From contig NZ_MUNZ01000101.1 of the NCBI RefSeq assembly GCF_002001205.1, forward strand, positions 62,001 through 126,000: 64,000 nucleotides of DNA, written 5' to 3'. This stretch comes from Hydrogenophaga sp. A37 (GTDB lineage: Bacteria > Pseudomonadota > Gammaproteobacteria > Burkholderiales > Burkholderiaceae_C). Shown piece after piece: positions 1-64,000 of the stretch; positions within the stretch are counted from its first letter, which is position 1, and the number at the start of each line of letters is the position of its first letter. The position numbers and the translations under genes are program-made. A model generated the notes under the pieces. That model worked only from the letters and a program-made list of their open reading frames with translations. It did not search any database and was not told where the DNA came from.

Positions 1-27
1 TCGATCAACCTCCAACGGAGACCACAC

Positions 28-990
28 ATGCGTCGCGATACCTTCCTCAAATCCCTGGCCGCTCTGGCCGCTGCTGGTGCCTTGCCCAACGCTGCCTGGG
101 CCGCTGCCAACGTCAAGATGATGATTCCTGCCAACCCGGGTGGTGGTTGGGACGGCACGGGCCGCGCCCTGGGCGAAGCCCTGCGCGACGCCAAGGTGGC
201 CGACTCCGTGACCTTTGAAAACAAGGGCGGCGCGGCCGGTGCCATCGGTCTCGCCCAGTTCTACAACTCGGCCAAGGGCGACCCGAACGCCATGATGGTC
301 ATGGGTGCCGTCATGCTCGGCGGCATCATCACCGGCAAGCCGCCGGTCTCGATCACCCAACTGACCCCCATCGCCCGTCTGACGACCGAATACAACGTGT
401 TCGTGCTGCCCGCCAGCTCGCCGTTCAATTCCATGAAAGATGTGGTCGAAGCGCTCAAGAAAGACCCCGGCAGCGTCAAGTGGGGCGGTGGTTCGCGCGG
501 TTCCACCGAGCACATTGCCGCATCGCAGATCGCCCAGGCCGTGGGCGTGCCCGCTTCCAAGATCAACTACGTGCCGTTCCGTGGGGGCGGTGAGGCCGTC
601 GCCGCCATCCTGGGTGGCAACGTCACCGTGGGCGGCAGCGGCTACAGCGAGTTCCAGCAGTACATCGAGAGCGGCAAGATGAAGGCGATTGCCGTCACCG
701 CCGGCCAGCGCGTCAAGGGCATCGACAAGATCCCCACGCTCAAGGAGCAGGGCATCGACGTGGAGATCGGCAACTGGCGCGGTGTCTACGGTGCGCCCGG
801 CATCACCCCGGCCGAGCGCGATGCCCTGACCGACATGATTGTCAAGGCCACCAAGAGCAAGGCTTGGCAGGATGCCCTGGTCAAGAACAACTGGACCCCG
901 GCCCTGCTGACCGGCAAGGCCTTCGACGAGTTTGTTGACAAGGATTTCTCCGGCCTGCGCGCGACCATGGTTCGCGCCGGCATGGTCTGA
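28..990 (+). CDS. tctC: Tripartite tricarboxylate transporter substrate-binding protein (TctC/Bug family)
   Basis: Periplasmic solute receptor of a TTT transporter, delivering a carboxylate to the TctA/TctB membrane complex encoded just downstream. The 320-residue length is normal for the Bug family. Residues 1-25 form a signal peptide (RR near the N-terminus, an Ala-rich core and an AWA-A cleavage region). The mature protein starts with the family pattern 'MMIPANPGGGWDGTGR', a glycine-rich ligand loop. Later patterns also fit Bug proteins: 'NKGGAAGAIG' near residue 65 and 'VPFRGGGEAVAAILGG' near residue 182. The start is preceded by an ACGGAGAC ribosome site. A strong terminator separates it from tctB, which should give excess binding protein. 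The substrate (citrate, tricarballylate, a phthalate or other acid) cannot be told from sequence. Confidence 0.93.
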   Translation: MRRDTFLKSLAALAAAGALPNAAWAAANVKMMIPANPGGGWDGTGRALGEALRDAKVADSVTFENKGGAAGAIGLAQFYNSAKGDPNAMMVMGAVMLGGIITGKPPVSITQLTPIARLTTEYNVFVLPASSPFNSMKDVVEALKKDPGSVKWGGGSRGSTEHIAASQIAQAVGVPASKINYVPFRGGGEAVAAILGGNVTVGGSGYSEFQQYIESGKMKAIAVTAGQRVKGIDKIPTLKEQGIDVEIGNWRGVYGAPGITPAERDALTDMIVKATKSKAWQDALVKNNWTPALLTGKAFDEFVDKDFSGLRATMVRAGMV

Positions 991-1017
991 CCACCGCCCC
1001 GGTTCCCATGTGACACA

Positions 1018-1053
1018 GCGGCCGCGGCGTTTGCGTCGCGGCCGCATTTTTTT
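1018..1053 (+). terminator. Intrinsic terminator between tctC and tctB
   Basis: A perfect 9-bp stem, GCGGCCGCG pairing with CGCGGCCGC, with a 10-nt loop is followed by seven T residues. It lies 28 bases after the tctC stop codon and 17 bases before tctB starts. It probably stops part of the transcripts so that the periplasmic receptor is made in excess of the membrane subunits. Confidence 0.85.
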
Positions 1054-1070
1054 CACGCAGGAGAGCGCCC

Positions 1071-1607
1071 ATGCAAACCCCCAACCCAGCGGCCAACGAG
1101 CCGCGTCCCGATCACCGCCCCGGCCAGCTGGCGCTGGGCATTGCCGCCGTGCTGCTGGCCGCAGGGCTCGCCTACGGCGCGGCGAACATCCCGTCGGACG
1201 CGGGCTACGCGGGCGTGGGCCCCGACTTCCTGCCCTGGGTGGTGTCGGCCGCGATGGGGCTGTGTGGCGTATTGCTCATCTGGGAGGTGCGCACCGGCGG
1301 CTACCGCAACATGGAAGAGCCTTCGGGTGCGGCCCGTGGTGACTGGCACGCCATGGCCTGGGTGTCGGCCGGTATTTTGGGCAATGCGGCGCTCATCACC
1401 ACCATCGGCTTCGTGCTGAGCTGCGCGCTGTGTTTCACGCTGGCGGTGCGCGGCCTGCGCATCAGCGAAGGCAAGCCCTCGGGCAGTGGCATGCAGACGG
1501 TGAAAGACGTGGTGATCGGCATGCTGATCTCGGCGCCCACCTTCTGGCTGTTCACCAAATTCCTCGCCGTCAACCTGCCGGGCCTGACAGGCACCGGCTG
1601 GATCTGA
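1071..1607 (+). CDS. tctB: Tripartite tricarboxylate transporter small permease (TctB)
   Basis: Small four-helix membrane subunit of the TTT transporter, partner of TctA. At 178 residues it has normal family length. Hydrophobic segments sit near residues 21-38, 55-70, 94-126 and 145-165, a TctB-like distribution. The start has a GGAGAG ribosome site. It lies 30 bases upstream of tctA and after the tctC terminator, so tctB and tctA are probably translated from read-through transcripts. TctB proteins diverge strongly, so the assignment rests on size, topology and position. Confidence 0.88.
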   Translation: MQTPNPAANEPRPDHRPGQLALGIAAVLLAAGLAYGAANIPSDAGYAGVGPDFLPWVVSAAMGLCGVLLIWEVRTGGYRNMEEPSGAARGDWHAMAWVSAGILGNAALITTIGFVLSCALCFTLAVRGLRISEGKPSGSGMQTVKDVVIGMLISAPTFWLFTKFLAVNLPGLTGTGWI

Positions 1608-1637
1608 TTCGCACGACGGACCTGAAAGGAATTCACC

Positions 1638-3131
1638 ATGCTTGACACCTGGAACAATTTGCTCGGTGGTTTCATGACCGCCGGCACCCCCATCAACCTG
1701 CTATGGGCGCTGGCCGGCTGCGCGCTGGGCACGGCCATTGGCGTGTTGCCCGGCCTGGGCCCGGCCGTGACCGTGGCCATGCTGCTGCCGATCACCGGCC
1801 AGGTGGAACCCACCGCCTCGATGATCTTCTTCGCGGGCATCTACTACGGCGCGATGTACGGCGGATCGACCACCTCGATCCTGCTCAACACCCCGGGTGA
1901 AACCGGCACCATGGTGACCGCGCTCGAAGGTTTCAAGATGGCCAAGAACGGGCGCGCCGGCGCGGCCCTCGCCACCTCGGCCATCGGTTCTTTTGTGGCC
2001 GGCACGATCGCCACGATTCTGGTGACGCTGTTCGCGCCCTTCCTGGCCGAGTTCGCCGTGAAGCTCGGGCCGCCCGAGTATTTCTGCCTGATGCTGCTGG
2101 CCTTCACCACCGTGAGCGCGGTGCTGGGCCAGAGCACGTTGCGCGGCATCACGGCGCTGTTCTTCGGCCTGGCGCTGGGCCTGGTGGGCATGGACCAGAT
2201 CACCGGCCAGGTGCGGTACACCGGCGGCATCATCGAATTCATGGACGGTGTGGAGGTGGTACTGGTGGCGGTGGGTCTGTTTGCCGTGACCGAGGCGCTC
2301 TACAACGCCCTGTACGAAGGCAAGAGCGACGCCAGCCTGAACAAGATGAACAAGGCGCACATGACCAAGACGGAGTGGAAGCGCTCCTGGCCCGCCTGGT
2401 TGCGCGGCACCTTCATCGGTTTTCCCTTCGGCACCATCCCCGCCGGTGGCTCCGAGATTCCCACCTTCCTGAGCTACGCCACCGAGCGCAAGCTGGCCGA
2501 CCCTGAATACAAGAAGGAATTCGGTACCACCGGCGCCATCGAAGGCGTGGCCGGTCCCGAAGCCGCCAACAACGCGGCCGTGACGGCCACCCTGGTGCCG
2601 CTGCTCACGCTGGGCATCCCGACATCGGTGACGGCCGCCATCCTGCTGAGCGCACTGCAGAACTACGGCATCAACGCCGGCCCGCAGCTGTTCCAGACCT
2701 CTTCTGCCCTGGTGTGGGCGCTGATCGCCTCGCTCTACATTGGCAACGTGATGTTGCTGGTGCTCAACCTGCCGATGGTGGGCCTGTGGGTCAAGCTGTT
2801 GAAGATTCCGAAGGCGCCGCTCTACGCCGGCATCCTGATCTTTGCCACGGTGGGTGTGTACGGCATGCGCCAGAGCTCGTTCGACCTGTTCCTGATGTTC
2901 GGTCTGGCGCTGGTGGGTGTGGCATTGCGCCGGTTTGATTTCCCGACCGCCCCGGTGATCGTGGGCTTGATCCTGGGCCCATTGGCCGAGGCACAGTTCC
3001 GCAACGCCATGTCGATCGGCGAAGGCAATCTTTCGGTGTTCTTCCAGCGCCCCATGTCGGCCACGTTGCTGACGGTGGTGGTGTTGGTTCTGGTGACGCC
3101 GCGTCTGTTGGCCTGGCACCGGCGTTCCTGA
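1638..3131 (+). CDS. tctA: Tripartite tricarboxylate transporter large permease (TctA)
   Basis: Large inner-membrane permease (497 residues, about 12 helices) that moves the substrate into the cell using an ion gradient. The N-terminal part carries the conserved run '[21 protein letters not shown]' region (residues 31-51) and '[20 protein letters not shown]' (about 69-88), both TctA hallmarks. A second glycine/proline signature, '[12 protein letters not shown]', lies near residue 329. It follows tctB by 30 bases with an AAAGGA ribosome site. It is the last gene of the tctCBA operon; a dispersed repeat and the sigma-54 activator gene follow. Confidence 0.95.
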
Positions 3132-3142
3132 TCGATACGGCA

Positions 3143-3208
3143 CCGGGCCGCCCCAAGCCGGATCAGCCCCTTGGGGCAGCGACCCGCGCAGCGGCGGAGC
3201 GTGGGGGT
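3143..3208 (+). repeat. Dispersed intergenic palindromic repeat, copy A
   Basis: GC-rich intergenic element containing GGCCGCCCCAAG, CCTTGGGGCAGCGACC and CGCGCAGCGGCGGAGC blocks. The same blocks recur in inverted orientation at 26706-26776. It lies between tctA and the sigma-54 activator gene. The CCCCAAG...CTTGGGG arms can fold into a hairpin, so it may act as an mRNA end or stability element. Confidence 0.6.
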
Positions 3209-3228
3209 GATGATCGCTTGGCGATACC

Positions 3229-4722
3229 ATGCCCAGCATGACTGCCGACAACCGACTTCCCCGCGACGCCCAAAGCATCCTGGAGCTGGCCGCCCGGTCG
3301 ATGTTCGACCTGTTCGCCACCGCCAGCGAAGGCATGATGCTGGTGGACCGCAAGGCGCGGGTGGTCTGGATCAACGACCAGTACCGCCGCTTCCTGCCCG
3401 CCTTGGGTTTCGAGCGCGAGGAAGACTTCGTCGGCCACCCGGTTTCCAGCGTGGTGCAGAACACGCAGATGCACCAGGTGCTGGCCACCGGCAAGCCCAT
3501 CCTGATCGACCTGCTGACCAACAAGGCCGGTACCTTCGTGGTCAGCCGCATCCCGCTGCGCGACGACGCGGGCGAGGTGATCGGTGTGCTCGGCATCGTG
3601 CTGTTCGACCACCCTGAAACCACGCTGCAGCCGCTGATCGCCAAGTTCGCGCGGCTGGAGCAGGACCTGAGCGACGCCCGCCGCGAGCTGGCCAGTCAGC
3701 GCCGCACCAAATACACCTTCGCCAGCTTCGTCGGCACCAGCCCGGTGGCGCTGGAGGTGAAGCGCCAGGCGCGGCGAGCGGCGTCCTCCCACAGCCCGGT
3801 GCTGCTGCTGGGCGAAACCGGCACCGGCAAGGAGTTGCTGGCGCACGCCATCCACGCATCGTCGCCGCGCGCGGGGCGGCCGTTCGTGAGCGTGAACATG
3901 GCGGCCGTGCCCGAGGCGCTGCTGGAGGCCGAGTTCTTCGGTGTGGCGCCCGGCGCCTACACCGGTGCCGACAAAAAGGGCCGCGACGGCAAGTTCAAGC
4001 TGGCCGATGGGGGCACACTGTTTCTCGACGAGTTGGGCGACATGCCGATGGCCGTGCAGGTCAAGCTGTTGCGCGCGCTGCAGGAGGGTGAGATCGAGCC
4101 GCTGGGTTCCAACAAGTTGGTCAGGTTCGATGTGCGCGTGGTGGCTGCCACCTCGCGCGACCTGCAGCAGATGGTGCGCAACGGCCAGTTCCGTGAAGAC
4201 TTGTACTACCGCCTGAACGTGTTGCCCATCCGCGTGCCGCCGCTGCGCGAGAGGCGCGACGACCTGGCGCTGCTGGTGGAGGCGCTGTGCGAAGACATCG
4301 CCGCGCGCGGCGCCACCGCCCACTTGGATCTGGCACCGGCCGCGCTCGATCTGCTGGCTGCCCAGCCTTGGCGCGGCAACATCCGCGAGCTGCGCAACGT
4401 GCTGGAACAACTGGCCCTGCGCAGCGACTCGCCGCAGATCGATGCGCCGCAGGTGGAGCAGGTGCTGCGCGAATCAGGGCAGGAGCGCATCGAGCCACCG
4501 CTGGCACCGGCCGTGCGGGCTGCCCATGGTCTGCCCCAGTCACCGACCGTGGACGAACGGCCCTTGCCCGAGCAGATCGCTGAGCTGGAGCAGCGGGCCA
4601 TCGCAGCGGCCCTGGCCCGCACCGGCGGCAACCGGGCGGCGGCGGCGCGGCTGCTGGGCATCTCGCGCGCCAGCCTGTACGACAAGCTGGGTGGTATGTC
4701 TGAATTAAAGACGACTGTCTGA
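3229..4722 (+). CDS. PAS-containing sigma-54-dependent transcriptional activator
   Basis: Enhancer-binding protein that activates RNA polymerase-sigma-54 through ATP hydrolysis. Residues about 23-130 are a PAS-like sensory domain. Residues about 165-390 are the AAA+ domain with Walker A GETGTGKE, a GAYTGA form of the sigma-54 contact loop (GAFTGA is usual), Walker B GGTLFLDE and an RNVLEQL sensor region. The C-terminus (about 445-490) is a Fis-type helix-turn-helix ([19 protein letters not shown]). Its stop codon lies within a cluster of palindromes upstream of a -24/-12 promoter, so it most likely drives the ABC transporter/PHB depolymerase operon downstream. The PAS ligand is unknown. No strong ribosome site is visible; ATG at 3238 is an alternative start. 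Confidence 0.9.
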
Positions 4723-4766
4723 AAATTAGACAATTTCAACGGTGCTTGAATGTCTGAAGTTCAGAC
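4698..4766. promoter_or_regulatory. Three 15-bp palindromes, probable upstream activator sites
   Basis: Three sites share the left half GTCTGAA followed by one base and a right half ending in AGAC. They lie at 4698-4712 (GTCTGAATTAAAGAC), 4717-4731 (GTCTGAAAATTAGAC) and 4752-4766 (GTCTGAAGTTCAGAC, a perfect 7-1-7 palindrome). Their centres are about 141, 122 and 87 bases upstream of the start expected from the -24/-12 promoter, the usual range for enhancer-binding proteins. The first two overlap the end of the activator gene. Confidence 0.75.
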
Positions 4767-4818
4767 GTTTTGAGTGATGGTGGATCGCAAGTCATTGATT
4801 TCATTGCCCTGACCTCGC

Positions 4819-4834
4819 TGGCACGCTCCGTGCA
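4819..4834 (+). promoter_or_regulatory. Sigma-54 (-24/-12) promoter
   Basis: TGGCACGCTCCGTGCA matches the TGGCACG-N4-TTGCA consensus at all positions but one (G for the first T of the -12 element), with correct GG-to-GC spacing. Transcription should start near 4846, leaving a leader of about 43 bases before the binding-protein gene. Confidence 0.8.
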
Positions 4835-4888
4835 AACAGGGTGCACGGGCACCGCCCGGGTGCGCCGGAAACACCTCAGGAGACACAC

Positions 4889-6076
4889 ATGATCACAACG
4901 ACCCGCCGCCTTGCGGTGATGGCCTTGGCCTGCAGCGCCACCCTCGGTTTCGCCCAATCCGGCGGTGAAATCCGCATCGCCCACGTCTACAGCAAGACCG
5001 GCCCGCTGGAGGCCTACGGCAAGCAGACCCAGACCGGGCTGCTGATGGGCCTTCAGTACGCCACGGGCGGCACCATGATGGTGGGTGGCAAGAAAATCGT
5101 GTTGATCGAGAAGGACGACCAGGGCAAGCCCGATCTGGGCAAGAGCCTACTGGCCGCGGCCTACGCCGACGACAAGGCCAACCTCGCCATTGGCCCGACC
5201 AGCTCGGGTGTCGCGCTGGCCATGCTGCCGGTGGCCGAGGAATACCAGAAGATCCTGCTGGTCGAGCCCGCTGTGGCCGATTCGATCACCGGCGACAAAT
5301 GGAACAAGTACATCTTCCGCACCGGCCGCAACAGCAGCCAGGACGCGATCTCCAACGCCGTGGCGCTGGATAAGGCCGGCGTGACCATCGCCACCCTGGC
5401 GCAGGACTACGCCTTCGGTCGCGACGGTGTGAAGGCCTTCAAGGACGCGATCAAGACCGCCAAGATTGCCCATGAGGAATACCTCCCCACCAGCACCACC
5501 GACTTCACCGCCGGTGCGCAGCGCATCATTGACAAACTGAAGGACGCGCCCGGCCGCAAGGTGATCTTCATCATCTGGGCCGGTGCCGGCAACCCGTTCA
5601 AGATCGCCGATCTGGACCTGAAACGCTACAACATCGAGATCGCCACGGGTGGCAACATCCTGCCGGCCATGGCCGCCTACAAGAACTTCCCCGGCATGGA
5701 AGGCGCGACGTACTACTACTTCGGCATCCCCAAGAACCCGGTGAACGAGGCGATGGTGGCCCAGCACTACACCCAGTTCAAGAGCCCACCCGACTTCTTC
5801 ACCGCCGGCGGCTTCAGTTCGGCCATGGCCGTGGTCACCGCGCTCAAGAAGACCAACGGTGACGCGAAGGCCGCCACGCTGATCAAGACCATGGAAGGCA
5901 TGAGCTTCGAGACGCCCAAGGGCACGATGACCTTCCGCAAGGAAGACCACCAGGCCATGCAGAGCATGTACCACTTCAAGATCAAGGTGGACCCGGCGTT
6001 CCCGTGGGGTGTGCCTGAACTCGTGCGGGAAATCAAACCCGCAGACATGCAGGTTCCGATCCGGAACAAGAAGTGA
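4889..6076 (+). CDS. Branched-chain amino acid-type ABC transporter substrate-binding protein
   Basis: Periplasmic receptor of the LivK/Peripla_BP_6 type (395 residues) for the ABC transporter encoded downstream. The signal peptide is residues 1-22 (TTRRLAVMALACSATLGFAQ). The mature region opens with 'GGEIRIAHVYSKTGPLEAYG', the usual first strand and ligand loop, and contains 'AIGPTSSGVALAMLPVAEE' near residue 97. The ATG at 4889 is chosen because a CAGGAGAC ribosome site precedes it and a signal peptide follows; longer in-frame reading would include the sigma-54 promoter leader. As first gene of an operon with a secreted PHB depolymerase, it may bind hydroxy acids or oligomers rather than amino acids; that is inference. 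Confidence 0.9.
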   Translation: MITTTRRLAVMALACSATLGFAQSGGEIRIAHVYSKTGPLEAYGKQTQTGLLMGLQYATGGTMMVGGKKIVLIEKDDQGKPDLGKSLLAAAYADDKANLAIGPTSSGVALAMLPVAEEYQKILLVEPAVADSITGDKWNKYIFRTGRNSSQDAISNAVALDKAGVTIATLAQDYAFGRDGVKAFKDAIKTAKIAHEEYLPTSTTDFTAGAQRIIDKLKDAPGRKVIFIIWAGAGNPFKIADLDLKRYNIEIATGGNILPAMAAYKNFPGMEGATYYYFGIPKNPVNEAMVAQHYTQFKSPPDFFTAGGFSSAMAVVTALKKTNGDAKAATLIKTMEGMSFETPKGTMTFRKEDHQAMQSMYHFKIKVDPAFPWGVPELVREIKPADMQVPIRNKK

Positions 6077-6083
6077 AGGGTTG

Positions 6084-6156
6084 ACCCCCTGCGCCGCTGA
6101 CACGGCCTCCCCCTGAAAAAGGGGGACAACACGAGCGGCCCGGCAAAGCCGGTTCC
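6084..6156 (-). repeat. Dispersed intergenic repeat, copy D
   Basis: On the minus strand it reads GGAACCGGCTTTGCCGGGCC, then a GCTCGTGTTG block and a C/G-rich hairpin. It is nearly the same as the element at 51778-51848. It lies between the binding-protein gene and the depolymerase gene. CCCCCT-GAAAA-AGGGGG inside it forms a hairpin that could adjust transcript levels within the operon. Confidence 0.6.
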
Positions 6157-6274
6157 GCTGTGTTTCTGGAAGGTGCTGCACTTGCTGCCTTCCATTTCTG
6201 CTCGTTCCATGAGGAACTCCCGGACACACGGGGGCCGGCGATGTTTTGCCCAAAACTCACCTGGAGACAAGCCA

Positions 6275-7771
6275 ATGAGGTTCGATTCGATGCGTGCGCT
6301 CGCCGCCATCGCGGCGCTTTCCTCTGGCACGGCACTGGCCGCCATCAACCTGCCTGCCTACAACGTGGACACCAGCCAGACCACGGTGTCGGGCCTCTCC
6401 GCGGGCGGCTTCATGGCCAACCAGCTGGGCATCGCCTACTCGGCGCTGTTCAAGGGCGTGGGCGTGTTCGCGGCCGGCCCCTACCTGTGCGCGGGCCTGA
6501 GCAACTACACGGCCTGCATGTACAACGCCAGCATTTCGAGCACGGCGCTGGCCAACATGCAGAACCGCATCGACAGCTACAGCGCCAGCGGCGTGATCGA
6601 CAACCAGTCGGCCATCGCCGGCCAGAAGGTGTACCTGTTCATCGGCGCCAGCGACACCACGGTGGGGCAGAACCCCGTCAACGCACTGAAGACGCAGTAC
6701 ACCAGCAACGGCGTGACGGCTGCGAACATGGAACACATGGTGCGCGGCGGCGCGGCCCACACCTTTCCCACCGACTTCGACAGCACCGGCAACAACGGCT
6801 GCGGCAGCGCCGCCTCGCCCTACATCAGCAACTGCGGATACGACGGCGCCAAAGCCGTTCTGCAGAAGTTTTACGGCACGCTGAACCCGCGCAACAACGC
6901 GCCCGCGGCCGGCAACTACATCGAGTTCAACCAGGGTGAGTTCGTCAGCAACCCCGGCATGGCCGCGACGGGCTGGGCCTATGTGCCGGCCAACTGCGCC
7001 AGCGGCAGCCAGTGCAAGTTGCACGTGGCGCTGCACGGCTGCCAGCAGAGCACCGACAAGATCGGCGACAGGTTCATCAAGAACACGGGCTACAGCCGCT
7101 GGGCCGACACCAACAGCATCATCGTGCTGTTCCCCCAGACGAAGATCGACAACACCAGCCGAAGCACGACGGCCAGCGGCTCGCTGGCCAACCCCAATGC
7201 CTGCTGGGACTGGATCGGCTGGTATGGCGGCAACTTCGGCCAGAAGGCCGGCACGCAGATGGCCGCCATCAAGGCCATGGTGGACCGCGTGTCCTCGGGC
7301 GGGGGTGGTGGCACCCCGACCCTGCCAGCGCCCACGGGCGTGGTGGCGTCCAGCCCGACCGACACCACCATGACGATCAGCTGGAGCGCCGTGAGCGGCG
7401 CCGACAGCTACAACGTGTACCGCAACGCCAACAAGACCAACGCGCTGCCGGTCACAGCCACCAGGTTCACCGACACGGGCCTCGCCGCCGCCACGCGGTA
7501 CAGCTGGACGGTGCGCGCGGCGGACGAAGAGGGCGTGGAGGGCGCGGCGTCCGCGGCGGCCTTGGGCACCACCACGGGCAGCCCGCCGCCGCCCGCCACC
7601 TGCTACACGGCCAGCAACTACGCCCACACCACGGCGGGCCGTGCTTACCAGTCGGGCGGCTACACCTACGCCAACGGGTCCCACCAGAACATGGGCCTGT
7701 GGAATGTCTTCGTCACCCGGACGCTGAAGATGACCGGCAGCAACCATTACGTCATCGGCACCTGCCCCTGA
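6275..7771 (+). CDS. phaZ: Extracellular short-chain-length PHA (PHB) depolymerase, type 2 catalytic domain with Fn3 linker
   Basis: Secreted serine esterase that hydrolyses extracellular polyhydroxybutyrate to oligomers and monomer. The signal peptide is residues 1-22 (ALSSGTALA). The lipase box GLSAGG sits near the N-terminus (Ser42), the permuted order of type 2 depolymerases. Asp127 (GASDTTV) and His162 (GGAAHTFPT) complete a plausible triad; LHGCQQS (253-259) fits the oxyanion region. A Gly-rich hinge (342-346) leads to a fibronectin type III module (about 350-432), then a Pro linker and a C-terminal substrate-binding domain (443-498) ending NHYVIGTCP. The ATG at 6275 is chosen for its signal peptide and a TGGAGAC ribosome site. 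It sits inside an ABC transporter operon, an unusual position that links polymer attack to uptake. Activity on a related polyester is possible. Confidence 0.9.
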   Translation: MRFDSMRALAAIAALSSGTALAAINLPAYNVDTSQTTVSGLSAGGFMANQLGIAYSALFKGVGVFAAGPYLCAGLSNYTACMYNASISSTALANMQNRIDSYSASGVIDNQSAIAGQKVYLFIGASDTTVGQNPVNALKTQYTSNGVTAANMEHMVRGGAAHTFPTDFDSTGNNGCGSAASPYISNCGYDGAKAVLQKFYGTLNPRNNAPAAGNYIEFNQGEFVSNPGMAATGWAYVPANCASGSQCKLHVALHGCQQSTDKIGDRFIKNTGYSRWADTNSIIVLFPQTKIDNTSRSTTASGSLANPNACWDWIGWYGGNFGQKAGTQMAAIKAMVDRVSSGGGGGTPTLPAPTGVVASSPTDTTMTISWSAVSGADSYNVYRNANKTNALPVTATRFTDTGLAAATRYSWTVRAADEEGVEGAASAAALGTTTGSPPPPATCYTASNYAHTTAGRAYQSGGYTYANGSHQNMGLWNVFVTRTLKMTGSNHYVIGTCP

Positions 7772-7796
7772 TGCAACGGACCACCCCAAGGAGATC

Positions 7797-8564
7797 ATGA
7801 GCCAGCTATCCACCCAGGACCTGACCGTCCGCTTCGGCGGCCACGTGGCGGTCAACCGCGTGACCTGCACTTTTCAGCCGGGCACGCTGACCGCCATCGT
7901 CGGCCCCAACGGGGCGGGCAAGACGACCTACTTCAACCTCATCTCGGGGCAGATCAAGGCCTCGGCGGGCAGCGTCCGCCTGAATGGCGTGGACATGTCG
8001 GGCCTGAGCGCACCGGCTCGGGCGCAGGCCGGGCTGGGTCGGGCGTTCCAGCTGACCAACCTGTTTCCCAACCTGAGCGTGCGCGAGAACGTGCGGCTGG
8101 CGGTGCAGGCGAGGGCGGGCGCGGGCTTGAACCTCTGGCGCATCTGGAGCGACCGCAAGGACCTGATGGTGCGCGCAGACGAGGTGCTCGAAGCCGTGGC
8201 GCTGGCCGACAAGGGCGACGCGCTGGCGTCGAGCTTGCCGCATGGCGATCAGCGCAAGCTGGAGGTCGGCATCCTGATGGCGCTGGAGCCGCAGGTGTTC
8301 ATGTTCGACGAACCCACCGCAGGCATGAGCGTGGACGAGGTGCCGGTGATCCTGAACCTGATCCGCCAGCTCAAGGCCGACAAGACCAAGACCATCCTGC
8401 TGGTCGAACACAAGATGGACGTGGTGCGCGAACTCTCGGACCGCATCATCGTGCTGCACAACGGCGAGCTGGTGGCCGACGGCGACCCGGCCACCGTGAT
8501 CGCCTCGCCGGTGGTGCAGCAGGCCTACCTCGGCATCAATCCCACCGAAGAGGTGACCTCATGA
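7797..8564 (+). CDS. ABC transporter ATP-binding protein, LivG type
   Basis: Cytoplasmic ATPase (255 residues) that powers the branched-chain-type permease. Walker A is GPNGAGKT near residue 37, the Q-loop region contains 'GLGRAFQLTNLFPNLSVREN', and Walker B is VFMFDEPTAGM near residue 165. The signature motif is unusual: the run 'SLPHGDQRKLEVG' stands where LSYGxQR is typical. That is tolerated in LivG-type proteins. Its stop overlaps the start of the next ATPase gene in an ATGA, implying translational coupling. An AAGGAG ribosome site precedes the start. Confidence 0.93.
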   Translation: MSQLSTQDLTVRFGGHVAVNRVTCTFQPGTLTAIVGPNGAGKTTYFNLISGQIKASAGSVRLNGVDMSGLSAPARAQAGLGRAFQLTNLFPNLSVRENVRLAVQARAGAGLNLWRIWSDRKDLMVRADEVLEAVALADKGDALASSLPHGDQRKLEVGILMALEPQVFMFDEPTAGMSVDEVPVILNLIRQLKADKTKTILLVEHKMDVVRELSDRIIVLHNGELVADGDPATVIASPVVQQAYLGINPTEEVTS

Positions 8565-9295
8565 GCAATCTGCTGACCCTTCAAGGGGTGCACACCCACA
8601 TCGGCGCGTACCACATCCTGCACGGCGTGGACCTCACTGTGCCCCAGGGCCAGCTCACCATGCTGCTGGGCCGCAACGGCGCGGGCAAGACCACGACGTT
8701 GCGCACCATCATGGGCCTGTGGCACGCGAGCCAGGGCCGCGTCACGCTGGCGGGACAGGACATCACGGCGCGCCAGACACCCGAGATCGCGCAGAGCGGC
8801 GTGGCCTACGTGCCTGAGAGCATGGGCATCTTCTCGGACCTCTCGGTGCGCGAAAACATGCTGCTGGCGGCGCGCGGCGCGCGCACGCTGGACGACATCG
8901 ACACCACGCGGCTCGAATGGATCTTCGGCCTGTTCCCGGCCATGAAGAAGTTCTGGAACCACCCGGCGGGCAAGCTCTCGGGCGGACAGAAACAGATGCT
9001 CGCAGTGTCGCGCGCCATCGTCGAGCCGCGCCAGCTGCTGCTGATCGACGAGCCCAGCAAGGGCCTGGCGCCCGCGATCATCCAGAACATGATCGAGGCC
9101 TTCCGCCAACTCAAGGCGGCGCAGACCACGATCCTGCTGGTCGAGCAGAACTTCAACTTCGCGCGCCAGCTGGGCGACACGGTGGCGGTGATGGACGACG
9201 GGCGCGTGGTGCACAGCGGCTCCATGGCCGAGCTGGCCGCCGATGAATCGATGCAGTCGAGATTGCTCGGCCTATCTCTGGGAGCCCATCAGTGA
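8561..9295 (+). CDS. ABC transporter ATP-binding protein, LivF type
   Basis: Second ATPase (244 residues) of the heterodimeric branched-chain-type importer. It has Walker A GRNGAGKTT near residue 37, signature LSGGQKQM near residue 139 and Walker B LLLIDEPSKGLAP near residue 161, followed by LVEQNF. It begins within the ATGA overlap with the LivG-type gene. An 85-base gap holding a dispersed repeat separates it from the first permease gene, the only sizeable break in the transporter part of the operon. Confidence 0.93.
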   Translation: MSNLLTLQGVHTHIGAYHILHGVDLTVPQGQLTMLLGRNGAGKTTTLRTIMGLWHASQGRVTLAGQDITARQTPEIAQSGVAYVPESMGIFSDLSVRENMLLAARGARTLDDIDTTRLEWIFGLFPAMKKFWNHPAGKLSGGQKQMLAVSRAIVEPRQLLLIDEPSKGLAPAIIQNMIEAFRQLKAAQTTILLVEQNFNFARQLGDTVAVMDDGRVVHSGSMAELAADESMQSRLLGLSLGAHQ

Positions 9296-9323
9296 CACCC
9301 CACGTTCATCACTTCGTGTATTC

Positions 9324-9380
9324 ACTGCCCCTCCAAGAGGGGCTGGCCTCCCTTGGGGCGGCCCGGCGGGAGGCCGTTCT
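9324..9380 (+). repeat. Dispersed intergenic GC-rich repeat, copy E
   Basis: Contains GCCCCTC-CAA-GAGGGGC, a 7-bp stem, followed by a GGCCTCC...GGAGGCC stem around CCTTGGGGCGGCCCGGCGG. The CCTTGGGGCGGCC block is shared with the elements at 3143 and 26706. It sits between the two ATPase genes and the two permease genes. Confidence 0.5.
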
Positions 9381-10367
9381 ATGACCACATTCAAAGACAT
9401 GGACTGGAAGCCCATGGCCCTGGTGCCGGTGCTGGCGCTGGCCGCCTTGCCCGCCATCGGCAGCCCCTCGACCTGGCTCACGCTCACCGTGGCCGGCCTG
9501 GCCATGGGCATGATCGTCTTCATCATCGCCTCGGGCCTCACGCTCGTGTTCGGCCTGATGGACGTGCTCAACTTCGGCCACGGCGTGTTCATCGCGCTCG
9601 GCGCCTTTGTGGCCACCACCGTGCTGGCGAGCATGGGCAGCTACACGACCTCGCCGAGCCTGTGGATGAACCTGCTGGCGCTGCTGCCGGCCATGCTGGT
9701 GGCGATGGCGGTGGCCGGCGCGCTGGGCCTGGTGTTCGAGCGCTTCATCATCCGCCCGGTGTATGGCATGCACCTCAAACAGATCCTCATCACCATGGGC
9801 GGCATGATCATCGGCGAGGAGATGATCAAGGTCATCTGGGGCCCCGAGCAGATTCCGCTGCCGCTGCCCGAGGGCCTGCGCGGCTCGCTGCTGCTGGGCG
9901 ACGCGGCGGTCGAGAAGTACCGCATCGTCGCGGTGCTGGTCGGCGCGGCCGTGTTCGCCGCCATGGTCTGGACGCTCAACCGCACCAAGGTCGGCCTGCT
10001 GATCCGCGCCGGCGTGCAAGACCGCGAGATGGTCGAGTCGCTGGGCTACCGCATCAAGCGCCTGTTTGTCGGCGTGTTCGTCGCGGGCAGTGCGCTGGCC
10101 GGCTTGGGCGGTGTGATGTGGGGGCTGTACCAGCAGACGGTGACGCCGCAGATGGGCGCGCAGGTCAATGTGCTGATCTTCATCGTCATCATCATCGGCG
10201 GCCTGGGCTCGACGCTGGGTGCGCTGATCGGCGCGCTGCTGGTGGGGCTGATGGCCAACTACACCGGCTTCCTGGTGCCCAAGGTGGCGCTGTTTTCGAA
10301 CATCGCGTTGATGGTCGCCATCCTGCTCTGGCGGCCGCAAGGCGTCTACCCGGTGACCAGCCGTTGA
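9381..10367 (+). CDS. Branched-chain-type ABC transporter permease, LivH type
   Basis: Inner-membrane permease (328 residues). The typical LivH run 'GLTLVFGLMDVLNFGHG' occurs near residue 51 and 'IIGGLGSTLGALIGALLVG' near residue 270. The start ATG at 9381 is preferred because upstream in-frame codons run through the LivF gene end and a repeat; residues from MTTFKDMDW onward look like a normal cytosolic N-terminus before the first helix. It is followed after 10 bases by the LivM-type gene. Its substrate is set by the binding protein of the same operon. Confidence 0.92.
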   Translation: MTTFKDMDWKPMALVPVLALAALPAIGSPSTWLTLTVAGLAMGMIVFIIASGLTLVFGLMDVLNFGHGVFIALGAFVATTVLASMGSYTTSPSLWMNLLALLPAMLVAMAVAGALGLVFERFIIRPVYGMHLKQILITMGGMIIGEEMIKVIWGPEQIPLPLPEGLRGSLLLGDAAVEKYRIVAVLVGAAVFAAMVWTLNRTKVGLLIRAGVQDREMVESLGYRIKRLFVGVFVAGSALAGLGGVMWGLYQQTVTPQMGAQVNVLIFIVIIIGGLGSTLGALIGALLVGLMANYTGFLVPKVALFSNIALMVAILLWRPQGVYPVTSR

Positions 10368-10377
10368 AGGCCTGACC

Positions 10378-11478
10378 ATGCTGCAAAGACTTCTCTCCAA
10401 AGACCTGCCCCGCAGCCGCTGGCTCGCCGCGCTGCTGGTGGTCCTGTTCCTGGGCCTGGCGTTCGCGCCGTTCCTGTTCCCGGGCGTCAAGGCGCTCAAC
10501 GTCGCGGCCAAGATCCTGATCTTTGTCGCGCTGGTCACCAGCTTCGACCTGCTGTTGGGCTACACCGGCATCGTGAGTTTTGCACACACCATGTTCTTCG
10601 GCATCGGCGCCTACGGCGTGGCGATCGGGCTGAGTTCGGTGGAGGAGGCCTCGTGGGGCGCGCTGTTGCTGGGCGTGCTGGGCGCGCTGGTGGTGTCGTC
10701 GGTGCTGTCGCTGCTGATCGGGCTGTTCTCGTTGCGGGTTCGGGCGATCTTCTTCGCCATGATCACGCTGGCCGTGGCTTCGGCCTTTCTCACGCTGGCC
10801 TCGCAGCTGTCGGACTTCACGGGTGGTGAAGACGGGTTGACCTTCAGCGTGCCCGAGCTGCTGGCGCCCGGGTTCGAGCTGAGCGAAACACCGCTGGTCA
10901 CGCCGTTCGGCGAGGTGAACCTCAACGGCAAACTCATCACCTACTACCTGGTGTTCTTGAGTGTCTGCGCCATCTTCCTCACCATCCTGCGCATCGTGAA
11001 CTCGCCCTTCGGCCGGGTGCTTCAAGCCATCCGCGAAAACGATTTCCGGGCCGAGGCACTGGGCTACCGCACAGTGATCTACCGCACGCTGTCCAACGTG
11101 CTCTCGGCCCTGTTTGCCACGCTGGCCGGCTGCCTGCTCGCGATCTGGCTGCGCTACAACGGGCCGGACACCTCGCTGTCGTTCGAGATCATGCTGGACA
11201 TCCTGCTGATCGTCGTGATCGGTGGCATGGGCACGCTGTATGGGGCGCTGATCGGCAGCGTGTTGTTCGTGCTGGCACAGAGCTACCTGCAGGACCTGCT
11301 GCGTTTGGCCGGCGAAGCGACCGCAGGCATTCCGGTGTTGCCCGCGCTGCTCACGCCCGACCGCTGGCTGCTCTGGCTGGGGGTGCTGTTCGTGCTGTCC
11401 GTTTACTACTTCCCCACCGGCATCGTCGGCAAGCTGCGCGAGCGCGCGGTGCTCGGAAAACTCAAGGGGCTGAAATGA
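10378..11478 (+). CDS. Branched-chain-type ABC transporter permease, LivM type
   Basis: Second membrane subunit (366 residues), pairing with the LivH-type permease. LivM hallmarks are 'ATSFDLLLGYTGIVSFAHTMFFGIGAY'-like sequence around residues 50-78 (here VTSFDLLLGYTGIVSF) and 'VVIGGMGTLYGALIGSVLF' near residue 282. The C-terminal residues are charged and cytosolic (KLRERAVLGKLKGLK). The stop codon overlaps the hydrolase start in ATGA, so the two are translationally coupled. Confidence 0.93.
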   Translation: MLQRLLSKDLPRSRWLAALLVVLFLGLAFAPFLFPGVKALNVAAKILIFVALVTSFDLLLGYTGIVSFAHTMFFGIGAYGVAIGLSSVEEASWGALLLGVLGALVVSSVLSLLIGLFSLRVRAIFFAMITLAVASAFLTLASQLSDFTGGEDGLTFSVPELLAPGFELSETPLVTPFGEVNLNGKLITYYLVFLSVCAIFLTILRIVNSPFGRVLQAIRENDFRAEALGYRTVIYRTLSNVLSALFATLAGCLLAIWLRYNGPDTSLSFEIMLDILLIVVIGGMGTLYGALIGSVLFVLAQSYLQDLLRLAGEATAGIPVLPALLTPDRWLLWLGVLFVLSVYYFPTGIVGKLRERAVLGKLKGLK

Positions 11479-12347
11479 ACGCCGTTGCCGCCCACACGCC
11501 CCGGTCGCGCTACCTCACATGCGAAGGCCGCGAGATCCACTTCATGGACTGGGTGCCGGCCCCCGGCGCGGCGGACCACGGCACGGTGATCGCCTGGCAC
11601 GGCCTCGCTCGCACCGGCCGCGACATGGATGCCCTGGCCGCGCACCTGAGTGCCCTGGGCTACCGCGTGATCTGTCCCGACACCATCGGGCGCGGCCTTT
11701 CGCAATGGAGCCCCGAGCCCAAGACCGAGTACTGCCTTGCCTTCTACGCGAAGCTGGCGCGCTCGCTGGTGAACCAGCTCGGGCTGGAGCGCTTCCACTG
11801 GGTCGGCACCTCCATGGGTGGCGCCATCGGTATGGTCTGCGCCGACGGGCCGCTGCGCGGGCGCATTCAGCGCCTGGTGCTCAATGACATCGGTCCCCAA
11901 CTGGCGCAGGCGGCCATCGAACGCATCCGAAGCTACGCCGGCAACCCGGCGTCTTTTGCCACGGTCGGCGAGCTGGAGTCGTACTTCCGAGCCATCTACA
12001 AGCCCTATGGCTTCATGAGCGATGCGCAGTGGACGCTGCTGACCGAGAGCTCCACACGCCGCCTGCCCGACGGTCGCGTGACGCCGCACTACGACCCGGC
12101 CATGGTGATGCAGTTCACCGAGCACCCGGCCGACTACGACCGCTGGGCCGAGTACGACCGCATCGACGTGCCGGTGCTGTGCCTGCGTGGAGCGGAGTCC
12201 GACCTGCTGCTGGCCGACACAGCCGAAGCCATGCGCGACCGTGGCCCGCGCGCGCTGGTGGTCACCATCGTGGGCTGCGGCCACGCACCGGCGCTGAACG
12301 TGCCGGAGCAACTGCTGTTGGTAAGCCGGTTTTTTGCGGGGCTGTGA
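11475..12347 (+). CDS. Alpha/beta hydrolase, possible hydroxyalkanoate oligomer hydrolase
   Basis: Cytosolic alpha/beta-hydrolase fold enzyme of 290 residues with no signal peptide. The nucleophile elbow is GTSMGG (Ser about 114), the acid is likely in GAESDLL (about 240) and the histidine in GCGHAP (about 275). It is the last gene of the transporter operon and overlaps it by four bases. With a secreted PHB depolymerase in the same operon, a reasonable inference is hydrolysis of imported 3-hydroxybutyrate oligomers. Sequence alone fits many esterases, so the substrate is open. A hairpin terminator follows. Confidence 0.8.
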   Translation: MNAVAAHTPRSRYLTCEGREIHFMDWVPAPGAADHGTVIAWHGLARTGRDMDALAAHLSALGYRVICPDTIGRGLSQWSPEPKTEYCLAFYAKLARSLVNQLGLERFHWVGTSMGGAIGMVCADGPLRGRIQRLVLNDIGPQLAQAAIERIRSYAGNPASFATVGELESYFRAIYKPYGFMSDAQWTLLTESSTRRLPDGRVTPHYDPAMVMQFTEHPADYDRWAEYDRIDVPVLCLRGAESDLLLADTAEAMRDRGPRALVVTIVGCGHAPALNVPEQLLLVSRFFAGL

Positions 12348-12441
12348 GGTTGGGTGATGCTATTGACGACGGACAAGTAGCGCCTCGTTCGTATTCGCTG
12401 CAGCGCAATAGTCCACTTCGGCACTCAGTGGTAGCTGAAAT

Positions 12442-12469
12442 CGGCCGCAGCCCCAAAATGGGGCGGCCG
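12442..12469. terminator. Hairpin between convergent genes
   Basis: CGGCCG and CCCC arms pair with GGGG and CGGCCG around an AAAAT loop, with a 3-nt bulge on the 5' side. It lies between the end of the transporter operon and the end of the minus-strand low-GC module. The flanks are A/T-rich but have no long T run, so it may be a weak bidirectional terminator. Confidence 0.55.
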
Positions 12470-12474
12470 AATTT

Positions 12475-12960
12475 CTAGCCGAGGAGACCAATTGCACCAC
12501 CGACCGCGGCAGCTACGAGGGGGTGCTGAAGAAACTTTCGCAGCAGACCGTTTGCCTCCTCTTTCTGCTCCTGAGTTCCTGAAGACGACTCAACGGCAGC
12601 GATGAGATCTCGGACGGATTGCGTCACAACATTGTTGTCGCCGATTACCACATTCGTGGAGCCGGTGATGTTGATTGTCTTGCTTTGCACGAACTCAACC
12701 TTTAGCTCGGATTTCGCTCCGCCTTCGACTACGTCGATGCCAAAGGCGTTGATTTTTCCTATGCCGGCGTGAATATTACCGTGCGATCCTTGTCGTCTCC
12801 ATTCCAGGAGGTTGTGCTCGGCCAGTTGGTCCGCCACGTGAAGTATGTCCTGCTCTGAGAGTCCTCCTCCCAAGTCTTCCGGTTTTGGCAGCGACCACCC
12901 CTCTCGCCGCCGCGCGTAGTAGTACTCCAGAATGAATCCGCGAATTTCTGAGTCTTTCAT
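12475..12960 (-). CDS. Small accessory protein with winged-helix-like N-terminus, RHIM-like motif and hydrophobic tail
   Basis: No family name is recognised; 161 residues. Residues about 1-85 look like a small winged-helix domain (LSEQDILHVADQLAEHNLLEW, then a beta wing ending NAFGIDVVEG). Residues 95-115 contain STNVVIGDNNVVTQ, which resembles the RHIM/PP-type amyloid core (I/V-Q-I/V-G-x-x-N), with V in place of Q. Residues about 116-145 form an amphipathic helix, and 147-161 (HPLVAAAVGGAIGLLG) a short hydrophobic tail. A strong ribosome site (GAGAAGG) sits 5 bases before the ATG. It lies 56 bases downstream of a PLD-like gene in a segment of lower GC than its neighbours. A membrane-acting effector triggered by assembly is a guess consistent with this order. 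Confidence 0.8.
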   Translation of the reverse strand: MKDSEIRGFILEYYYARRREGWSLPKPEDLGGGLSEQDILHVADQLAEHNLLEWRRQGSHGNIHAGIGKINAFGIDVVEGGAKSELKVEFVQSKTINITGSTNVVIGDNNVVTQSVRDLIAAVESSSGTQEQKEEANGLLRKFLQHPLVAAAVGGAIGLLG

Positions 12961-13016
12961 TTTTGCCTTCTCGCGAAGTGAAATCGATGCTGCCCAAAGC
13001 CTGCGTTAGGAGCTTT

Positions 13017-13790
13017 TCATGGCACGTCGGCACTGGATGCCCACGAGCTATTAATTTGCTTGAGCAAAGCTATGCAATTTTCTGAATCCTCGATTTTGCT
13101 CAGCATAAACACCTTGTTTCCAGCATCCTTGATTGAACAGCCAATGTGCCAGCAAGCCGTGTCGTCTATGACCACGAATCGATCATGAAACTCGCGATTG
13201 GTGCGAACTGCAAGGGTAGCATTCTTATATTGGGCGCGCCAAGCCTTCATCTCGTTTGGAAAGTCTGGTGGAACTTTGGCCGTCAATACTTTGATTGACA
13301 TGCCGATCTTAAGCGCAGAGGCGAAGAGTTGGAGAACTGATTGATCGACATATGGGTCCACCACCGTGATGGATTTTTTTGAGGTCTGTAGGACAGCGCG
13401 GATCTCCAAGTAAGCATCATATTGGCTCCCCTTCGGGAAGAAAAGTTCCTTCACATTTGCGGAGTCGGGCGCCAATCGACCTTCATCAAGCCGCCAGCCG
13501 ATCGCGCGAAGTGCACTTTCAAGATGCTCCGATTTACCTCGCTTCACAAGCTCGTCGGTGACGACGTAAGCGGCTCTAAGGCCTGCTTCTTCATTCAGTT
13601 CGTTGAATGCGGCGTCTATTCTCGGCCTGTAAGCTGCGATTCGCATCTTGTTCGAGTAATCCTTCTGTGTTGTGAGAGTCCAATCAACAGGAATCCCAGC
13701 TCGATCGATGACCATGGGGACTTCGTAGCTATCGAGTTCGAGAACGATGCTGCGTAGAACACGCCATGGATGTAATTCGGATGTATGCAT
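13017..13790 (-). CDS. Phospholipase D-like domain protein
   Basis: Protein of 257 residues from the ATG at 13790; a TTG at 13817 would add nine residues, and neither start has a clear ribosome site. The C-terminal half has the PLD-fold signs: a VDPYVD strand-loop (about 144-149) and HDRFVVID (about 202-209), which fits HxK(x)4D with Arg replacing Lys, followed by CWHIGCSIKDAG. Only one such motif is present, so the enzyme would act as a dimer, as single-motif members of the superfamily do. Substrate could be nucleic acid or lipid. It pairs with the RHIM-like small gene downstream and both have lower GC than the surrounding genes, suggesting horizontal gain and perhaps a phage-defence role. 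Confidence 0.8.
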   Translation of the reverse strand: MHTSELHPWRVLRSIVLELDSYEVPMVIDRAGIPVDWTLTTQKDYSNKMRIAAYRPRIDAAFNELNEEAGLRAAYVVTDELVKRGKSEHLESALRAIGWRLDEGRLAPDSANVKELFFPKGSQYDAYLEIRAVLQTSKKSITVVDPYVDQSVLQLFASALKIGMSIKVLTAKVPPDFPNEMKAWRAQYKNATLAVRTNREFHDRFVVIDDTACWHIGCSIKDAGNKVFMLSKIEDSENCIALLKQINSSWASSADVP

Positions 13791-13980
13791 GAGATAGTGT
13801 TTTTTTTGGGGGTCCAACGTGCGTGTTAGTAGCGATATCCTGGAGCTGAGCAGTGCGAGACATCCTAAATGTGCGATTCGTACCCGAATCCAATTACATC
13901 AACGACATTCGCGCGAAGGGCCGATTCATGCATGGGTTCGAAGCAAGTGAGAGACTGCGGCGACGGTTACCTCGAATACC

Positions 13981-15072
13981 TCAATCCCTCGCGCCCCGCG
14001 CCAGCGCGCGCTCGCGGCTGGCCTGGAGCTGCATGGGGTCGTCGGCCTGTTTCGTGGGCCAGCCCTGCAGGTGCTGCTCGGTCAGGTGGGTCAATGCGCG
14101 GATCCAGTCGGGGCTGTCGTTGAGGCAGTCGATGTAGTTGAACTGCAGTCCACCCGCGTGCAGAAAGGCCTCGCGGGCTTCCATGTTGATTTCTTCCAGC
14201 GTTTCCAGGCAGTCGCTGGTGAAGCCCGGGCAGACCACGTCCACGCTCCTGACCCCTTTTTTTGCCAAGGTGATCAGCGTCGGCTCGGTGTAGGGCTCCA
14301 GCCATTTGGCCTTGCCAAAGCGCGACTGGAAGGTCACGGTGTAGCGGTCTTTGCTGAGGCCCAGTTTTTCGGCCAGCAAACGCGCCGTTTTCAGGCACTC
14401 GCAGTGGTAGGGGTCGCCCAGGTGCAGGGTGCGTTCGGGCACGCCGTGAAAGCTCATCACGAGGTGGTCCGCCTGGCCGCTGTGCATCCAGTGTGTGCGC
14501 ACCTTGCGGTGCAAAGCGTCGATGTAGCCCAGATCGTCGTGGTAGCGGTTGATGAAGCGCAGCTCGGGCAGGTGGCGCACCTTCAGGCCCCAGTTCGCCA
14601 CCGCGTCGAACACGCTGGCGGTGGTGGTGCCGCTGTACTGAGGGTAGGCGGGCAGGATGAGCACGCGGGTCACGCCCTGCGCCTTGAGTTCGTCGAGCAC
14701 GGCAGGGATCGAGGGGTTGCCGTAGCGCATGGCGTAGCGCACCGTGAGCTGGTGTCCGCGTTCGCCGAGGTAACCGCGCAGCAGCGTGGCCTGCTTGTCG
14801 GTCCAGACCTTGAGCGGTGAACCTTCGGGTGTCCAGACGCTGGCGTACTTGGCGGCCGACTTGGCCGGGCGGGTGCGCAGGATGATGCCGTGCAGGATCA
14901 GCATCCACACCGCCTTGGGGATCTCGACCACGCGGTGGTCGCTCAGGAACTCGGCCAGGTATCGGCGCAGCGCGGGGGCGGTGGGTTCGTCGGGGGTGCC
15001 CAGGTTGCACAGGATCACGGCCGTGCGTGGGCCCTGGCCGTGGGAATGGGCGGGTTCTGGTTGGAATGGCAT
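13981..15072 (-). CDS. hemH: Ferrochelatase
   Basis: Inserts Fe2+ into protoporphyrin IX, the last step of protohaem synthesis; 363 residues, normal length. Conserved parts are 'AVILCNLGTPDEPTAPALRRYL' region near residue 18, YPQYSGTTTASVFDAV near residue 145 and the catalytic SFHGVPERTLHLGDPYHCE segment near residue 206, followed by FQSRFGKAKWLEPYTEPTL. It is divergent from the HAD hydrolase gene across an 85-base gap. The low-GC module lies immediately downstream, suggesting the insertion occurred between hemH and the transporter operon. Confidence 0.96.
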   Translation of the reverse strand: MPFQPEPAHSHGQGPRTAVILCNLGTPDEPTAPALRRYLAEFLSDHRVVEIPKAVWMLILHGIILRTRPAKSAAKYASVWTPEGSPLKVWTDKQATLLRGYLGERGHQLTVRYAMRYGNPSIPAVLDELKAQGVTRVLILPAYPQYSGTTTASVFDAVANWGLKVRHLPELRFINRYHDDLGYIDALHRKVRTHWMHSGQADHLVMSFHGVPERTLHLGDPYHCECLKTARLLAEKLGLSKDRYTVTFQSRFGKAKWLEPYTEPTLITLAKKGVRSVDVVCPGFTSDCLETLEEINMEAREAFLHAGGLQFNYIDCLNDSPDWIRALTHLTEQHLQGWPTKQADDPMQLQASRERALARGARD

Positions 15073-15157
15073 GCGCTATTCTCCTGCAGACAGTGAGCGC
15101 AACGCAGGGCCGTCCCAAGCAAGCTCGCACCGCAGCCGACAACGCGGAGACATTCCG

Positions 15158-15901
15158 ATGAACGCACCCGAACCCCAACCTCTCGCGCCGCCGGTGAACG
15201 ACATCGGCCTGGACGTGTCGCGCATCCGCGCCATCACGCTCGACCTGGACGACACGCTGTGGCCGATCTGGCCCACCATCGCCCGCGCTGAAAATGTGCT
15301 GCAGGCCTGGTTGGACCAACACGCGCCCGCCACCGCCGCGCTCTGCGCCGCGCCGGGTGCCTTGCGCGAGCTGCGCAACCAGATGCACCTCACCCGGCCC
15401 GATCTGGCGCACGACATGAGCGGCCTGCGCCGCGAGTCGATCCGCCTGGTGCTGCAGCGAGCGGGCGAGGACCCGGCGCTGGCTGAGCCGGCGTTCGAGG
15501 TGTTCTTTGCCGAACGGCACCGTGTTGAGCTGTTTGACGACGCGCTGCCGGCGCTCGAATGGCTCAGCGGCCGCTACCCGGTGGTGGCGGTGTCCAACGG
15601 CAATGCGGACGTGCACCGCGTGGGGATTGGCGCGCACTTCCGTGCTTCGCTCAACGCCCACGGGTTTGGCGCCGCCAAGCCCGATCCGAGCATCTTCCAT
15701 GCCGCAGCGCAGGCCGCCGGCGTCGATGCATCGCAGGTGCTGCACGTCGGCGACGACGCCCACCTCGACGGTGTGGGCGCGCTCAACGCCGGCATGCAAC
15801 TGGCCTGGGTGAACCGCGCGGATCACGCCTGGGATCACGCGCCGCTGGCGCCCCACATCACCGTGAGCGAGTTGCTCGCGTTGTGCCGCGCGCTGGGCTG
15901 A
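15158..15901 (+). CDS. HAD-superfamily hydrolase (subfamily IA)
   Basis: Probable small-molecule phosphatase, 247 residues. HAD motif I is LDLDDTLW (about 28-35), motif II is the VSNGN segment (about 145), motif III Lys is in AAKPDPSIF (about 170) and motif IV is GDDAHLDGVGA (about 197). The ATG at 15158 follows GCGGAGAC; in-frame codons further upstream overlap hemH on the other strand and have no ribosome site. Substrate not predictable. A glutathione transferase gene follows after 14 bases, probably co-transcribed. Confidence 0.9.
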   Translation: MNAPEPQPLAPPVNDIGLDVSRIRAITLDLDDTLWPIWPTIARAENVLQAWLDQHAPATAALCAAPGALRELRNQMHLTRPDLAHDMSGLRRESIRLVLQRAGEDPALAEPAFEVFFAERHRVELFDDALPALEWLSGRYPVVAVSNGNADVHRVGIGAHFRASLNAHGFGAAKPDPSIFHAAAQAAGVDASQVLHVGDDAHLDGVGALNAGMQLAWVNRADHAWDHAPLAPHITVSELLALCRALG

Positions 15902-15915
15902 GTTTCTTTTTTGCC

Positions 15916-16566
15916 ATGCCACTCACGATCCACGGCATTCCAGCCTCGCGCGCCATCCGCCCGCTGTGGGCGGCCACCGAGCTGGGGCTGGCTTTCAACC
16001 ACGTGCCCACGCCCTACCTGGGCGGCGCCACGCGCACCCCCGGGTTTCTGGCGCTCAACCCCAATGGCCACATTCCGGTGGTGGTGGACGCGCGACCGGA
16101 CGGTGACGTGGTGGTGTGGGAGAGCATGGCCTGCGCGCTGTACATCGCGCGCCACCACGGGCAGCCCGATGGCGCCAGCATCACGCCAGCGAATCCGCGC
16201 GAAGACGCCGAAGCACTGCGCTGGAGTTTCTGGGCCGTGACCGAGTGCGAAGCGGACGCACTGACCGTGCTCATGCACCGCCTGGCCATGCCCGCCGAGC
16301 GGCGCAAACCCGAGCTGGCACAGGCCGCCGAGAAGCGGTTGGCGGTGCGACTGAGGGTCATGGAGCAACACCTGACAGCGCAACAGGCGGCGGGGTGTCT
16401 GTACCTGGCCGCCGAGCGCTTCACCGTGGCCGACCTGTGTGTGGCCAGCGTGCTGAACTGGGCGCGACCGGCGCGTGAGCTGATGAAGGGCCACCCGTTG
16501 ACGCACGACTGGATCGTCCGTTGCACCGAGCGACCGGCCCACGACGTGGCCAGGGCGCTGGGCTGA
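15916..16566 (+). CDS. Glutathione S-transferase family protein
   Basis: Cytosolic two-domain GST-like protein, 216 residues. The N-terminal thioredoxin-fold half (about 1-80) holds SRAIRPLWAATELG and the cis-Pro/binding segment 'NGHIPVVVD', then 'VVWESMACALYIAR', the glutathione gamma-glutamyl contact. The C-terminal half is helical with FTVADLCVASVL, the usual N-capping motif. The start at 15916 lies 14 bases after the HAD gene. Convergent with hpnE, with only 3 bases between stops. Substrate unknown. Confidence 0.9.
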   Translation: MPLTIHGIPASRAIRPLWAATELGLAFNHVPTPYLGGATRTPGFLALNPNGHIPVVVDARPDGDVVVWESMACALYIARHHGQPDGASITPANPREDAEALRWSFWAVTECEADALTVLMHRLAMPAERRKPELAQAAEKRLAVRLRVMEQHLTAQQAAGCLYLAAERFTVADLCVASVLNWARPARELMKGHPLTHDWIVRCTERPAHDVARALG

Positions 16567-16569
16567 AAT

Positions 16570-17961
16570 TCACCCGCCCACGATGCCTTGCGGGGGCCGT
16601 GAGTGCGCCACCGCCGCCAGACCGCTGCGCACCGCGCCTTCCAGTGTGGCCGGGTACGGTCCCTCCACGTAGTCACCCGCTGCCCAGAGGCCCGGTGCAA
16701 TGGCCTGCGCGGGGCGCCGCAGGCCGGGGGTGCAGGCGAAGGTGGCGCGTTTTTCCACCACGGTCTGGATCGGCCGCAGCCCGCTCAGGCCGAGCTGGCG
16801 CGCCGCCTGCTGCAACACGCGCGCCTGCAGCTCGTCACGGTCGCCCTCGCTGGCGCTGATCACGAACGCCAGCACGCCTTGCATCGACGGGTCGTCCGGG
16901 CGGAGCTGTCCGCGGTCGAAGGCGAACTGCGCGGGTGCGGTCTTCGCATCAGGCTCGGTGCGCAGGGCGAGCATCGGCGCGCTCAAGCGCGCGCCCGGCG
17001 CCCAGGCATAGACGGTGGTGATGGCGGTGAACGCCAGCGAGGCGGCGGTGTGTGCCCAACCCGACAGGGCATGCTCGAGTGCGGTGTCGCCCGCTTCGCG
17101 TGCGGCGTTCGCGGCAGCGGCCATGGCCTGTGCCGCCGGGCTGGGCGCTGTGGCCCAGATCACCTGGTCGAAGTCTTCGTGCCAGCCGTCACCTGCCAGG
17201 CGCCAGCCCTGGGGCAGCGCGTGGATCGACTGCACCCGCGTGGCCCTGCGCACTTGTGCGCGGGCGCTGTGTTCGCCCGCCAGCCAGCCGGCCGCAGCTT
17301 CGGGTAGCAGCGCGCCCAGGTCGTCGCGCGGCAGCAGCAGGCTGGACGCGCTCCAGCGCCCGAAACCCCGGCCGAACAGCGCGTCCCGCATCACGCGCAG
17401 GAACACTTGCGCGCTCGCTGCCGCCGCCGGCAGGTTTAGCGCCGACACGCACAGCGGCTCGATCAACTCGTCCATGACGCGGGCGGGCAGGGCGCGGCAC
17501 AGCGCGCCCACGGTCAGCGCCGGGTCACAAGCGAAGCCGCCGCGCTGCCAGCCCAGCGACGCGCGGACCAGCGCCAGCCGCTCGCTCCAACGCCAGCCGC
17601 GCGCGGTGGCGATGGCGGCGACGGCGTTCAGCGGCGCAGGCCAGCGCGCGGCCCAGGCGGGCGTCTGCAGGCCAAGCCCGTCGGGGTAGGGCATGGCCAG
17701 AGGCAGGCCGAGCAACAGGCGCTCGGGGCTCAGCCCCACGCGCTGCATGAGCGCGAGCGATTCGATGTAGGCACCGATCAGGATGTGCTGCCCGTTGTCC
17801 AGGGTCAGTGGCACGCCGTCGGGGCGCTGCGCGGTCAGGGCGCGGGCTCGACCCCCCAGCGCGCGGGTGGCTTCGAACACCGTCACGTTGGCGCCGGCCT
17901 CCGCCGCCGTCACGGCGGCCGCCATGCCTGCCCAGCCGCCGCCGACAACGGCCAGTTTCAT
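16570..17961 (-). CDS. hpnE: Hydroxysqualene dehydroxylase
   Basis: FAD-dependent amine-oxidase-fold enzyme that converts hydroxysqualene to squalene, the last step of the HpnCDE route. The N-terminus is a dinucleotide-binding motif, VVGGGWAGMAAAVTAAEAG, followed by VFEATRALGGRARAL. The C-terminus has GLWAAGDYVEGPYPATLEGAVRSG, typical of the flavin-binding end. At 463 residues it fits the family. A GGGAG ribosome site precedes the ATG. It is 79 bases downstream of hpnD on the same strand; hpnC lies 4 kb further upstream. Confidence 0.92.
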   Translation of the reverse strand: MKLAVVGGGWAGMAAAVTAAEAGANVTVFEATRALGGRARALTAQRPDGVPLTLDNGQHILIGAYIESLALMQRVGLSPERLLLGLPLAMPYPDGLGLQTPAWAARWPAPLNAVAAIATARGWRWSERLALVRASLGWQRGGFACDPALTVGALCRALPARVMDELIEPLCVSALNLPAAAASAQVFLRVMRDALFGRGFGRWSASSLLLPRDDLGALLPEAAAGWLAGEHSARAQVRRATRVQSIHALPQGWRLAGDGWHEDFDQVIWATAPSPAAQAMAAAANAAREAGDTALEHALSGWAHTAASLAFTAITTVYAWAPGARLSAPMLALRTEPDAKTAPAQFAFDRGQLRPDDPSMQGVLAFVISASEGDRDELQARVLQQAARQLGLSGLRPIQTVVEKRATFACTPGLRRPAQAIAPGLWAAGDYVEGPYPATLEGAVRSGLAAVAHSRPPQGIVGG

Positions 17962-18040
17962 GACGGACTCCCATGCTCCGCAGCGGCGCGGGTCATGGCC
18001 ATCCGGGAGGTGTGTGGGGCTTTGAACGGAGGAACGCCGC

Positions 18041-18907
18041 TCACAGTCGCCCCAGCGCTTGCACCTTCCACGCCAGCCAGAACTTGCGCAGCGGGGTGAG
18101 GCTCACGCGCTGGGTGAGCACGGGCAGCGGGTCGGCGGCAATCTCCTGCAGCAGGGTGCGGTAGATGCTCGCCATCATCAAACCCGGTTTTTGCGCTCGG
18201 CGGTCGGCCTCAGGCAAGAGGGCCAGGGCCTCGTCGTAGGTGTTCAGGGCGCGTTCACACTGGAAACGCATCAGGGCCAGGAAGCGCTGGTGGAAATCGG
18301 CGGTGTCCATGCCCGGCGCCGCGCCGCGTTTGATCAGCTCGTGCGCCTTCACGTCAAAGCGCTGCAGCTCGTTGACCGGCAGGTAGATGCGGCCGCGCGC
18401 GGCGTCCTCGCCCACATCGCGGACGATGTTGGTGAGCTGGAACGCCAAACCCAGCTGGTGCGCGAACGCGGTGGTCTGCGCCTGGGTCTGGCCGAAGATG
18501 CGCGCGGCCACCTCGCCCACCACGCCGGCCACCAGGTGGCAGTACCGCTGGAGGTTCGCAAAGTCCAGGTAGCGGTTCTGGTCCAGGTCCATCTGGCAAC
18601 CGTCGATCACGGCCAGCAGGTGCCGGGCCTCAATGCCGTAGGTGTCTGTGTGGGGCATCAGCGCCTGCAGCGCCGGATGGCTGGATCGGCCCTCGAAGGC
18701 CTGGCCGACTTCCTGGCGCCACCAGCCGAGCTTGGTCTGCGCCACCCCCAGGTCATGCACCTCGTCGACCACATCGTCCACCTCGCGGCAGAAGGCGTAG
18801 AAGGCGGTGATGGCGGCACGTTTGGGCGGCGGCAGGAACAGAAAGGCGTAGTAGAAGCTGCTGCCGGAGGCGGCGGCTTTCTGCTGGGCGTAGTCTTGGG
18901 GCGTCAT
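18041..18907 (-). CDS. hpnD: Presqualene diphosphate synthase
   Basis: Condenses two farnesyl diphosphates to presqualene diphosphate; 288 residues of the squalene/phytoene synthase fold. The first Asp-rich motif is REVDDVVDEV near residue 50 and the second is NIVRDVGEDAARGRIYLP near residue 160. The N-terminus SGSSFYYAFLFLPPPKR is typical of HpnD. It probably forms a transcript with hpnE. No squalene-hopene cyclase gene is in the window, so the hopanoid pathway must be completed elsewhere. Confidence 0.93.
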   Translation of the reverse strand: MTPQDYAQQKAAASGSSFYYAFLFLPPPKRAAITAFYAFCREVDDVVDEVHDLGVAQTKLGWWRQEVGQAFEGRSSHPALQALMPHTDTYGIEARHLLAVIDGCQMDLDQNRYLDFANLQRYCHLVAGVVGEVAARIFGQTQAQTTAFAHQLGLAFQLTNIVRDVGEDAARGRIYLPVNELQRFDVKAHELIKRGAAPGMDTADFHQRFLALMRFQCERALNTYDEALALLPEADRRAQKPGLMMASIYRTLLQEIAADPLPVLTQRVSLTPLRKFWLAWKVQALGRL

Positions 18908-18995
18908 GAGGGCGGGCGAGGGTTGCCCGAGTGTAATCAGGCGCCCGTGGGCGAAGCTTGGGCTGTCTCTGCCCGTTCAATTACTCCACCACACC

Positions 18996-19037
18996 TTGAC
19001 AAAGATTAAGGCGCCCTTCAGCCCCCGCGTGTAAGTT
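18996..19037 (+). promoter_or_regulatory. FNR/Dnr-like box and -10 element upstream of the HiPIP gene
   Basis: TTGACAAAGATTAA at 18996-19009 matches TTGAT-N4-ATCAA at eight of ten positions. A TAAGTT hexamer lies at 19032-19037, which would place the start near 19044 and the box centre at -41.5, the class II FNR position. Weaker than the boxes in the cco region. Confidence 0.5.
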
Positions 19038-19073
19038 GCGCAGGCAATTTTGCATATTCCCCACGAGGTTTTC

Positions 19074-19388
19074 ATGAAGTCTTCCAGCCGCCGCATTTTC
19101 ATGCTGCAAGTCGCCGCCGGCTCGGCCGTCCTGGCCGCAGGTGCCGCCCAGGCTCAGAGCGCACCCATGGTCAATGAAAAGGATGCCCAGCCCATGGCGC
19201 TGGGCTATGTGGCCGACACGACCAAGGCCGATGGCAAGAAGTACCCGAAGCACGCTGCCACACAGAAGTGCAACAACTGCTCTCTTTACACCGGCAAGGC
19301 CGATGCGGCGTCCGGCCCCTGCGGCATTTTTCCCGGCAAGTCGGTCGCGTCCGCCGGCTGGTGCAGCGCCTACGTCAAAAAGGCCTGA
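19074..19388 (+). CDS. High-potential iron-sulfur protein (HiPIP)
   Basis: Small periplasmic electron carrier (104 residues) with one [4Fe-4S] cluster. A Tat-type leader (SSSRRIFMLQVAAGSAVLAAGAAQA, residues about 2-27) fits export of a folded iron-sulfur protein. Cluster cysteines are KCNNCSLY (two), GPCGIFPG and AGWCSAY, in the HiPIP order. ATG at 19074 is chosen over an in-frame upstream start because the Tat motif follows directly and CGAGG lies ahead. It sits between hpnD and an FNR-type regulator. It may feed electrons to a respiratory enzyme under low oxygen, given the upstream FNR-like box. Confidence 0.93.
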   Translation: MKSSSRRIFMLQVAAGSAVLAAGAAQAQSAPMVNEKDAQPMALGYVADTTKADGKKYPKHAATQKCNNCSLYTGKADAASGPCGIFPGKSVASAGWCSAYVKKA

Positions 19389-19421
19389 GACTGAAGGGTC
19401 GTGGTCTTCGCTGGCGTCCGC

Positions 19422-20135
19422 TCAACCCTTGAGCGCGGCGTCGTCGAAGACCACCCGGTGGCTGCCGCTGAGCGCTGCGTGCCAGCGATCGATGCGCCGG
19501 ATGAAGCCGTCGGTTTCAAGCTGGCGCAGCGTGCGCGCCACCGATTCGCGCGTGGTGTTCAACACGGCGGCCAGGGCCGCATGGCTGGGCAGGCGCACCG
19601 CGCCTGCGCCCTGTTCCTCTTCCAGCAGCATCAGCGTGGCCACCAGTTGCCGCGGCAGACCGCGCAGACGCATGATTTGGGCCCAGTCCGCCAGCCGCGA
19701 GTAGCTGTGGGCCATGCCGCTGTGCAGCGCCGCCAGGAACACGGGGTCCTGCAGCCACGGGCCGCCCAGCGCCGAAGCGGGCAATTCACAGACCCTGCCA
19801 CTGGACAAAGCCATCGCGCCGACCCCTGTGGGCAGATCGAGCAGGCGCCACTGGCCGAGCAGATGCCCCCGACCCACAATGCCCACCGGGCGCGCCACGC
19901 CGTCAGGCCCTTGGCGGGTGAGCATCACGGTGCCGAGTTTGACGGGGCGAACCACCTCGGTGGACACGCCTTCGACCTGTAGGGTATCGCCTTTGTGGAA
20001 CTCGACCTCGCCGATCCAAGGGTCGATGCGAACCTGCCGTGCGCGTGGCAAACGGCCGATCAGGCAGTTTTGGCGGGCCGCGCAGACCTGGCAGCGGGTG
20101 GAGGGCGAGGGGCTCGGAGCCGTGGTGCGGGTCAT
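19422..20135 (-). CDS. FNR-type [4Fe-4S] regulator with CRP-like recognition helix
   Basis: Crp/Fnr-family transcription factor, 237 residues from the ATG at 20135 (a GTG at 20180 is possible). Cys15, Cys18 and Cys24 (CQVCAARQNC) plus Cys116 (GRVCELP) match the four cluster ligands of FNR in order and spacing, so oxygen or NO sensing is likely. Residues about 35-130 form the cyclic-nucleotide-binding-like barrel. The C-terminal winged helix has TTRESVARTL as recognition helix, giving Arg196-Glu197 and Arg201 as in CRP rather than the E-x2-S-R of FNR. It is divergent from the histidine kinase gene and convergent with the HiPIP gene. Confidence 0.88.
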   Translation of the reverse strand: MTRTTAPSPSPSTRCQVCAARQNCLIGRLPRARQVRIDPWIGEVEFHKGDTLQVEGVSTEVVRPVKLGTVMLTRQGPDGVARPVGIVGRGHLLGQWRLLDLPTGVGAMALSSGRVCELPASALGGPWLQDPVFLAALHSGMAHSYSRLADWAQIMRLRGLPRQLVATLMLLEEEQGAGAVRLPSHAALAAVLNTTRESVARTLRQLETDGFIRRIDRWHAALSGSHRVVFDDAALKG

Positions 20136-20503
20136 GAGAACGTGGTGGTTAGCATCGCGAAGTGATGGCTGGAGACTCACTCGGGCCGAGGGGGCGCTGG
20201 TGAGGACTCGGCGCCCAGCGGTATCTGGCCGCTCTTGTTTTATCGGCCGCAGCGGGCGTTATTGAAGGCCTGGTGGCGTGCCGTGCGTCACGGGCACAGG
20301 CACTGAGGTGCGGGCCAGACCGGTTTCGTCGCCTGCGCTTGGCGGCAACCGCTGGTGCAAAAGTGCGATGGCCGTCACATTGGGAGTTGAAAAAGGCGTG
20401 GGCAGCGACGGACCCTGATGTACACCAAGGTTTAAATCCCAGTAAGGCGTTAGTGTGGCGTCTTTGGGTGACTACCCTGTGCTTGGCCCCTTCTTTGCAA
20501 CAT
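20136..20503. other. Long divergent intergenic region
   Basis: This 368-base gap lies between the minus-strand FNR-type regulator and the plus-strand histidine kinase. I see no convincing gene or RNA in it. A weak FNR-like sequence, CTGATGTACACCAA, is at 20415-20428 and a TTGAAA hexamer at 20388-20393. Promoters for both flanking genes must lie here. Confidence 0.5.
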
Positions 20504-21307
20504 ATGACTTCCAGTCGCGATTCCGCCCATCCACTCGCTTTGCGTTCCGTTTCGATGGACCCCGATTCGGGTTCGGGACCATCACATGCCTTGTCGGATG
20601 CCTCGTTGGCAGCGCGCCTGGATTCGGCCGAGCAGACGCTGCGCGACATCGCACATGCCCTGGCCCACGACCTGCGGACCTCCTTGCGCCATGTGGTGAG
20701 CTACGCGCAGTTGCTGGGCGACCCCGCCTACGCCGACCAGCCCGAGGCGACCACGCGCATCTCGCACAAGGTGCTCGACTCCAGTCGCCGGCTCCAGCGG
20801 CTGATGGAGTCCATGGCCGCGCTGGCTCGGCTGCAGGTGGCCGACGTGCAGCTTGAAGCGGTGGACACCACCGAGCTGTTGCGCCATTTGATCCGGGAGC
20901 TGGACGAGCGCGCCCACGGTCACCGTGTGGCGTGTGTGCTGGCACCCGATCTGCCGCCCGCTGTGGCCGACGCCGGTTTGCTGCGGCGTGTCTGGCAGGA
21001 GCTGCTGGACAACGCCTGGCGCCACGCGCGCAGCCATGTGTCGCCGCGCATTGAGGTGAGTTACGAGGCGGTGCCCGGCGGACACGCCTACTTTGTGCAC
21101 GACAACGGGCTGGGCTTTGAGCCGGAGAAAGCGGCCGAGCTGTTCGGCCTGTTCCAGCGCGCACAGGGCGCGCCCGATCCAGGTCTGGGGCTGGGCCTGG
21201 CCATGGTTCGGCGCATCGTCGAATGCCACGGCGGCCGCGTCTGGGCCACGGCCCGCCCGGGCGAAGGCGCCCGCTTCGGGTTCAGCCTGCCCGAGCGAGC
21301 CGCCTGA
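20504..21307 (+). CDS. Sensorless histidine kinase
   Basis: Cytosolic histidine kinase of 267 residues made almost only of the transmitter module. The H-box is ALAHDLRTSLRHV near residue 55; the ATPase domain has the N-box ELLDNAWRHA, G1 DNGLGFEP and GLGLGLAMVRRIVECHGGR. No transmembrane segment, PAS or GAF domain is visible; the first 30 residues look disordered. The start at 20504 is the ATG closest to the kinase core; more upstream in-frame codons exist without support. No response regulator is adjacent. Its last 26 bases overlap the end of hpnC on the other strand. Confidence 0.85.
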   Translation: MTSSRDSAHPLALRSVSMDPDSGSGPSHALSDASLAARLDSAEQTLRDIAHALAHDLRTSLRHVVSYAQLLGDPAYADQPEATTRISHKVLDSSRRLQRLMESMAALARLQVADVQLEAVDTTELLRHLIRELDERAHGHRVACVLAPDLPPAVADAGLLRRVWQELLDNAWRHARSHVSPRIEVSYEAVPGGHAYFVHDNGLGFEPEKAAELFGLFQRAQGAPDPGLGLGLAMVRRIVECHGGRVWATARPGEGARFGFSLPERAA

Positions 21308-22217
21308 GGCCCATCCCGAACGCGGCACGCCACAGCAGCAGCGGCACGTCCGTCTTGCTCAGCGTGGGGCGCGTTTGCCAGCTGCGGTGGTGGAGGGCAT
21401 CGATCTTGTCGAGGATGCGCAGTCCGCCTTGCACCACCAGCCGCAGTTCCCAGCCCGCGCGTCCGGGGATGCGCAGCGCCAGCGGGGCACCCTGGTTCAT
21501 GAGCGTGCGGGCTCGGTCACACAGTTCGGCCACCAGCGCCTGGCATGGCGCTGTGCGATTTGCGTCGGCACCGCTGGCGAAGTCCACCAGGCTCAGTCCG
21601 TGGTGGCTCAGCGCGTCGGCCGGCAGGTAGTTCCGCCGGCGCGGCAGGTCCACGCTGATGTCTTGCCAGAAGTTGATGAGTTGCAAGGCGCTGCAAATGG
21701 CGTCGCTCTGCTGGAGCGAGACCTCGTCGCGGATGTCATACAGGTGCAGCAGCAAGCGCCCCACCGGGTTGGCGGAGAGACGGCAATAAGCGAGCAGCTC
21801 GGCGTCGTCGGCGTAGCGGTGGCCGACGGCGGTGTGGCGCACGTCTTGTTCAAAGGCACTGATCAGGTCGTGCAGCAGCGGGCCTGGCAACTGGTGTTGC
21901 TCAATGGCCCGGGTCAGCGGGCCGAACACATGTCCCCACGGCGTGTCCTGACTGGCAGGGCGGCTGTCGCTCAGCGAGTACGTCAGGGCGAGCCGGTAGC
22001 TGGCCAGCTCCGTCAGGCGCTGTCCGGGCGAGGCGTCGCCTTCGTCGGCGATGTCGTCTGCCGTTCGGGCGAAGTGGTAGATCGCCATGACCGCCGGACG
22101 CAAGGCCGGTGGGCAGAGCAGCGAGGCCACGGGGAAGTTTTCATAGTGGCGCACGCCCCCCGACAGGGGCGCTGGAGCGGCCGCGGGGGCTGAAGAGAGC
22201 GGAGCAGGCGGGATCAT
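21282..22217 (-). CDS. hpnC: Hydroxysqualene synthase
   Basis: Converts presqualene diphosphate to hydroxysqualene; 311 residues, squalene/phytoene synthase fold. Key signs are HYENFPVASLLCPPALR near residue 25, the first Asp-rich motif ARTADDIADEGD near residue 50 and the second NFWQDISVDLPRRRNYLP near residue 165. Residues 1-20 are an Ala/Pro-rich extension. In most relatives hpnC sits directly before hpnD; here about 2.4 kb of unrelated genes lie between them. Its 3' end overlaps the histidine kinase gene by 26 bases. Confidence 0.92.
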   Translation of the reverse strand: MIPPAPLSSAPAAAPAPLSGGVRHYENFPVASLLCPPALRPAVMAIYHFARTADDIADEGDASPGQRLTELASYRLALTYSLSDSRPASQDTPWGHVFGPLTRAIEQHQLPGPLLHDLISAFEQDVRHTAVGHRYADDAELLAYCRLSANPVGRLLLHLYDIRDEVSLQQSDAICSALQLINFWQDISVDLPRRRNYLPADALSHHGLSLVDFASGADANRTAPCQALVAELCDRARTLMNQGAPLALRIPGRAGWELRLVVQGGLRILDKIDALHHRSWQTRPTLSKTDVPLLLWRAAFGMGLRRLARAG

Positions 22218-22327
22218 GTGGCGGGATTTCGGCGGTTGCAGGGTTTGTCAGTGAATGGCTCTGGGCGTCGTCGGCATCGGGCAGAGTGGCGCGCCATTGA
22301 ACGGGTGCACTCCAGCTTGGATTGCAC

Positions 22328-22374
22328 TACAATTTTGGTTACTAACCGGTCAGTCATTAATTTTGCTGACCGGC
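22328..22374. promoter_or_regulatory. Promoter element with overlapping operator upstream of the RND efflux genes
   Basis: A TACAAT -10-like hexamer (22328-22333) is followed by ACTAACCGGTCAGT (22341-22354), a near-perfect 14-bp palindrome of the TetR-operator kind. CCGGTCAG recurs inverted as CTGACCGG at 22366-22373. The position just after the predicted transcription start suits repression. No TetR-family gene is adjacent. Confidence 0.55.
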
Positions 22375-22434
22375 TTCCTTCCGATTTTCGGCGCAAACCA
22401 GGGTGGTGGGCGCCACCATCAGCCGACCGACACC

Positions 22435-23541
22435 ATGAACATCCGCCCGCTCATCCTTGTTTCGACGGCCGCTCTGTTGCTGACCGCGTGTTCCAAGCCC
22501 GAGGCGCCGCAGGAGCCGATCCGGGCGGTCAAGCTGCTCAAGGTGAGCAGTGGCACGGTGCGCGGGCAGAGCGAGTACGCGGGCGAGGTCAAGGCGCGCA
22601 CCGAGTCGCGCCTGGGGTTCCGGCTGGGCGGCAAAGTGACGCAGCGTCCGGTTGAGGTGGGGCAGCGTGTGGTCGCGGGCCAGTTGCTGGCGCAGCTGGA
22701 TGCGCAGGACTTCGTGTTGTCCAGCCAGGCGGCGCAGGCGCAAGTGAGCGCAACTCAAACGCAGCGCGATCTGGCTGCCGCCGACCTGAAGCGGTACATG
22801 GATCTGAAGAACCAGGGTTTCGTGAGCGGCGCCGAGATCGAGCGCCGCCAGGCCACCTTGCAAGCGGCCGACGCCAGCTTGAGGCAGGCCCGCGCCCAAG
22901 GTTCGGTGCAGGGCAACCAGGCCGCCTACGCGCGGCTGCTGGCCGATGGTGCCGGCGTGGTGCTGTCGGTGGATGCCGAGGTGGGGCAGGTGGTCGCCGC
23001 CGGCACGCCGGTCGTGCGCCTGGCCAGGGACGGTGCACGCGATGTGGTCATCGCCGTGCCGGAGGACAAGCTGGCCCAGGTGCGCATCGGGCAGGTGGCC
23101 CAGGTGCGGCTGTGGGGCAACGGGATGCCCGGGCAGGCGCCGCTGGGGGCCACGGTTCGCGAGGTCGCGGCCAGCGCCGACCCGGTCACCCGCACCTTCC
23201 AGGTCAAGCTGGCCCTGCCAGCGGACGCGAGCGCGGCGCTCGGCGCGACCGCCACGGTGTCGTTGTCGGCGACCGGCGGCGTGGCGGTGTCGGCCATCAA
23301 GCTGCCCACCAGCGCACTGATGCGCGCGCCTGGTGGCGCCCCAGGCAAGACCGCCGTGTGGGTCTTTGACTCCGCCAGCCACGCGGTGGTGCTGCGTCCG
23401 GTGGTTGTCGGTGGCGCCGATGGCAATGACCTGTTGATCGCGGAGGGCCTGAAAGACGGTGAGGAGGTGGTAGCGGCGGGCGTGCATGTGTTGTCGCCGG
23501 GCCAGAAGGTCACGCGCTTCGCCGCTCCCGCCACCGAGTGA
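22435..23541 (+). CDS. RND efflux periplasmic adaptor lipoprotein (membrane fusion protein)
   Basis: Adaptor joining the RND pump to an outer-membrane channel; 368 residues. The signal ends in the lipobox LLTAC (Cys about 18), so the protein is a lipoprotein. RLGFRLGGKVTQRPVEVGQRV (about 55-75) is the first half of the lipoyl/barrel-sandwich domain; a short helical hairpin follows (about 95-160), then the second half and beta-barrel. The ATG at 22435 is chosen for the lipoprotein signal. The next gene starts within or just after its stop codon. No outer-membrane factor gene follows, so the pump must borrow one. Confidence 0.92.
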   Translation: MNIRPLILVSTAALLLTACSKPEAPQEPIRAVKLLKVSSGTVRGQSEYAGEVKARTESRLGFRLGGKVTQRPVEVGQRVVAGQLLAQLDAQDFVLSSQAAQAQVSATQTQRDLAAADLKRYMDLKNQGFVSGAEIERRQATLQAADASLRQARAQGSVQGNQAAYARLLADGAGVVLSVDAEVGQVVAAGTPVVRLARDGARDVVIAVPEDKLAQVRIGQVAQVRLWGNGMPGQAPLGATVREVAASADPVTRTFQVKLALPADASAALGATATVSLSATGGVAVSAIKLPTSALMRAPGGAPGKTAVWVFDSASHAVVLRPVVVGGADGNDLLIAEGLKDGEEVVAAGVHVLSPGQKVTRFAAPATE

Positions 23542-23549
23542 GGCCACAC

Positions 23550-26500
23550 ATGCATCCGCAAACCAACAGCGCCCATCCCGAAGAGACGTCCTGGGTGTCG
23601 CGCTTCAACCTCTCGCAGTGGGCCCTGGACCACCAGGCCTTCACGCGCTATTTGATGATCGTGCTGATGCTGCTGGGCGTGGCGGCCTACTTCCAGCTTG
23701 GCCAGGACGAAGACCCTCCATTCACCTTCCGCGCCATGGTCGTTCGCGCCTACTGGCCGGGCGCCACCGCGCAGGAAGTGGCCGAGCAGGTGGCTGATCG
23801 CCTGGAGAAGACGCTGCAGGAAGTGCCTTACGCCGACAAGATCCGCAGCTACTCCAAACCGGGTGAGACCCTGATCCTGTTCCAGGTCAAGGACAACGCG
23901 CCCGCGGCCGAGGTGCCGCAGACCTGGTACGCCGTGCGCAAGAAGATCGGCGACATGCGCTCCACCCTGCCTCAGGGCGTGATCGGCCCCTTTTTCAACG
24001 ACGAGTTCGGCGATGTGTACGGCGTCATCTACGCGCTGCAGGGCGACGGTTTCTCCCCGGCGGACAAGAAGCAGGTGGCCGACACGGTGCGCCAGCGGCT
24101 GCTGCGGGTGAAAGACGTGAACAAGGTCGAGCTGTTCGGCGTGCAGGACGAGAAGCTCTACATCGAGATTTCCCATCAGCGCCTGGCCACGCTGGGTCTG
24201 GACATGCAGCAGGTGCTGGCCGCGCTGGGCCAGCAGAACGTGCTGGAGCCGGCCGGCGCGGTGCAGACGCCGCACGACGTGGTGCAGGTGCGCGTGGGCG
24301 GGGCGTTCAACTCGGTCGAGCAACTGCGTGCGATGCCGGTGCGGGCCGCCAACGGCACCCAGCTGCGCCTCGGCGACTTCGCCGACATCCGCCTGGGCTA
24401 TGTCGATCCCGAGCAGGTCAAGGTGCGTCACAACGGCAAGGGCAGCGTGGCACTGGGCATTTCCATGGCCAAGGGCGGCGACATCATCGCCCTGGGCGAG
24501 GCGCTGAAGACGGCGGTGGCCGACATCGAACGGCAGTTGCCGGCCGGCATGCAGCTGGTGCAGGTGCAGGACCAGCCCAGCGCGGTGACCCGGTCGGTGA
24601 ATGAGTTCGTGAAGGTGCTGATCGAGGCCGTGCTGATCGTGCTGGCGGTCAGCTTCCTGAGCCTCGGCCTGCACAGGCGAGAGGGCGGGACCGGGTGGCG
24701 CCGCTACCGGCTTGATGCGCGTCCGGGCCTGGTCGTGCTCATCACGATTCCTCTGGTGCTCTCGATCACGTTTCTGGCCATGCAGTACTGGGGCATCGGG
24801 CTGCACAAGATTTCGCTCGGCTCGCTGATCATCGCGCTGGGCCTGCTGGTGGACGACGCGATCATTGCGGTGGAGATGATGGTGCGCAAGCTGGAGGAAG
24901 GCTACTCGATGATGAAGGCCGCGACCTTCACCTGGGACGCCACCGCCATGCCCATGCTCACCGGCACCCTGATCACTGCCGCGGGTTTCCTGCCCATCGG
25001 CATGGCGAACTCGACGGTGGGGGAATACACGTTCGCGATCTTTGCGGTGACCGTGATCGCGCTGGTGCTGTCATGGATCGTCGCCGTGATGTTCGTGCCC
25101 TACCTGGGTGTGCGGCTGCTCAAGGTCAAGCCACACGTCGGCCCTGCCCACGAGGTGTTCGACGGGCCTTTCTATGTGCGCTTTCGTGCGCTGGTGAACT
25201 GGTGCGTGCAACACCGCTGGATCACCATCGGCCTCACCATCGCCACCTTCGTGCTGGGCATCGTCGGCATGGGCCAGGTGCAGCAGCAGTTCTTTCCTGA
25301 TTCAAGCCGCCCCGAGATCATGGTCGATCTCTGGCTGCCCGAAGGCGCGAGCCTGTCGGCCAACGACGCGATCACGCGCCGCGTCGAGGCGCGCATGACG
25401 AAGGAGCCGGGGGTGAGCAGCGTGAGCACCTGGGTGGGCTCGGGCGTGCCGCGTTTCTATCTGCCCCTGGACCAGGTGTTCCCGCAGAGCAACGTGTCGC
25501 AGCTGATCGTGTTGCCCAAAGACCTTGAGGCGCGTGAACGCATCCGCAAGGCCCTGCCGGCCCTGCTGGCGACGGAGTTTCCCGAGATCCGGGGCCGTGT
25601 GAAGCTGCTGCCCAACGGGCCGCCGGTGCCGTACCCGGTGCAGTTCCGCGTGGTCGGCACGGACCCTGCGGTGTTGCGCGGCCTGGCCGACGAGGTGAAG
25701 GCGGTTCTGCGCGAGAACCCGAACATGCGCGGTGTGAACGACAACTGGAACGAGTCGGTCAAGGTGCTTCGCCTGGACGTGGATCAGACCAAGGCGCGTG
25801 CGCTGGGGGTGTCCAGCCAGTCGATTGCACAGGCCGCCCGTACCATCCTGAGCGGCAGCACCGTCGGGCAGTACCGCGACGGCGACAAGCTGATCGACAT
25901 CGTGCTGCGCCAGCCGCTGTCCGAGCGCGACGCCATCACCAGCCTGGCCAACGCCTACCTGCCCACGGCAAGCGGCAAGAGCATTCCGCTGTCTCAGATC
26001 GCACGACCGGTGTTCGATTGGGAGCCGGGCGTGATCTGGCGAGAAAATCGCGACTTCGCCATCACCGTGCAAGGCGATGTGGTCGAGGGCCTGCAGGGCG
26101 CGACCGTCACGGCCGAGTTGCTGCCGGCGCTGCACAAAATCGAGGCCGGCTGGGCCGAACGCGGGCTCGGCGCTTACCGGGTGCAGGTGGCGGGTGCGGT
26201 GGAAGAGAGCAGCAAAGGCTCGTCGTCGATCGCGGCAGGTGTCCCCCTGATGCTGTTCATCACCTTCACGCTGCTGATGCTGCAGTTGCAGAGCTTCAGC
26301 CGTTCGCTGCTGGTGTTCCTGACCGGTCCGCTCGGTTTGGCTGGGGTTGCCGGTGCGTTGTTGCTGCTGAACAGGCCGTTCGGGTTCGTGGCGCTGCTCG
26401 GCGTGATTGCGCTCATGGGCATGATCCAGCGCAACTCGGTGATCCTGATCGACCAGATCGAGCAGGACCGCGCGCGAGGCGTGCCTGCCTGGGACGCGGT

Positions 26501-26705
26501 CGTCGAAGCGGCGGTGCGCCGCATGCGCCCCATCGTGCTGACCGCTGCCGCCGCCGTGCTGGCCATGATCCCGCTTTCGCGCAGTGTGTTCTGGGGGCCG
26601 ATGGCCGTTGCCATCATGGGCGGACTGATCGTCGCGACCGTGCTCACGCTGCTGGCCCTGCCCGCCATGTACGCCGCCTGGTTCCGGGTGAAGCGGGAGG
26701 CTTGA
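23550..26705 (+). CDS. RND efflux transporter inner-membrane pump
   Basis: Proton-driven pump of about 1051 residues with 12 helices and two large periplasmic loops. The first helix follows residues 25-30, DEDPPFTFRAMVVRAYWPGA opens the porter domain, and helix 4 has LLVDDAIIAVEMMVRKLEEG with the Asp pair of the proton relay. The final helices carry GMIQRNSVILIDQI. The ATG at 23550 has TGAGG ahead of it; a GTG at 23538 overlaps the previous stop and would add four residues. The sequence resembles the HAE1/CzcA superfamily broadly; organic-compound efflux is more likely than metal, but the substrate is not clear. Confidence 0.92.
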   Translation: MHPQTNSAHPEETSWVSRFNLSQWALDHQAFTRYLMIVLMLLGVAAYFQLGQDEDPPFTFRAMVVRAYWPGATAQEVAEQVADRLEKTLQEVPYADKIRSYSKPGETLILFQVKDNAPAAEVPQTWYAVRKKIGDMRSTLPQGVIGPFFNDEFGDVYGVIYALQGDGFSPADKKQVADTVRQRLLRVKDVNKVELFGVQDEKLYIEISHQRLATLGLDMQQVLAALGQQNVLEPAGAVQTPHDVVQVRVGGAFNSVEQLRAMPVRAANGTQLRLGDFADIRLGYVDPEQVKVRHNGKGSVALGISMAKGGDIIALGEALKTAVADIERQLPAGMQLVQVQDQPSAVTRSVNEFVKVLIEAVLIVLAVSFLSLGLHRREGGTGWRRYRLDARPGLVVLITIPLVLSITFLAMQYWGIGLHKISLGSLIIALGLLVDDAIIAVEMMVRKLEEGYSMMKAATFTWDATAMPMLTGTLITAAGFLPIGMANSTVGEYTFAIFAVTVIALVLSWIVAVMFVPYLGVRLLKVKPHVGPAHEVFDGPFYVRFRALVNWCVQHRWITIGLTIATFVLGIVGMGQVQQQFFPDSSRPEIMVDLWLPEGASLSANDAITRRVEARMTKEPGVSSVSTWVGSGVPRFYLPLDQVFPQSNVSQLIVLPKDLEARERIRKALPALLATEFPEIRGRVKLLPNGPPVPYPVQFRVVGTDPAVLRGLADEVKAVLRENPNMRGVNDNWNESVKVLRLDVDQTKARALGVSSQSIAQAARTILSGSTVGQYRDGDKLIDIVLRQPLSERDAITSLANAYLPTASGKSIPLSQIARPVFDWEPGVIWRENRDFAITVQGDVVEGLQGATVTAELLPALHKIEAGWAERGLGAYRVQVAGAVEESSKGSSSIAAGVPLMLFITFTLLMLQLQSFSRSLLVFLTGPLGLAGVAGALLLLNRPFGFVALLGVIALMGMIQRNSVILIDQIEQDRARGVPAWDAVVEAAVRRMRPIVLTAAAAVLAMIPLSRSVFWGPMAVAIMGGLIVATVLTLLALPAMYAAWFRVKREA

Positions 26706-26776
26706 GCCCCAGGCTCCGCCGCTGCGCGGGTCGCTGCCCCAAGGAGCAGATTCAGCCTTGGGGCGGCCAGGCGGCG
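26706..26776 (-). repeat. Dispersed intergenic palindromic repeat, copy B
   Basis: On the minus strand this reads GGCCGCCCCAAGG, CTCCTTGGGGCAGCGACC and CGCGCAGCGGCGGAGCC, matching the copy at 3143-3208 in the same order. It lies immediately after the RND pump gene and may serve as its transcript end. Confidence 0.6.
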
Positions 26777-26871
26777 AATCGTTGAACCCAGCGGCTACAA
26801 TCAAAGGTTGCCGAAAAGCGGAAAGCAGGCTTTGCAGTGTCAGTGCTGCGGGGCTTGATCACCGTGCAGGC

Positions 26872-26958
26872 GCGCGGGTGGCGAAATTGGTAGACGCACC
26901 AGGTTTAGGTCCTGACGCCAGCAATGGTGTGGGGGTTCGAGTCCCCCCCCGCGCACCA
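26872..26958 (+). tRNA. tRNA-Leu (anticodon TAG)
   Basis: Class II tRNA with a long variable arm. The acceptor stem GCGCGGG pairs with CCCGCGC, followed by A and an encoded CCA. The D-arm has GGCGAAATTGGTAGACGC, the anticodon loop is TTTAGGT (anticodon TAG, reading CUA and related Leu codons) and the T-loop is GGTTCGAGTCC. It lies 68 bases upstream of tig. Confidence 0.97.
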
Positions 26959-27026
26959 CATCAGATACAGCGATTTCATGCGGCAGGCAGCACCTTCTGA
27001 CCCGCCGTCCCTACTTGGAGAAAACC

Positions 27027-28337
27027 ATGACCGTGACCGTAGAAACCCTGGAAAAACTGGAACGCAAGATCACGCTCACGCTGCCGGCCGACGTGATCCA
27101 GATCGAGGTCGCCAAGCGTCTCAAACGCTTGGCCCGTGAAGTCAAGATGGACGGTTTCCGTCCCGGCAAAGTGCCGATGAACGTGGTGGCCCAGCGTTAC
27201 GGTTATTCCGTGCACTACGAGGTGATGAACGACAAGGTGGGCGAGGCTTTTGCCACCGCCGCCGACGAAGCCAAGTTGCGCGTGGCCGGTCAGCCCACGA
27301 TCACCGAAAAGAACGAGTCACCCGAAGGCCAGTTGGCTTTCGATGCTGTCTTCGAGGTGTACCCGGAAGTCAAGATCGCCGATCTGAGCACCGCTGAAGT
27401 CGAGAAGGTGTCGTCCGATGTGACCGACGCAGCCATCGACCGCACGCTGGACATCCTGCGCAAGCAGCGCCGCACCTTCGCGCAACGCGCGCAGGACCAG
27501 GTGGCCACCGATGGCGACCGCGTCACCATCGACTTCGCCGGCAAGATCGACGGCGAAGCCTTTGATGGTGGCAAGGCCGAAGCCTTCCAGTTCATCGTGG
27601 GCGATGGCCAGATGCTCAAGGAATTCGAAGATGCGGTGCGCGGTATGAAGTCGGGTGAGTCCAAGACCTTCCCGCTGCCATTCCCGGCCGATTACCACGG
27701 CAAGGATGTGGCCGGCAAGACCGCCGACTTCCTGGTCACGGTCAACAAGATCGAAGCAGCCCACCTGCCCGAAGTGGATGAGGCTTTGGCCAAGTCCCTC
27801 GGCATCGCCGAAGGCACGGTGGAAGGTCTGCGCGCCGACATCAAGAAAAACCTGGAGCGCGAGGTCAAGCACCGGCTGCAGGCTCGCAACAAACAAGCTG
27901 CCATGGATGCACTGGCCGCCAAGGCCGAGTTGGACCTGCCGAAGTCGGTGGTGCAGTCCGAACTCGACCGCTTGGTGGAAGGTGCTCGCGCCGACCTGAA
28001 GCAGCGCGGCGTCAAGGATGCCGACAAGGCTCCAATCCCTGACGACCTGTTCCGTCCGCAAGCCGAGCGCCGCGTGCGCCTGGGCTTGGTGGTGGCCGAG
28101 CTGGTGCGCGCCAACGAGCTGCACGCCAAGCCCGAGCAGATCAAGTCCCACATCGAAGATCTGGCTGCGTCCTACGAAAAGCCGGCCGACGTCGTGCGCT
28201 GGTACACCAGTGACAACCGCCGCATGGCCGAAGTGGAAGCGATCGTGATCGAAAACAACGTCACCGAGTTCGTGTTTGCCAAGGCGAAGGTCACCGACAA
28301 AGTGATTGGTTTTGACGAGTTGATGGGCCAAGCGTGA
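27027..28337 (+). CDS. tig: Trigger factor
   Basis: Ribosome-associated chaperone and peptidyl-prolyl isomerase, 436 residues. The N-terminal ribosome-binding signature is GFRPGKVPMNVVAQRYG (about 47-63). The FKBP-type isomerase domain spans about 155-245 (DRVTIDFAGKIDGEAFDGGKA, FPADYHGKDVAGK), and the rest is the helical chaperone body. ATG at 27027 follows TTGGAGAAAACC; an in-frame start 12 bases earlier is less likely. It leads the tig-clpP-clpX-lon block, and a strong terminator separates it from clpP. Confidence 0.96.
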   Translation: MTVTVETLEKLERKITLTLPADVIQIEVAKRLKRLAREVKMDGFRPGKVPMNVVAQRYGYSVHYEVMNDKVGEAFATAADEAKLRVAGQPTITEKNESPEGQLAFDAVFEVYPEVKIADLSTAEVEKVSSDVTDAAIDRTLDILRKQRRTFAQRAQDQVATDGDRVTIDFAGKIDGEAFDGGKAEAFQFIVGDGQMLKEFEDAVRGMKSGESKTFPLPFPADYHGKDVAGKTADFLVTVNKIEAAHLPEVDEALAKSLGIAEGTVEGLRADIKKNLEREVKHRLQARNKQAAMDALAAKAELDLPKSVVQSELDRLVEGARADLKQRGVKDADKAPIPDDLFRPQAERRVRLGLVVAELVRANELHAKPEQIKSHIEDLAASYEKPADVVRWYTSDNRRMAEVEAIVIENNVTEFVFAKAKVTDKVIGFDELMGQA

Positions 28338-28376
28338 TTGGCAAGGCCTGATGCAGGCAGTCGACGCGGGCGACGA

Positions 28377-28402
28377 GGGCGGAGGAATCCGCCCTTTTTT
28401 TT
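28377..28402 (+). terminator. Intrinsic terminator after tig
   Basis: GGGCGGA pairs with TCCGCCC around a GGAA loop and is followed by eight T residues. It sits 39 bases after the tig stop codon and just upstream of the putative clpP heat-shock promoter. Confidence 0.9.
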
Positions 28403-28411
28403 GCGGTGTCG

Positions 28412-28439
28412 CTTGTCTTTTGTGGTGGGCACGCCATAT
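28412..28439 (+). promoter_or_regulatory. Putative heat-shock (sigma-32) promoter for clpP
   Basis: CTTGTCT (28412-28418) and CGCCATAT (28432-28439) are separated by 13 bases, fitting the sigma-32 pattern CTTGAAA-N11-16-CCCCATNT in its core CTTG and CCAT positions. The start would be near 28446, after the tig terminator and about 85 bases before clpP. Confidence 0.5.
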
Positions 28440-28449
28440 GCAAGTCTCG

Positions 28450-28480
28450 GACAAAGCCGCTGTGGAATCGCGGCTTTGTC
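28450..28480 (+). promoter_or_regulatory. Stable hairpin in the clpP leader
   Basis: GACAAAGCCGC pairs perfectly with GCGGCTTTGTC around a 9-nt loop. There is no T run after it, so it is not a classical terminator. If transcription starts at the sigma-32-like promoter, it forms the 5' end of the clpP mRNA and could protect it. Confidence 0.5.
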
Positions 28481-28529
28481 GGGTTGGTTACAGTAGTGAC
28501 ATGGTCTCAAACACACACCGGAGAAACGC

Positions 28530-29147
28530 ATGAGCGCAATGGACATTCAGGGACTGGGCATGGTGCCCATGGTCATCGAAACCTCGGGCCGCGGTGAGCG
28601 TGCCTACGATATCTATTCCCGGCTGCTCCGAGAGCGGGTGATCTTCCTGGTCGGTGAAGTCAATGACCATTCGGCCAACTTGGTGGTGGCCCAGTTGTTG
28701 TTTCTGGAGAGTGAAAATCCCGACAAGGACATTTCGTTCTACATCAACTCGCCCGGCGGTTCAGTGAGCGCAGGCATGGCCATTTTCGACACGATGAATT
28801 TCATCAAACCCGACGTGTCCACCCTGTGCTGTGGCTTCGCCGCCAGCATGGGCGCGTTCCTCCTGGCGGCCGGCGCCAAGGGCAAACGGTTTTCACTGCC
28901 TAACTCGAAAGTCATGATTCACCAGCCTTCGGGTGGCAGCCGTGGTCAGGCGACAGAGATCGAGATCCAGGCCCGCGAGATTCTCAAAACCCGCGAACAA
29001 CTCAACAAGATTCTGGCCGAACGCACAGGGCAACCCTTGGATCGCATCGCACGAGACACCGAGCGCGACTACTACATGTCCGCCGCCGAGTCTGCCGAGT
29101 ACGGCCTGATCGACAAGGTGATTGAAAGACGCCCCACCGCAGCCTGA
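28530..29147 (+). CDS. clpP: ATP-dependent Clp protease proteolytic subunit
   Basis: Serine protease subunit (205 residues) that forms the tetradecameric chamber for ClpX or ClpA. The catalytic Ser lies in [14 protein letters not shown] (about 104) and His in [18 protein letters not shown] (about 129); the conserved Asp is in '[22 protein letters not shown]' (about 178). The N-terminus (about 12-25) has the usual short propeptide before [12 protein letters not shown]. Terminator-like hairpins lie on both sides, so clpP can be transcribed alone as well as with clpX. Confidence 0.97.
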
Positions 29148-29197
29148 CCGCGGAAACCTTGGCTGTCGCCAGAAAGGGCCCGTTCTGGCAGCGGAAT

Positions 29198-29218
29198 GGG
29201 CCTGATTGGCCCTCTTTT
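29198..29218 (+). terminator. Terminator-like hairpin between clpP and clpX
   Basis: GGGCC pairs with GGCCC around TGATT and is followed by TCTTTT. A second hairpin, GCCAGAA with TTCTGGC, sits just upstream at 29168-29189. Together they could reduce read-through from clpP into clpX. Confidence 0.6.
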
Positions 29219-29295
29219 CCTTCGTTTGAGCCTGTGTAGGCTTGAACTATCATTGATTCCACCGCTCCCAACAGGCATTCCGGACCTCCAGACCT

Positions 29296-30561
29296 ATGGC
29301 CGACAAAAAATCCGCCTCCAGTGAAAAAGCGCTCTACTGCTCGTTTTGTGGCAAGAGCCAGCACGAGGTGAAGAAACTGATCGCCGGTCCGTCGGTGTTC
29401 ATCTGCGACGAGTGCATTGATTTGTGCAACGACATCATTCGTGATGAGTTGCCTGGTCTGGAGTCGGTCAAGGCGTCCAGCGACGACGTGCCGACACCGG
29501 CCGATCTCAAGGGCAATCTAGACAACTATGTCATTGGGCAGGAAGCCGCCAAGCGCGCCCTGGCCGTGGCGGTCTACAACCACTACAAGCGCCTGCGCCA
29601 CAAGCAAAATGCCCGCAAGGATGATGTCGAGCTGGCCAAGAGCAACATCTTGCTGATCGGTCCTACGGGGTCAGGCAAGACGCTACTGGCTCAGACCATG
29701 GCTCGAATGCTCAACGTTCCATTCGTGATGGCCGATGCCACCACACTGACCGAAGCGGGTTACGTGGGCGAAGACGTCGAAAATATCGTGGCCAAGCTGC
29801 TGCAGAGCTGCAATTACGACGTCGAGCGCGCGCAGCAGGGCATCGTCTACATTGACGAAATCGACAAGATCACGCGCAAGTCCGACAACCCCTCGATCAC
29901 CCGCGACGTGTCGGGCGAGGGCGTGCAGCAGGCTTTGCTCAAGTTGGTTGAAGGCACGATGGCGAGCGTGCCGCCCCAGGGCGGTCGTAAACACCCCAAC
30001 CAAGACTTTTTGCAGGTTGACACGACCAACATCCTGTTCATTTGCGGTGGCGCGTTTGCCGGTCTGGAAAAGATCATCGAGAACCGCACCGAGGCCTCTG
30101 GTATGGGGTTCAGCGCGGTGGTCAAGAGCAAGCAACAGCGCAGCCTGACCGATGCTTTTAAGGAAATCGAACCCGAAGACCTGATCAAGTTCGGGTTGAT
30201 TCCAGAGTTGGTCGGCCGTGTGCCCGTGATTGCTGCATTGTCGGAACTTAGCGAGGATGCGCTCGTGGAGATCCTCACCGAGCCGAAGAACGCGGTGGTC
30301 AAGCAGTTTTCGCGTTTGCTGGCCATGGAGGGGGCGGAGCTGGAAGTGCGTCCGGCGGCGCTGAAAGCGATCGCGCGCAAGGCGTTGGCTCGCAAGACCG
30401 GCGCGCGCGGACTGCGCTCTATCCTGGAAAACGCGCTGATCGACACCATGTTCGATCTGCCCGGCATGAGCAATGTCGAAAAAGTGGTGGTCGATGAGTC
30501 CACGATTGAAGAGAACAAACCCCCCCTGCTGGTGTACCGAGAGGCGGCCAAGCAGGCTTGA
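29296..30561 (+). CDS. clpX: ATP-dependent Clp protease ATP-binding subunit ClpX
   Basis: AAA+ unfoldase (421 residues) that feeds substrates to ClpP. The N-terminal zinc finger is [15 protein letters not shown] with a second CDECIDLC pair (residues about 15-43). Walker A is GPTGSGKT (about 121), the pore loop is in AGYVGEDVE (about 153), Walker B is IVYIDEIDK (about 183), and the [19 protein letters not shown] segment and the IGF-like loop region follow. Typical order clpP-clpX-lon. Confidence 0.97.
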
Positions 30562-30647
30562 GCGCGTGCGCTGTGTGGTGTGTGCAACGTAGAGGGCCGA
30601 TGCGAGGTCTTACGCGTTGTTCCACCGAAACCTTTTAGAGGTTAAGT

Positions 30648-33080
30648 ATGTCCGGACAAATTCCCTTGCCCAGCACGCCCGTTGATCTGCCCCTGTTGCC
30701 CCTGCGCGATGTGGTGGTCTTTCCGCACATGGTGATCCCGTTGTTTGTGGGACGCCCCAAGAGCATCAAGGCTCTGGAAGCGGCCATGGAGGCCGAACGG
30801 CGCATCATGCTGGTGGCGCAAAAGGCCGCCGCCAAAGACGAACCTGCGGTGGATGACATGTTCGAGATGGGCTGTGTCGCCACCATCTTGCAAATGCTGA
30901 AGCTGCCTGACGGTACGGTGAAGGTACTGGTCGAGGGCGTGCAGCGTGCGAAGGTGCTGTCGATTCAGGACGGTGAAAGCCATTTTGTGGCGAACGTCGC
31001 GCCTGTCGATCCCGCTCAGGAAAAACTGGCCGCTCAGTCGAACGAGCTGGAAGCGCTGCGCCGTGCGGTGATGCAGCAATTCGATCAGTACGTCAAACTG
31101 AACAAGAAGATCCCGTCAGAGATCCTGACCTCGATTTCCAGCATTGACGATCCGGGCCGCTTGGCCGACACCATTGCCGCCCACCTGCCGCTCAAGCTTG
31201 AGTCCAAGCAGGTTGTGCTCGACCTCGACCCGGTCAACAAGCGCCTGGAAAACCTGTTCGAGCAATTGGAACGCGAAGTTGACATTCTCAACGTTGACAA
31301 AAAGATCCGGGGTCGCGTCAAGCGCCAGATGGAGAAGAACCAGCGCGACTTCTACCTGAACGAACAGGTCAAGGCGATCCAGAAGGAGCTCGGCGAAGGC
31401 GAAGAGGGCGCCGACATCGAAGAGATCGAGAAGAAAATCAAGGCCGCCAAGATGCCCGCTGAAGCGCGCAAGAAAGCCGATGCAGAGTTCAAGAAGCTCA
31501 AGTTGATGTCGCCCATGTCGGCCGAAGCCACCGTGGTGCGGAACTACATCGACGCGCTCGTCGCCTTGCCTTGGAGCAAGAAGACCAAGATCAAGCACAA
31601 CTTGGCGCACGCGGAAGAAGTGCTCAACGAGGATCATTACGGGCTGGACAAGGTCAAAGACCGCATCCTTGAATACCTTGCGGTGCAGCAGCGCGTGGAC
31701 AAGGTCAAGGCGCCCATCCTGTGTTTGGTGGGTCCTCCGGGTGTGGGAAAGACCTCGCTGGGTCAGTCGGTGGCCAAGGCCACGGGCCGCAAATACGTGC
31801 GCATGGCACTGGGTGGTATGCGCGACGAAGCCGAAATCCGAGGCCACCGCCGCACCTACATCGGCGCCATGCCGGGCAAGGTGCTGCAGAGTCTGAGCAA
31901 GGTGGGCACGCGCAACCCGCTGTTCCTGTTGGATGAGATCGACAAGCTGGGTACCGACTTCCGCGGTGATCCGTCCAGTGCTCTGCTTGAGGTCCTTGAT
32001 CCTGAGCAGAACCACACCTTTGGCGATCACTACGTCGAAGTGGATTTCGACCTGTCGGACGTGATGTTCGTGGCCACCTCGAACTCGATGAACATCCCGC
32101 CGGCCCTGTTGGATCGCATGGAAGTGATTCGCTTGTCGGGCTACACAGAAGACGAAAAAACCAACATCGCGATCCGCTACTTGCTGCCCAAGCAGTTGAA
32201 GAACAACGGTATCCGCGAGGGCGAGTTGAACGTCAAGGACGAAGCGGTGCGCGACATTGTTCGCTACTACACCCGCGAGGCGGGCGTGCGTTCGCTGGAA
32301 CGCGAACTCGGCAAGATCTGTCGCAAGGTGGTGAAGGGCTTGCTGCTCAAGAAATACACGCCCACGGTGGTGGTGGACGCGGACAACCTCAACGATTTCC
32401 TGGGTGTGCGAAAGTACAGCTACGGCCGCGCCGAAGCGCAGAACCAGGTGGGTCAGGTGGTGGGTCTGGCGTGGACCGAAGTGGGTGGCGATCTGCTGAC
32501 CATTGAGGTGGCGATCATGCCGGGCAAGGGTGTGATCACGCGCACCGGGTCACTGGGTGATGTCATGAAGGAATCGGTGGAAGCGGCAAGGACGGTGGTG
32601 CGAAGCCGCGCTCGCTCGCTCGGCATCAAGGATGAACAGTTCGACAAGCGTGACATCCACATTCACGTGCCCGATGGTGCGACGCCGAAAGACGGACCGA
32701 GTGCGGGTGCCGCCATGACCACGGCGCTGGTGTCTTCGCTCACGGGCATTCCTGTGCGGGCCGATGTCGCGATGACCGGTGAAATCACGCTGCGCGGGGA
32801 AGTGACGGCGATCGGTGGATTGAAAGAGAAGCTTCTGGCCGCGCTGCGTGGCGGTATCAAAACCGTGATCATTCCGGAAGAGAACGTGAAAGACCTGGCA
32901 GAGATTCCTGACAACGTGAAGCAGGGGTTGGAGATCGTGCCGGTGAAGTGGATTGACAAGGTGTTGTCCATCGCGCTCGAGCGCATGCCCGTTCCGTTGA
33001 CCGATGAAGAAGTGGCTGCGCAACTGGCCGCCGCCGCTGTGCGCACGCCCGCAGCGGCACCAGATGCCGTGAAGCACTGA
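30648..33080 (+). CDS. lon: ATP-dependent protease Lon
   Basis: Homo-oligomeric AAA+ serine protease for damaged and regulatory proteins; 810 residues. Residues about 11-205 form the LON substrate-binding domain (LPLLPLRDVVVFPHMVIPLF). Walker A is GPPGVGKTS (about 362) and Walker B is FLLDEIDK (about 425). The catalytic Ser is in DGPSAGAAMTTAL (about 686) and the Lys about 43 residues later in GLKEKLLAA. The last 25 residues are an Ala-rich tail. No clear heat-shock promoter is seen in the 86 bases after clpX, so it may be partly co-transcribed. Confidence 0.97.
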   Translation: MSGQIPLPSTPVDLPLLPLRDVVVFPHMVIPLFVGRPKSIKALEAAMEAERRIMLVAQKAAAKDEPAVDDMFEMGCVATILQMLKLPDGTVKVLVEGVQRAKVLSIQDGESHFVANVAPVDPAQEKLAAQSNELEALRRAVMQQFDQYVKLNKKIPSEILTSISSIDDPGRLADTIAAHLPLKLESKQVVLDLDPVNKRLENLFEQLEREVDILNVDKKIRGRVKRQMEKNQRDFYLNEQVKAIQKELGEGEEGADIEEIEKKIKAAKMPAEARKKADAEFKKLKLMSPMSAEATVVRNYIDALVALPWSKKTKIKHNLAHAEEVLNEDHYGLDKVKDRILEYLAVQQRVDKVKAPILCLVGPPGVGKTSLGQSVAKATGRKYVRMALGGMRDEAEIRGHRRTYIGAMPGKVLQSLSKVGTRNPLFLLDEIDKLGTDFRGDPSSALLEVLDPEQNHTFGDHYVEVDFDLSDVMFVATSNSMNIPPALLDRMEVIRLSGYTEDEKTNIAIRYLLPKQLKNNGIREGELNVKDEAVRDIVRYYTREAGVRSLERELGKICRKVVKGLLLKKYTPTVVVDADNLNDFLGVRKYSYGRAEAQNQVGQVVGLAWTEVGGDLLTIEVAIMPGKGVITRTGSLGDVMKESVEAARTVVRSRARSLGIKDEQFDKRDIHIHVPDGATPKDGPSAGAAMTTALVSSLTGIPVRADVAMTGEITLRGEVTAIGGLKEKLLAALRGGIKTVIIPEENVKDLAEIPDNVKQGLEIVPVKWIDKVLSIALERMPVPLTDEEVAAQLAAAAVRTPAAAPDAVKH

Positions 33081-33100
33081 CCCAAAAAAGTTGAGTGGGC

Positions 33101-33165
33101 TTGAAAAGAGTGCATTTTCTGAGCTAGAATTCTAGCTTCCGACGAACATCACCAAACGTCGGAAG
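33101..33165 (+). promoter_or_regulatory. Promoter, palindrome and leader hairpin upstream of the tRNA cluster
   Basis: TTGAAA (33101-33106) and TAGAAT (33125-33130) with an 18-base spacer form a good sigma-70 promoter. The -10 element lies inside AGCTAGAATTCTAGCT (33122-33137), a perfect 16-bp palindrome. Next comes CTTCCGACG paired with CGTCGGAAG (33136-33165), a perfect 9-bp hairpin ending 3 bases before the first tRNA. Confidence 0.7.
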
Positions 33166-33168
33166 TTT

Positions 33169-33244
<76 letters not shown>

Positions 33245-33251
33245 GTTTCAG

Positions 33252-33279
33252 AAAAAGGGAAGCCCGGCTTCCCTTTTTT
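33252..33279 (+). terminator. Intrinsic terminator after tRNA-Gly copy 1
   Basis: GGGAAGC pairs with GCTTCCC around CCG, extended by A5/T6 on the flanks. It lies 8 bases after the CCA end and probably yields a short single-tRNA transcript with partial read-through to tRNA-Cys. Confidence 0.88.
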
Positions 33280-33319
33280 GTCGATGGCGGTGGATGGGGT
33301 TTCCCGATCCGGCGTTTTG

Positions 33320-33393
33320 GGCGCGATAGCAAATCGGTTATGCAACGGATTGCAAATCCGTCTAGCCCGGTTCGACTCCGGGTCGCGCCTCCA
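33320..33393 (+). tRNA. tRNA-Cys (anticodon GCA)
   Basis: Acceptor GGCGCGA pairs with TCGCGCC, followed by T and CCA. The anticodon stem ACGGA/TCCGT holds the loop TTGCAAA (anticodon GCA). The T-arm is CCCGGTTCGACTCCGGG. It lies between the two tRNA-Gly copies. Confidence 0.97.
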
Positions 33394-33416
33394 TTCAGCA
33401 ACTGGTTTTTGACCAT

Positions 33417-33492
<76 letters not shown>

Positions 33493-33499
33493 ATCTCCA

Positions 33500-33528
33500 A
33501 AAAATGGGAAGCGCTGCTTCCCATTTTT
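33500..33528 (+). terminator. Intrinsic terminator after tRNA-Gly copy 2
   Basis: TGGGAAGC pairs with GCTTCCCA around GCT, extended by A/T flanks and ending in five T residues. The stem is a diverged copy of the one after tRNA-Gly copy 1, with a different loop. Confidence 0.88.
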
Positions 33529-33633
33529 GTTTCTGCGCAGGCGTCCCTTCGTCTCTTCAAGCGTCCTTCGTGACACCAGTGATCACCGACTCGACCATAG
33601 GCGATGCGGGTGAACCTGCGACAATCACCTGCG

Positions 33634-33722
33634 GCCTCGATGGTGAAATTGGTAGACACAGCGGACTTAAAATCCGCCGGCTTTAAACGGCCGTACCGGT
33701 TCGACCCCGGTTCGAGGCACCA
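33634..33722 (+). tRNA. tRNA-Leu (anticodon TAA)
   Basis: Class II tRNA. Acceptor GCCTCGA pairs with TCGAGGC, followed by A and CCA. The anticodon stem GCGGA/TCCGC holds the loop CTTAAAA (anticodon TAA, UUA/UUG codons). The variable arm is CGGCTTTAAACGGCCG-like and the T-arm is ACCGGTTCGACCCCGGT. It lies downstream of the second terminator, 42 bases before the next gene. Confidence 0.97.
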
Positions 33723-33764
33723 CCCCCTAGGCTTTTGCGGTTTTCGTCGCTACAGTGAGTTTCC

Positions 33765-34388
33765 ATGACCCGATACAACGCGCCTTTTGAAATCCATGTG
33801 CATGGGGACGTGCCCCTGCGCGAGGATGTGGCCTACAGCCAGATTCAGGATGCGCTCAAGCCGCTTTGGCAGTACGCTGGCGCGCGTTCGCTTGCCGCTG
33901 CCGCCGAAAGCGCCTACGAAGACGAACCCGGCATCCGGTTCGATGCCGAGGCCCACGTGCTGCAGATGTGCTGGACCGTGCCCGGTGACGAAGACTTCCG
34001 TCAAGTGATCGAAGAGGCCTGCATGGGGTTGAATGACATTGCGGCTGCTGGCGCACCTCTGGAAGTGTCGTTCTACGACACCGAGTTCGATGAAGAGGAC
34101 GAGTCATCGGAAGAAGAGGCTCGTGACGACTTCATGATGTGTTTTGTCGGTCCGACGCCAGCGGCCATCATGCAGGCTCAGCGCGACCTGCTGGTAGAAG
34201 ATGTGGTGCACGTCATGGAACGGCATTTCGACGCCTCTGAGCTGGGCAGCGTGGTGGCCGCCATCGACAGGTTGTTCACGGAGCGCTTCGATGCGCTTGT
34301 GAGTTCCATGCAGTTGGGGAAACCACCCCGCGGGCATGGAGGATCGTCCGGCCATGGTGGCGGGCGCAAGCCTCGGCACCTCCATTGA
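33765..34388 (+). CDS. Conserved hypothetical protein with acidic linker and Gly/His-rich tail
   Basis: Cytosolic protein of 207 residues; no family name that I can give with confidence. Residues about 1-100 look like a small alpha/beta domain (FEIHVHGDVPLREDV, then VLQMCWTVPGDEDF). Residues 105-122 are strongly acidic (EFDEEDESSEEEARDD), followed by a helical part (about 130-180). The end is Gly/His/Arg-rich (GHGGSSGHGGG), which might bind metal or be disordered. No signal peptide or membrane helix. It follows tRNA-Leu(TAA) and precedes an MFS gene; neither gives a functional hint. Confidence 0.8.
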   Translation: MTRYNAPFEIHVHGDVPLREDVAYSQIQDALKPLWQYAGARSLAAAAESAYEDEPGIRFDAEAHVLQMCWTVPGDEDFRQVIEEACMGLNDIAAAGAPLEVSFYDTEFDEEDESSEEEARDDFMMCFVGPTPAAIMQAQRDLLVEDVVHVMERHFDASELGSVVAAIDRLFTERFDALVSSMQLGKPPRGHGGSSGHGGGRKPRHLH

Positions 34389-34463
34389 CGCCCGAGCCTC
34401 GTTTGTTCCCGGCGTGCCTCCATCAAGGCGGGCGCGTTCCAGCAATCTCCGAATAGGATCTGG

Positions 34464-35762
34464 ATGAAGGTGTTTTCTACCGACGCCCTCAACCCGGGCG
34501 TTCGCAAGCGTGAGCTGTTGGGGTGGGCGATGTACGACTTCGCCAACTCGGGTTACACCACGGTTGTTCTCACGGCCGTTTTTGCCGCCTATTTCGTTGG
34601 TGCTGTGGCGGGCGGTGCTCCTTGGGCAACGTTTGCTTGGACAGCTGCGCTCAGTGCCTCGCACGTGATCGTCATGCTGAGCATGCCGGCCATCGGTGCC
34701 TGGGCTGACCGGCATGGTGCCAAGAAGCGACTGTTGGTCTTCATCACCGCGGGTTGCGTAACAACCACTGCGGCGCTCTCGCTGGTGTCGCCGGGCGGCG
34801 TGGCACTCGCCATCGGGTTGGTCATCGCGTCCAACGTCTTCTTCTCATGGGGTGAGTCATTGATCGCGGCGTTTCTGCCCGAGCTGGCTCGGCCCGAGTC
34901 CATGGGCCGTGTCAGTGGCTGGGGCTGGAGTTTTGGCTATCTGGGCGGCATGTTGGCGTTGGGCTTGAGCTTGGTGATCGTGCTGCAGTCTCAGGCCGCA
35001 GGAAGGACCGCTGAGCAATTTGTGCCGCTGACCATGTTGGTCACTGCGACGCTGTTCGCGGTGGCTTCCTTGTTCACGTTCGGCCTGCTGCGAGAGCGCA
35101 CGATGCCCAGCCAAAGTCAGGCGTTGGGCAGCTTGTGGTCTTCCTGGCGGAACCTGCTCGGTACCTACCGACGTGCCAAACGATACAAGGACTACATGTG
35201 GCTGTTGGCTTGCGCGGTCGCCTATCAAGGCGGGGTAGCGGTCACGATCGCTCTCGCGGCCATCTACGCCGAACAGGTGATTGGCTTCGCGCAGCAGGAG
35301 ACGATGGTGCTGATCTTTGTGCTGAACATCGCCGCTGCGCTGGGGGCCTTTGCGTTTGGCTACTGGCAGGACCGCATCGGTCACAAGCTGGCCCTGGGCA
35401 TCACGCTGGTCGGGTGGATGGCGACTTGCGCCATTGCGGCGCTCACCACCACCAAAGGCGGTTTCTGGTACGCCGCCGTCATTGCCGGGTTGTGCATGGG
35501 ATCCAGCCAGTCGTCCGGCCGCGCCATGGCCGGTCTCTTCGCGCCGCCAGCCCAACTGGCCGAGTTCTATGGTCTCTGGACATTTGCGACGCGCCTGGCC
35601 AGCATCATCGGACCCTTGACCTACGGTGCCATTACTTGGGCCACCGACGGCAATCAACGCCTGGCCATCGCATCAACCGCGGTGTTGTTTGCCGTGGGGC
35701 TGGTGTTGCTCCAGCCGGTGAACATGGCGCGTGGCCGCCAGGCCGCCCTGGCCATCGATTGA
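34464..35762 (+). CDS. MFS transporter, UMF1/Atg22-like family
   Basis: Twelve-helix major-facilitator protein of 432 residues. The opening 'LLGWAMYDFANSGYTTVVLTAVF' (about 14-36) is characteristic of the UMF1 family, related to fungal Atg22 vacuolar amino-acid effluxers. A GAWADRHGAKKRLL motif between helices 2 and 3 (about 80) is the MFS loop. GFAFGYWQDRIGHK-like sequence repeats it in the second half (about 295). Substrate not known. Convergent with murI. Confidence 0.87.
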   Translation: MKVFSTDALNPGVRKRELLGWAMYDFANSGYTTVVLTAVFAAYFVGAVAGGAPWATFAWTAALSASHVIVMLSMPAIGAWADRHGAKKRLLVFITAGCVTTTAALSLVSPGGVALAIGLVIASNVFFSWGESLIAAFLPELARPESMGRVSGWGWSFGYLGGMLALGLSLVIVLQSQAAGRTAEQFVPLTMLVTATLFAVASLFTFGLLRERTMPSQSQALGSLWSSWRNLLGTYRRAKRYKDYMWLLACAVAYQGGVAVTIALAAIYAEQVIGFAQQETMVLIFVLNIAAALGAFAFGYWQDRIGHKLALGITLVGWMATCAIAALTTTKGGFWYAAVIAGLCMGSSQSSGRAMAGLFAPPAQLAEFYGLWTFATRLASIIGPLTYGAITWATDGNQRLAIASTAVLFAVGLVLLQPVNMARGRQAALAID

Positions 35763-35774
35763 GGGGCGCGCCAG

Positions 35775-36602
35775 TCAGCAAGCCAGGTGCTGGCCCCGAA
35801 CCTGCAAACCCAGCCAACGTTGGGCGGCCCGTTCCAGTGGTTCCGGATCACCCGTGGACAGCAATGTGACCCCCGGAACGACGACCCGCTGGGTTTCAGG
35901 AAGGGGCAATGCTTCCAGCACCTGGCGCGTGCGTCGCGCCACCGGTGCACCGGTTTCCACCATCGTGACGTTCGGACCGCAGAGCGCCTGCAAAATCTCT
36001 GAAGCGAAAGGGTAGTGGGTGCAGCCGAGCACCAAGGTGTCCATCGGGGCTGAAGTGCCCGCATGAGACCGAAGTGCTTCGATGTAGCGCTGACTCAGCG
36101 TGTGAATGTCGGACTGGTCGTCCCGCTCGATGGCGTCAGCCAGGCCATCACAGGCCTGGAAGCTGAAGTGCAGTGGCTTGCTGGCCTCGCTCTCGAGCCG
36201 GTCACGCAGTCTCGCGAAGCGTGCGCTCTCCACGGTGCCGCGCGTGGCGAGCACGCCCACATGACCGCTGCGCGTGAGGGCTGCTGCCGGCTTGAGCGCC
36301 GGCTCGACCCCGACGATGGGCCACCCCAGATGCTGCTCGCGCAGGCCTTCGATGGCCAGCGCGGTGGCGGTATTGCAGGCCACCACCAGCGCGTCGATGT
36401 GAAATGTTTCGCGCAGGCGCTGGGTGATGCGGTGCGCTCGCTCGGCCACTTGCTCCGCACTGCGTTCGCCATAGGGAGCGTGAGAGCCGTCGGCGAGGTA
36501 GACAAAGTGCGCCTGCGGCATTTCGCCGAGCAGGGCCTTGAGCACGCTCAGGCCGCCGACCCCGCTGTCGAATACCCCGACCGTGAAGCCACTGGAATTC
36601 AA
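35775..36602 (-). CDS. murI: Glutamate racemase
   Basis: Makes D-glutamate for peptidoglycan; 275 residues from a TTG start at 36602. FTVGVFDSGVGGLSVL opens the protein, catalytic Cys pairs are VACNTATA (about 75) and VLGCTHYPF (about 188), and substrate loop YLADGSHAPYGERS lies near residue 40. The TTG overlaps the fumarase stop (TTGA), fitting coupled translation. A GTG at 36656 would add 18 residues lying inside the fumarase gene. It is downstream of the class I fumarase gene on the same strand, so the two are probably co-transcribed. Confidence 0.93.
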   Translation of the reverse strand: MNSSGFTVGVFDSGVGGLSVLKALLGEMPQAHFVYLADGSHAPYGERSAEQVAERAHRITQRLRETFHIDALVVACNTATALAIEGLREQHLGWPIVGVEPALKPAAALTRSGHVGVLATRGTVESARFARLRDRLESEASKPLHFSFQACDGLADAIERDDQSDIHTLSQRYIEALRSHAGTSAPMDTLVLGCTHYPFASEILQALCGPNVTMVETGAPVARRTRQVLEALPLPETQRVVVPGVTLLSTGDPEPLERAAQRWLGLQVRGQHLAC

Positions 36603-38152
36603 GCGCTGGCGACTGAGATGCCCTTGAACTCGCCCGAGGCGATGCGCTTGCTCCACTCGGCCGGGCCGGTGATGTGGGCGCTGGTGCCGCCCGCGTCCAC
36701 CGCGACGGTGACCGGCATGTCTACCACGTCGAATTCGTAGATGGCTTCCATGCCGAGGTCGGCAAAGCCCACCACCTGGGCGGTCCTGATGGCCTTGGAG
36801 ACCAGGTAGGCCGCGCCGCCCACGGCCATCAAGTAAGCCGACTTGTGCTTCTTGATCGCCTCGATGGCGACGGGGCCACGTTCGGCCTTGCCGACCATGG
36901 CGATCAGTCCGGTCTGGGCCAGCATCATTTCGGTGAAGCCATCCATGCGCGTGGCGGTGGTGGGGCCGGCGGGGCCGACCGCTTCGCCCTTGACAGGATC
37001 AACGGGGCCGACGTAGTAGATGACGCGGTTGGTGAAGTCCACCGGCAGCGTCTCGCCCTTGGCCAGCATGTCCTGGATGCGCTTGTGCGCAGCGTCGCGG
37101 CCGGTGAGCATCTTGCCGTTGAGCAGCAGGGTGTCGCCCGGCTTCCAGCTCGCCACTTCGGCGGCCGTGAGGGCGTTGAGGTCCACCTTTTTGCTTTTCA
37201 CATAGTCGGGTGTCCAGGCCACGTCGGGCCACAAATCCAGGCTCGGCGGGTCGATGTAGACCGGGCCGCTGCCGTCGAGCACGAAGTGGGCGTGGCGCGT
37301 GGCGGCGCAGTTGGGGATCATGGCCACGGGCTTGCTGGCCGCGTGCGTGGGGTACATCTTGATCTTGATGTCGAGCACGGTGGTCAGGCCGCCCAGGCCC
37401 TGCGCGCCAATGCCGAGTGCGTTGACCTTCTCGAACAGCTCCAGGCGCATTTCTTCGACCTTGCTGAGCTTCTCGCCCTTGGACGCCTTGGCCTGCAGCT
37501 CGTACATGTCCAGGTCGTCCATCAGGCTTTCCTTTGCCATGAGCACGGCCTTCTCGGCGGTGCCACCGATGCCGATGCCCAGCATGCCCGGCGGGCACCA
37601 GCCTGCGCCCATGGTCGGCACGGTTTTGAGCACCCAGTCGACCACGTTGTCGCCGGGGTTGAGCATGACCATCTTGGACTTGTTCTCCGAGCCGCCGCCC
37701 TTGGCCGCCACGGTCACTTCCACCGTGTTGCCGGGCACGATCTCGGTGAAGATCACGGCGGGGGTGTTGTCCTTGGTGTTCTTGCGGTCGAATTGCGGGT
37801 CGGCCACGACGCTGGCGCGCAGCGTGTTGTCGGGGTGGTTGTAGCCGCGGCGAACGCCTTCGTTGATGGCGTCGTCCAGGCTGCCCGTGAAGCCTTCCCA
37901 GCGCACGTCCATGCCTACCTTGAGGAACACGTTGACGATGCCGGTGTCTTGGCAGATCGGGCGGTGGCCGGTGGCGCTCATCTTGCTGTTGGTCAAGATC
38001 TGCGCGATCGCGTCCTTGGCGGCGGCGCTCTGCTCGCGCTCATAGGCGCGGGCCAGGTGGGCGATGTAGTCGGCCGGGTGGTAGTAGCTGATGTACTGCA
38101 GGGCGGCGGCAACGGATTCGATCAGGTCGTTCTGGCGGATGCTCGTGGTCAT
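36599..38152 (-). CDS. fumA: Fumarate hydratase, class I (iron-sulfur)
   Basis: Oxygen-sensitive [4Fe-4S] enzyme interconverting fumarate and malate; 517 residues, with fused alpha and beta domains. Cluster cysteines fit PICQDTGIV (about 63), [16 protein letters not shown] (about 190) and PNCAATRH (about 278). The C-terminal beta domain begins near residue 340 and includes [23 protein letters not shown]. It is divergent from the class II fumarase gene fumC and probably shares a transcript with murI. The symbol follows the single-polypeptide class I type; fumB naming would be equally valid. Confidence 0.95.
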
Positions 38153-38282
38153 GGTGGGGCAATGGTGGGGACGTGGACAAGGCGTGCCTTGCTGGTGGCG
38201 CGGCGCAAGGTCTGCTACGGTGGGATCAGCCCGTTATTTTGACAGGCCCAGCCTTTCACCGGCTGACGACTGGAGCCAAGCC

Positions 38283-39668
38283 ATGAACACCCGGACCGAA
38301 CGCGACAGCATGGGGCAGATCGATGTGCCCGCAGACCGACTGTGGGGCGCGCAAACCCAGCGCTCACTCGAACACTTCGACATTTCCGGTGAGCACCTGC
38401 CGGTGGAGTTGATCCGCGCGCTGGCGCAGGTGAAGCGGGCCTGCGCGGTGGTGAACCCGTCGCTGGCCGGGTTGGATGCGGGAATGGCGCAGGCCATCGT
38501 GGCGGCGACCGACGAGGTGATCGCTGGGCGGCACAGGGCCGAATTTCCGCTGGTGGTCTGGCAGACCGGCTCCGGCACCCAGAGCAACATGAACCTGAAC
38601 GAGGTGCTGGCCAACCGCGCCAGCGAATTGCTGGGCGGCGCGAGGGGAGAAGACCGGCGGGTGCACCCGAACGACGACGTGAACCGCAGCCAGTCGTCCA
38701 ACGACGTGTTCCCCACCGCCATGCACCTGGCGGCGGTGGAGGGGTTGACGCAGCGCCTGCTGCCGGCCTTGGCGGGTTTGCGCGAAACCCTGGCCGCGAA
38801 GGCCGTGGCCTTTGACGACATCGTGAAGATCGGCCGCACCCACTTGCAGGACGCCACCCCCCTCACGCTGGGGCAGGAGATCTCGGGCTGGGTGGCGCAG
38901 CTGTCGCACGCCGAACGTCATGTGCGCGCCGCGCTGCCGCACCTGAGCGAGCTGGCGCTGGGCGGCACTGCGGTGGGGACCGGGCTCAACGCGCCGCCGG
39001 GCTTTGCTGACGAGGTGGCGGCTGAGCTGGCCCGCCACACCGGGTTGCCGCTGGTCAGTGCGCCCAACAAGTTTGAAGCACTCGCCAGCTGCGACGCGCT
39101 GGTGCACGCCCACGGTGCGCTCAAGGGCCTGGCGGCGAGCCTGATGAAGATCGCCAACGACGTGCGATGGCTCGCCAGCGGGCCGCGCAGCGGGCTGGGT
39201 GAGCTGTCGATTCCCGAGAACGAGCCGGGTTCGTCCATCATGCCGGGCAAGGTGAACCCCACGCAGTGCGAGGCTCTCACCATGCTCTGCTGCCAGGTGA
39301 TGGGCAACGACGTGGCCATCAACATGGGTGGTGCGTCGGGCAACTTTGAGCTCAATGTGTTCCGCCCGATGGTGGCTCACAACTTTCTGCAGAGCGTGCG
39401 CCTGCTGGCCGATGGCATGCGAAGCTTTGATCACCACTGCGCCGTGGGCATCGAGCCGAACCGTGAGCGCATCAACGAACTGCTGGCGCGCTCGCTGATG
39501 CTGGTGACCGCGCTCAACCCGCACATCGGCTACGACCGGGCGGCACAGATCGCAAAGGTGGCGCACCAGAAAGGCATCACCCTGCGCGAGGCGGCGCTGG
39601 CTTTGGGTTTTGTCTCGGGCGAAGACTTTGACCGCTGGGTGGTGCCCGACCGGATGGTGGGTCGCTGA
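38283..39668 (+). CDS. fumC: Fumarate hydratase, class II
   Basis: Oxygen-stable, iron-free fumarase of 461 residues, unrelated in fold to the class I gene next door. The family signature [15 protein letters not shown] lies near residue 318; other conserved parts are [18 protein letters not shown] (about 97) and the [15 protein letters not shown] run (about 136). ATG at 38283 starts at [16 protein letters not shown], the usual N-terminus; in-frame codons upstream overlap the class I fumarase promoter region. The 130-base divergent gap must hold both promoters. Confidence 0.96.
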
Positions 39669-39681
39669 GGCGTCGGGCGAA

Positions 39682-39703
39682 AAAAAGCGGCCACACGGGC
39701 CGC
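39682..39703 (-). terminator. Intrinsic terminator for the YqhA-family gene
   Basis: Read on the minus strand, GCGGCC pairs with GGCCGC around a 5-nt loop and is followed by a run of T residues (A run on the plus strand at 39680-39686). It lies between the converging fumC and YqhA-family genes. Confidence 0.8.
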
Positions 39704-39727
39704 ATTCGTGAAGGAATTGAGTGGCTC

Positions 39728-40327
39728 TCAGTGAGCGTCACCTGCAGGCTTGCTCATCAGCCGGTCGGTGAACGCGATCGCCATGGCGCTGAGCAGGAAC
39801 ACCACGTGAATGATGGTCTGCCACTGGAGCACCTGCTCAGAGTAGTTGGCGGCGTTGATGAAGGTCTTCAGCAGGTGGATGGAGCTGATGCCGATGATGG
39901 CCGTGGCCAGCTTCACCTTAAGCACCGAGGCGTTGACGTGGCTGAGCCACTCAGGCTGGTCCGGGTGGCTCTCCAGGTTCATGCGGCTCACGAAGGTCTC
40001 GTAACCTCCCACGATCACCATGATCAGCAGGTTGGAGATCATCACCACGTCGATCAGTGCCAGAACCACCAGCATGATGATGGTTTCGTTGAGCGCCGTG
40101 ACATCGAACGACTCCTTGTAGCCGATGCTCTTGACCAGGGCGGCCAGTGCGTCCTTGTTGCCAAAGGCGGCTTCGATCAGGTGCACCAACTCCACCCAGA
40201 AATGGAACACATAGATGCCCTGGGCCAGGATCAGCCCGAGATACAGGGGCAGTTGCAGCCAGCGGCTGGCGAAAATCAGGTTGGGCAGAGCCTGCAGATT
40301 GCCGTTGGTTTTGGGTGGGTGACTCAT
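39728..40327 (-). CDS. YqhA/UPF0114 family membrane protein
   Basis: Inner-membrane protein of 199 residues with four helices (about 24-45, 82-108, 135-160, 170-190). Family-typical runs are FASRWLQLPLYLGLILAQG near the N-terminus, MISNLLIMVIVGGYETFVSR in the middle and ATAIIGISSIHLLKTFI. Function is not established for the family. It is divergent from acs across 202 bases. Confidence 0.9.
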   Translation of the reverse strand: MSHPPKTNGNLQALPNLIFASRWLQLPLYLGLILAQGIYVFHFWVELVHLIEAAFGNKDALAALVKSIGYKESFDVTALNETIIMLVVLALIDVVMISNLLIMVIVGGYETFVSRMNLESHPDQPEWLSHVNASVLKVKLATAIIGISSIHLLKTFINAANYSEQVLQWQTIIHVVFLLSAMAIAFTDRLMSKPAGDAH

Positions 40328-40529
40328 TGAATGGCTGACAAAATGGGGTGGGCCGCTGGCGCGGGAAAACTTGAGCGCGATTGTAGGTCTCCATCACAAT
40401 ACCCTTGCGCTTGCACCATTCATCCTGATCCCCGATGACGGGTCCTGAATGCCCAAGTAAGCGGCTCGTAAGAGCCTTTGCGCACATTCGCCAGGTTCAC
40501 TGTTCCACACCCCAAGAGGAGACTTGCCC

Positions 40530-42524
40530 ATGTCAACGCCGTCATCGTCCATTGAATCGACCTTGGTTGAAAACCGTGTCTTCGAGCCCAGCGAAGCCTT
40601 CCGCAAGGGGGCTTGCATTTCCGGTATGGACGCGTACGACGCGCTGTGCGCCGAGGCAGAGAGCGACTTTGAAGGCTTCTGGGCCAAGCGCGCCCGTGAA
40701 ACCCTGACCTGGAGCAAACCTTTCACCAAGGTGCTCGACGAATCCAACAAGCCTTTCTACAAGTGGTTCGAAGATGGTGAGTTGAACGCCTCGTACAACT
40801 GCCTGGATCGCCACATGGGCACGCCGGTCGAAAACAAGACCGCAATCATTTTCGAGGCCGATGGTGGTGAAGTGACCAAGGTCACCTACAAAGAGTTGCT
40901 GGCCAAGGTGTCGCAATTTGCGAATGCTTTGAAGGTGCGTGGTGTGAAGAAGGGTGATCGCGTCGTCATCTACATGCCCATGACGATTGAAGGTGTGGTG
41001 GCCATGCAGGCCTGTGCCCGCATCGGCGCCACCCACAGTGTGGTGTTTGGTGGCTTCTCGGCCAAGGCGTTGCAGGAGCGCATCCAGAACGCCAGCGCCG
41101 TGGCGGTCATCACCGCCAACTACCAGCTGCGCGGTGGCAAGGAACTGCCGCTCAAGTCCATCGTGGACGAAGGCATTGCGATGGGCGGTTGTGAGTGCGT
41201 GAAGGACGTGATCGTGTTCCAGCGCACGCCCACCGCCGTCAACATGGTGGCCGGCCGCGACAGCTTCATGCACGAAGTCATGGACGCTGCCTCCAACGAT
41301 TGCCCCGCCGAAATGGTGAGCGCCGAGCACCCGCTGTTTGTCCTTTACACCTCAGGCTCCACCGGTACCCCCAAGGGTGTGCAGCACAGCACCGGCGGCT
41401 ACCTGCTGTGGGCCAACCTCACGATGAACTGGACCTTCGACCTGAAGGATTCCGACGTCTTCTGGTGCACGGCCGACATCGGCTGGATCACCGGCCACAC
41501 TTACGTGGCCTACGGCCCGCTGGCCGCTGGGGCCACGCAGATCGTGTTTGAAGGCGTGCCCACCTACCCGAACGCAGGTCGCTTCTGGCAGATGATCGAG
41601 AAGCACAAATGCACGATCTTCTACACGGCGCCGACCGCGATCCGCTCGCTGATCAAGGCCGCCGAAGGCGACGAGAAGGTGCACCCGGCGCGCTCGGACC
41701 TGAGCAGCCTGCGCCTCCTGGGCTCGGTGGGCGAGCCCATCAACCCCGAAGCCTGGATGTGGTACTACAAACACGTGGGTGGAGAGCGTTGCCCCATCGT
41801 GGACACCTTCTGGCAGACCGAGACCGGTGGCCACATGATCACCCCGCTGCCGGGCGCCACGCCGCTGGTGCCGGGTTCCTGCACGCTGCCGCTGCCGGGC
41901 ATCACCACCGCCATCGTCGACGAGACGGGCAACGATGTGCCCAATGGCGCGGGCGGCATTCTGGTCGTCAAGAAACCTTGGCCGTCAATGATCCGCACCA
42001 TCTGGGGCGACCCCGAGCGTTTCAAGAAGAGCTACTTCCCTGACGAGCTCAAAGGCTACTACTTGGCCGGTGACGGTGCGGTGCGCAGCGTGGATCGCGG
42101 CTATTTCCGCATCACGGGCCGCATCGACGACGTGCTGAACGTCTCGGGGCACCGAATGGGCACGATGGAGATCGAGTCGGCGCTGGTGGGCAAGACCGAC
42201 CTGGTGGCTGAAGCCGCTGTGGTGGGCCGCCCTGATGACCTGACCGGCGAGGCCATCGTGGCCTTCGTGGTGCTCAAGCGCTCGCGCCCCACGGGTGACG
42301 AAGCCAAAGCGATTGCCAAGGTGCTGCGCGACTGGGTGGGCAAGGAGATCGGCCCCATCGCCAAGCCGAAAGACATCCGCTTCGGTGACAACCTGCCCAA
42401 GACCCGGTCCGGCAAGATCATGCGCCGCCTGCTGCGCTCGATTGCCAAGGGCGAGGCCATCACACAGGACACATCCACCCTGGAGAACCCGGCCATCCTT
42501 GATCAGTTGTCCGAAAACAATTGA
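40530..42524 (+). CDS. acs: Acetyl-CoA synthetase
   Basis: AMP-forming acetate activation, 664 residues. Adenylation motifs are [19 protein letters not shown] (about 273), [12 protein letters not shown] (about 395), [12 protein letters not shown] (about 420) and the hinge '[18 protein letters not shown]' (about 528). The regulatory acetylatable lysine is in [13 protein letters not shown] near residue 625. The ATG at 40530 follows AAGAGGAG; a TTG two codons earlier is not needed. A strong bidirectional terminator follows. Confidence 0.96.
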
Positions 42525-42566
42525 CGTTCTGGCCCCATGCCTGACATTTGAAAAGTGCCAGGCAAC

Positions 42567-42597
42567 AAAAAACCCGCTGGTATCCAGCGGGTTTTTT
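42567..42597. terminator. Bidirectional terminator between acs and the cytochrome gene
   Basis: A perfect 14-bp stem (six A, CCCGCTGG; CCAGCGGG, six T) closes a TAT loop. T runs occur on both strands, so it can end acs and the convergent cytochrome c gene. Confidence 0.93.
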
Positions 42598-42617
42598 GTT
42601 TTGAGCGCAATCGTTGA

Positions 42618-42923
42618 TTACTTCAGGCTCAACACCCAGGCCGCGAGCTTCTTGGCGTCCGCGTCATTGACCTGGGCATTGGCTGGCATGGGGATCGCAC
42701 CCCAAACGCCAACGCCACCTTTCATGATCTTCGCGGCCAGCATGTCGGCGGCTTTGGCATCGCCAGCGTATTTTTTGGCGACGTCTTTGTAGGCAGGACC
42801 CACCAGCTTTTTGTCTGTCGCGTGGCAAGCCATGCAGTTCTTGGCGGTGGCCAGTGCCTGGTCGGCCATGGCAGGGGCAGAAATGGCGGCCATCGCAGCC
42901 ATAATCATCAGAGCGCGTTTCAT
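42618..42923 (-). CDS. Small periplasmic c-type cytochrome
   Basis: Class I cytochrome c of 101 residues. The signal peptide is residues 1-20 (MIMAAMAAISAPAMA). The haem motif is NCMACHAT near residue 29, followed by KLVGPAYKDVAKKYAG; the distal Met is in AIPMPANAQVND near residue 79. This is the cytochrome c551/c552 type, a soluble electron carrier to oxidases or nitrite reductase. The ATG at 42923 gives a normal signal peptide with AAGGACGAC ahead; a longer reading would disturb it. A 124-base divergent gap separates it from the next gene. Confidence 0.92.
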   Translation of the reverse strand: MKRALMIMAAMAAISAPAMADQALATAKNCMACHATDKKLVGPAYKDVAKKYAGDAKAADMLAAKIMKGGVGVWGAIPMPANAQVNDADAKKLAAWVLSLK

Positions 42924-43047
42924 GGTGTCGTCCTTTTGTGTGGAAGTGAACATCTCACAGAGCGCGATTTTAGCGAGTTGGCCTGGGTGTCTCGCGGGGG
43001 CTTACAGGAACTTGCCGAGCTTCATCGGACCTTTACCGGAGAGTGTG

Positions 43048-43287
43048 ATGTATTTGCTGATTCTGGGCGTCGCCCTGATGTTGTTGAAGTACCTGGAGAT
43101 CGGTTCCGTTGCCGGGCTGTCTTGGTGGTGGGTGCTGTCACCGTTTGCGTTGGCGGTGGCCTGGTGGGCATGGGCAGATGCCACGGGTTACACCAAGCGC
43201 AAGGAAATGGAAAAGATGGACCAGAAAAAACAGGATCGTATCGACAAGCAGCGCGAGGCTTTGGGCATCAAACCCAGGCGCCGCTGA
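43048..43287 (+). CDS. Small Trp-rich membrane protein (TIGR04438-like)
   Basis: Protein of 79 residues. Two short hydrophobic segments (about 1-15 and 22-43) carry a tryptophan cluster, GLSWWWVLSPFALAVAWWAWADATG, split here across the second helix. The C-terminus is a charged helix, KRKEMEKMDQKKQDR, ending GIKPRRR. A GGAGAG ribosome site precedes the ATG. This arrangement fits the small Trp-rich family common in Burkholderiales; its function is unknown. Confidence 0.85.
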   Translation: MYLLILGVALMLLKYLEIGSVAGLSWWWVLSPFALAVAWWAWADATGYTKRKEMEKMDQKKQDRIDKQREALGIKPRRR

Positions 43288-43427
43288 CCGCCTCCTCCAT
43301 GCGGCGGGCAGTGTCCACGCCAGTGCCGTGGCTGCTGCCGCCAACCCCGGGTCGCACAGGCCCTTGCGGGATAATTGAGGGCTGCGCTCCAAGTCCCAGT
43401 CCCACACGTCACTGAAGAAGCTTCATC

Positions 43428-45287
43428 ATGCCCGTTTACCGCTCCAAGACCTCCACCGCCGGCCGCAACATGGCGGGTGCCCGTTCCCTGTGGCGTGCCA
43501 CTGGCATGAAGGATGGCGATTTCAGCAAACCCATCATCGCCATCGCCAACTCCTTCACCCAGTTCGTGCCCGGCCATGTGCACCTGAAGGACCTGGGCCA
43601 GCTGGTGGCACGCGAGGTCGAAGCCGCAGGCGGCGTGGCCAAGGAATTCAACACCATCGCGGTGGACGATGGCATTGCCATGGGCCACGACGGCATGCTG
43701 TATTCGCTGCCTAGCCGCGACCTGATCGCCGACTCGGTGGAGTACATGGTCAATGCGCACTGTGCCGACGCGCTGGTGTGCATCTCCAACTGCGACAAGA
43801 TCACACCCGGCATGTTGATGGCCGCGATGCGCCTGAACATCCCGGTGGTGTTCGTGTCGGGTGGTCCGATGGAGGCCGGCAAGGTGCGCCTGGCCAACCC
43901 GCAGACCCATGTCATGGAGTTCAAGAAGCTCGACCTGGTGGACGCGATGGTGATGGCTGTGGACGACAAGGTGAGCGACGCCGACCTCGCCGAAGTGGAG
44001 CGTTCGGCCTGCCCGACCTGCGGCTCGTGCTCGGGCATGTTCACCGCCAACTCCATGAATTGCCTGGCCGAGGCGCTGGGGCTGGCGCTGCCAGGCAACG
44101 GGACCGTGGTGGCCACGCACGCTGACCGCGAGCAACTCTTCAAGCGCGCCGGTCGCACGGCGGTGGCGCTGTGCGAGCGTTACTACGAACAGGGCGACGA
44201 GTCGGTGCTGCCGCGCTCCATGGGCTTCAAGGCCTTCGAGAATGCGATCACGCTCGACATCGCCATGGGCGGTTCGACCAACACCATCCTGCACATCCTG
44301 GCGATCGCTCAGGAGGCTGGCATCGACTTCACCATGCAGGACATCGATCGTCTCTCGCGCGTGGTGCCTCAGCTGTGCAAGGTGGCGCCCAACACCAACA
44401 AGTACCACATCGAAGACGTGCACCGCGCGGGCGGCATCATGGCCATCCTGGGCGAGCTCGACCGCGCCGGCAAGCTGCACACCGACGTGCCCACCATCCA
44501 CGCGAAGACCATGAAGGACGCGCTGGACCAGTGGGACATTGCCCGCAACCCGTCCGAAGACGTCAAGACCTTTTACATGGCCGGCCCGGCAGGCATTCCC
44601 ACACAAGTGGCGTTCAGCCAGGCCACGCGCTGGCCCAGCCTGGATGTGGACCGCGCTGAAGGTTGCATCCGCTCGGGCGAACACGCCTTCTCGCAAGAGG
44701 GTGGGCTGGCCGTGCTGCATGGCAACATCGCGCTCGATGGCTGCGTGGTGAAAACAGCAGGGGTGGACGAGTCCATCCTGGTGTTCGAAGGATCGGCCTA
44801 CGTGACCGAATCGCAGGACGAAGCCGTGGCTGAGATCCTGGCCGACAAGGTGAAGGCCGGCGACGTGGTGGTCGTGCGCTACGAGGGTCCCAAAGGCGGC
44901 CCTGGCATGCAGGAAATGCTTTACCCGACCAGCTACATCAAGTCCAAGGGCCTGGGCAAGGCCTGCGCGCTGCTGACCGATGGGCGCTTCTCTGGTGGCA
45001 CCTCGGGCCTGTCCATCGGCCACTGTTCGCCCGAAGCAGCAGCGGGTGGTGCGATCGGCCTGGTGCGCCATGGCGACAAGATCCGCATCGACATTCCCAA
45101 CCGCAGCATCAACCTGTTGGTGAGCGACGAAGAACTGGCGCAACGCCGAGCCGAACAAGACGCCAAAGGCTGGAAGCCCGTGCTGCCGCGCCCGCGCAAG
45201 GTATCGACGGCACTCAAGGCCTACGCCTTGCTGGCGACCTCGGCGGACAAAGGCGCCGTGCGCGACCTGTCGTTGCTGGGCGACTGA
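43428..45287 (+). CDS. ilvD: Dihydroxy-acid dehydratase
   Basis: Iron-sulfur enzyme of valine, isoleucine and pantothenate synthesis, 619 residues. Cluster cysteines are [15 protein letters not shown] (about 122) and [19 protein letters not shown] (about 195). The end includes [20 protein letters not shown] near residue 520, a family signature. The N-terminus [19 protein letters not shown] is the usual one. A GC hairpin terminator follows the stop. Confidence 0.97.
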
Positions 45288-45309
45288 GCCCAATGGCCCG
45301 GCAACCAGG

Positions 45310-45330
45310 CAGCCCCTTCGGGGGCTGTTT
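45310..45330 (+). terminator. Terminator after ilvD
   Basis: CAGCCCC pairs with GGGGCTG around a TTCG tetraloop and is followed by a short T run. It lies 22 bases after the ilvD stop, between ilvD and lgt. Confidence 0.75.
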
Positions 45331-45395
45331 GGTTTCTGGCCCTCTGAATGCGCTTTCAGCGCGGAGCCTTTTTGCCACGTGCACAATCCACAGCC

Positions 45396-46199
45396 ATGTT
45401 GATCCATCCCTCCATCGACCCTGTCGCCCTGCAACTCGGCCCCATCGCCATTCACTGGTATGGGCTGACCTACCTCGCAGCCTTTGGCCTCTTCGTGCTG
45501 CTGGGTCGGGCACGCCTGAAGCACCAACCGTTCGCTTCGATCACCACGCCGAGCCCCTGGACCGCGCGCGATGTGGAAGACATCCTGTTTCTCGGGGTCA
45601 TGGGCGTGGTGGTCGGCGGTCGTATCGGCTACTGCCTGTTCTACAAACCGGCCTACTACCTGAGTCACCCATTGGAGGTGTTTGCGGTTTGGCAAGGCGG
45701 CATGAGTTTTCACGGCGGCATGCTGGGCGTGCTGGTGGCCATGGTCTGGTACGCGCGCAGCCGCCAGCGGCCTTGGCTGCAGGTGATGGATTTTGTGGCG
45801 CCCTGTGTGCCCACCGGGCTGGCTGCTGGCCGCGTCGGCAATTTCATCAACGGTGAGCTCTGGGGCCGTGTGGCCGACCCGTCACTGCCCTGGGGCACGG
45901 TGTTCAGGGGGGCGGGTGACCTGCCGCGCCATCCCTCGCAGGTCTATCAGTTCCTGATGGAGGGGCTGCTGCTCTTTGTGCTGCTGTGGCTGTACGCGCG
46001 CAAGCCGCGCGCCACTGGGCGGGTGAGCGCGGCGTTCTTGTTCGGCTACGGCGTGTTCCGCTTCATCGCCGAGTTCTTCCGCGAGCCCGATGCCCACTTG
46101 GGCCTGCTCACGTTGGGCATGAGCATGGGGCAGTGGCTCTGCGTGCCCATGATCCTGGGCGGGGTTGTGATGTGGGTGTGGTGCGGTCGCCGTCCCTGA
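45396..46199 (+). CDS. lgt: Prolipoprotein diacylglyceryl transferase
   Basis: Inner-membrane enzyme that adds diacylglycerol to lipobox cysteines; 267 residues, about seven helices. The Lgt signature is [18 protein letters not shown] near residue 145. [12 protein letters not shown] (about 20) and [12 protein letters not shown] (about 105) are also conserved. ATG at 45396 opens [19 protein letters not shown], the usual N-terminus; the in-frame sequence before it is not typical. Confidence 0.96.
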
Positions 46200-46330
46200 G
46201 TCACCGCACCCGGTGACGTGACGGCGATGCCGGCTCGGGCACGCATCGGATGATCAGTCGACCGTTCATCTGACCAAGCGGGGCCTGCGGGTAAATACCC
46301 GTTTCCAGATGCGAGTGGCGCTTTAATATT

Positions 46331-46356
46331 ATCTGTAATTACAGGTAATCACAGAT
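46331..46356. promoter_or_regulatory. Large palindromic operator overlapping the start codon of the GntR gene
   Basis: Arms ATCTGTnATTAC and GTAATnACAGAT face each other across two bases, giving a 26-bp inverted repeat. Inside it, CTGTAATTACAG (46333-46344) is a perfect 12-bp palindrome. The right arm ends in the first two bases of the GntR start codon. Binding here should block transcription or translation of the malonate operon; autoregulation by the GntR protein is the likely use. Confidence 0.7.
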
Positions 46357-47023
46357 GCGACTGGTGCTCAACTCCCTGCACGATGAAGTGGCCTCGAAGC
46401 TTCGAGAGCGCATCTTCACGGGTGAGCTGGCGCCAGGCAGCTTCGTTGATGAGCCAGGGTTGTGCAGCGAGTGGTCGATCTCGCGCACGCCGCTGCGTGA
46501 GGCGCTCAAGGTGCTGACGGCGGAGGGCTTGTTGCGCCACGAGCCTCGTCGAGGCTGCTTCGTGAGCGAGATCACCGAACGCGATCTGGACGAAATCTTC
46601 CCGGTGATCGCCTTGCTCGAGGGGCGTTGCGCGTTCGAGGCGGCGAACAACGCGACCGATGCCGACCTCGGCGCGTTGGAACAACTGCATGACCGCCTCC
46701 AGCGCAGTGCCAAGGCCAAGCGCATCACCGAGTACTACGAGACCAACTTCGCGATCCACGAGGCCATCATCCTGCTGGCCAACAACCGCTGGCTGGCCCA
46801 GGTGATCGGCGACCTGCGCAAGATCGTCAAGCTCGCCCGCCTGCAGCAGTTGCACGCACCGGGACGCCTGGAGCAAAGCCTGTCGGAACACATGGCGGTC
46901 TACGCCGCCCTCAAGGCGCACGACGCCGAGGGTGCGGAGGCGGCCATGCGCACCCATCTGACGCGCCAGCGCGTGGCGCTGCGTGAGCTCGCGCGCAACC
47001 AGAAGTCAAGGATCACGGCATGA
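46355..47023 (+). CDS. matR: GntR-family (FadR/FCD subfamily) regulator of malonate catabolism
   Basis: Repressor-type regulator, 222 residues. The winged helix spans about 5-70 (ELAPGSFVDEPGLCSEWSISRTPLREALKVL, in the order helix-turn-helix). The C-terminal FCD ligand domain (about 80-215) has the His/Asp metal-site context NFAIHEAIILLANNRWL and a late LSEHMAVYAALKAHD. It overlaps the malonyl-CoA decarboxylase gene by four bases (ATGA). The operator at its own start suggests autoregulation relieved by malonate or malonyl-CoA. The symbol is by context, not confirmed. Confidence 0.85.
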   Translation: MRLVLNSLHDEVASKLRERIFTGELAPGSFVDEPGLCSEWSISRTPLREALKVLTAEGLLRHEPRRGCFVSEITERDLDEIFPVIALLEGRCAFEAANNATDADLGALEQLHDRLQRSAKAKRITEYYETNFAIHEAIILLANNRWLAQVIGDLRKIVKLARLQQLHAPGRLEQSLSEHMAVYAALKAHDAEGAEAAMRTHLTRQRVALRELARNQKSRITA

Positions 47024-48345
47024 ACACCCGCGAATGGCTGACCGAACGCGTCTCCCGTCTGCGCAAACCGGCACCGACGGCGCGATCCACTCAAGACCGT
47101 CTCAGAGCCCGACTGCGCCAGGGAGAGGAGGCGATGTCGCCGAGCGCCTTGCGCCACAAGCTCGGCGAGCTCAAGGCCATTGTTGACCCGCTGGTGAGCG
47201 AGGTCGAAGGGGGGCGCCGCGCCGGGGCCTTGATGGATTGGTGTGCCAGTGCACCGCCTGCCCACCGGCGCGATCTTTGGCTGCTCATGAGCGAACGCTT
47301 TGTGGCCGATCCGGCGCAGGTGAAGGCGGCGCAGCTGAAGTACGCGGCAGCGGTGGGAACGCCCGACGAAGCCGCTGCCGAAGTGCTGTACCGGCGCGCC
47401 ACGGTGTCGCCGCGCCGGCGCCTGCTGCAGCGCTTCAGCGCCCACCCGGACGGCATTCCGTTTCTGGTGAACCTGCGGGCGGAGATGCAGCCGCAACTCA
47501 AGGCCGACAAACGCCTGCTCGCGCTGGACGTGGAGATGGAGTACATGTTCTCCACGTGGTTCGATGTGGGCTTTCTGGAGCTGCGCCGCATCAGTTGGGA
47601 CTCGCCCGCCTCACTGGTGGAAAAGCTCATCAAGTACGAAGCGGTGCACGACATCCGCAGCTGGGACGATGTGAAAAACCGGCTGGACAGCGACCGGCGT
47701 TGTTACGGCTTCTTTCACCCGCGCCTGCCGGGTGAGCCGTTGATCTTCGTCGAGGTGGCGCTGATCAATGAGATCGCCGCCAGCATCACGCCGCTGCTGG
47801 ATGAATCTGCCGCGCCGGCCGATCTGGGCCGCGCCACCACCGCCATCTTCTACTCCATCAGCAACACCCAGGCTGGGTTGCGTGGCGTGAGCTTTGGCGA
47901 CTCGCTGATCAAGCGCGTGGTGGAAAGCCTGCACGAGGAGTTTCCGCGCCTCAAGACGTTTGCGACGCTCTCTCCGATTCCTGGTTTGCGTGGCTGGCTG
48001 ACCAAGAACGCGCCAGCAGAATTGCTGCAGGCTTGGGAAGCGGCTCCAGAGCTGGTCGAAAAATCGCCGCCGCGTGTGGCCCTCAAGCAATGGGCCGCGC
48101 GCTACCTGGCCCAGGAGCTCAAGGAGGGCAAGCCGCTGGACGCGGTGGCACGGTTTCACCTGGGCAACGGCGCACGGGTCGAGCGCCTGAATTGGGCTGC
48201 CGATCCTTCGGTCAAGGGCTTCAAGCAGTCCTACGGGCTGATGGTGAACTACCTCTACGACCTCAAGAAGCTCGATAAAAATCGGGCAGCGCTCGCGCTG
48301 GGCAAGGTCCCGGTCGCGTCATCGATCAAGGACCTGCTGCCCTGA
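47020..48345 (+). CDS. matA: Malonyl-CoA decarboxylase
   Basis: Converts malonyl-CoA to acetyl-CoA and CO2; 441 residues, normal for the MCD family. Conserved parts are FFHPRLPGEPLIFVEVAL near residue 230, FYSISNTQAGLRGVSFG near residue 278 and the catalytic-domain TLSPIPGLRGWL near residue 315, then ARFHLGNGARVERLNW near residue 377. The N-terminal 150 residues are the helical domain. It overlaps the GntR gene by four bases. With the synthetase gene downstream, it forms the two-step malonate to acetyl-CoA route. Confidence 0.94.
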   Translation: MNTREWLTERVSRLRKPAPTARSTQDRLRARLRQGEEAMSPSALRHKLGELKAIVDPLVSEVEGGRRAGALMDWCASAPPAHRRDLWLLMSERFVADPAQVKAAQLKYAAAVGTPDEAAAEVLYRRATVSPRRRLLQRFSAHPDGIPFLVNLRAEMQPQLKADKRLLALDVEMEYMFSTWFDVGFLELRRISWDSPASLVEKLIKYEAVHDIRSWDDVKNRLDSDRRCYGFFHPRLPGEPLIFVEVALINEIAASITPLLDESAAPADLGRATTAIFYSISNTQAGLRGVSFGDSLIKRVVESLHEEFPRLKTFATLSPIPGLRGWLTKNAPAELLQAWEAAPELVEKSPPRVALKQWAARYLAQELKEGKPLDAVARFHLGNGARVERLNWAADPSVKGFKQSYGLMVNYLYDLKKLDKNRAALALGKVPVASSIKDLLP

Positions 48346-48376
48346 CGCTCTTCCACCAAAATAACAGAGACAAACC

Positions 48377-49366
48377 ATGCAACAAATCAATTTCAATCGG
48401 CGCGACGTGCTGCTTGCCGCTGCGGCTGGCCTGGTGGTGTACAGCGGCGCCGGCCATGCGCAGGGTACCTGGCCCAGCAAGCCGGTGACCATGATCGTGC
48501 CATTCCCGGCCGGTGGCGGCACCGACGCTTTCGCCCGTCCAATGGCCGCGCAGTTCACCAAAAACACCGGCAAGGCCTTGGTGATCGACAACCGGGGAGG
48601 TGCCGGCGGCACGCTGGGCGCCGGTATCGCGGCCAAAGCCGCGCCCGACGGCTACACCTTGTTCATGGGTGCGGTGCATCACACCATCGCGCCCAGCATG
48701 TACCCGAGGTTGGAATACGACCTGGAGCGTGATCTGGTGCCGCTGATCCAGGTGGCCAGCGTGCCGCAGGTTCTGGTGGTCAACGCCAAGAAGTTCGGCA
48801 ACCTGGATTTCAAAGCCTTCCTTGAGCAAGTCAAGGCCAACCCTGGCAAGCTCAACTACGGTTCGGCCGGCGGCGGCACCTCGCACCATCTGGCTGGCGA
48901 GTTGTTCAAACTGCAGAGCAAAACCTTCATCACGCACATCCCCTACCGAGGCGCGGGTCCGGCGCTCAATGACCTGATCGCTGGCAACGTGGACATGATG
49001 TTTGATGGGCTCGGTTCATCGGCTGCCCACATCAAGGGCGGGCGCATCAAGGCGCTGATGGTCTCGGGCAACAAGCGCAGTCCGGCTTTTCCGGAGGTCC
49101 CCAGTGCAGCGGAAATGGGCCTGCCCGACTACAACGTGACCACCTGGTACGGCGTCTGGGCCCCCAAGGGCACGCCGGCCGATGCACAGGCGCGCGCCAT
49201 CGAAGAGATTCGCAAGGCAGTGCAAGCCGACGACGCCAAGCTGGTCTGGGCTTCGCAAGGGGCCGAGTTTCCCAACCTCACTGGCGCGCAGTTCGACGGG
49301 TTCATCAAGACCGAGCTGAAGAAGTGGGCACAGGTGGTCAAGGCCTCCGGTGCCAAGCTTGACTGA
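48377..49366 (+). CDS. TctC/Bug-family substrate-binding protein in the malonate operon
   Basis: Periplasmic receptor of 329 residues. The signal peptide ends at about residue 29 (VVYSGAGHAQG). Family patterns are PVTMIVPFPAGGGTDAFARP (about 36-55) and NRGGAGGTLGA (about 74). No TctA or TctB gene accompanies it; those of the operon at 1071-3131 or elsewhere would have to serve. In this operon its ligand is probably malonate or a related dicarboxylate. It replaces the MatC carrier found in rhizobial mat operons. Confidence 0.92.
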   Translation: MQQINFNRRDVLLAAAAGLVVYSGAGHAQGTWPSKPVTMIVPFPAGGGTDAFARPMAAQFTKNTGKALVIDNRGGAGGTLGAGIAAKAAPDGYTLFMGAVHHTIAPSMYPRLEYDLERDLVPLIQVASVPQVLVVNAKKFGNLDFKAFLEQVKANPGKLNYGSAGGGTSHHLAGELFKLQSKTFITHIPYRGAGPALNDLIAGNVDMMFDGLGSSAAHIKGGRIKALMVSGNKRSPAFPEVPSAAEMGLPDYNVTTWYGVWAPKGTPADAQARAIEEIRKAVQADDAKLVWASQGAEFPNLTGAQFDGFIKTELKKWAQVVKASGAKLD

Positions 49367-49388
49367 GCCTCGCGCCAGAGAGGACCGT

Positions 49389-50156
49389 GTGTCAGGGCAA
49401 GTCTGTTTTCTGATGGATGGCGCGGTGGCGCTGGTGACGCTGTCGAACCCGGCCAAGTTCAACGCCATGTCGCGAGCGATGTGGCGCGAACTGAGGCAGG
49501 TGTTTGCCGAGCTGCAACAGCGCGCCGACGTGCGTGCTGTGGTGGTGGCGGGCGAGGGTGGACATTTCTGTGCGGGCGGTGACATCGCTGAGTACACCGA
49601 CTTCCGTTTCCACCCCGAAGGCCTGCGAGACTTTCACGAGAACGATGTCTGGGGCGGCCTCTCGGCCATGCTGGCCTGCGACCTGCCCATCGTGGCGCAG
49701 ATCGAGGGCAACTGCATGGGGGCGGGCGTGGAGATCGCCAGCTGTTGCGACATCCGTGTGGCGGGGCAGGGTGCGCGTTTCGGTGCGCCGATCGCCAAGC
49801 TCGGCTTTCCCATGGCGCCGCGAGAGGCCGAACTGGTGGCGCGCGAGGTGGGTTTGGCCACGGCGCGCCAGATGCTGCTGGAAGCTGCGGTGCTGGACGC
49901 ACCCACCATGCTGGTGCGTGGTTTTCTGCAGACGGTTCTGCCCGATGCAGACGTTCCGGCCGCGGCCTTCCAGCGCGCTCGGCACATGGCGCGCCTGGCC
50001 CCGCAGGCGGCCCGCCTGAACAAGCAGACGCTGCGCGCCCTGGCGGGCGGACTGGACGCGGCGGCTTTGCTGCCCACTGCCTACGACTACGCCGACCATG
50101 CCGAACATCGCGAAGGCATCGCGGCCTTCCTGGCCAAACGTCCGCCGAATTTCTGA
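49389..50156 (+). CDS. Enoyl-CoA hydratase/isomerase-family protein with altered active site
   Basis: Crotonase-fold protein, 255 residues from a GTG at 49389 that has a strong AGAGAGG ribosome site; a GTG at 49350 would overlap the previous gene. Oxyanion-hole elements are GHFCAGGDI (about 58) and GNCMGAGVEIASCCDI (about 107), with Glu in the second matching one catalytic acid of hydratases. The second acid, in the typical FGxPE pattern, is replaced (ARFGAPIAKLGFPMAPRE). It is therefore probably not a standard hydratase; a decarboxylase or thioester hydrolase acting on a malonyl-like CoA ester is possible. Its role in the malonate operon is unknown. Confidence 0.85.
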   Translation: MSGQVCFLMDGAVALVTLSNPAKFNAMSRAMWRELRQVFAELQQRADVRAVVVAGEGGHFCAGGDIAEYTDFRFHPEGLRDFHENDVWGGLSAMLACDLPIVAQIEGNCMGAGVEIASCCDIRVAGQGARFGAPIAKLGFPMAPREAELVAREVGLATARQMLLEAAVLDAPTMLVRGFLQTVLPDADVPAAAFQRARHMARLAPQAARLNKQTLRALAGGLDAAALLPTAYDYADHAEHREGIAAFLAKRPPNF

Positions 50157-50175
50157 ACGTTTCTTTCGGACTCAC

Positions 50176-51717
50176 ATGAGCAATAAAAACCTGTTCGTCG
50201 CCCTGCGCGCTGCCTTTCCTGCCCAACTGGACAGCACCGCTGTCGAGACCGATGAAGGGCTGATCTATAGCTGGCGCGACCTCGACCGCGCCACGGCCAT
50301 GGTGGCCAACCTGCTCGATTCGCTGGAGCTGCCTCCCGCGTCGCGCATCGCGGTGCAGGTCGAGAAGTCGGTCGAGGCCATGGTGCTGTACCTGGCGACG
50401 CTGCGCACGGGCCATGTGTTTCTACCGCTCAACACCGCGTACCAGAGCGCCGAGATCGAGTACTTCGTCGGCAACGCCGAGCCGGCGGTGATGGTCTGCA
50501 GTCCGAAGAACCACGGCTGGGTGAGCAAGATCGCCTTCACGGCGGGGACGAAATTCGTGTTCACGCTGGGCGACGACCGCAGGGGCAGCCTGCTGGACCG
50601 CGCGGCCCACATGAGCGACGGCCACACACCTGCCACGCTGCAAGACGACGACCTCGCCGCCATCCTCTACACCAGTGGCACCACCGGTCGCAGCAAGGGC
50701 GCCATGCTCACGCACGGCAACATGCGCAGCAACGCCGTGATGCTGCGCGACTACTGGCAGTGGCAACCCGATGACGTGCTGATCCACGCGCTGCCCATTT
50801 TTCACGTGCACGGCCTGTTCGTCGCCATCCATGGGGCGCTGATCAACGGCAGCAAGATGATCTGGTTCTCGAAGTTCGACCCGAAGCGGGTGATCGCCAG
50901 GTTCGCCGAGGCCACGGTGTTCATGGGCGTGCCCACGCTGTATGTGCGCATGCTGGCCGAGCCCACGCTCACGCCGGCGCAGGCCAGCCACATGCGTCTC
51001 TTCATTGCGGGCTCGGCGCCGCTGCTGATCGAGACCTTCACCGAGTGGCAGGGCCGCACCGGGCACACCATCCTGGAGCGTTACGGCATGAGCGAAACGG
51101 TCATGCTCACCTCCAACCCCTGCGGCGAAGACCCGCGTTACCCGGGGCAGACCGAGCGGCGTGGTGGCACCGTGGGTTTCCCGCTGCCGGGGGTGGAGCT
51201 GAGGGTGATGGGGGATGGCGATCAGCCGGTGCCACAGGGCGAGATCGGGGGCATCCAGGTGCGTGGGCCCAACGTGTTCAAGGGCTACTGGCGCATGCCG
51301 GAGAAAACGGCCGAAGAGTTCACCGCCGACGGCTTCTTCAAGACCGGCGATGTAGGCCGCGTGGACGAACGGGGCTACGTCACCATCGTTGGCCGCAGCA
51401 AAGACCTGATCATCTCCGGCGGCTACAACGTCTACCCGGCCGAGATCGAGGGCTACATCAACGACATGCCTGGCGTGGCCGAGAGCGCGCTGGTGGGAGT
51501 GCCGCACCCGGACTTCGGCGAGGTTGGCATCGCGGTGATCATCGCCAAACCCGGCGCCGCCGTGGACCCGGACCAAGTGATCGCCGCACTCAAGTCCCAA
51601 CTCGCCAACTTCAAGATCCCCAAGCGCTGCTTCGTGGTGAGCGCGTTGCCGCGCAACACCATGGGCAAGGTCCAAAAGAACCTGCTGCGCGAGCAGTACA
51701 AGACGTCTTTCGCATGA
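50176..51717 (+). CDS. matB: Malonyl-CoA synthetase
   Basis: AMP-forming ligase that activates malonate to malonyl-CoA; 513 residues. ANL-family motifs are LYTSGTTGRSKGAMLTHGN (about 160), ERYGMSETVMLTSNP (about 300), FKTGDVGRVDERGYVTIVGR (about 389) and the C-terminal catalytic Lys in RNTMGKVQKNLL (about 498). The ATG at 50176 follows the crotonase stop by 19 bases. Together with the decarboxylase gene it supports growth on malonate. A general acyl-CoA ligase role is the alternative, but context favours malonate. Confidence 0.9.
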   Translation: MSNKNLFVALRAAFPAQLDSTAVETDEGLIYSWRDLDRATAMVANLLDSLELPPASRIAVQVEKSVEAMVLYLATLRTGHVFLPLNTAYQSAEIEYFVGNAEPAVMVCSPKNHGWVSKIAFTAGTKFVFTLGDDRRGSLLDRAAHMSDGHTPATLQDDDLAAILYTSGTTGRSKGAMLTHGNMRSNAVMLRDYWQWQPDDVLIHALPIFHVHGLFVAIHGALINGSKMIWFSKFDPKRVIARFAEATVFMGVPTLYVRMLAEPTLTPAQASHMRLFIAGSAPLLIETFTEWQGRTGHTILERYGMSETVMLTSNPCGEDPRYPGQTERRGGTVGFPLPGVELRVMGDGDQPVPQGEIGGIQVRGPNVFKGYWRMPEKTAEEFTADGFFKTGDVGRVDERGYVTIVGRSKDLIISGGYNVYPAEIEGYINDMPGVAESALVGVPHPDFGEVGIAVIIAKPGAAVDPDQVIAALKSQLANFKIPKRCFVVSALPRNTMGKVQKNLLREQYKTSFA

Positions 51718-51720
51718 AAG

Positions 51721-51758
51721 AAAAAAAACGCGCTGCGGAGTGACATCCGGAGCGCGTG
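51721..51758 (-). terminator. Intrinsic terminator for usp
   Basis: On the minus strand ACGCGCT pairs with AGCGCGT, with a further inner CGGA/TCCG stem, then eight T residues. It lies between the converging malonyl-CoA synthetase and usp genes. Confidence 0.8.
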
Positions 51759-51777
51759 CACAAAACCCAGAACGTGG

Positions 51778-51848
51778 CGGAACCGGCTTCGCCGGGCCGC
51801 TCGCGTTGCCCCTTGGGGGGTGACGCCGAAGGCGGCGCGGGGGGAGCC
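51778..51848 (+). repeat. Dispersed intergenic repeat, copy C
   Basis: Starts GGAACCGGCTTCGCCGGGCC, followed by GCTCGCGTTGCCCC and CGCCGAAGGCGGCGCGGGG. It matches the element at 6084-6156 in inverted orientation. It lies in the gap between the malonate operon and usp. Confidence 0.6.
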
Positions 51849-51869
51849 CAGTACCTGCGGCGCAGGGGG

Positions 51870-52313
51870 TTACCTGAGTACGAGCACCGGAATGTGCGAG
51901 TGCGTGAGAACCTGTTGCGTCTCACTGCCCAGCAGCAGGCGCTTGATGCCTTTGCGACCGTGCGAGGCCATCACGATCAGGTCCACCTTGTTGCGCTTGG
52001 CCGCCGCGATGATGGCCTCTGCGATCAGGTCGGACTTCACCGTCACCGGCTTGACCTTCACCTCCAGCTTCTGGCCTGCGGCCTTCACCGCATTGACGGC
52101 TTCCATGGCATCGTCGTTCCATTGCTTCTCGATGCGGGCCACTTCAGCTGCCGCCAAAGCCACGCCACCTTCAAAGTAAGTCTGTGGGTAGCGGGGCACC
52201 ACTTTCAGAGCGATCACTTCGGCACCAGTGATGTCGGCCAGGGCAATGGCGTGTTCGACCGCCATGCTAGAGAGTTTGGAGCCGTCAGTGGCCACCAGAA
52301 TGCGCTTGTACAT
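51870..52313 (-). CDS. Universal stress protein (UspA family)
   Basis: Cytosolic Usp-fold protein of 147 residues. YKRILVATDGSKLSSMAVEHA opens it, and the nucleotide-binding signature is VMASHGRKGIKRLLLGSETQQVLTHS, written here in two halves: G-R-K-G (about 115-118) and GSETQQVLTHS (about 124-134). The ATG at 52313 fits the family; codons upstream do not. A shared FNR-type box sits at -41.5 of the predicted promoter, so expression probably rises when oxygen is low. Divergent from ccoI. Confidence 0.93.
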   Translation of the reverse strand: MYKRILVATDGSKLSSMAVEHAIALADITGAEVIALKVVPRYPQTYFEGGVALAAAEVARIEKQWNDDAMEAVNAVKAAGQKLEVKVKPVTVKSDLIAEAIIAAAKRNKVDLIVMASHGRKGIKRLLLGSETQQVLTHSHIPVLVLR

Positions 52314-52348
52314 GGTTTTCTCCTGTTGGTTGTTGCTGAACAAGTATT

Positions 52349-52418
52349 AGGCTACGCAATGACCGCCTTTGGGTGATTGACTTAAATCAACCGCATGGAC
52401 TCCGACCTGAATTACCCT
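52349..52418. promoter_or_regulatory. Bidirectional FNR-type box with -10 elements for usp and ccoI
   Basis: TTGACTTAAATCAA (52377-52390) matches TTGAT-N4-ATCAA with one change. On the minus side TAGCCT (52354-52349) gives a start near 52342; on the plus side TACCCT (52413-52418) gives a start near 52425. Both starts are 41.5 bases from the box centre, the class II activation position. Confidence 0.75.
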
Positions 52419-52460
52419 CGCGACATGAATGAGGCTGTCATCGCGCCCCCTGTGGGAACA

Positions 52461-54836
52461 ATGCTGGGGCGCTCCCTGCCTGAGCCTGTTGCGGTCGGCG
52501 GGGCGGGTGCCGTGGCCGATCTGTTCGGCGCCCATCGGGGCCCGCTGACGGTGACCGACGATTTCCTGGTGCTGGACGATCCTTTGGAGCAGCAGGAGTT
52601 CACCGAATTTTCAGAAAATGAAGGTCGGAGGGTCGCGGAATCGGTGCTCATGGTGCAGGGCATGTACTGCGCCGCCTGCGCCGACACGGTGGAATGCGCC
52701 TTGCAGAACCTGCCAGGCGTGCAGTTCGCCCAGGTGCATGCCGCCACCCGCCGCCTCACCCTGCGCTGGGACCCTTCGCAGACCCGCATCTCCAGCCTGG
52801 CGCAGGTTGTGGGGCAAACCGGATACCGGTTGCTGCCCTTGCAGCAGGCCCTTTCGATCAGTGAGCGGTTGAAGGAAACCCGGCAGGCACTGTGGCGCTT
52901 GTTTGTGGCGGGCTTCTGCGCGATGCAGGTGATGATGTATGCGTTTCCGGCCTACGTGACCGTGCCGGGCGAGATCCCCGCCGATATCCATCAACTGCTC
53001 CGCTGGGCGAGCTGGATTCTGAGCGTGCCGGTGGTCTTCTTCGCCAGCGGGCCATTCTTCCGGGGCGCCTGGCGCGATCTTCGGCTGGGCCGCGTGGGCA
53101 TGGACACGCCGGTGTCCATCGGCATCCTTGTGGCTTTTCTGGCGAGTTCCGCGGCCACGTTCGATCCGACCGGTCCCTGGGGGGAAGAGGTCTGGTTTGA
53201 CTCGCTCACGATGTTCGTGTTTTTCCTGCTGGGTGGCCGCTACCTGGAGCTCAAGGCGCGCGACCGCACCGCCGGGGCGCTGGACGCGCTGATGAACCGC
53301 CTGCCTGAGGTGTGTGATCGGCAGAAGAGCGCGGACGCCTTCGAGACCGTGTCGGTGCGACGGCTGGTCGTGGGCGACGTGGTCCGCGTGCAGGCCGGTC
53401 AGGCTTTCCCCGGCGATGGTGATTTGTTGAGCGCGTCGGCCACGGTCGATGAAGCCCTGCTCACGGGCGAATCCCGTCCCGTGACCCGCCACGCGGGTGA
53501 CCCGGTGGTGGCCGGCAGCTTCAACCTGGCCGGACCGGTCTTGCTGAAAGTGAACCGGCTGGGCCGCGACACGCGGTTTGCGCAGATCGTGGCGCTCATG
53601 GAGAAGGCATCAACCGAAAGGCCCCGGCTGGCCGTGTTGGCCGACCGCATCGCTGCGCCGTTCCTCGCGCTGGTGCTGGCGGCGGCAGCCCTGGCGTTCT
53701 GGTACTGGTGGCAGATCGATCACACCAAGGCCTTGGCGGTCGCGGTGGCGGTGTTGATCGTGACCTGCCCGTGCGCCTTGTCGCTGGCCACGCCCGCGGC
53801 CATGCTGAGCGCCGCCGGCGCGCTGGCGCGGCGCGGCATCCTGGTGCGACGCCTGCAGGCGTTCGAGAACCTGGCGGGCATCAATGCCGTGGTGTTTGAC
53901 AAGACCGGCACGCTGACCCACGACCGCCTCGAGCTGCGCGGCATGACCCTACTTGATGGCAGCGACCGCGATCAGGCCTTGGCACTGGCGGCGGCGCTGG
54001 CGGCGGGTTCATTGCACCCGGTGTCGCGCGCCATCGCCGAAGCGGCGCGCAATGCCGGGCTCCAGCTGCCTGCGACGGCCGATGTGATCGAAGTGGCCGG
54101 GCAGGGCATGCGTGGCAGGGTGGGCGGTGGCGATGCGCGGCTGGGGTCTGCTGTGTTTTGCGGTCTGGATGCCGGCCATGGGTCGCAGGCCACCACGGGC
54201 GGTTCGAGGGTTCACCTGACCGATGCCCATGGCTGGCTGGCGAGCTTCGATTTGCAAGAGGGCTTGAGGGACGACGCACAGGCCGCCGTGGCCGCGTTGC
54301 GCAGCATGGGCCTGGCCACTTGGCTGTTGTCCGGCGACCGCGAGAGCGCGGCATGGGAGGTGGCACGGGCGGTGGGCGTGGAGCATGTGATCGCTGGCGC
54401 TTCGCCCGAGCAGAAGCTGGCCGAGGTGGTGGCCTTGCAGGCGCGCGGCGTTCGCCTGGCGATGGTGGGAGACGGTCTGAACGATGGCCCGGTGCTGGCC
54501 CGGGCCGACACCTCGTTCGCGTTGGGACATGCCGCACCGCTGGCCCAGGCGCAGTCGGACTATGTCATTCAAGGAGGCAAGGTCATGGACGTGGTGTTGA
54601 CGCTCAGGCAAGCGCGCTCCACGATGCGCATCGTGCGGCAGAACCTCGCCTGGGCCGCCATTTACAACCTGATCAGTGTGCCGATGGCGCTGGTCGGCTG
54701 GATGCCTCCCTGGCTGGCGGGCCTGGGCATGGCAGGAAGCTCGCTGCTGGTGATTGCCAATGCCCTTCGACTGACCCGCGACGCGGGGTCGGTGCCCGAA
54801 GCCCTTTCACGCGATGAGGTGGCTGCAACCACCTGA
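52461..54836 (+). CDS. ccoI: cbb3 oxidase copper-transporting P1B-type ATPase
   Basis: Membrane ATPase needed to supply copper to the CcoN active site; about 791 residues. An N-terminal metal-binding domain has GMYCAACADTVE (about 73). Eight helices are predicted, with the transport motif VTCPCALS in helix 6. The phosphorylation motif is DKTGTLTHDR and the hinge GDGLNDGPVLARAD. The start is placed at ATG 52461 with GGGAACA ahead, because ATG 52395 lies between the FNR box and its -10 element. ATG 52425 would be leaderless. The CcoS gene follows. Confidence 0.92.
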   Translation: MLGRSLPEPVAVGGAGAVADLFGAHRGPLTVTDDFLVLDDPLEQQEFTEFSENEGRRVAESVLMVQGMYCAACADTVECALQNLPGVQFAQVHAATRRLTLRWDPSQTRISSLAQVVGQTGYRLLPLQQALSISERLKETRQALWRLFVAGFCAMQVMMYAFPAYVTVPGEIPADIHQLLRWASWILSVPVVFFASGPFFRGAWRDLRLGRVGMDTPVSIGILVAFLASSAATFDPTGPWGEEVWFDSLTMFVFFLLGGRYLELKARDRTAGALDALMNRLPEVCDRQKSADAFETVSVRRLVVGDVVRVQAGQAFPGDGDLLSASATVDEALLTGESRPVTRHAGDPVVAGSFNLAGPVLLKVNRLGRDTRFAQIVALMEKASTERPRLAVLADRIAAPFLALVLAAAALAFWYWWQIDHTKALAVAVAVLIVTCPCALSLATPAAMLSAAGALARRGILVRRLQAFENLAGINAVVFDKTGTLTHDRLELRGMTLLDGSDRDQALALAAALAAGSLHPVSRAIAEAARNAGLQLPATADVIEVAGQGMRGRVGGGDARLGSAVFCGLDAGHGSQATTGGSRVHLTDAHGWLASFDLQEGLRDDAQAAVAALRSMGLATWLLSGDRESAAWEVARAVGVEHVIAGASPEQKLAEVVALQARGVRLAMVGDGLNDGPVLARADTSFALGHAAPLAQAQSDYVIQGGKVMDVVLTLRQARSTMRIVRQNLAWAAIYNLISVPMALVGWMPPWLAGLGMAGSSLLVIANALRLTRDAGSVPEALSRDEVAATT

Positions 54837-54875
54837 TCGGATCAGGCCGCCGATTGTTTTTCTGAGGTATTTCCC

Positions 54876-55013
54876 ATGGACGTTCTGTATTTGCTGATAC
54901 CCGTGTCGGTGGTGCTGGTTTTCATCATCATCGGCATCTTCTGGTGGGCACTCAACGCAGGCCAGTTTGACAACATCGAGCGAGAGGGCGAGCGTGTTCT
55001 GAGAGGTGATTGA
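54876..55013 (+). CDS. ccoS: cbb3 oxidase maturation protein CcoS
   Basis: Small single-helix membrane protein (45 residues) required for cofactor insertion into CcoN. The sequence begins MDVLYLLIPVSVVLVF, continues through one helix to FWWALNAGQFDNIEREGER, matching CcoS proteins. Its stop codon is inside the FNR box of ccoN. It lies 39 bases after ccoI and is probably co-transcribed. Confidence 0.92.
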   Translation: MDVLYLLIPVSVVLVFIIIGIFWWALNAGQFDNIEREGERVLRGD

Positions 55014-55023
55014 CTTAAGTCAA
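55010..55023. promoter_or_regulatory. FNR-type box upstream of ccoN
   Basis: TTGACTTAAGTCAA is a perfect 14-bp palindrome and a good FNR site. It overlaps the ccoS stop codon and its centre is 64 bases before the ccoN start, allowing a transcription start near 55058 at -41.5 spacing. It makes ccoNOQP expression oxygen-responsive. Confidence 0.85.
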
Positions 55024-55080
55024 GGCGCCCGCCGGGTTGCATGAAGACACTTGACCAGTGGCATTAATGAGGAGTTCTGT

Positions 55081-56526
55081 ATGTCCGTGACATCAAAGAC
55101 CAGCCAGCCGGCGGTCTACAACGACAGTGTGATTCGATGGTTTTCTGTCGCGTCCGTAATTTACGGCGTGGTGGGCATGTTGGTGGGCGTGATCATCGCG
55201 GCCCAACTGACGTGGCCCGAGCTCAATATGGGTATTGAGTTTCTGACCTACGGGCGCTTGCGTCCGCTGCACACCAACGCGGTGATCTTTGCGTTTGGTG
55301 GGTCGGTCCTTTTCGCCACCAGCTATTACGTGGTGCAAAGAACCTGTCACACGCCCTTGTTCTCGAACAAGCTGGCCTGGTTCACGTTCATTGGTTACAA
55401 CTTGGTCCTGGTGCTGGCCGTGATCACCTTGCCGCTGGGCTTGACCAGTGGCAAGGAGTACGCCGAGCTGGAGTGGCCGATCGATCTGTTGCTGACCGTG
55501 GTGTGGGTGGCCTATGCCATCAACTTCTTCGGCACCGTCGGCATCCGCAAGGTCAAGCACATCTATGTCGCCAACTGGTTCTTCGGCGCCTACATCATCG
55601 CCGTGGCCCTGCTGCACATCGTCAACAGCGCTGCGATTCCGGTGAGCCTGACCAAGTCGTACTCGGCGTACGCGGGTGTTCAGGACGCCATGGTGCAGTG
55701 GTGGTACGGCCACAACGCCGTGGGCTTCTTCCTGACGGCCGCCTTCCTGGGCATGATGTATTACTTCATCCCCAAGCAGGCCGAGCGTCCGGTTTACTCC
55801 TACCGCCTGTCCATCGTCCATTTCTGGGCGCTGATCTTCACCTACATGTGGGCGGGTCCTCACCACCTGCACTACACCGCGCTGCCTGACTGGACCCAGT
55901 CCGTTGGCATGGTGTTCTCGCTGATCCTTCTGGCGCCCAGCTGGGGCGGCATGATCAACGGCATCATGACCCTCTCGGGTGCCTGGCACAAACTGCGTGA
56001 CGACCCCATCCTGCGCTTCCTGATCGTGTCCCTGTCGTTCTACGGCATGTCCACGTTCGAAGGTCCGATGATGTCCATCAAGACCGTCAATGCCCTGTCT
56101 CACTACACCGACTGGACCGTGGGCCACGTGCACTCGGGTGCCCTGGGCTGGGTGGGTCTGGTGTCCATGGGTTCGCTGTACTACCTGATTCCTCGCCTGT
56201 TCGGCCAGAAGAAGATGTACTCGGTGCCCGCCATTGAGATGCACTTCTGGTTGGCCACCATCGGCATCGTGTTGTACATCGCCGCGATGTGGATTGCCGG
56301 TGTGATGCAGGGTCTGATGTGGCGTTCGGTCAACCCCGACGGCAGCCTGACCTACACCTTCGTCGAGTCCGTCAAGGCGACCTTCCCCTTCTACGTGATC
56401 CGCTTGTTGGGTGGCTTGCTGTACCTCAGTGGCATGTTGATCATGCTTTGGAACACCATCAAGACAGCGCTGCAAGGTCGCATCGTGAATGTGCCTGTGC
56501 TCGCGGTCAACCCAGCCCACGCCTGA
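55081..56526 (+). CDS. ccoN: Cytochrome c oxidase, cbb3-type, subunit I
   Basis: Catalytic haem b/b3-CuB subunit, 481 residues with 12 helices. Haem and copper ligands fit [10 protein letters not shown] (about 61), [21 protein letters not shown] (about 210, CuB/Tyr helix), [16 protein letters not shown] (about 260) and [17 protein letters not shown] (about 340). The ATG at 55081 follows ATGAGGAG. First gene of ccoNOQP with an FNR box upstream. High-affinity terminal oxidase for microaerobic respiration. Confidence 0.97.
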
Positions 56527-56538
56527 GGAACCACAAAA

Positions 56539-57303
56539 ATGTCAACCGAACACAAACTCGAAGGCCACGCCCGGATCGAGACCAACAACTTTCTCATGAT
56601 CGTGTTGATCACGCTCGTGCTGACGGTGGGCGGCTTGGTGGAAATCGTTCCCTTGTTTTTCCAGAAGTCCACAACCCAGCCGATTGAAGGTCTGAAGCCC
56701 TATACACCGCTTCAAATTGCCGGGCGTGACGTCTACGTGAAAGAAGGTTGCTACAACTGCCACTCGCAGATGATCCGCCCCTTCCAGGCGGAAACCCTGC
56801 GCTACGGTCCTTACTCGGTGGCCGGTGAATACGTGTACGACCATCCCTTCCAGTGGGGTTCCAAGCGCACGGGTCCTGACCTTCATCGCGTCGGCGGCCG
56901 CTACAGCGACGAATGGCACCGCATCCACCTGAACAACCCGCGTGATCTGGTGCCCGAGTCCAACATGCCGGCCTACCCGTGGTTGTCGCAGAAAGCCGTG
57001 GACGAGAACGGTCTGCCCAAGCGCATGGAAGTGCTTCGCACTCTGGGCGCTCCTTACTCGGACGCAGAGATCGCCAAATCGGTCGAAGACGTCAAGGGCA
57101 AGACCGAGTTGGATGCGCTGGTGGCTTACCTGCAGGTTCTGGGGACCGCACGCGCTGCGGCCAAGCCAGCTGCGGCTCCTGCCGCGTCCGCTGCAGCAGC
57201 ACCGGTGGCTGCCGTGGAAGCTGCTCCTGCGGCTCCCGTCGCTGTGGCTCCCGCCGCAGATGCCAAGACCGCAGCCCCTGCGACCGACGGCAAGACCCAA
57301 TAA
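56539..57303 (+). CDS. ccoO: Cytochrome c oxidase, cbb3-type, subunit II
   Basis: Membrane-anchored monohaem cytochrome c, 254 residues. One N-terminal helix (about 14-36) is followed by [19 protein letters not shown] (haem motif near residue 71) and a [17 protein letters not shown] segment; the Met ligand is in [10 protein letters not shown]. From about residue 205 to the end there is an Ala/Pro/Val-rich tail of roughly 50 residues ([15 protein letters not shown] and similar), longer than in most CcoO proteins. It should be periplasmic and disordered. Confidence 0.96.
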
Positions 57304-57314
57304 AGGAGGCGTCC

Positions 57315-57452
57315 ATGGACATCAACGACATGCGCAGCATCGTCACCGTGGTCAGCTTCCTGGCCTTCGTGGGGATCGTGGTCTGGGCCTGGTCCAAACG
57401 GAATCAAGCCAGTTTTGACGAAGCGGCCCGGCTGCCTCTCCAAGACGACTGA
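57315..57452 (+). CDS. ccoQ: Cytochrome c oxidase, cbb3-type, subunit CcoQ
   Basis: Small single-helix subunit (45 residues) that stabilises the oxidase. One helix (about 8-25, VVSFLAFVGIVVWAW) is followed by a charged tail, SKRNQASFDEAARLPLQDD. An AAAGGAGG ribosome site sits 5 bases before the ATG. It lies 11 bases after ccoO and 26 before ccoP. Confidence 0.94.
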   Translation: MDINDMRSIVTVVSFLAFVGIVVWAWSKRNQASFDEAARLPLQDD

Positions 57453-57478
57453 TTCGCAGAACCAACAAGAGAAACATC

Positions 57479-58387
57479 ATGAGCGACTTTACAAGCGATT
57501 TCTGGCATCTTTGGGTGGGTGGGCTGACGTTGGTCAGCATCATTGCCTGCCTGATCCTGCTCTGGATCAGCGGCACCACCAAAGCCGCGACCCATGGCGA
57601 CAACACCACCGGCCATGTGTGGGACGGTGACCTCAGAGAGATGAACAACCCATTGCCGAAATGGTGGGTGTACCTGTTCATCATCACGGTGATCTTCGCG
57701 TTGGCGTATGGCGCCCTGTACCCCATGTTTGGCAAGTTCCAAGGCGTGCTCGGGTGGTCTTCACAAGGGCAGCATCAAACCGAAGTCGACAAGGTTGAAG
57801 CGGCGATTGCGCCAATCTACGCCAAGTTCAACGGCATGAAGCCTGAGGATCTCGCGGGCGATGCCGCTGCGATGGCCATTGGCGAGCGCTTGTTCATGAA
57901 CAACTGCGCCCAGTGCCATGGGTCTGACGCACGCGGCGCGAAGGGTTTCCCCAACCTGACCGACGGCGACTGGCTGCACGGCGGCGCTCCAGACGTCATC
58001 AAGACCACGCTCACCGACGGCCGCATCGGCGTGATGCCCCCCATGGCCGCGGCAGTCGGCACGCCCGAAGAAGTGCGCGACGTGGCTCATTACGTGCTCA
58101 GCCTCTCTGGCAGCCCGAACGATGCGGTGCGCGCTTCTCAAGGCAAGGCCAAGTTCGCTGCCTGTGCGGCCTGTCACGGACAAGACGGCAAAGGTACCCA
58201 GGCGCTGGGTGCGCCCAACCTGACCGATGGCATCTGGCTGCACGGCTGGGGCGAAGAGGCCATCGTGCGCGCCGTGAACAATGGCTTTACCAACCAGATG
58301 CCTGCTCAGGCCGGCAAGCTGAACGAGAGTCAGATCACGGTGCTGGCCTCGTACGTCTGGGGCATGTCCAACAAGCCAGCGAAGTGA
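57479..58387 (+). CDS. ccoP: Cytochrome c oxidase, cbb3-type, subunit III
   Basis: Dihaem cytochrome c subunit, 302 residues, that passes electrons to CcoO. Two helices lie at about 13-35 and 62-82. The haem motifs are NNCAQCHGSDARG (about 143) and AACAACHGQDGKG (about 222). Each domain has a Met ligand candidate (VMPPMAAAVG and TNQMPAQAG). The N-terminal half carries WDGDLREMNNPLPKWW, a CcoP signature. A hairpin terminator follows. Confidence 0.96.
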   Translation: MSDFTSDFWHLWVGGLTLVSIIACLILLWISGTTKAATHGDNTTGHVWDGDLREMNNPLPKWWVYLFIITVIFALAYGALYPMFGKFQGVLGWSSQGQHQTEVDKVEAAIAPIYAKFNGMKPEDLAGDAAAMAIGERLFMNNCAQCHGSDARGAKGFPNLTDGDWLHGGAPDVIKTTLTDGRIGVMPPMAAAVGTPEEVRDVAHYVLSLSGSPNDAVRASQGKAKFAACAACHGQDGKGTQALGAPNLTDGIWLHGWGEEAIVRAVNNGFTNQMPAQAGKLNESQITVLASYVWGMSNKPAK

Positions 58388-58401
58388 TTCGCGCTTGATC
58401 G

Positions 58402-58431
58402 AGAAGGGGGCGCCGAAAGGCGGCCCCTTCT
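58402..58431 (+). terminator. Terminator after ccoP
   Basis: AGAAGGGG pairs with CCCCTTCT and an inner CGCC/GGCG closes a GAAA tetraloop, with one G-G mismatch between the stems. The following bases have only a short T run, so some read-through into ccoG is likely. Confidence 0.7.
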
Positions 58432-58458
58432 GGCGTTTCTTACCTATATAGGCATCTC

Positions 58459-59919
58459 GTGAGCTCCGCTTCTACCGACGCCAACAAACCCATGGTCCCA
58501 GTGTCTGCTGCCAGCCCCCAAGGAGGTGTAGCAGAAGACGAGGAGATGGTGTCCCTTTATGCCTCGCGGCAGAAGATCTATCCCCGATCGGTTTCGGGGC
58601 TGTTCTCCAAGTGGCGCTGGCTCACCGTCTGGATCACCCAGATCGTGTTTTACGGTCTTCCGTGGCTGGAGTGGAACGCACGACAGGCGGTGCTCTTCGA
58701 TCTCGAAGCGCGCCGTTTTTACATATTTGGACTGGTGCTCTACCCGCAGGACTTCATCTACCTGACGGGTTTGCTGGTCATCTCGGCGCTGGCCCTGTTC
58801 CTGTTCACGGCCGTGGCTGGCCGCCTGTGGTGCGGCTATGCGTGCCCCCAGACGGTGTACACCGAGGTGTTCCTCTGGATAGAAAAAAGGGTTGAGGGCG
58901 ACCGGTCCGCACGCATGCGACTGGACCAGGCCGATCTGTCCGCGCAGAAGTTCGGCAAAAAATGGCTCAAACACGCGCTCTGGATTCTGTTTGCCCTCTG
59001 GACGGGTTTTACGTTCGTCGGGTACTTCACGCCCATTCGTGAGCTGGCAGCCGTTTCCCTGGCTGCATCCCTCGGGCCGTGGCAGACCTTCTGGATCTTC
59101 TTCTACGGCTTCGCGACCTATGGCAATGCGGGCTTCATGCGCGAGCAGGTGTGCAAGTACATGTGTCCCTACGCGCGCTTCCAGAGCGCGATGTTCGACA
59201 AGGACACGATGATCGTCACCTACGACGAAAAGCGGGGCGAACCGAGGGGTCCACGTTCCAGGAAAGCCGACCCCAAGGCGCTGGGCCTGGGCGCCTGTGT
59301 GGATTGCACGCTGTGCGTTCAGGTCTGCCCGACCGGCATCGACATTCGCAAGGGCCTTCAATACGAGTGCATCGGGTGCGGTGCCTGTATTGATGTGTGT
59401 GATGAGGTGATGGACAAGGTGGGCTATCCGCGTGGGCTGGTGAAGTACGCGACACAGAATGGCATGGCCAACGGCTGGACGACGGCAGAAATGGTCAAGC
59501 GGGGACTGCGCCCGCGCGTGCTCATTTACACCGGCATCCTGATGGCGATCACGACCGCCGTCATGGTGAGTCTGTACTTGCGCACCCCGCTCAAGGTGGA
59601 CGTGATCCGGGACCGGGGCGCGCTGGCCCGCATGGTGGAGCAAGGGCGCATCGAGAACGTGTTCAGGCTGCAGGTGATGAACGCGACCGAGTCCAAACAG
59701 CGCTACGTGATCAGTGTCTCTGGTCTACCGGGCATCACCATCGCCTCTGAGACCGAGGTGGAGGTGTTGCCCACCGAGGTGAGGTCTGCCGTGATTCGGG
59801 TGCAGGTGCCCCCAGACGCTGCGTCCTCTGGTTCGCACCCCATTCAATTTGACATTCGGTCAACAGGGGAAGATGTGTCGCAGGTGGAAGAAAAAGCCGC
59901 GTTCCTCATTCCTCGATAA
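58459..59919 (+). CDS. ccoG: cbb3 oxidase assembly protein CcoG (copper/iron-sulfur oxidoreductase)
   Basis: Membrane ferredoxin-like protein of 486 residues that helps copper delivery to the oxidase. Helices flank GRLWCGYACPQTVYTEVF (about 126). Two [4Fe-4S] sites follow: CVDCTLCVQVCPTG (about 281) and CIGCGACIDVCDEV (about 304). The C-terminal 130 residues form an immunoglobulin-like domain. A GTG start with AGG from a CCTATATAGG palindrome ahead is used; ATG at 58492 is an alternative. It follows ccoP after a terminator hairpin. Confidence 0.95.
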   Translation: MSSASTDANKPMVPVSAASPQGGVAEDEEMVSLYASRQKIYPRSVSGLFSKWRWLTVWITQIVFYGLPWLEWNARQAVLFDLEARRFYIFGLVLYPQDFIYLTGLLVISALALFLFTAVAGRLWCGYACPQTVYTEVFLWIEKRVEGDRSARMRLDQADLSAQKFGKKWLKHALWILFALWTGFTFVGYFTPIRELAAVSLAASLGPWQTFWIFFYGFATYGNAGFMREQVCKYMCPYARFQSAMFDKDTMIVTYDEKRGEPRGPRSRKADPKALGLGACVDCTLCVQVCPTGIDIRKGLQYECIGCGACIDVCDEVMDKVGYPRGLVKYATQNGMANGWTTAEMVKRGLRPRVLIYTGILMAITTAVMVSLYLRTPLKVDVIRDRGALARMVEQGRIENVFRLQVMNATESKQRYVISVSGLPGITIASETEVEVLPTEVRSAVIRVQVPPDAASSGSHPIQFDIRSTGEDVSQVEEKAAFLIPR

Positions 59920-59952
59920 AGTGAACCCCTCCATTCGAAACCGACCATCAAC

Positions 59953-60255
59953 ATGAACACCAGCACCGCCCACCCTTCGCAGCCGTCTCAGCCCGTCCCC
60001 TGGTGGAAAGTGCCTCACATGTGGATGGTGGTGGGCGGCCCTCTTGTGGTGGTCGTGGCGGCCATCGTTACAGCAGTGATCGCGATCAAAGGCGCTGATC
60101 CCGTGCTCAACAAGGCCGATTTCGAACGTGATCTGAAGGCGGCGCATGCCCTGGAAGGACAGGCCAAAGCCAAGGTGCTGGAAACCTTGCAGCCTGCTCA
60201 GCAGGCGCGCAATCATGTGGCCTCACCTCTGGTGGCGGAGCCCCCGGTCAAATAA
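59953..60255 (+). CDS. ccoH: FixH-like protein
   Basis: Short protein of 100 residues, with one helix at about 23-46 (MWMVVGGPLVVVVAAIVTAV) and a periplasmic part including GADPVLNKADFERDL. This fits the N-terminal region and context of FixH/CcoH, which aids copper insertion in cbb3 oxidase, but it is shorter than the roughly 150 residues usual. It follows ccoG by 33 bases. Assignment relies mainly on position. Confidence 0.7.
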   Translation: MNTSTAHPSQPSQPVPWWKVPHMWMVVGGPLVVVVAAIVTAVIAIKGADPVLNKADFERDLKAAHALEGQAKAKVLETLQPAQQARNHVASPLVAEPPVK

Positions 60256-60330
60256 CGGAATCAGGTCGGGGCGTTGTTTGCTCCGACACCCTTGACCTGA
60301 CTGTCACACAACCCACGAGGAGACAAGAAC

Positions 60331-60624
60331 ATGTGGTCACAACGCTGGATGTGGATTGCCTGGCCAGCTTTTCTGTTGGCTGGCATTTTGGAAATGATCG
60401 TTTTCGCGATGGTGGATCCGGGTGACCTGCACTGGTTTGGCAACCCATTGGGCCTTTCCCGTCAAGCCATTTACACCCTGGCGTTCTTTGTGTTCTGGGG
60501 CGTCACCATGGCGTCCAGTGCGCTGACTACGCTGTTGGCGATGTCCCCCTTCGAGGTCAACCGATGCCCCGTTCCTGAGGCAGAGCGACCCAAGGACTGC
60601 GCACAAAACGGCGCCTGTCGCTGA
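60331..60624 (+). CDS. Small conserved membrane protein of the cco cluster
   Basis: Protein of 97 residues with two predicted helices (about 8-28 and 48-70). The opening MWSQRWMWIAWPAFLLAGI is Trp-rich; the tail VNRCPVPEAERPKDCAQNGACR has three cysteines that might bind metal. Its position after the FixH-like gene hints at oxidase assembly, but no family is recognised. A strong bidirectional terminator follows. An AGGAGAC ribosome site precedes the ATG. Confidence 0.8.
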   Translation: MWSQRWMWIAWPAFLLAGILEMIVFAMVDPGDLHWFGNPLGLSRQAIYTLAFFVFWGVTMASSALTTLLAMSPFEVNRCPVPEAERPKDCAQNGACR

Positions 60625-60636
60625 CATCGAAAAGCT

Positions 60637-60680
60637 CAAAAGAAAACCCCGCCGGACAACTCCGGCGGGGTTTTCTTTTG
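60637..60680. terminator. Bidirectional terminator between the cco cluster and fnr
   Basis: A perfect 20-bp stem closes a CAAC loop; its base holds T-rich and A-rich runs (TTTTCTTTTG on the plus side). It can end both the cco transcripts and the converging fnr transcript. Confidence 0.93.
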
Positions 60681-60690
60681 AACGGCGGAA

Positions 60691-61410
60691 TCAGCGGCAG
60701 GTTTGCGGGTTCACGATCAACTTGAGCGCTTCGGTGTCTTTGATGTGCACGTAGCGCTGTTTGACTTCAATGATGCCTTCCTCGACGAACTTGGAGAAAG
60801 TGCGGCTCACGGTTTCCAGCTTCATGCCGAGGTAGCTGCCAATCTCTTCGCGCGTCATGCGCAGGACCAACTCGGATTGAGAGAATCCACGGGCATGCAG
60901 ACGCTGCACCAGATTGAGCAGGAACGCAGCCAGGCGTTCTTCTGCGCGCATGCTGCCCAGCAACAGCATCACGCTGTGATCGCGAACGATTTCGCGGCTC
61001 ATGATCTTGTGCACATGGTGCTGCAGGGTCGTGAACTCCCGGGAGAGCTCCTCAACCTGATCAAACGGCATGATGCAGACTTCGGCATCTTCCAGCGCGA
61101 CGGCGTCACAGGAGTGGCGGTCACTCACGATGCCGTCAAGGCCGATGATTTCGCCCGTCATCTGGAAGCCGGTGACCTGGTCCCGGCCATCGGCGGTGGT
61201 CACGCAGGTTTTGAAGAAACCCGATCGGACGGCGTAGAGGGAGGTGAATTTGTCCCCGGTGTTGAACAAGGCGGAGCCCCGTTTGACACGCCGGCGGGCC
61301 GAAATGACGTTGTCAAGCTTGTCCATCTCGTCGGGGTTCAAGCCCATGGGTAGGCACAACTCCCGCAAATTGCAGCTGGAACAGGCGACTTTGATGCTTT
61401 GAATGTCCAT
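60691..61410 (-). CDS. fnr: FNR oxygen-responsive transcriptional regulator
   Basis: Crp/Fnr-family activator of anaerobic genes; 239 residues. Cys10, Cys13, Cys19 and Cys112 (CSSCNLRELC and AEVCIMPF) match the [4Fe-4S] ligands. The recognition helix, MKLETVSRTFSKF, has the E-x2-S-R needed to read TTGAT half sites. The barrel domain has the usual GSALFNTGDKFTSLY. It converges on the cco cluster and is divergent from hemN with an FNR box between them, so it may control both. It is distinct from the FNR-type regulator at 19422. Confidence 0.95.
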   Translation of the reverse strand: MDIQSIKVACSSCNLRELCLPMGLNPDEMDKLDNVISARRRVKRGSALFNTGDKFTSLYAVRSGFFKTCVTTADGRDQVTGFQMTGEIIGLDGIVSDRHSCDAVALEDAEVCIMPFDQVEELSREFTTLQHHVHKIMSREIVRDHSVMLLLGSMRAEERLAAFLLNLVQRLHARGFSQSELVLRMTREEIGSYLGMKLETVSRTFSKFVEEGIIEVKQRYVHIKDTEALKLIVNPQTCR

Positions 61411-61521
61411 AAATATCCCGCAATTGGGGCGAAGCTTAACGCATGGGTGGCGCCGGTGTCGATGTAAACCATTCGTGTCGCTGGTTGTCAGTCAGCAGAA
61501 ACCCTAGGCTGTCATGCCCCC

Positions 61522-61535
61522 TTGATCTTGATCAA
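61522..61535. promoter_or_regulatory. FNR-type box upstream of hemN
   Basis: TTGATCTTGATCAA is a perfect TTGAT-N4-ATCAA site. Its centre is 60 bases before the hemN start, allowing a transcription start near 61570. It also lies 112 bases before fnr on the other strand, so fnr may be autoregulated, though no clear -10 element was seen there. Confidence 0.88.
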
Positions 61536-61588
61536 GGGCTCGGGACAGCGCTTGGGGCACATTCCCCATCTGCATTGGAGAATTGCCT

Positions 61589-62968
61589 GTGAGTCACGCC
61601 ATTTCCGACGAATTGCTCAAGCGGTTCGATATCCCTGGACCGCGCTATACCTCGTACCCGACGGCTGATCGGTTTGTTGAGGCATTCACCGAGTCCGACT
61701 ACGTGCAGGCCCTGGAGCAGCGTCGAGCGGGTTCGATGGCTTTGCCGCTGTCGCTTTATGTGCATGTGCCGTTTTGCGAGTCGGTGTGTTACTACTGCGC
61801 CTGCAACAAGGTGATCACCAAGCACCACGAGAAGGCGGCTGAGTACCTGCGTTACCTGTCCCGTGAAGTGGAGCTGCAGGTGGCCCATTTTGGCAAGGGG
61901 CACAGCGTGTCGCAACTGCACCTGGGTGGCGGCACGCCCACATTCCTGTCGGATGGCGAGCTCGAAGACCTGATGGCGATGATTCGCCGCAACTTCACGC
62001 TGGTGCCCGGCGGAGAGTATTCGATTGAAGTGGACCCCCGCACAGTGACAGGCCAGCGCTTGCAGACCTTGGCGCGCCTGGGTTTCAATCGTTTGAGCTT
62101 TGGCGTGCAGGACTTCGATCCCGCGGTGCAGAAGGCCGTGCACCGTGTCCAGCCAGCCGAACAGGTGTTTGAACTGGTGGAGACCGCCCGCAAAATCGGC
62201 TTCGAGTCGGTGAATGTGGACCTGATCTACGGCCTGCCGCTGCAAACCCCTGAGTCGTTTGCTCGCACGCTGGCGCAGGTCAACCAACTGCGCCCGGACC
62301 GCATTGCACTGTACGCCTATGCCCATCTTCCTTCGCGCTTCAAACCGCAGCGCCGAATCGTCGCGGCGGAATTGCCCAGCCCCGGGGACAAGCTGTCCAT
62401 GCTCTCAGCTTCGCTGGATGCGTTGAGCGAAGCAGGCTATGTGTATGTCGGAATGGACCACTTTGCGCTTCCGACCGATGCGCTGGCGGTGGCCAAGCGG
62501 CAGGGGCGCCTGCACCGCAACTTCCAGGGCTACAGCACGCAGCCCGACTGCGACCTCATTGCTTTGGGTGTGTCGGCCATCGGACGCATTGGCGCCACCT
62601 ACAGCCAGAACGCCAAGACACTCGAAGAGTATTACGACGCCCTGGACCAGGGTCGTTTGCCGATCATTCGTGGCCTCGCTCTCACGCGTGACGACCTGTT
62701 GCGCAGGTCCGTCATCATGTCCTTGATGTGTCAGGGGCAGTTGCAGTATGAGTCGATCAACCTGGGTCATCTCATCGACTGCAGGACGTACTTTGTGCGA
62801 GAACTTGAGTTGTTGGCCAGCTTCGCCGAGCAAGGGCTGGTGAGCATTGATGAATCGGGTGTGCAGGTGACGGCCACGGGCTGGTACCTGGTGCGCGCCA
62901 TTGCGATGGTGTTTGATAAAAACCTGCAAGTGGATCAGGACCGGGCTCGGTTCTCCAAGATCATCTGA
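61589..62968 (+). CDS. hemN: Oxygen-independent coproporphyrinogen III oxidase
   Basis: Radical SAM enzyme of haem synthesis used at low oxygen; 459 residues. The cluster motif is CESVCYYCACNK (about 59-70) with the next glycine-rich strand LHLGGGTPTFLSD (about 112). The N-terminus contains FDIPGPRYTSYPTA, a HemN hallmark. The GTG at 61589 follows TTGGAG at good spacing; a TTG two codons earlier is less likely. The FNR box fits anaerobic induction, complementing oxygen-dependent HemF elsewhere. Confidence 0.96.
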   Translation: MSHAISDELLKRFDIPGPRYTSYPTADRFVEAFTESDYVQALEQRRAGSMALPLSLYVHVPFCESVCYYCACNKVITKHHEKAAEYLRYLSREVELQVAHFGKGHSVSQLHLGGGTPTFLSDGELEDLMAMIRRNFTLVPGGEYSIEVDPRTVTGQRLQTLARLGFNRLSFGVQDFDPAVQKAVHRVQPAEQVFELVETARKIGFESVNVDLIYGLPLQTPESFARTLAQVNQLRPDRIALYAYAHLPSRFKPQRRIVAAELPSPGDKLSMLSASLDALSEAGYVYVGMDHFALPTDALAVAKRQGRLHRNFQGYSTQPDCDLIALGVSAIGRIGATYSQNAKTLEEYYDALDQGRLPIIRGLALTRDDLLRRSVIMSLMCQGQLQYESINLGHLIDCRTYFVRELELLASFAEQGLVSIDESGVQVTATGWYLVRAIAMVFDKNLQVDQDRARFSKII

Positions 62969-63086
62969 GGTGAAATGGTCGTCTGGTGCAGACGTTCATG
63001 CAGGCAAGAACTGCCAGGCGCAGGGCATGGGTGAGGCTTGTGGGGGCATCCGATGTCTCGTTCCACCTGCCTGCTAGAGTTCTCTA

Positions 63087-63758
63087 ATGCAGACTTCCAT
63101 GGCGATCACTGCCCTGTTCATGGGGCTGGCCGGTGGCCCGCACTGTGTGGCCATGTGCGGGGCTGCGTGCGCGGGTATCAGCCGCGCCGCTGGCGAGCAC
63201 AGCACGCAGGCGCTTTGGTCGTTTCAGGTCAGTCGCATGCTGGGCTACGCGCTCTTTGGTGCGTTCGCCGCTGGGTCGGTGCAAGGGCTGGCTTGGTTGG
63301 GCACCAACACCGCCGTCATTCGTCCGGTCTGGACGATGTTCCATGTGGCGGCGCTGTTCCTGGGTGCCGTGCTGATCTGGCAAGCAAGGCAACCCGCTTG
63401 GCTGGAAGGTCTGGGGCAAAGCGTCTGGCGCAAAGCGCGCCCCGTGCTCGGCCAACTGGGCAACAAGGCCCCGGTGGTGCTGGGTGTGGCTTGGGCCTTG
63501 ATGCCTTGCGGCTTGCTGTACTCGGCGTTGCTGGTTGCCTCGCTCTCGGCCAACGCGATGGAAGGCGCGCTCATCATGGCGCTGTTTTCGGCGGGCACTT
63601 CAATCTCCTTGACCGCCGGGCCCTGGCTCTTGCTGCGTTTGCGCGGCGGCCGTTCTGGCGCCTGGGGCATTCGCCTGGCGGGAATGGCGCTGGCGGCCAC
63701 TTCGGGCTGGGCGCTCTGGATGGGCATCACCAACCCCACCGGGCTGTGGTGTGCCTGA
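63087..63758 (+). CDS. SafE/TauE-type membrane protein with GxPHCxxMCG motif
   Basis: Inner-membrane protein of 223 residues with about six helices. The first helix carries GLAGGPHCVAMCGAACAG (about 14-31), a motif of the sulfite exporter TauE/SafE and cytochrome-biogenesis-like families, followed near residue 133 by GVAWALMPCGLLYSAL. The Cys and His residues suggest metal (probably copper) handling. Relatives often lie beside cbb3 oxidase genes, as here, so a role in copper supply is plausible but unproven. ATG at 63099 is an alternative start. Confidence 0.85.
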   Translation: MQTSMAITALFMGLAGGPHCVAMCGAACAGISRAAGEHSTQALWSFQVSRMLGYALFGAFAAGSVQGLAWLGTNTAVIRPVWTMFHVAALFLGAVLIWQARQPAWLEGLGQSVWRKARPVLGQLGNKAPVVLGVAWALMPCGLLYSALLVASLSANAMEGALIMALFSAGTSISLTAGPWLLLRLRGGRSGAWGIRLAGMALAATSGWALWMGITNPTGLWCA

Positions 63759-64000
63759 TCAGGGTTTTCGGCTGGGAAGGGTGGCAAGCACCAGGCCCAG
63801 AAGGGCGATGCCAAACGCCAAAAGCTGTATGGGCGCGAGCTGTTCGCCCATGAACAACACGCCGATGGTTGCGGCGCTGACGGGCAGCATGATGGAGAAC
63901 ACCCCGGCCCTCGATGCGGGGACGCTCTTCAGCCCGGTCATCCACAGCCACACCGTCCAGACGCTGGCGGCCAGAGCGTAAAACACCAGCAATCCCCCAC
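63759..64000 (-). CDS. DMT-family transporter (EamA), C-terminal part
   Basis: The C-terminal 80 residues of a gene that begins beyond the window. Three hydrophobic segments are visible; ASRAGVFSIMLPVSAATIGVLF followed by GEQLAPIQLLAFGIALLGLVLA is a typical last half of an EamA repeat. It ends LPSRKP just before the stop. No substrate can be given. It is convergent with the SafE-type gene. Confidence 0.85.
   Translation of the reverse strand, partial: GGLLVFYALAASVWTVWLWMTGLKSVPASRAGVFSIMLPVSAATIGVLFMGEQLAPIQLLAFGIALLGLVLATLPSRKP

Follow-up and report, generated by a model that had tools for sequence, protein, structure and literature searches.

Almost nothing is known about how the products of PHB breakdown enter bacteria. 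Extracellular PHB degradation by Ralstonia pickettii T1 proceeds through PhaZ and an extracellular 3-hydroxybutyrate (3HB)-oligomer hydrolase, a scheme that, to our knowledge, includes no dedicated importer. The oligomer hydrolase PhaY2/PhaZc is intracellular, and its gene, H16_A1335, presumably adjoins the bdh gene in Cupriavidus necator H16. Harris and colleagues are said to have found in 2015 that PA2005, with RpoN, governs (R)-3HB metabolism in P. aeruginosa. According to the accessible parts of the respective reports, H16_A1335 of C. necator H16 is the 3HB oligomer hydrolase PhaY2/PhaZc (PMC3430594), the corresponding Azohydromonas gene encodes an alpha/beta hydrolase and is 870 bp long, near the size of the Hydrogenophaga hydrolase described below (PMC11767486), and mutants of Ruegeria pomeroyi showed 3HB uptake through hbtABC (SPO2571-2573), which in 2023 was described as the sole confirmed system for 3HB uptake in bacteria (PMC10130141).

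We analysed a 64,000-nt window from Hydrogenophaga sp. A37 (contig NZ_MUNZ01000101.1 of GCF_002001205.1, positions 62,001-126,000), in which positions 4889-12347 hold a compact plus-strand operon encoding a receptor, a type 2 PHB depolymerase, two ATPases, two permeases and an alpha/beta hydrolase. A sequence-only reading had proposed this gene set, and profile matches confirmed all of its members; the sigma-54 activator that it included is present as well, but at 3229-4722, just outside the range given for the unit. From the depolymerase gene onward, neighbouring genes overlap by 4 bp or are separated by 10-85 bp, while the gap between the receptor and depolymerase genes is 198 bp; downstream, the next two genes (12475-13817) lie on the opposite strand. 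Tripartite tricarboxylate genes at 28-3131 were considered as part of the operon and dropped, since 26 of 58 long loci have a TctA-like gene upstream and its distance is not constant. The genes of the operon are:

4889..6076, + strand: periplasmic receptor of a Liv-type ABC importer, 395 aa (Peripla_BP_6, 174.5 bits)
6275..7771, + strand: type 2 PHB depolymerase, 498 aa (NF050059, 369 bits, cut-off 280)
7797..8564, + strand: LivG-type ATPase (PF00005; BCA_ABC_TP_C just under cut-off; NCBIfam UrtD/LivG best, below cut-off)
8561..9295, + strand: LivF-type ATPase (PF00005; NCBIfam UrtE/LivF best, below cut-off)
about 9381..10367, + strand: LivH-type permease, start codon chosen by eye (PF02653, BPD_transp_2, 128.5 bits)
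10378..11478, + strand: LivM-type permease (PF02653, BPD_transp_2, 117 bits)
11475..12347, + strand: alpha/beta hydrolase, 290 aa, no visible signal peptide by eye (PF00561, 67.7 bits)

Our preferred reading of this operon, with a probability of roughly 0.67, is that the importer carries 3HB and short 3HB oligomers. The depolymerase, if secreted, would release 3HB and short oligomers from PHB outside the cell, the importer would carry both into the cytoplasm, and the closing hydrolase would split the oligomers there; at another place the genome encodes a 3HB dehydrogenase (C129:137717-138472), which would go on to oxidise the monomer.

The NF050059 match spans residues 26-339 of the depolymerase, its catalytic domain, which is followed by an FN3 domain (aa 352-424, PF00041) and a C-terminal domain (aa ~440-498). 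Aligned with PDB 2D80 (314 bits), the protein conserves the Ser, Asp and His letters of SGLSAGG, GASDTTVG and AAHTFPT, which we take to be the catalytic triad, with the Ser in the lipase box; in the paired entry 2D81, Ala stands in place of this Ser. Score and catalytic letters together appear to place the protein in the extracellular type 2 short-chain PHA depolymerase family, with PHB hydrolysis as its predicted activity, and its N-terminus, read by eye, looks like a signal peptide, consistent with secretion. PF10503 was tried as the family model and replaced by NF050059, the depolymerase scoring below its cut-off (21.6 of 23 bits); searched against the organism's own genome, PF10503 matches at three other places.

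We surveyed 150 genomes of the same family, representing 141 genera, with counts not corrected for relatedness. The receptor was found in 83 of these genomes (77 of the 141 sampled genera) and together with a type 2 depolymerase in 24, of which 21 carry the depolymerase directly downstream of the receptor on the same strand, more than expected by chance. The gene order recurs across Comamonadaceae and Sphaerotilaceae, so the possibility raised beforehand that no relative would conserve it clearly failed. The earlier placement of the depolymerase within the importer operon was borne out as a grouping, but the conserved operon is the broader unit, and the enzyme an optional member of it: neither PHB enzyme (the depolymerase or the PF10605 protein described below) is at the locus in 49 of the 83 receptor-bearing genomes, which counts against the 3HB reading, as does the presence of the depolymerase in only two of eight other fetched loci labelled Hydrogenophaga. 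Receptor, ATPases, permeases and hydrolase form the conserved core, to which the depolymerase is an accessory with a set position (the slot). Its C-terminal stretch is found in all 44 slot depolymerases of relatives and in 5 of 14 non-slot ones. Slot depolymerases span deep lineages, and a quick depolymerase tree, built without bootstrap and with some long branches, requires four or more changes of the slot label; the pairing with the receptor has therefore been kept or remade repeatedly, and a single insertion of the depolymerase into the operon was dropped as an explanation.

A second PHB enzyme, the 3HB-oligomer hydrolase PF10605, has profile matches in 45 of the 150 relatives. Of 32 genomes that have both this enzyme and the receptor, 25 place it on the receptor's strand and no more than 10 kb downstream. 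Among 68 fetched loci that include both LivM and the closing hydrolase, 26 have it in the interval from one to the other. PF10605 and the depolymerase occur together at 12 loci (Fisher p 0.005, relatedness not corrected). The PF10605 search gave no match in the organism's own genome and was empty in 14 control genomes too, yet it was positive in the 45 relatives. This second enzyme in relatives, together with a 3HB dehydrogenase beside the core in the family of Mariluticola, supports the degradation-import reading.

Many relatives have a PF10605 protein with an export signal, as read by eye, so that monomer would be made outside the cytoplasm; this favours an importer that takes only monomeric 3HB (or acetoacetate), with oligomers finished outside and the closing hydrolase serving another ester, as does the 3HB dehydrogenase gene that adjoins the receptor gene in Mariluticola. 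We consider this version unlikely, since the cytoplasmic-looking hydrolase is the steadier partner (of 67 relatives whose locus leaves room for it after LivM, 66 have it there), and since Hydrogenophaga sp. A37 lacks a PF10605 match, so that oligomers would have to be split inside the cell.

The closing hydrolase is our proposed intracellular 3HB-oligomer hydrolase. It reaches no NCBIfam cut-off, scoring 46.7 bits against the intracellular PHA depolymerase model NF050089 (cut-off 300). Its only link to H16_A1335 is indirect, through paralogues beside 3HB dehydrogenase: a paralogue is divergent from the 3HB dehydrogenase gene in 23 of 82 genomes with both, that of Hydrogenophaga sp. A37 included, which speaks for the 3HB reading. 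Operon-type copies near 3HB dehydrogenase numbered 0 of 13 in the order sample, where only paralogues were found, and this counts against the proposal.

In the source annotation, the receptor bears a name of branched-chain amino acid transport. With a type-I receptor, two BPD_transp_2 permeases and two ATPases in one operon, the importer is of the Liv type (HAAT). The receptor has the Liv-type fold, and fold comparison brings up relatives that bind amino acids, aromatic acids and urea; the fold alone therefore does not name the ligand. In alignment, the receptor is 20% identical to LivJ and 19% to LivK. LivJ T102 and E226, which we take to be amine-coordinating in a comparison that rests on 20% identity, are V and I in the receptor, and all 14 aligned relatives have V at the first position and I or L at the second, whereas LivJ S79 is kept in all aligned receptors. 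By these letters, the receptor does not appear to have an amine-binding site of the LivJ type. An ordinary branched-chain amino-acid importer with the depolymerase as a chance neighbour, which the source names, the fold and the subunit set would favour, is in our view very improbable, given these replacements, the receptor-depolymerase adjacency in 21 of 24 genomes and the failure of any amino-acid transport model to reach its cut-off: the curated branched-chain amino-acid receptor model gives 54.9 of 477 bits, and the curated LivG, LivF, LivH and LivM models give 184 of 362, 187 of 441, 69 of 379 and 80 of 366 bits. The earlier suggestion that the ligand could be new needs a correction: Liv-type receptors for other things than branched-chain amino acids were already known, as the accessible part of one screen records (Giuliani et al. 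2011, PMC3223731).

The closest solved relative of the receptor, RPA4397 of Rhodopseudomonas palustris (PDB 3N0X), shares 68% identity with it. The visible part of the 3N0X entry title names no ligand, and for the R. palustris receptor screen (PMC3223731) a term search of the main text returned no mention of RPA4397. After 3N0X, the nearest ligand-bound structures include vanillate and 4-hydroxybenzoate receptors (21-27% identity), and receptors 60-64% identical sit by AMP-ligase, decarboxylase or aromatic-type genes. Both findings would suit an importer of other carboxylic or aromatic acids, next to which PHB enzymes were inserted for shared regulation with no shared substrate. Two further receptors beside decarboxylase or aromatic-type genes (by eye) count against the 3HB reading, and other receptor subfamilies sit among acyl-CoA or aromatic genes. 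We nevertheless hold such an importer to be improbable, as two unrelated PHB enzymes hold two fixed slots and co-occur above expectation, and as, in another class, the core is accompanied by 3HB dehydrogenase.

The latter was seen outside the family, in Mariluticola (Devosiaceae) and in two other genomes from that family (L198, L216), where the core occurs with 3HB dehydrogenase, a sigma-54 activator and a hydrolase orthologue. In a group of family f41 (Bradyrhizobium-like by a guess), the activator is present in four of five loci seen, two of them with a CoA transferase as well, and this too speaks for the 3HB reading. Searches at 20 loci from one alphaproteobacterial order and at 10 other loci (L117-L126) found neither the depolymerase nor PF10605, and both results count against 3HB as the ligand. 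At 13 of the 20, the permeases are followed by a different hydrolase, and 10 of these stretches also contain an AMP ligase; these 13, including L212 from Mariluticola's own family, showed no activator and no closer match to the operon hydrolase.

Upstream of the operon, we identified the following regulatory features:

3229..4722, + strand: sigma-54-dependent activator with PAS domain, likely operon regulator (PF00158, 226 bits; HTH_8, 51 bits; PAS_4)
4697..4713, + strand: inverted repeat TGTCTGAATTAAAGACG, candidate activator site 1 (TGTCT-N7-AGAC[AG] type)
4716..4732, + strand: inverted repeat TGTCTGAAAATTAGACA, candidate activator site 2 (TGTCT-N7-AGAC[AG] type)
4751..4767, + strand: inverted repeat TGTCTGAAGTTCAGACG, candidate activator site 3 (TGTCT-N7-AGAC[AG] type)
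4819..4834, + strand: predicted sigma-54 promoter TGGCACGCTCCGTGCA, 11/12 match to the -24/-12 consensus

The promoter sequence TGGCACGCTCCGTGCA is the sole 11/12 match on both strands of the 64 kb, and 62 of 78 relatives have an upstream match of at least 10/12, a level that 0.6% of upstream regions reach after shuffling; a sigma-70 promoter scan found nothing. The pattern [TC]GTCT-N7-AGAC[AG] has three matches in the whole window, all within 4697-4767. At least one such repeat lies in the 320 bp upstream of the receptor match in 27 of 78 relatives, compared with 0.0014 per kb elsewhere in those loci. Of 70 fetched loci that extend far enough upstream, 59 carry the activator gene no more than 2.5 kb ahead of the receptor; in 8 of the 70 it was not found, which counts against the 3HB reading. 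The operon promoter claimed at the outset is upheld by the adjoining activator gene and by a -24/-12 sequence that is frequent in relatives; the operon is thus predicted to be sigma-54-controlled, and the neighbouring activator would act through the TGTCT-N7-AGACA repeats.

The slots have been filled by the type 2 depolymerase, the 3HB-oligomer hydrolase and, once, a carboxylesterase. We are evenly divided on a broader proposal, that of a polyester utilisation locus as the PHB counterpart of polysaccharide utilisation loci, in which a Liv-type importer for 3HB ester oligomers and an intracellular oligomer hydrolase would form the fixed core, with swappable secreted polyester enzymes in two slots, mostly under a sigma-54 activator. 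We know of no other ABC importer for hydroxy-acid ester oligomers; if true, it would be the first. A search by title and abstract opening found no published report of the operon or of a Liv-type 3HB importer, a weak result with most subscription journals outside its coverage. If import of 3HB and its oligomers is correct, a transporter of 83 of 150 sampled family genomes, named after amino-acid uptake, would be an entry gate for bioplastic pieces, and it would mark bacteria able to use PHB pieces even without making a depolymerase. With 3N0X as a solved relative at 68% identity, the ligand question is open to direct test.

Compared with known systems, the operon has the same subunit set as E. 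coli LivJ/LivK-HMGF (one type-I receptor, two permeases, two ATPases) and the Liv-type receptor fold, but adds a depolymerase and a hydrolase and replaces the T102/E226 letters. The activator is likened by described role to PA2005, a sigma-54 enhancer-binding protein reported to act with RpoN in (R)-3HB metabolism; PA2005 is not known to govern an importer. The closing hydrolase, at about 290 aa and lacking an export signal, resembles PhaY2/PhaZc (H16_A1335) by description and size as an alpha/beta hydrolase. PF10605, not found in the Hydrogenophaga sp. A37 genome, sets this organism apart from the Ralstonia pickettii T1 scheme, whose enzyme families (NF050059, PF10605) are the same as those in the relatives' operons. 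Finally, hbtABC differs in being a three-gene system, with no depolymerase mentioned in the accessible part of its description, but by that description the two would share a function, 3HB uptake, and the operon would then join the very small number of uptake routes known for 3HB pieces.

The operon on the forward strand has the architecture that the sequence-only reading had described, with a PHB depolymerase gene lying between the binding-protein gene and the ATPase/permease genes, and an alpha/beta hydrolase gene coming last.

Operon and control region (window positions)
ends at 4722: gene of a PAS-domain sigma-54 activator, upstream of the operon
4697–4767: three copies of the repeat [TC]GTCT-N7-AGAC[AG], its only occurrences in the window
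4819–4834: predicted -24/-12 promoter, TGGCACGCTCCGTGCA, 11/12 consensus match
4889–12347, + strand: operon of receptor, type 2 PHB depolymerase, LivG- and LivF-type ATPases, LivH- and LivM-type permeases, and alpha/beta hydrolase

The activator and promoter proposed in the same reading were also recovered, and TGGCACGCTCCGTGCA is the sole 11/12 match to the -24/-12 consensus within the 64-kb window on both strands. Promoters and repeats were counted in 78 of the 80 fetched relatives (all but L032 and L061), for which 320 bp preceding the receptor match was available; in this set, taken from the best 80 of at least 573 relatives and counted with kinship ignored, a promoter match of at least 10/12 occurred in 62/78, versus 0.6% of letter-shuffled upstream regions, and at least one strict repeat in 27/78 (at least two in 6/78), with a density of 0.0014 per kb elsewhere. 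A sigma-54 activator is reportedly known for (R)-3-hydroxybutyrate (3HB) metabolism in P. aeruginosa.

Directly upstream of the activator gene, a complete tripartite tricarboxylate transporter set occupies 28–3131 (TctC present; TctB, 73 bits; TctA, 502 bits), and a TctA-like gene was found upstream in 26/58 long relative loci, at varying distance. Two opposite-strand genes (12475–13817) directly follow the operon; at the thresholds applied, neither Pfam nor PADLOC gave a match for the first, and the second scores 112 bits to the PADLOC candidate defence model PDC-S05 and matches a PLD-like domain slightly below the Pfam cut-off (26.1 versus 27).

To determine gene order among relatives, as the sequence-only reading had proposed, we retained the best 80 of at least 573 confirmed relatives from a receptor scan of named genomes. 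In this best-80 set the order was upheld, with receptor-ATPase-LivM in 73/73 loci having all three genes, the hydrolase after LivM in 66/67 loci with at least 1 kb beyond LivM (exception, L069), and the activator within 2.5 kb upstream of the receptor in 59/70 loci (not found in eight). Because the hydrolase so regularly follows LivM, it is the hydrolase, rather than the depolymerase, that is the importer's steady partner. Four loci (L012, L019, L030 and L031) open with a tandem pair of receptor genes.

Around this core, PHB enzymes occupy two slots, again among the best 80 of at least 573 relatives. The first, from receptor to ATPase, holds a depolymerase in 24/78 loci. The second, from LivM to the hydrolase, holds a 3HB-oligomer hydrolase (PF10605; three representatives assigned by Pfam, the others by similarity) in 26/68 loci, a second, different receptor gene in 12/68, all labelled Acidovorax, and a type B carboxylesterase in 1/68. 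The Acidovorax receptor gene comes after the 3HB-oligomer hydrolase and before the closing hydrolase, and may broaden the importer's ligand range; the carboxylesterase occupies the position that the 3HB-oligomer hydrolase has in other loci.

Additional genes in the second slot
L010, 18851–20111: second receptor gene
L021, 18768–20097: second receptor gene
L074, 17052–18222: second receptor gene
L042, 16402–18277: type B carboxylesterase of Ramlibacter montanisoli (PF00135, 301 bits; lipoprotein-like by eye)

Among 150 sampled genomes of the family, from 141 genera, 83 (77/141 genera) had the receptor, 34 the type 2 depolymerase and 45 PF10605 (44 above cut-off). Mere co-presence with the receptor in a genome showed only a weak association, with p 0.05 for the depolymerase and p 0.01 for PF10605. 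Where both genes were present, the depolymerase lay immediately downstream of the receptor on the same strand, at 118–293 bp, in 21/24 genomes, and PF10605 within 10 kb downstream in 25/32. Both enzymes occurred at 12 loci of the 83 receptor genomes, versus 21 × 25 / 83 = 6.3 expected (Fisher p 0.005), and neither at 49/83. Seven receptor genomes with PF10605 and three with the depolymerase lacked adjacency; in two of the genomes without adjacency (G398 and G434) the receptor is near a contig end.

The window depolymerase (6275–7771) scores 369 bits against the type 2 model NF050059 (cut-off 280) and also has an FN3 domain. Its entire catalytic domain aligns with the solved Penicillium enzyme 2D80, and the serine of the lipase box, the aspartate and the histidine are conserved. 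A C-terminal stretch (residues about 440–498), for which Pfam gave no match at E 0.01, is present in 44/44 slot depolymerases of relatives versus 5/14 non-slot enzymes, and may be a polymer binder. A quick tree was built from 59 depolymerases, 45 of them in the slot and 14 outside it (two overlapping collections, a few rows possibly being one organism twice). On this tree, slot enzymes are spread over lineages with long branches between them, and the slot label needs six changes, at least four forced by well-supported branches.

Judged by eye, the depolymerase and receptor N-termini resemble signal peptides and that of the closing hydrolase does not. PHB would be cut outside the cell by the depolymerase, 3HB and short oligomers would arrive at the receptor and be imported, and the hydrolase would split oligomers inside. 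Intracellular splitting by the hydrolase would be most needed in genomes lacking PF10605, which was apparently absent in a search of the window's own genome. Imported 3HB would pass to acetoacetate through 3HB dehydrogenase, by a known pathway, and the activator may use its PAS domain to sense a breakdown signal and exert its effect at the repeats.

The window's own genome also encodes a paralogue of the closing hydrolase (39% identical across 303 columns). The gene of this paralogue is divergent from that of the only 3HB dehydrogenase above cut-off in the genome, with 152 bp between the two. Of 250 genomes sampled from the order, 82 had both paralogue (E 1e-40) and dehydrogenase (E 1e-90), as divergent neighbours 89–282 bp apart in 23/82; operon-type copies lay near a 3HB dehydrogenase in 0/13. 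We infer that the paralogue probably belongs to the PhaY2 family; PhaY2 of C. necator (H16_A1335) is recorded as a 3HB-oligomer hydrolase in PMC3430594, and its Azohydromonas counterpart as an 870-bp alpha/beta hydrolase gene in PMC11767486.

Across the phylum, the receptor matched at E 1e-60 in 16/299 sampled genomes. On a Mariluticola halotolerans plasmid, activator, 3HB dehydrogenase (TIGR01963, 370 bits; cut-off 307), receptor, importer and hydrolase stand in line, and the same search matched 43/297 genomes of its order, from which 20 loci were fetched (L203 with an incomplete stretch). Neither the depolymerase nor PF10605 turned up at any of the 20. Two loci of Mariluticola's own family (L198, L216) carry the activator, the dehydrogenase (64–68%) and a hydrolase orthologue, with activator and dehydrogenase in part on the opposite strand; L217 has the hydrolase orthologue only, L214 and L215 the activator, with a CoA transferase in L215 as in L117, and L213 neither hydrolase type nor the activator. 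Thirteen loci (L199–L202, L204–L212) hold a sister importer type with a different, BioH-like hydrolase, an AMP ligase in 10/13, and no sigma-54 activator in any. On a quick receptor tree omitting L203, receptors linked to the hydrolase are found on either side of a well-supported split. The four annotated examples of the AMP-ligase type that were examined carry MaoC-like and enoyl-CoA hydratase genes; this type could be an alternative 3-hydroxyacyl-CoA route or an importer for a different acid. Two receptors with 61–64% identity to the window's lie beside decarboxylase and aromatic-type genes (gene names by eye).

In the open-licence literature we found no report of a Liv-type importer assigned to PHB products or of the slot architecture; the individual parts of the operon are already known. 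In PMC10130141, hbtABC is termed the only confirmed bacterial 3HB uptake system.
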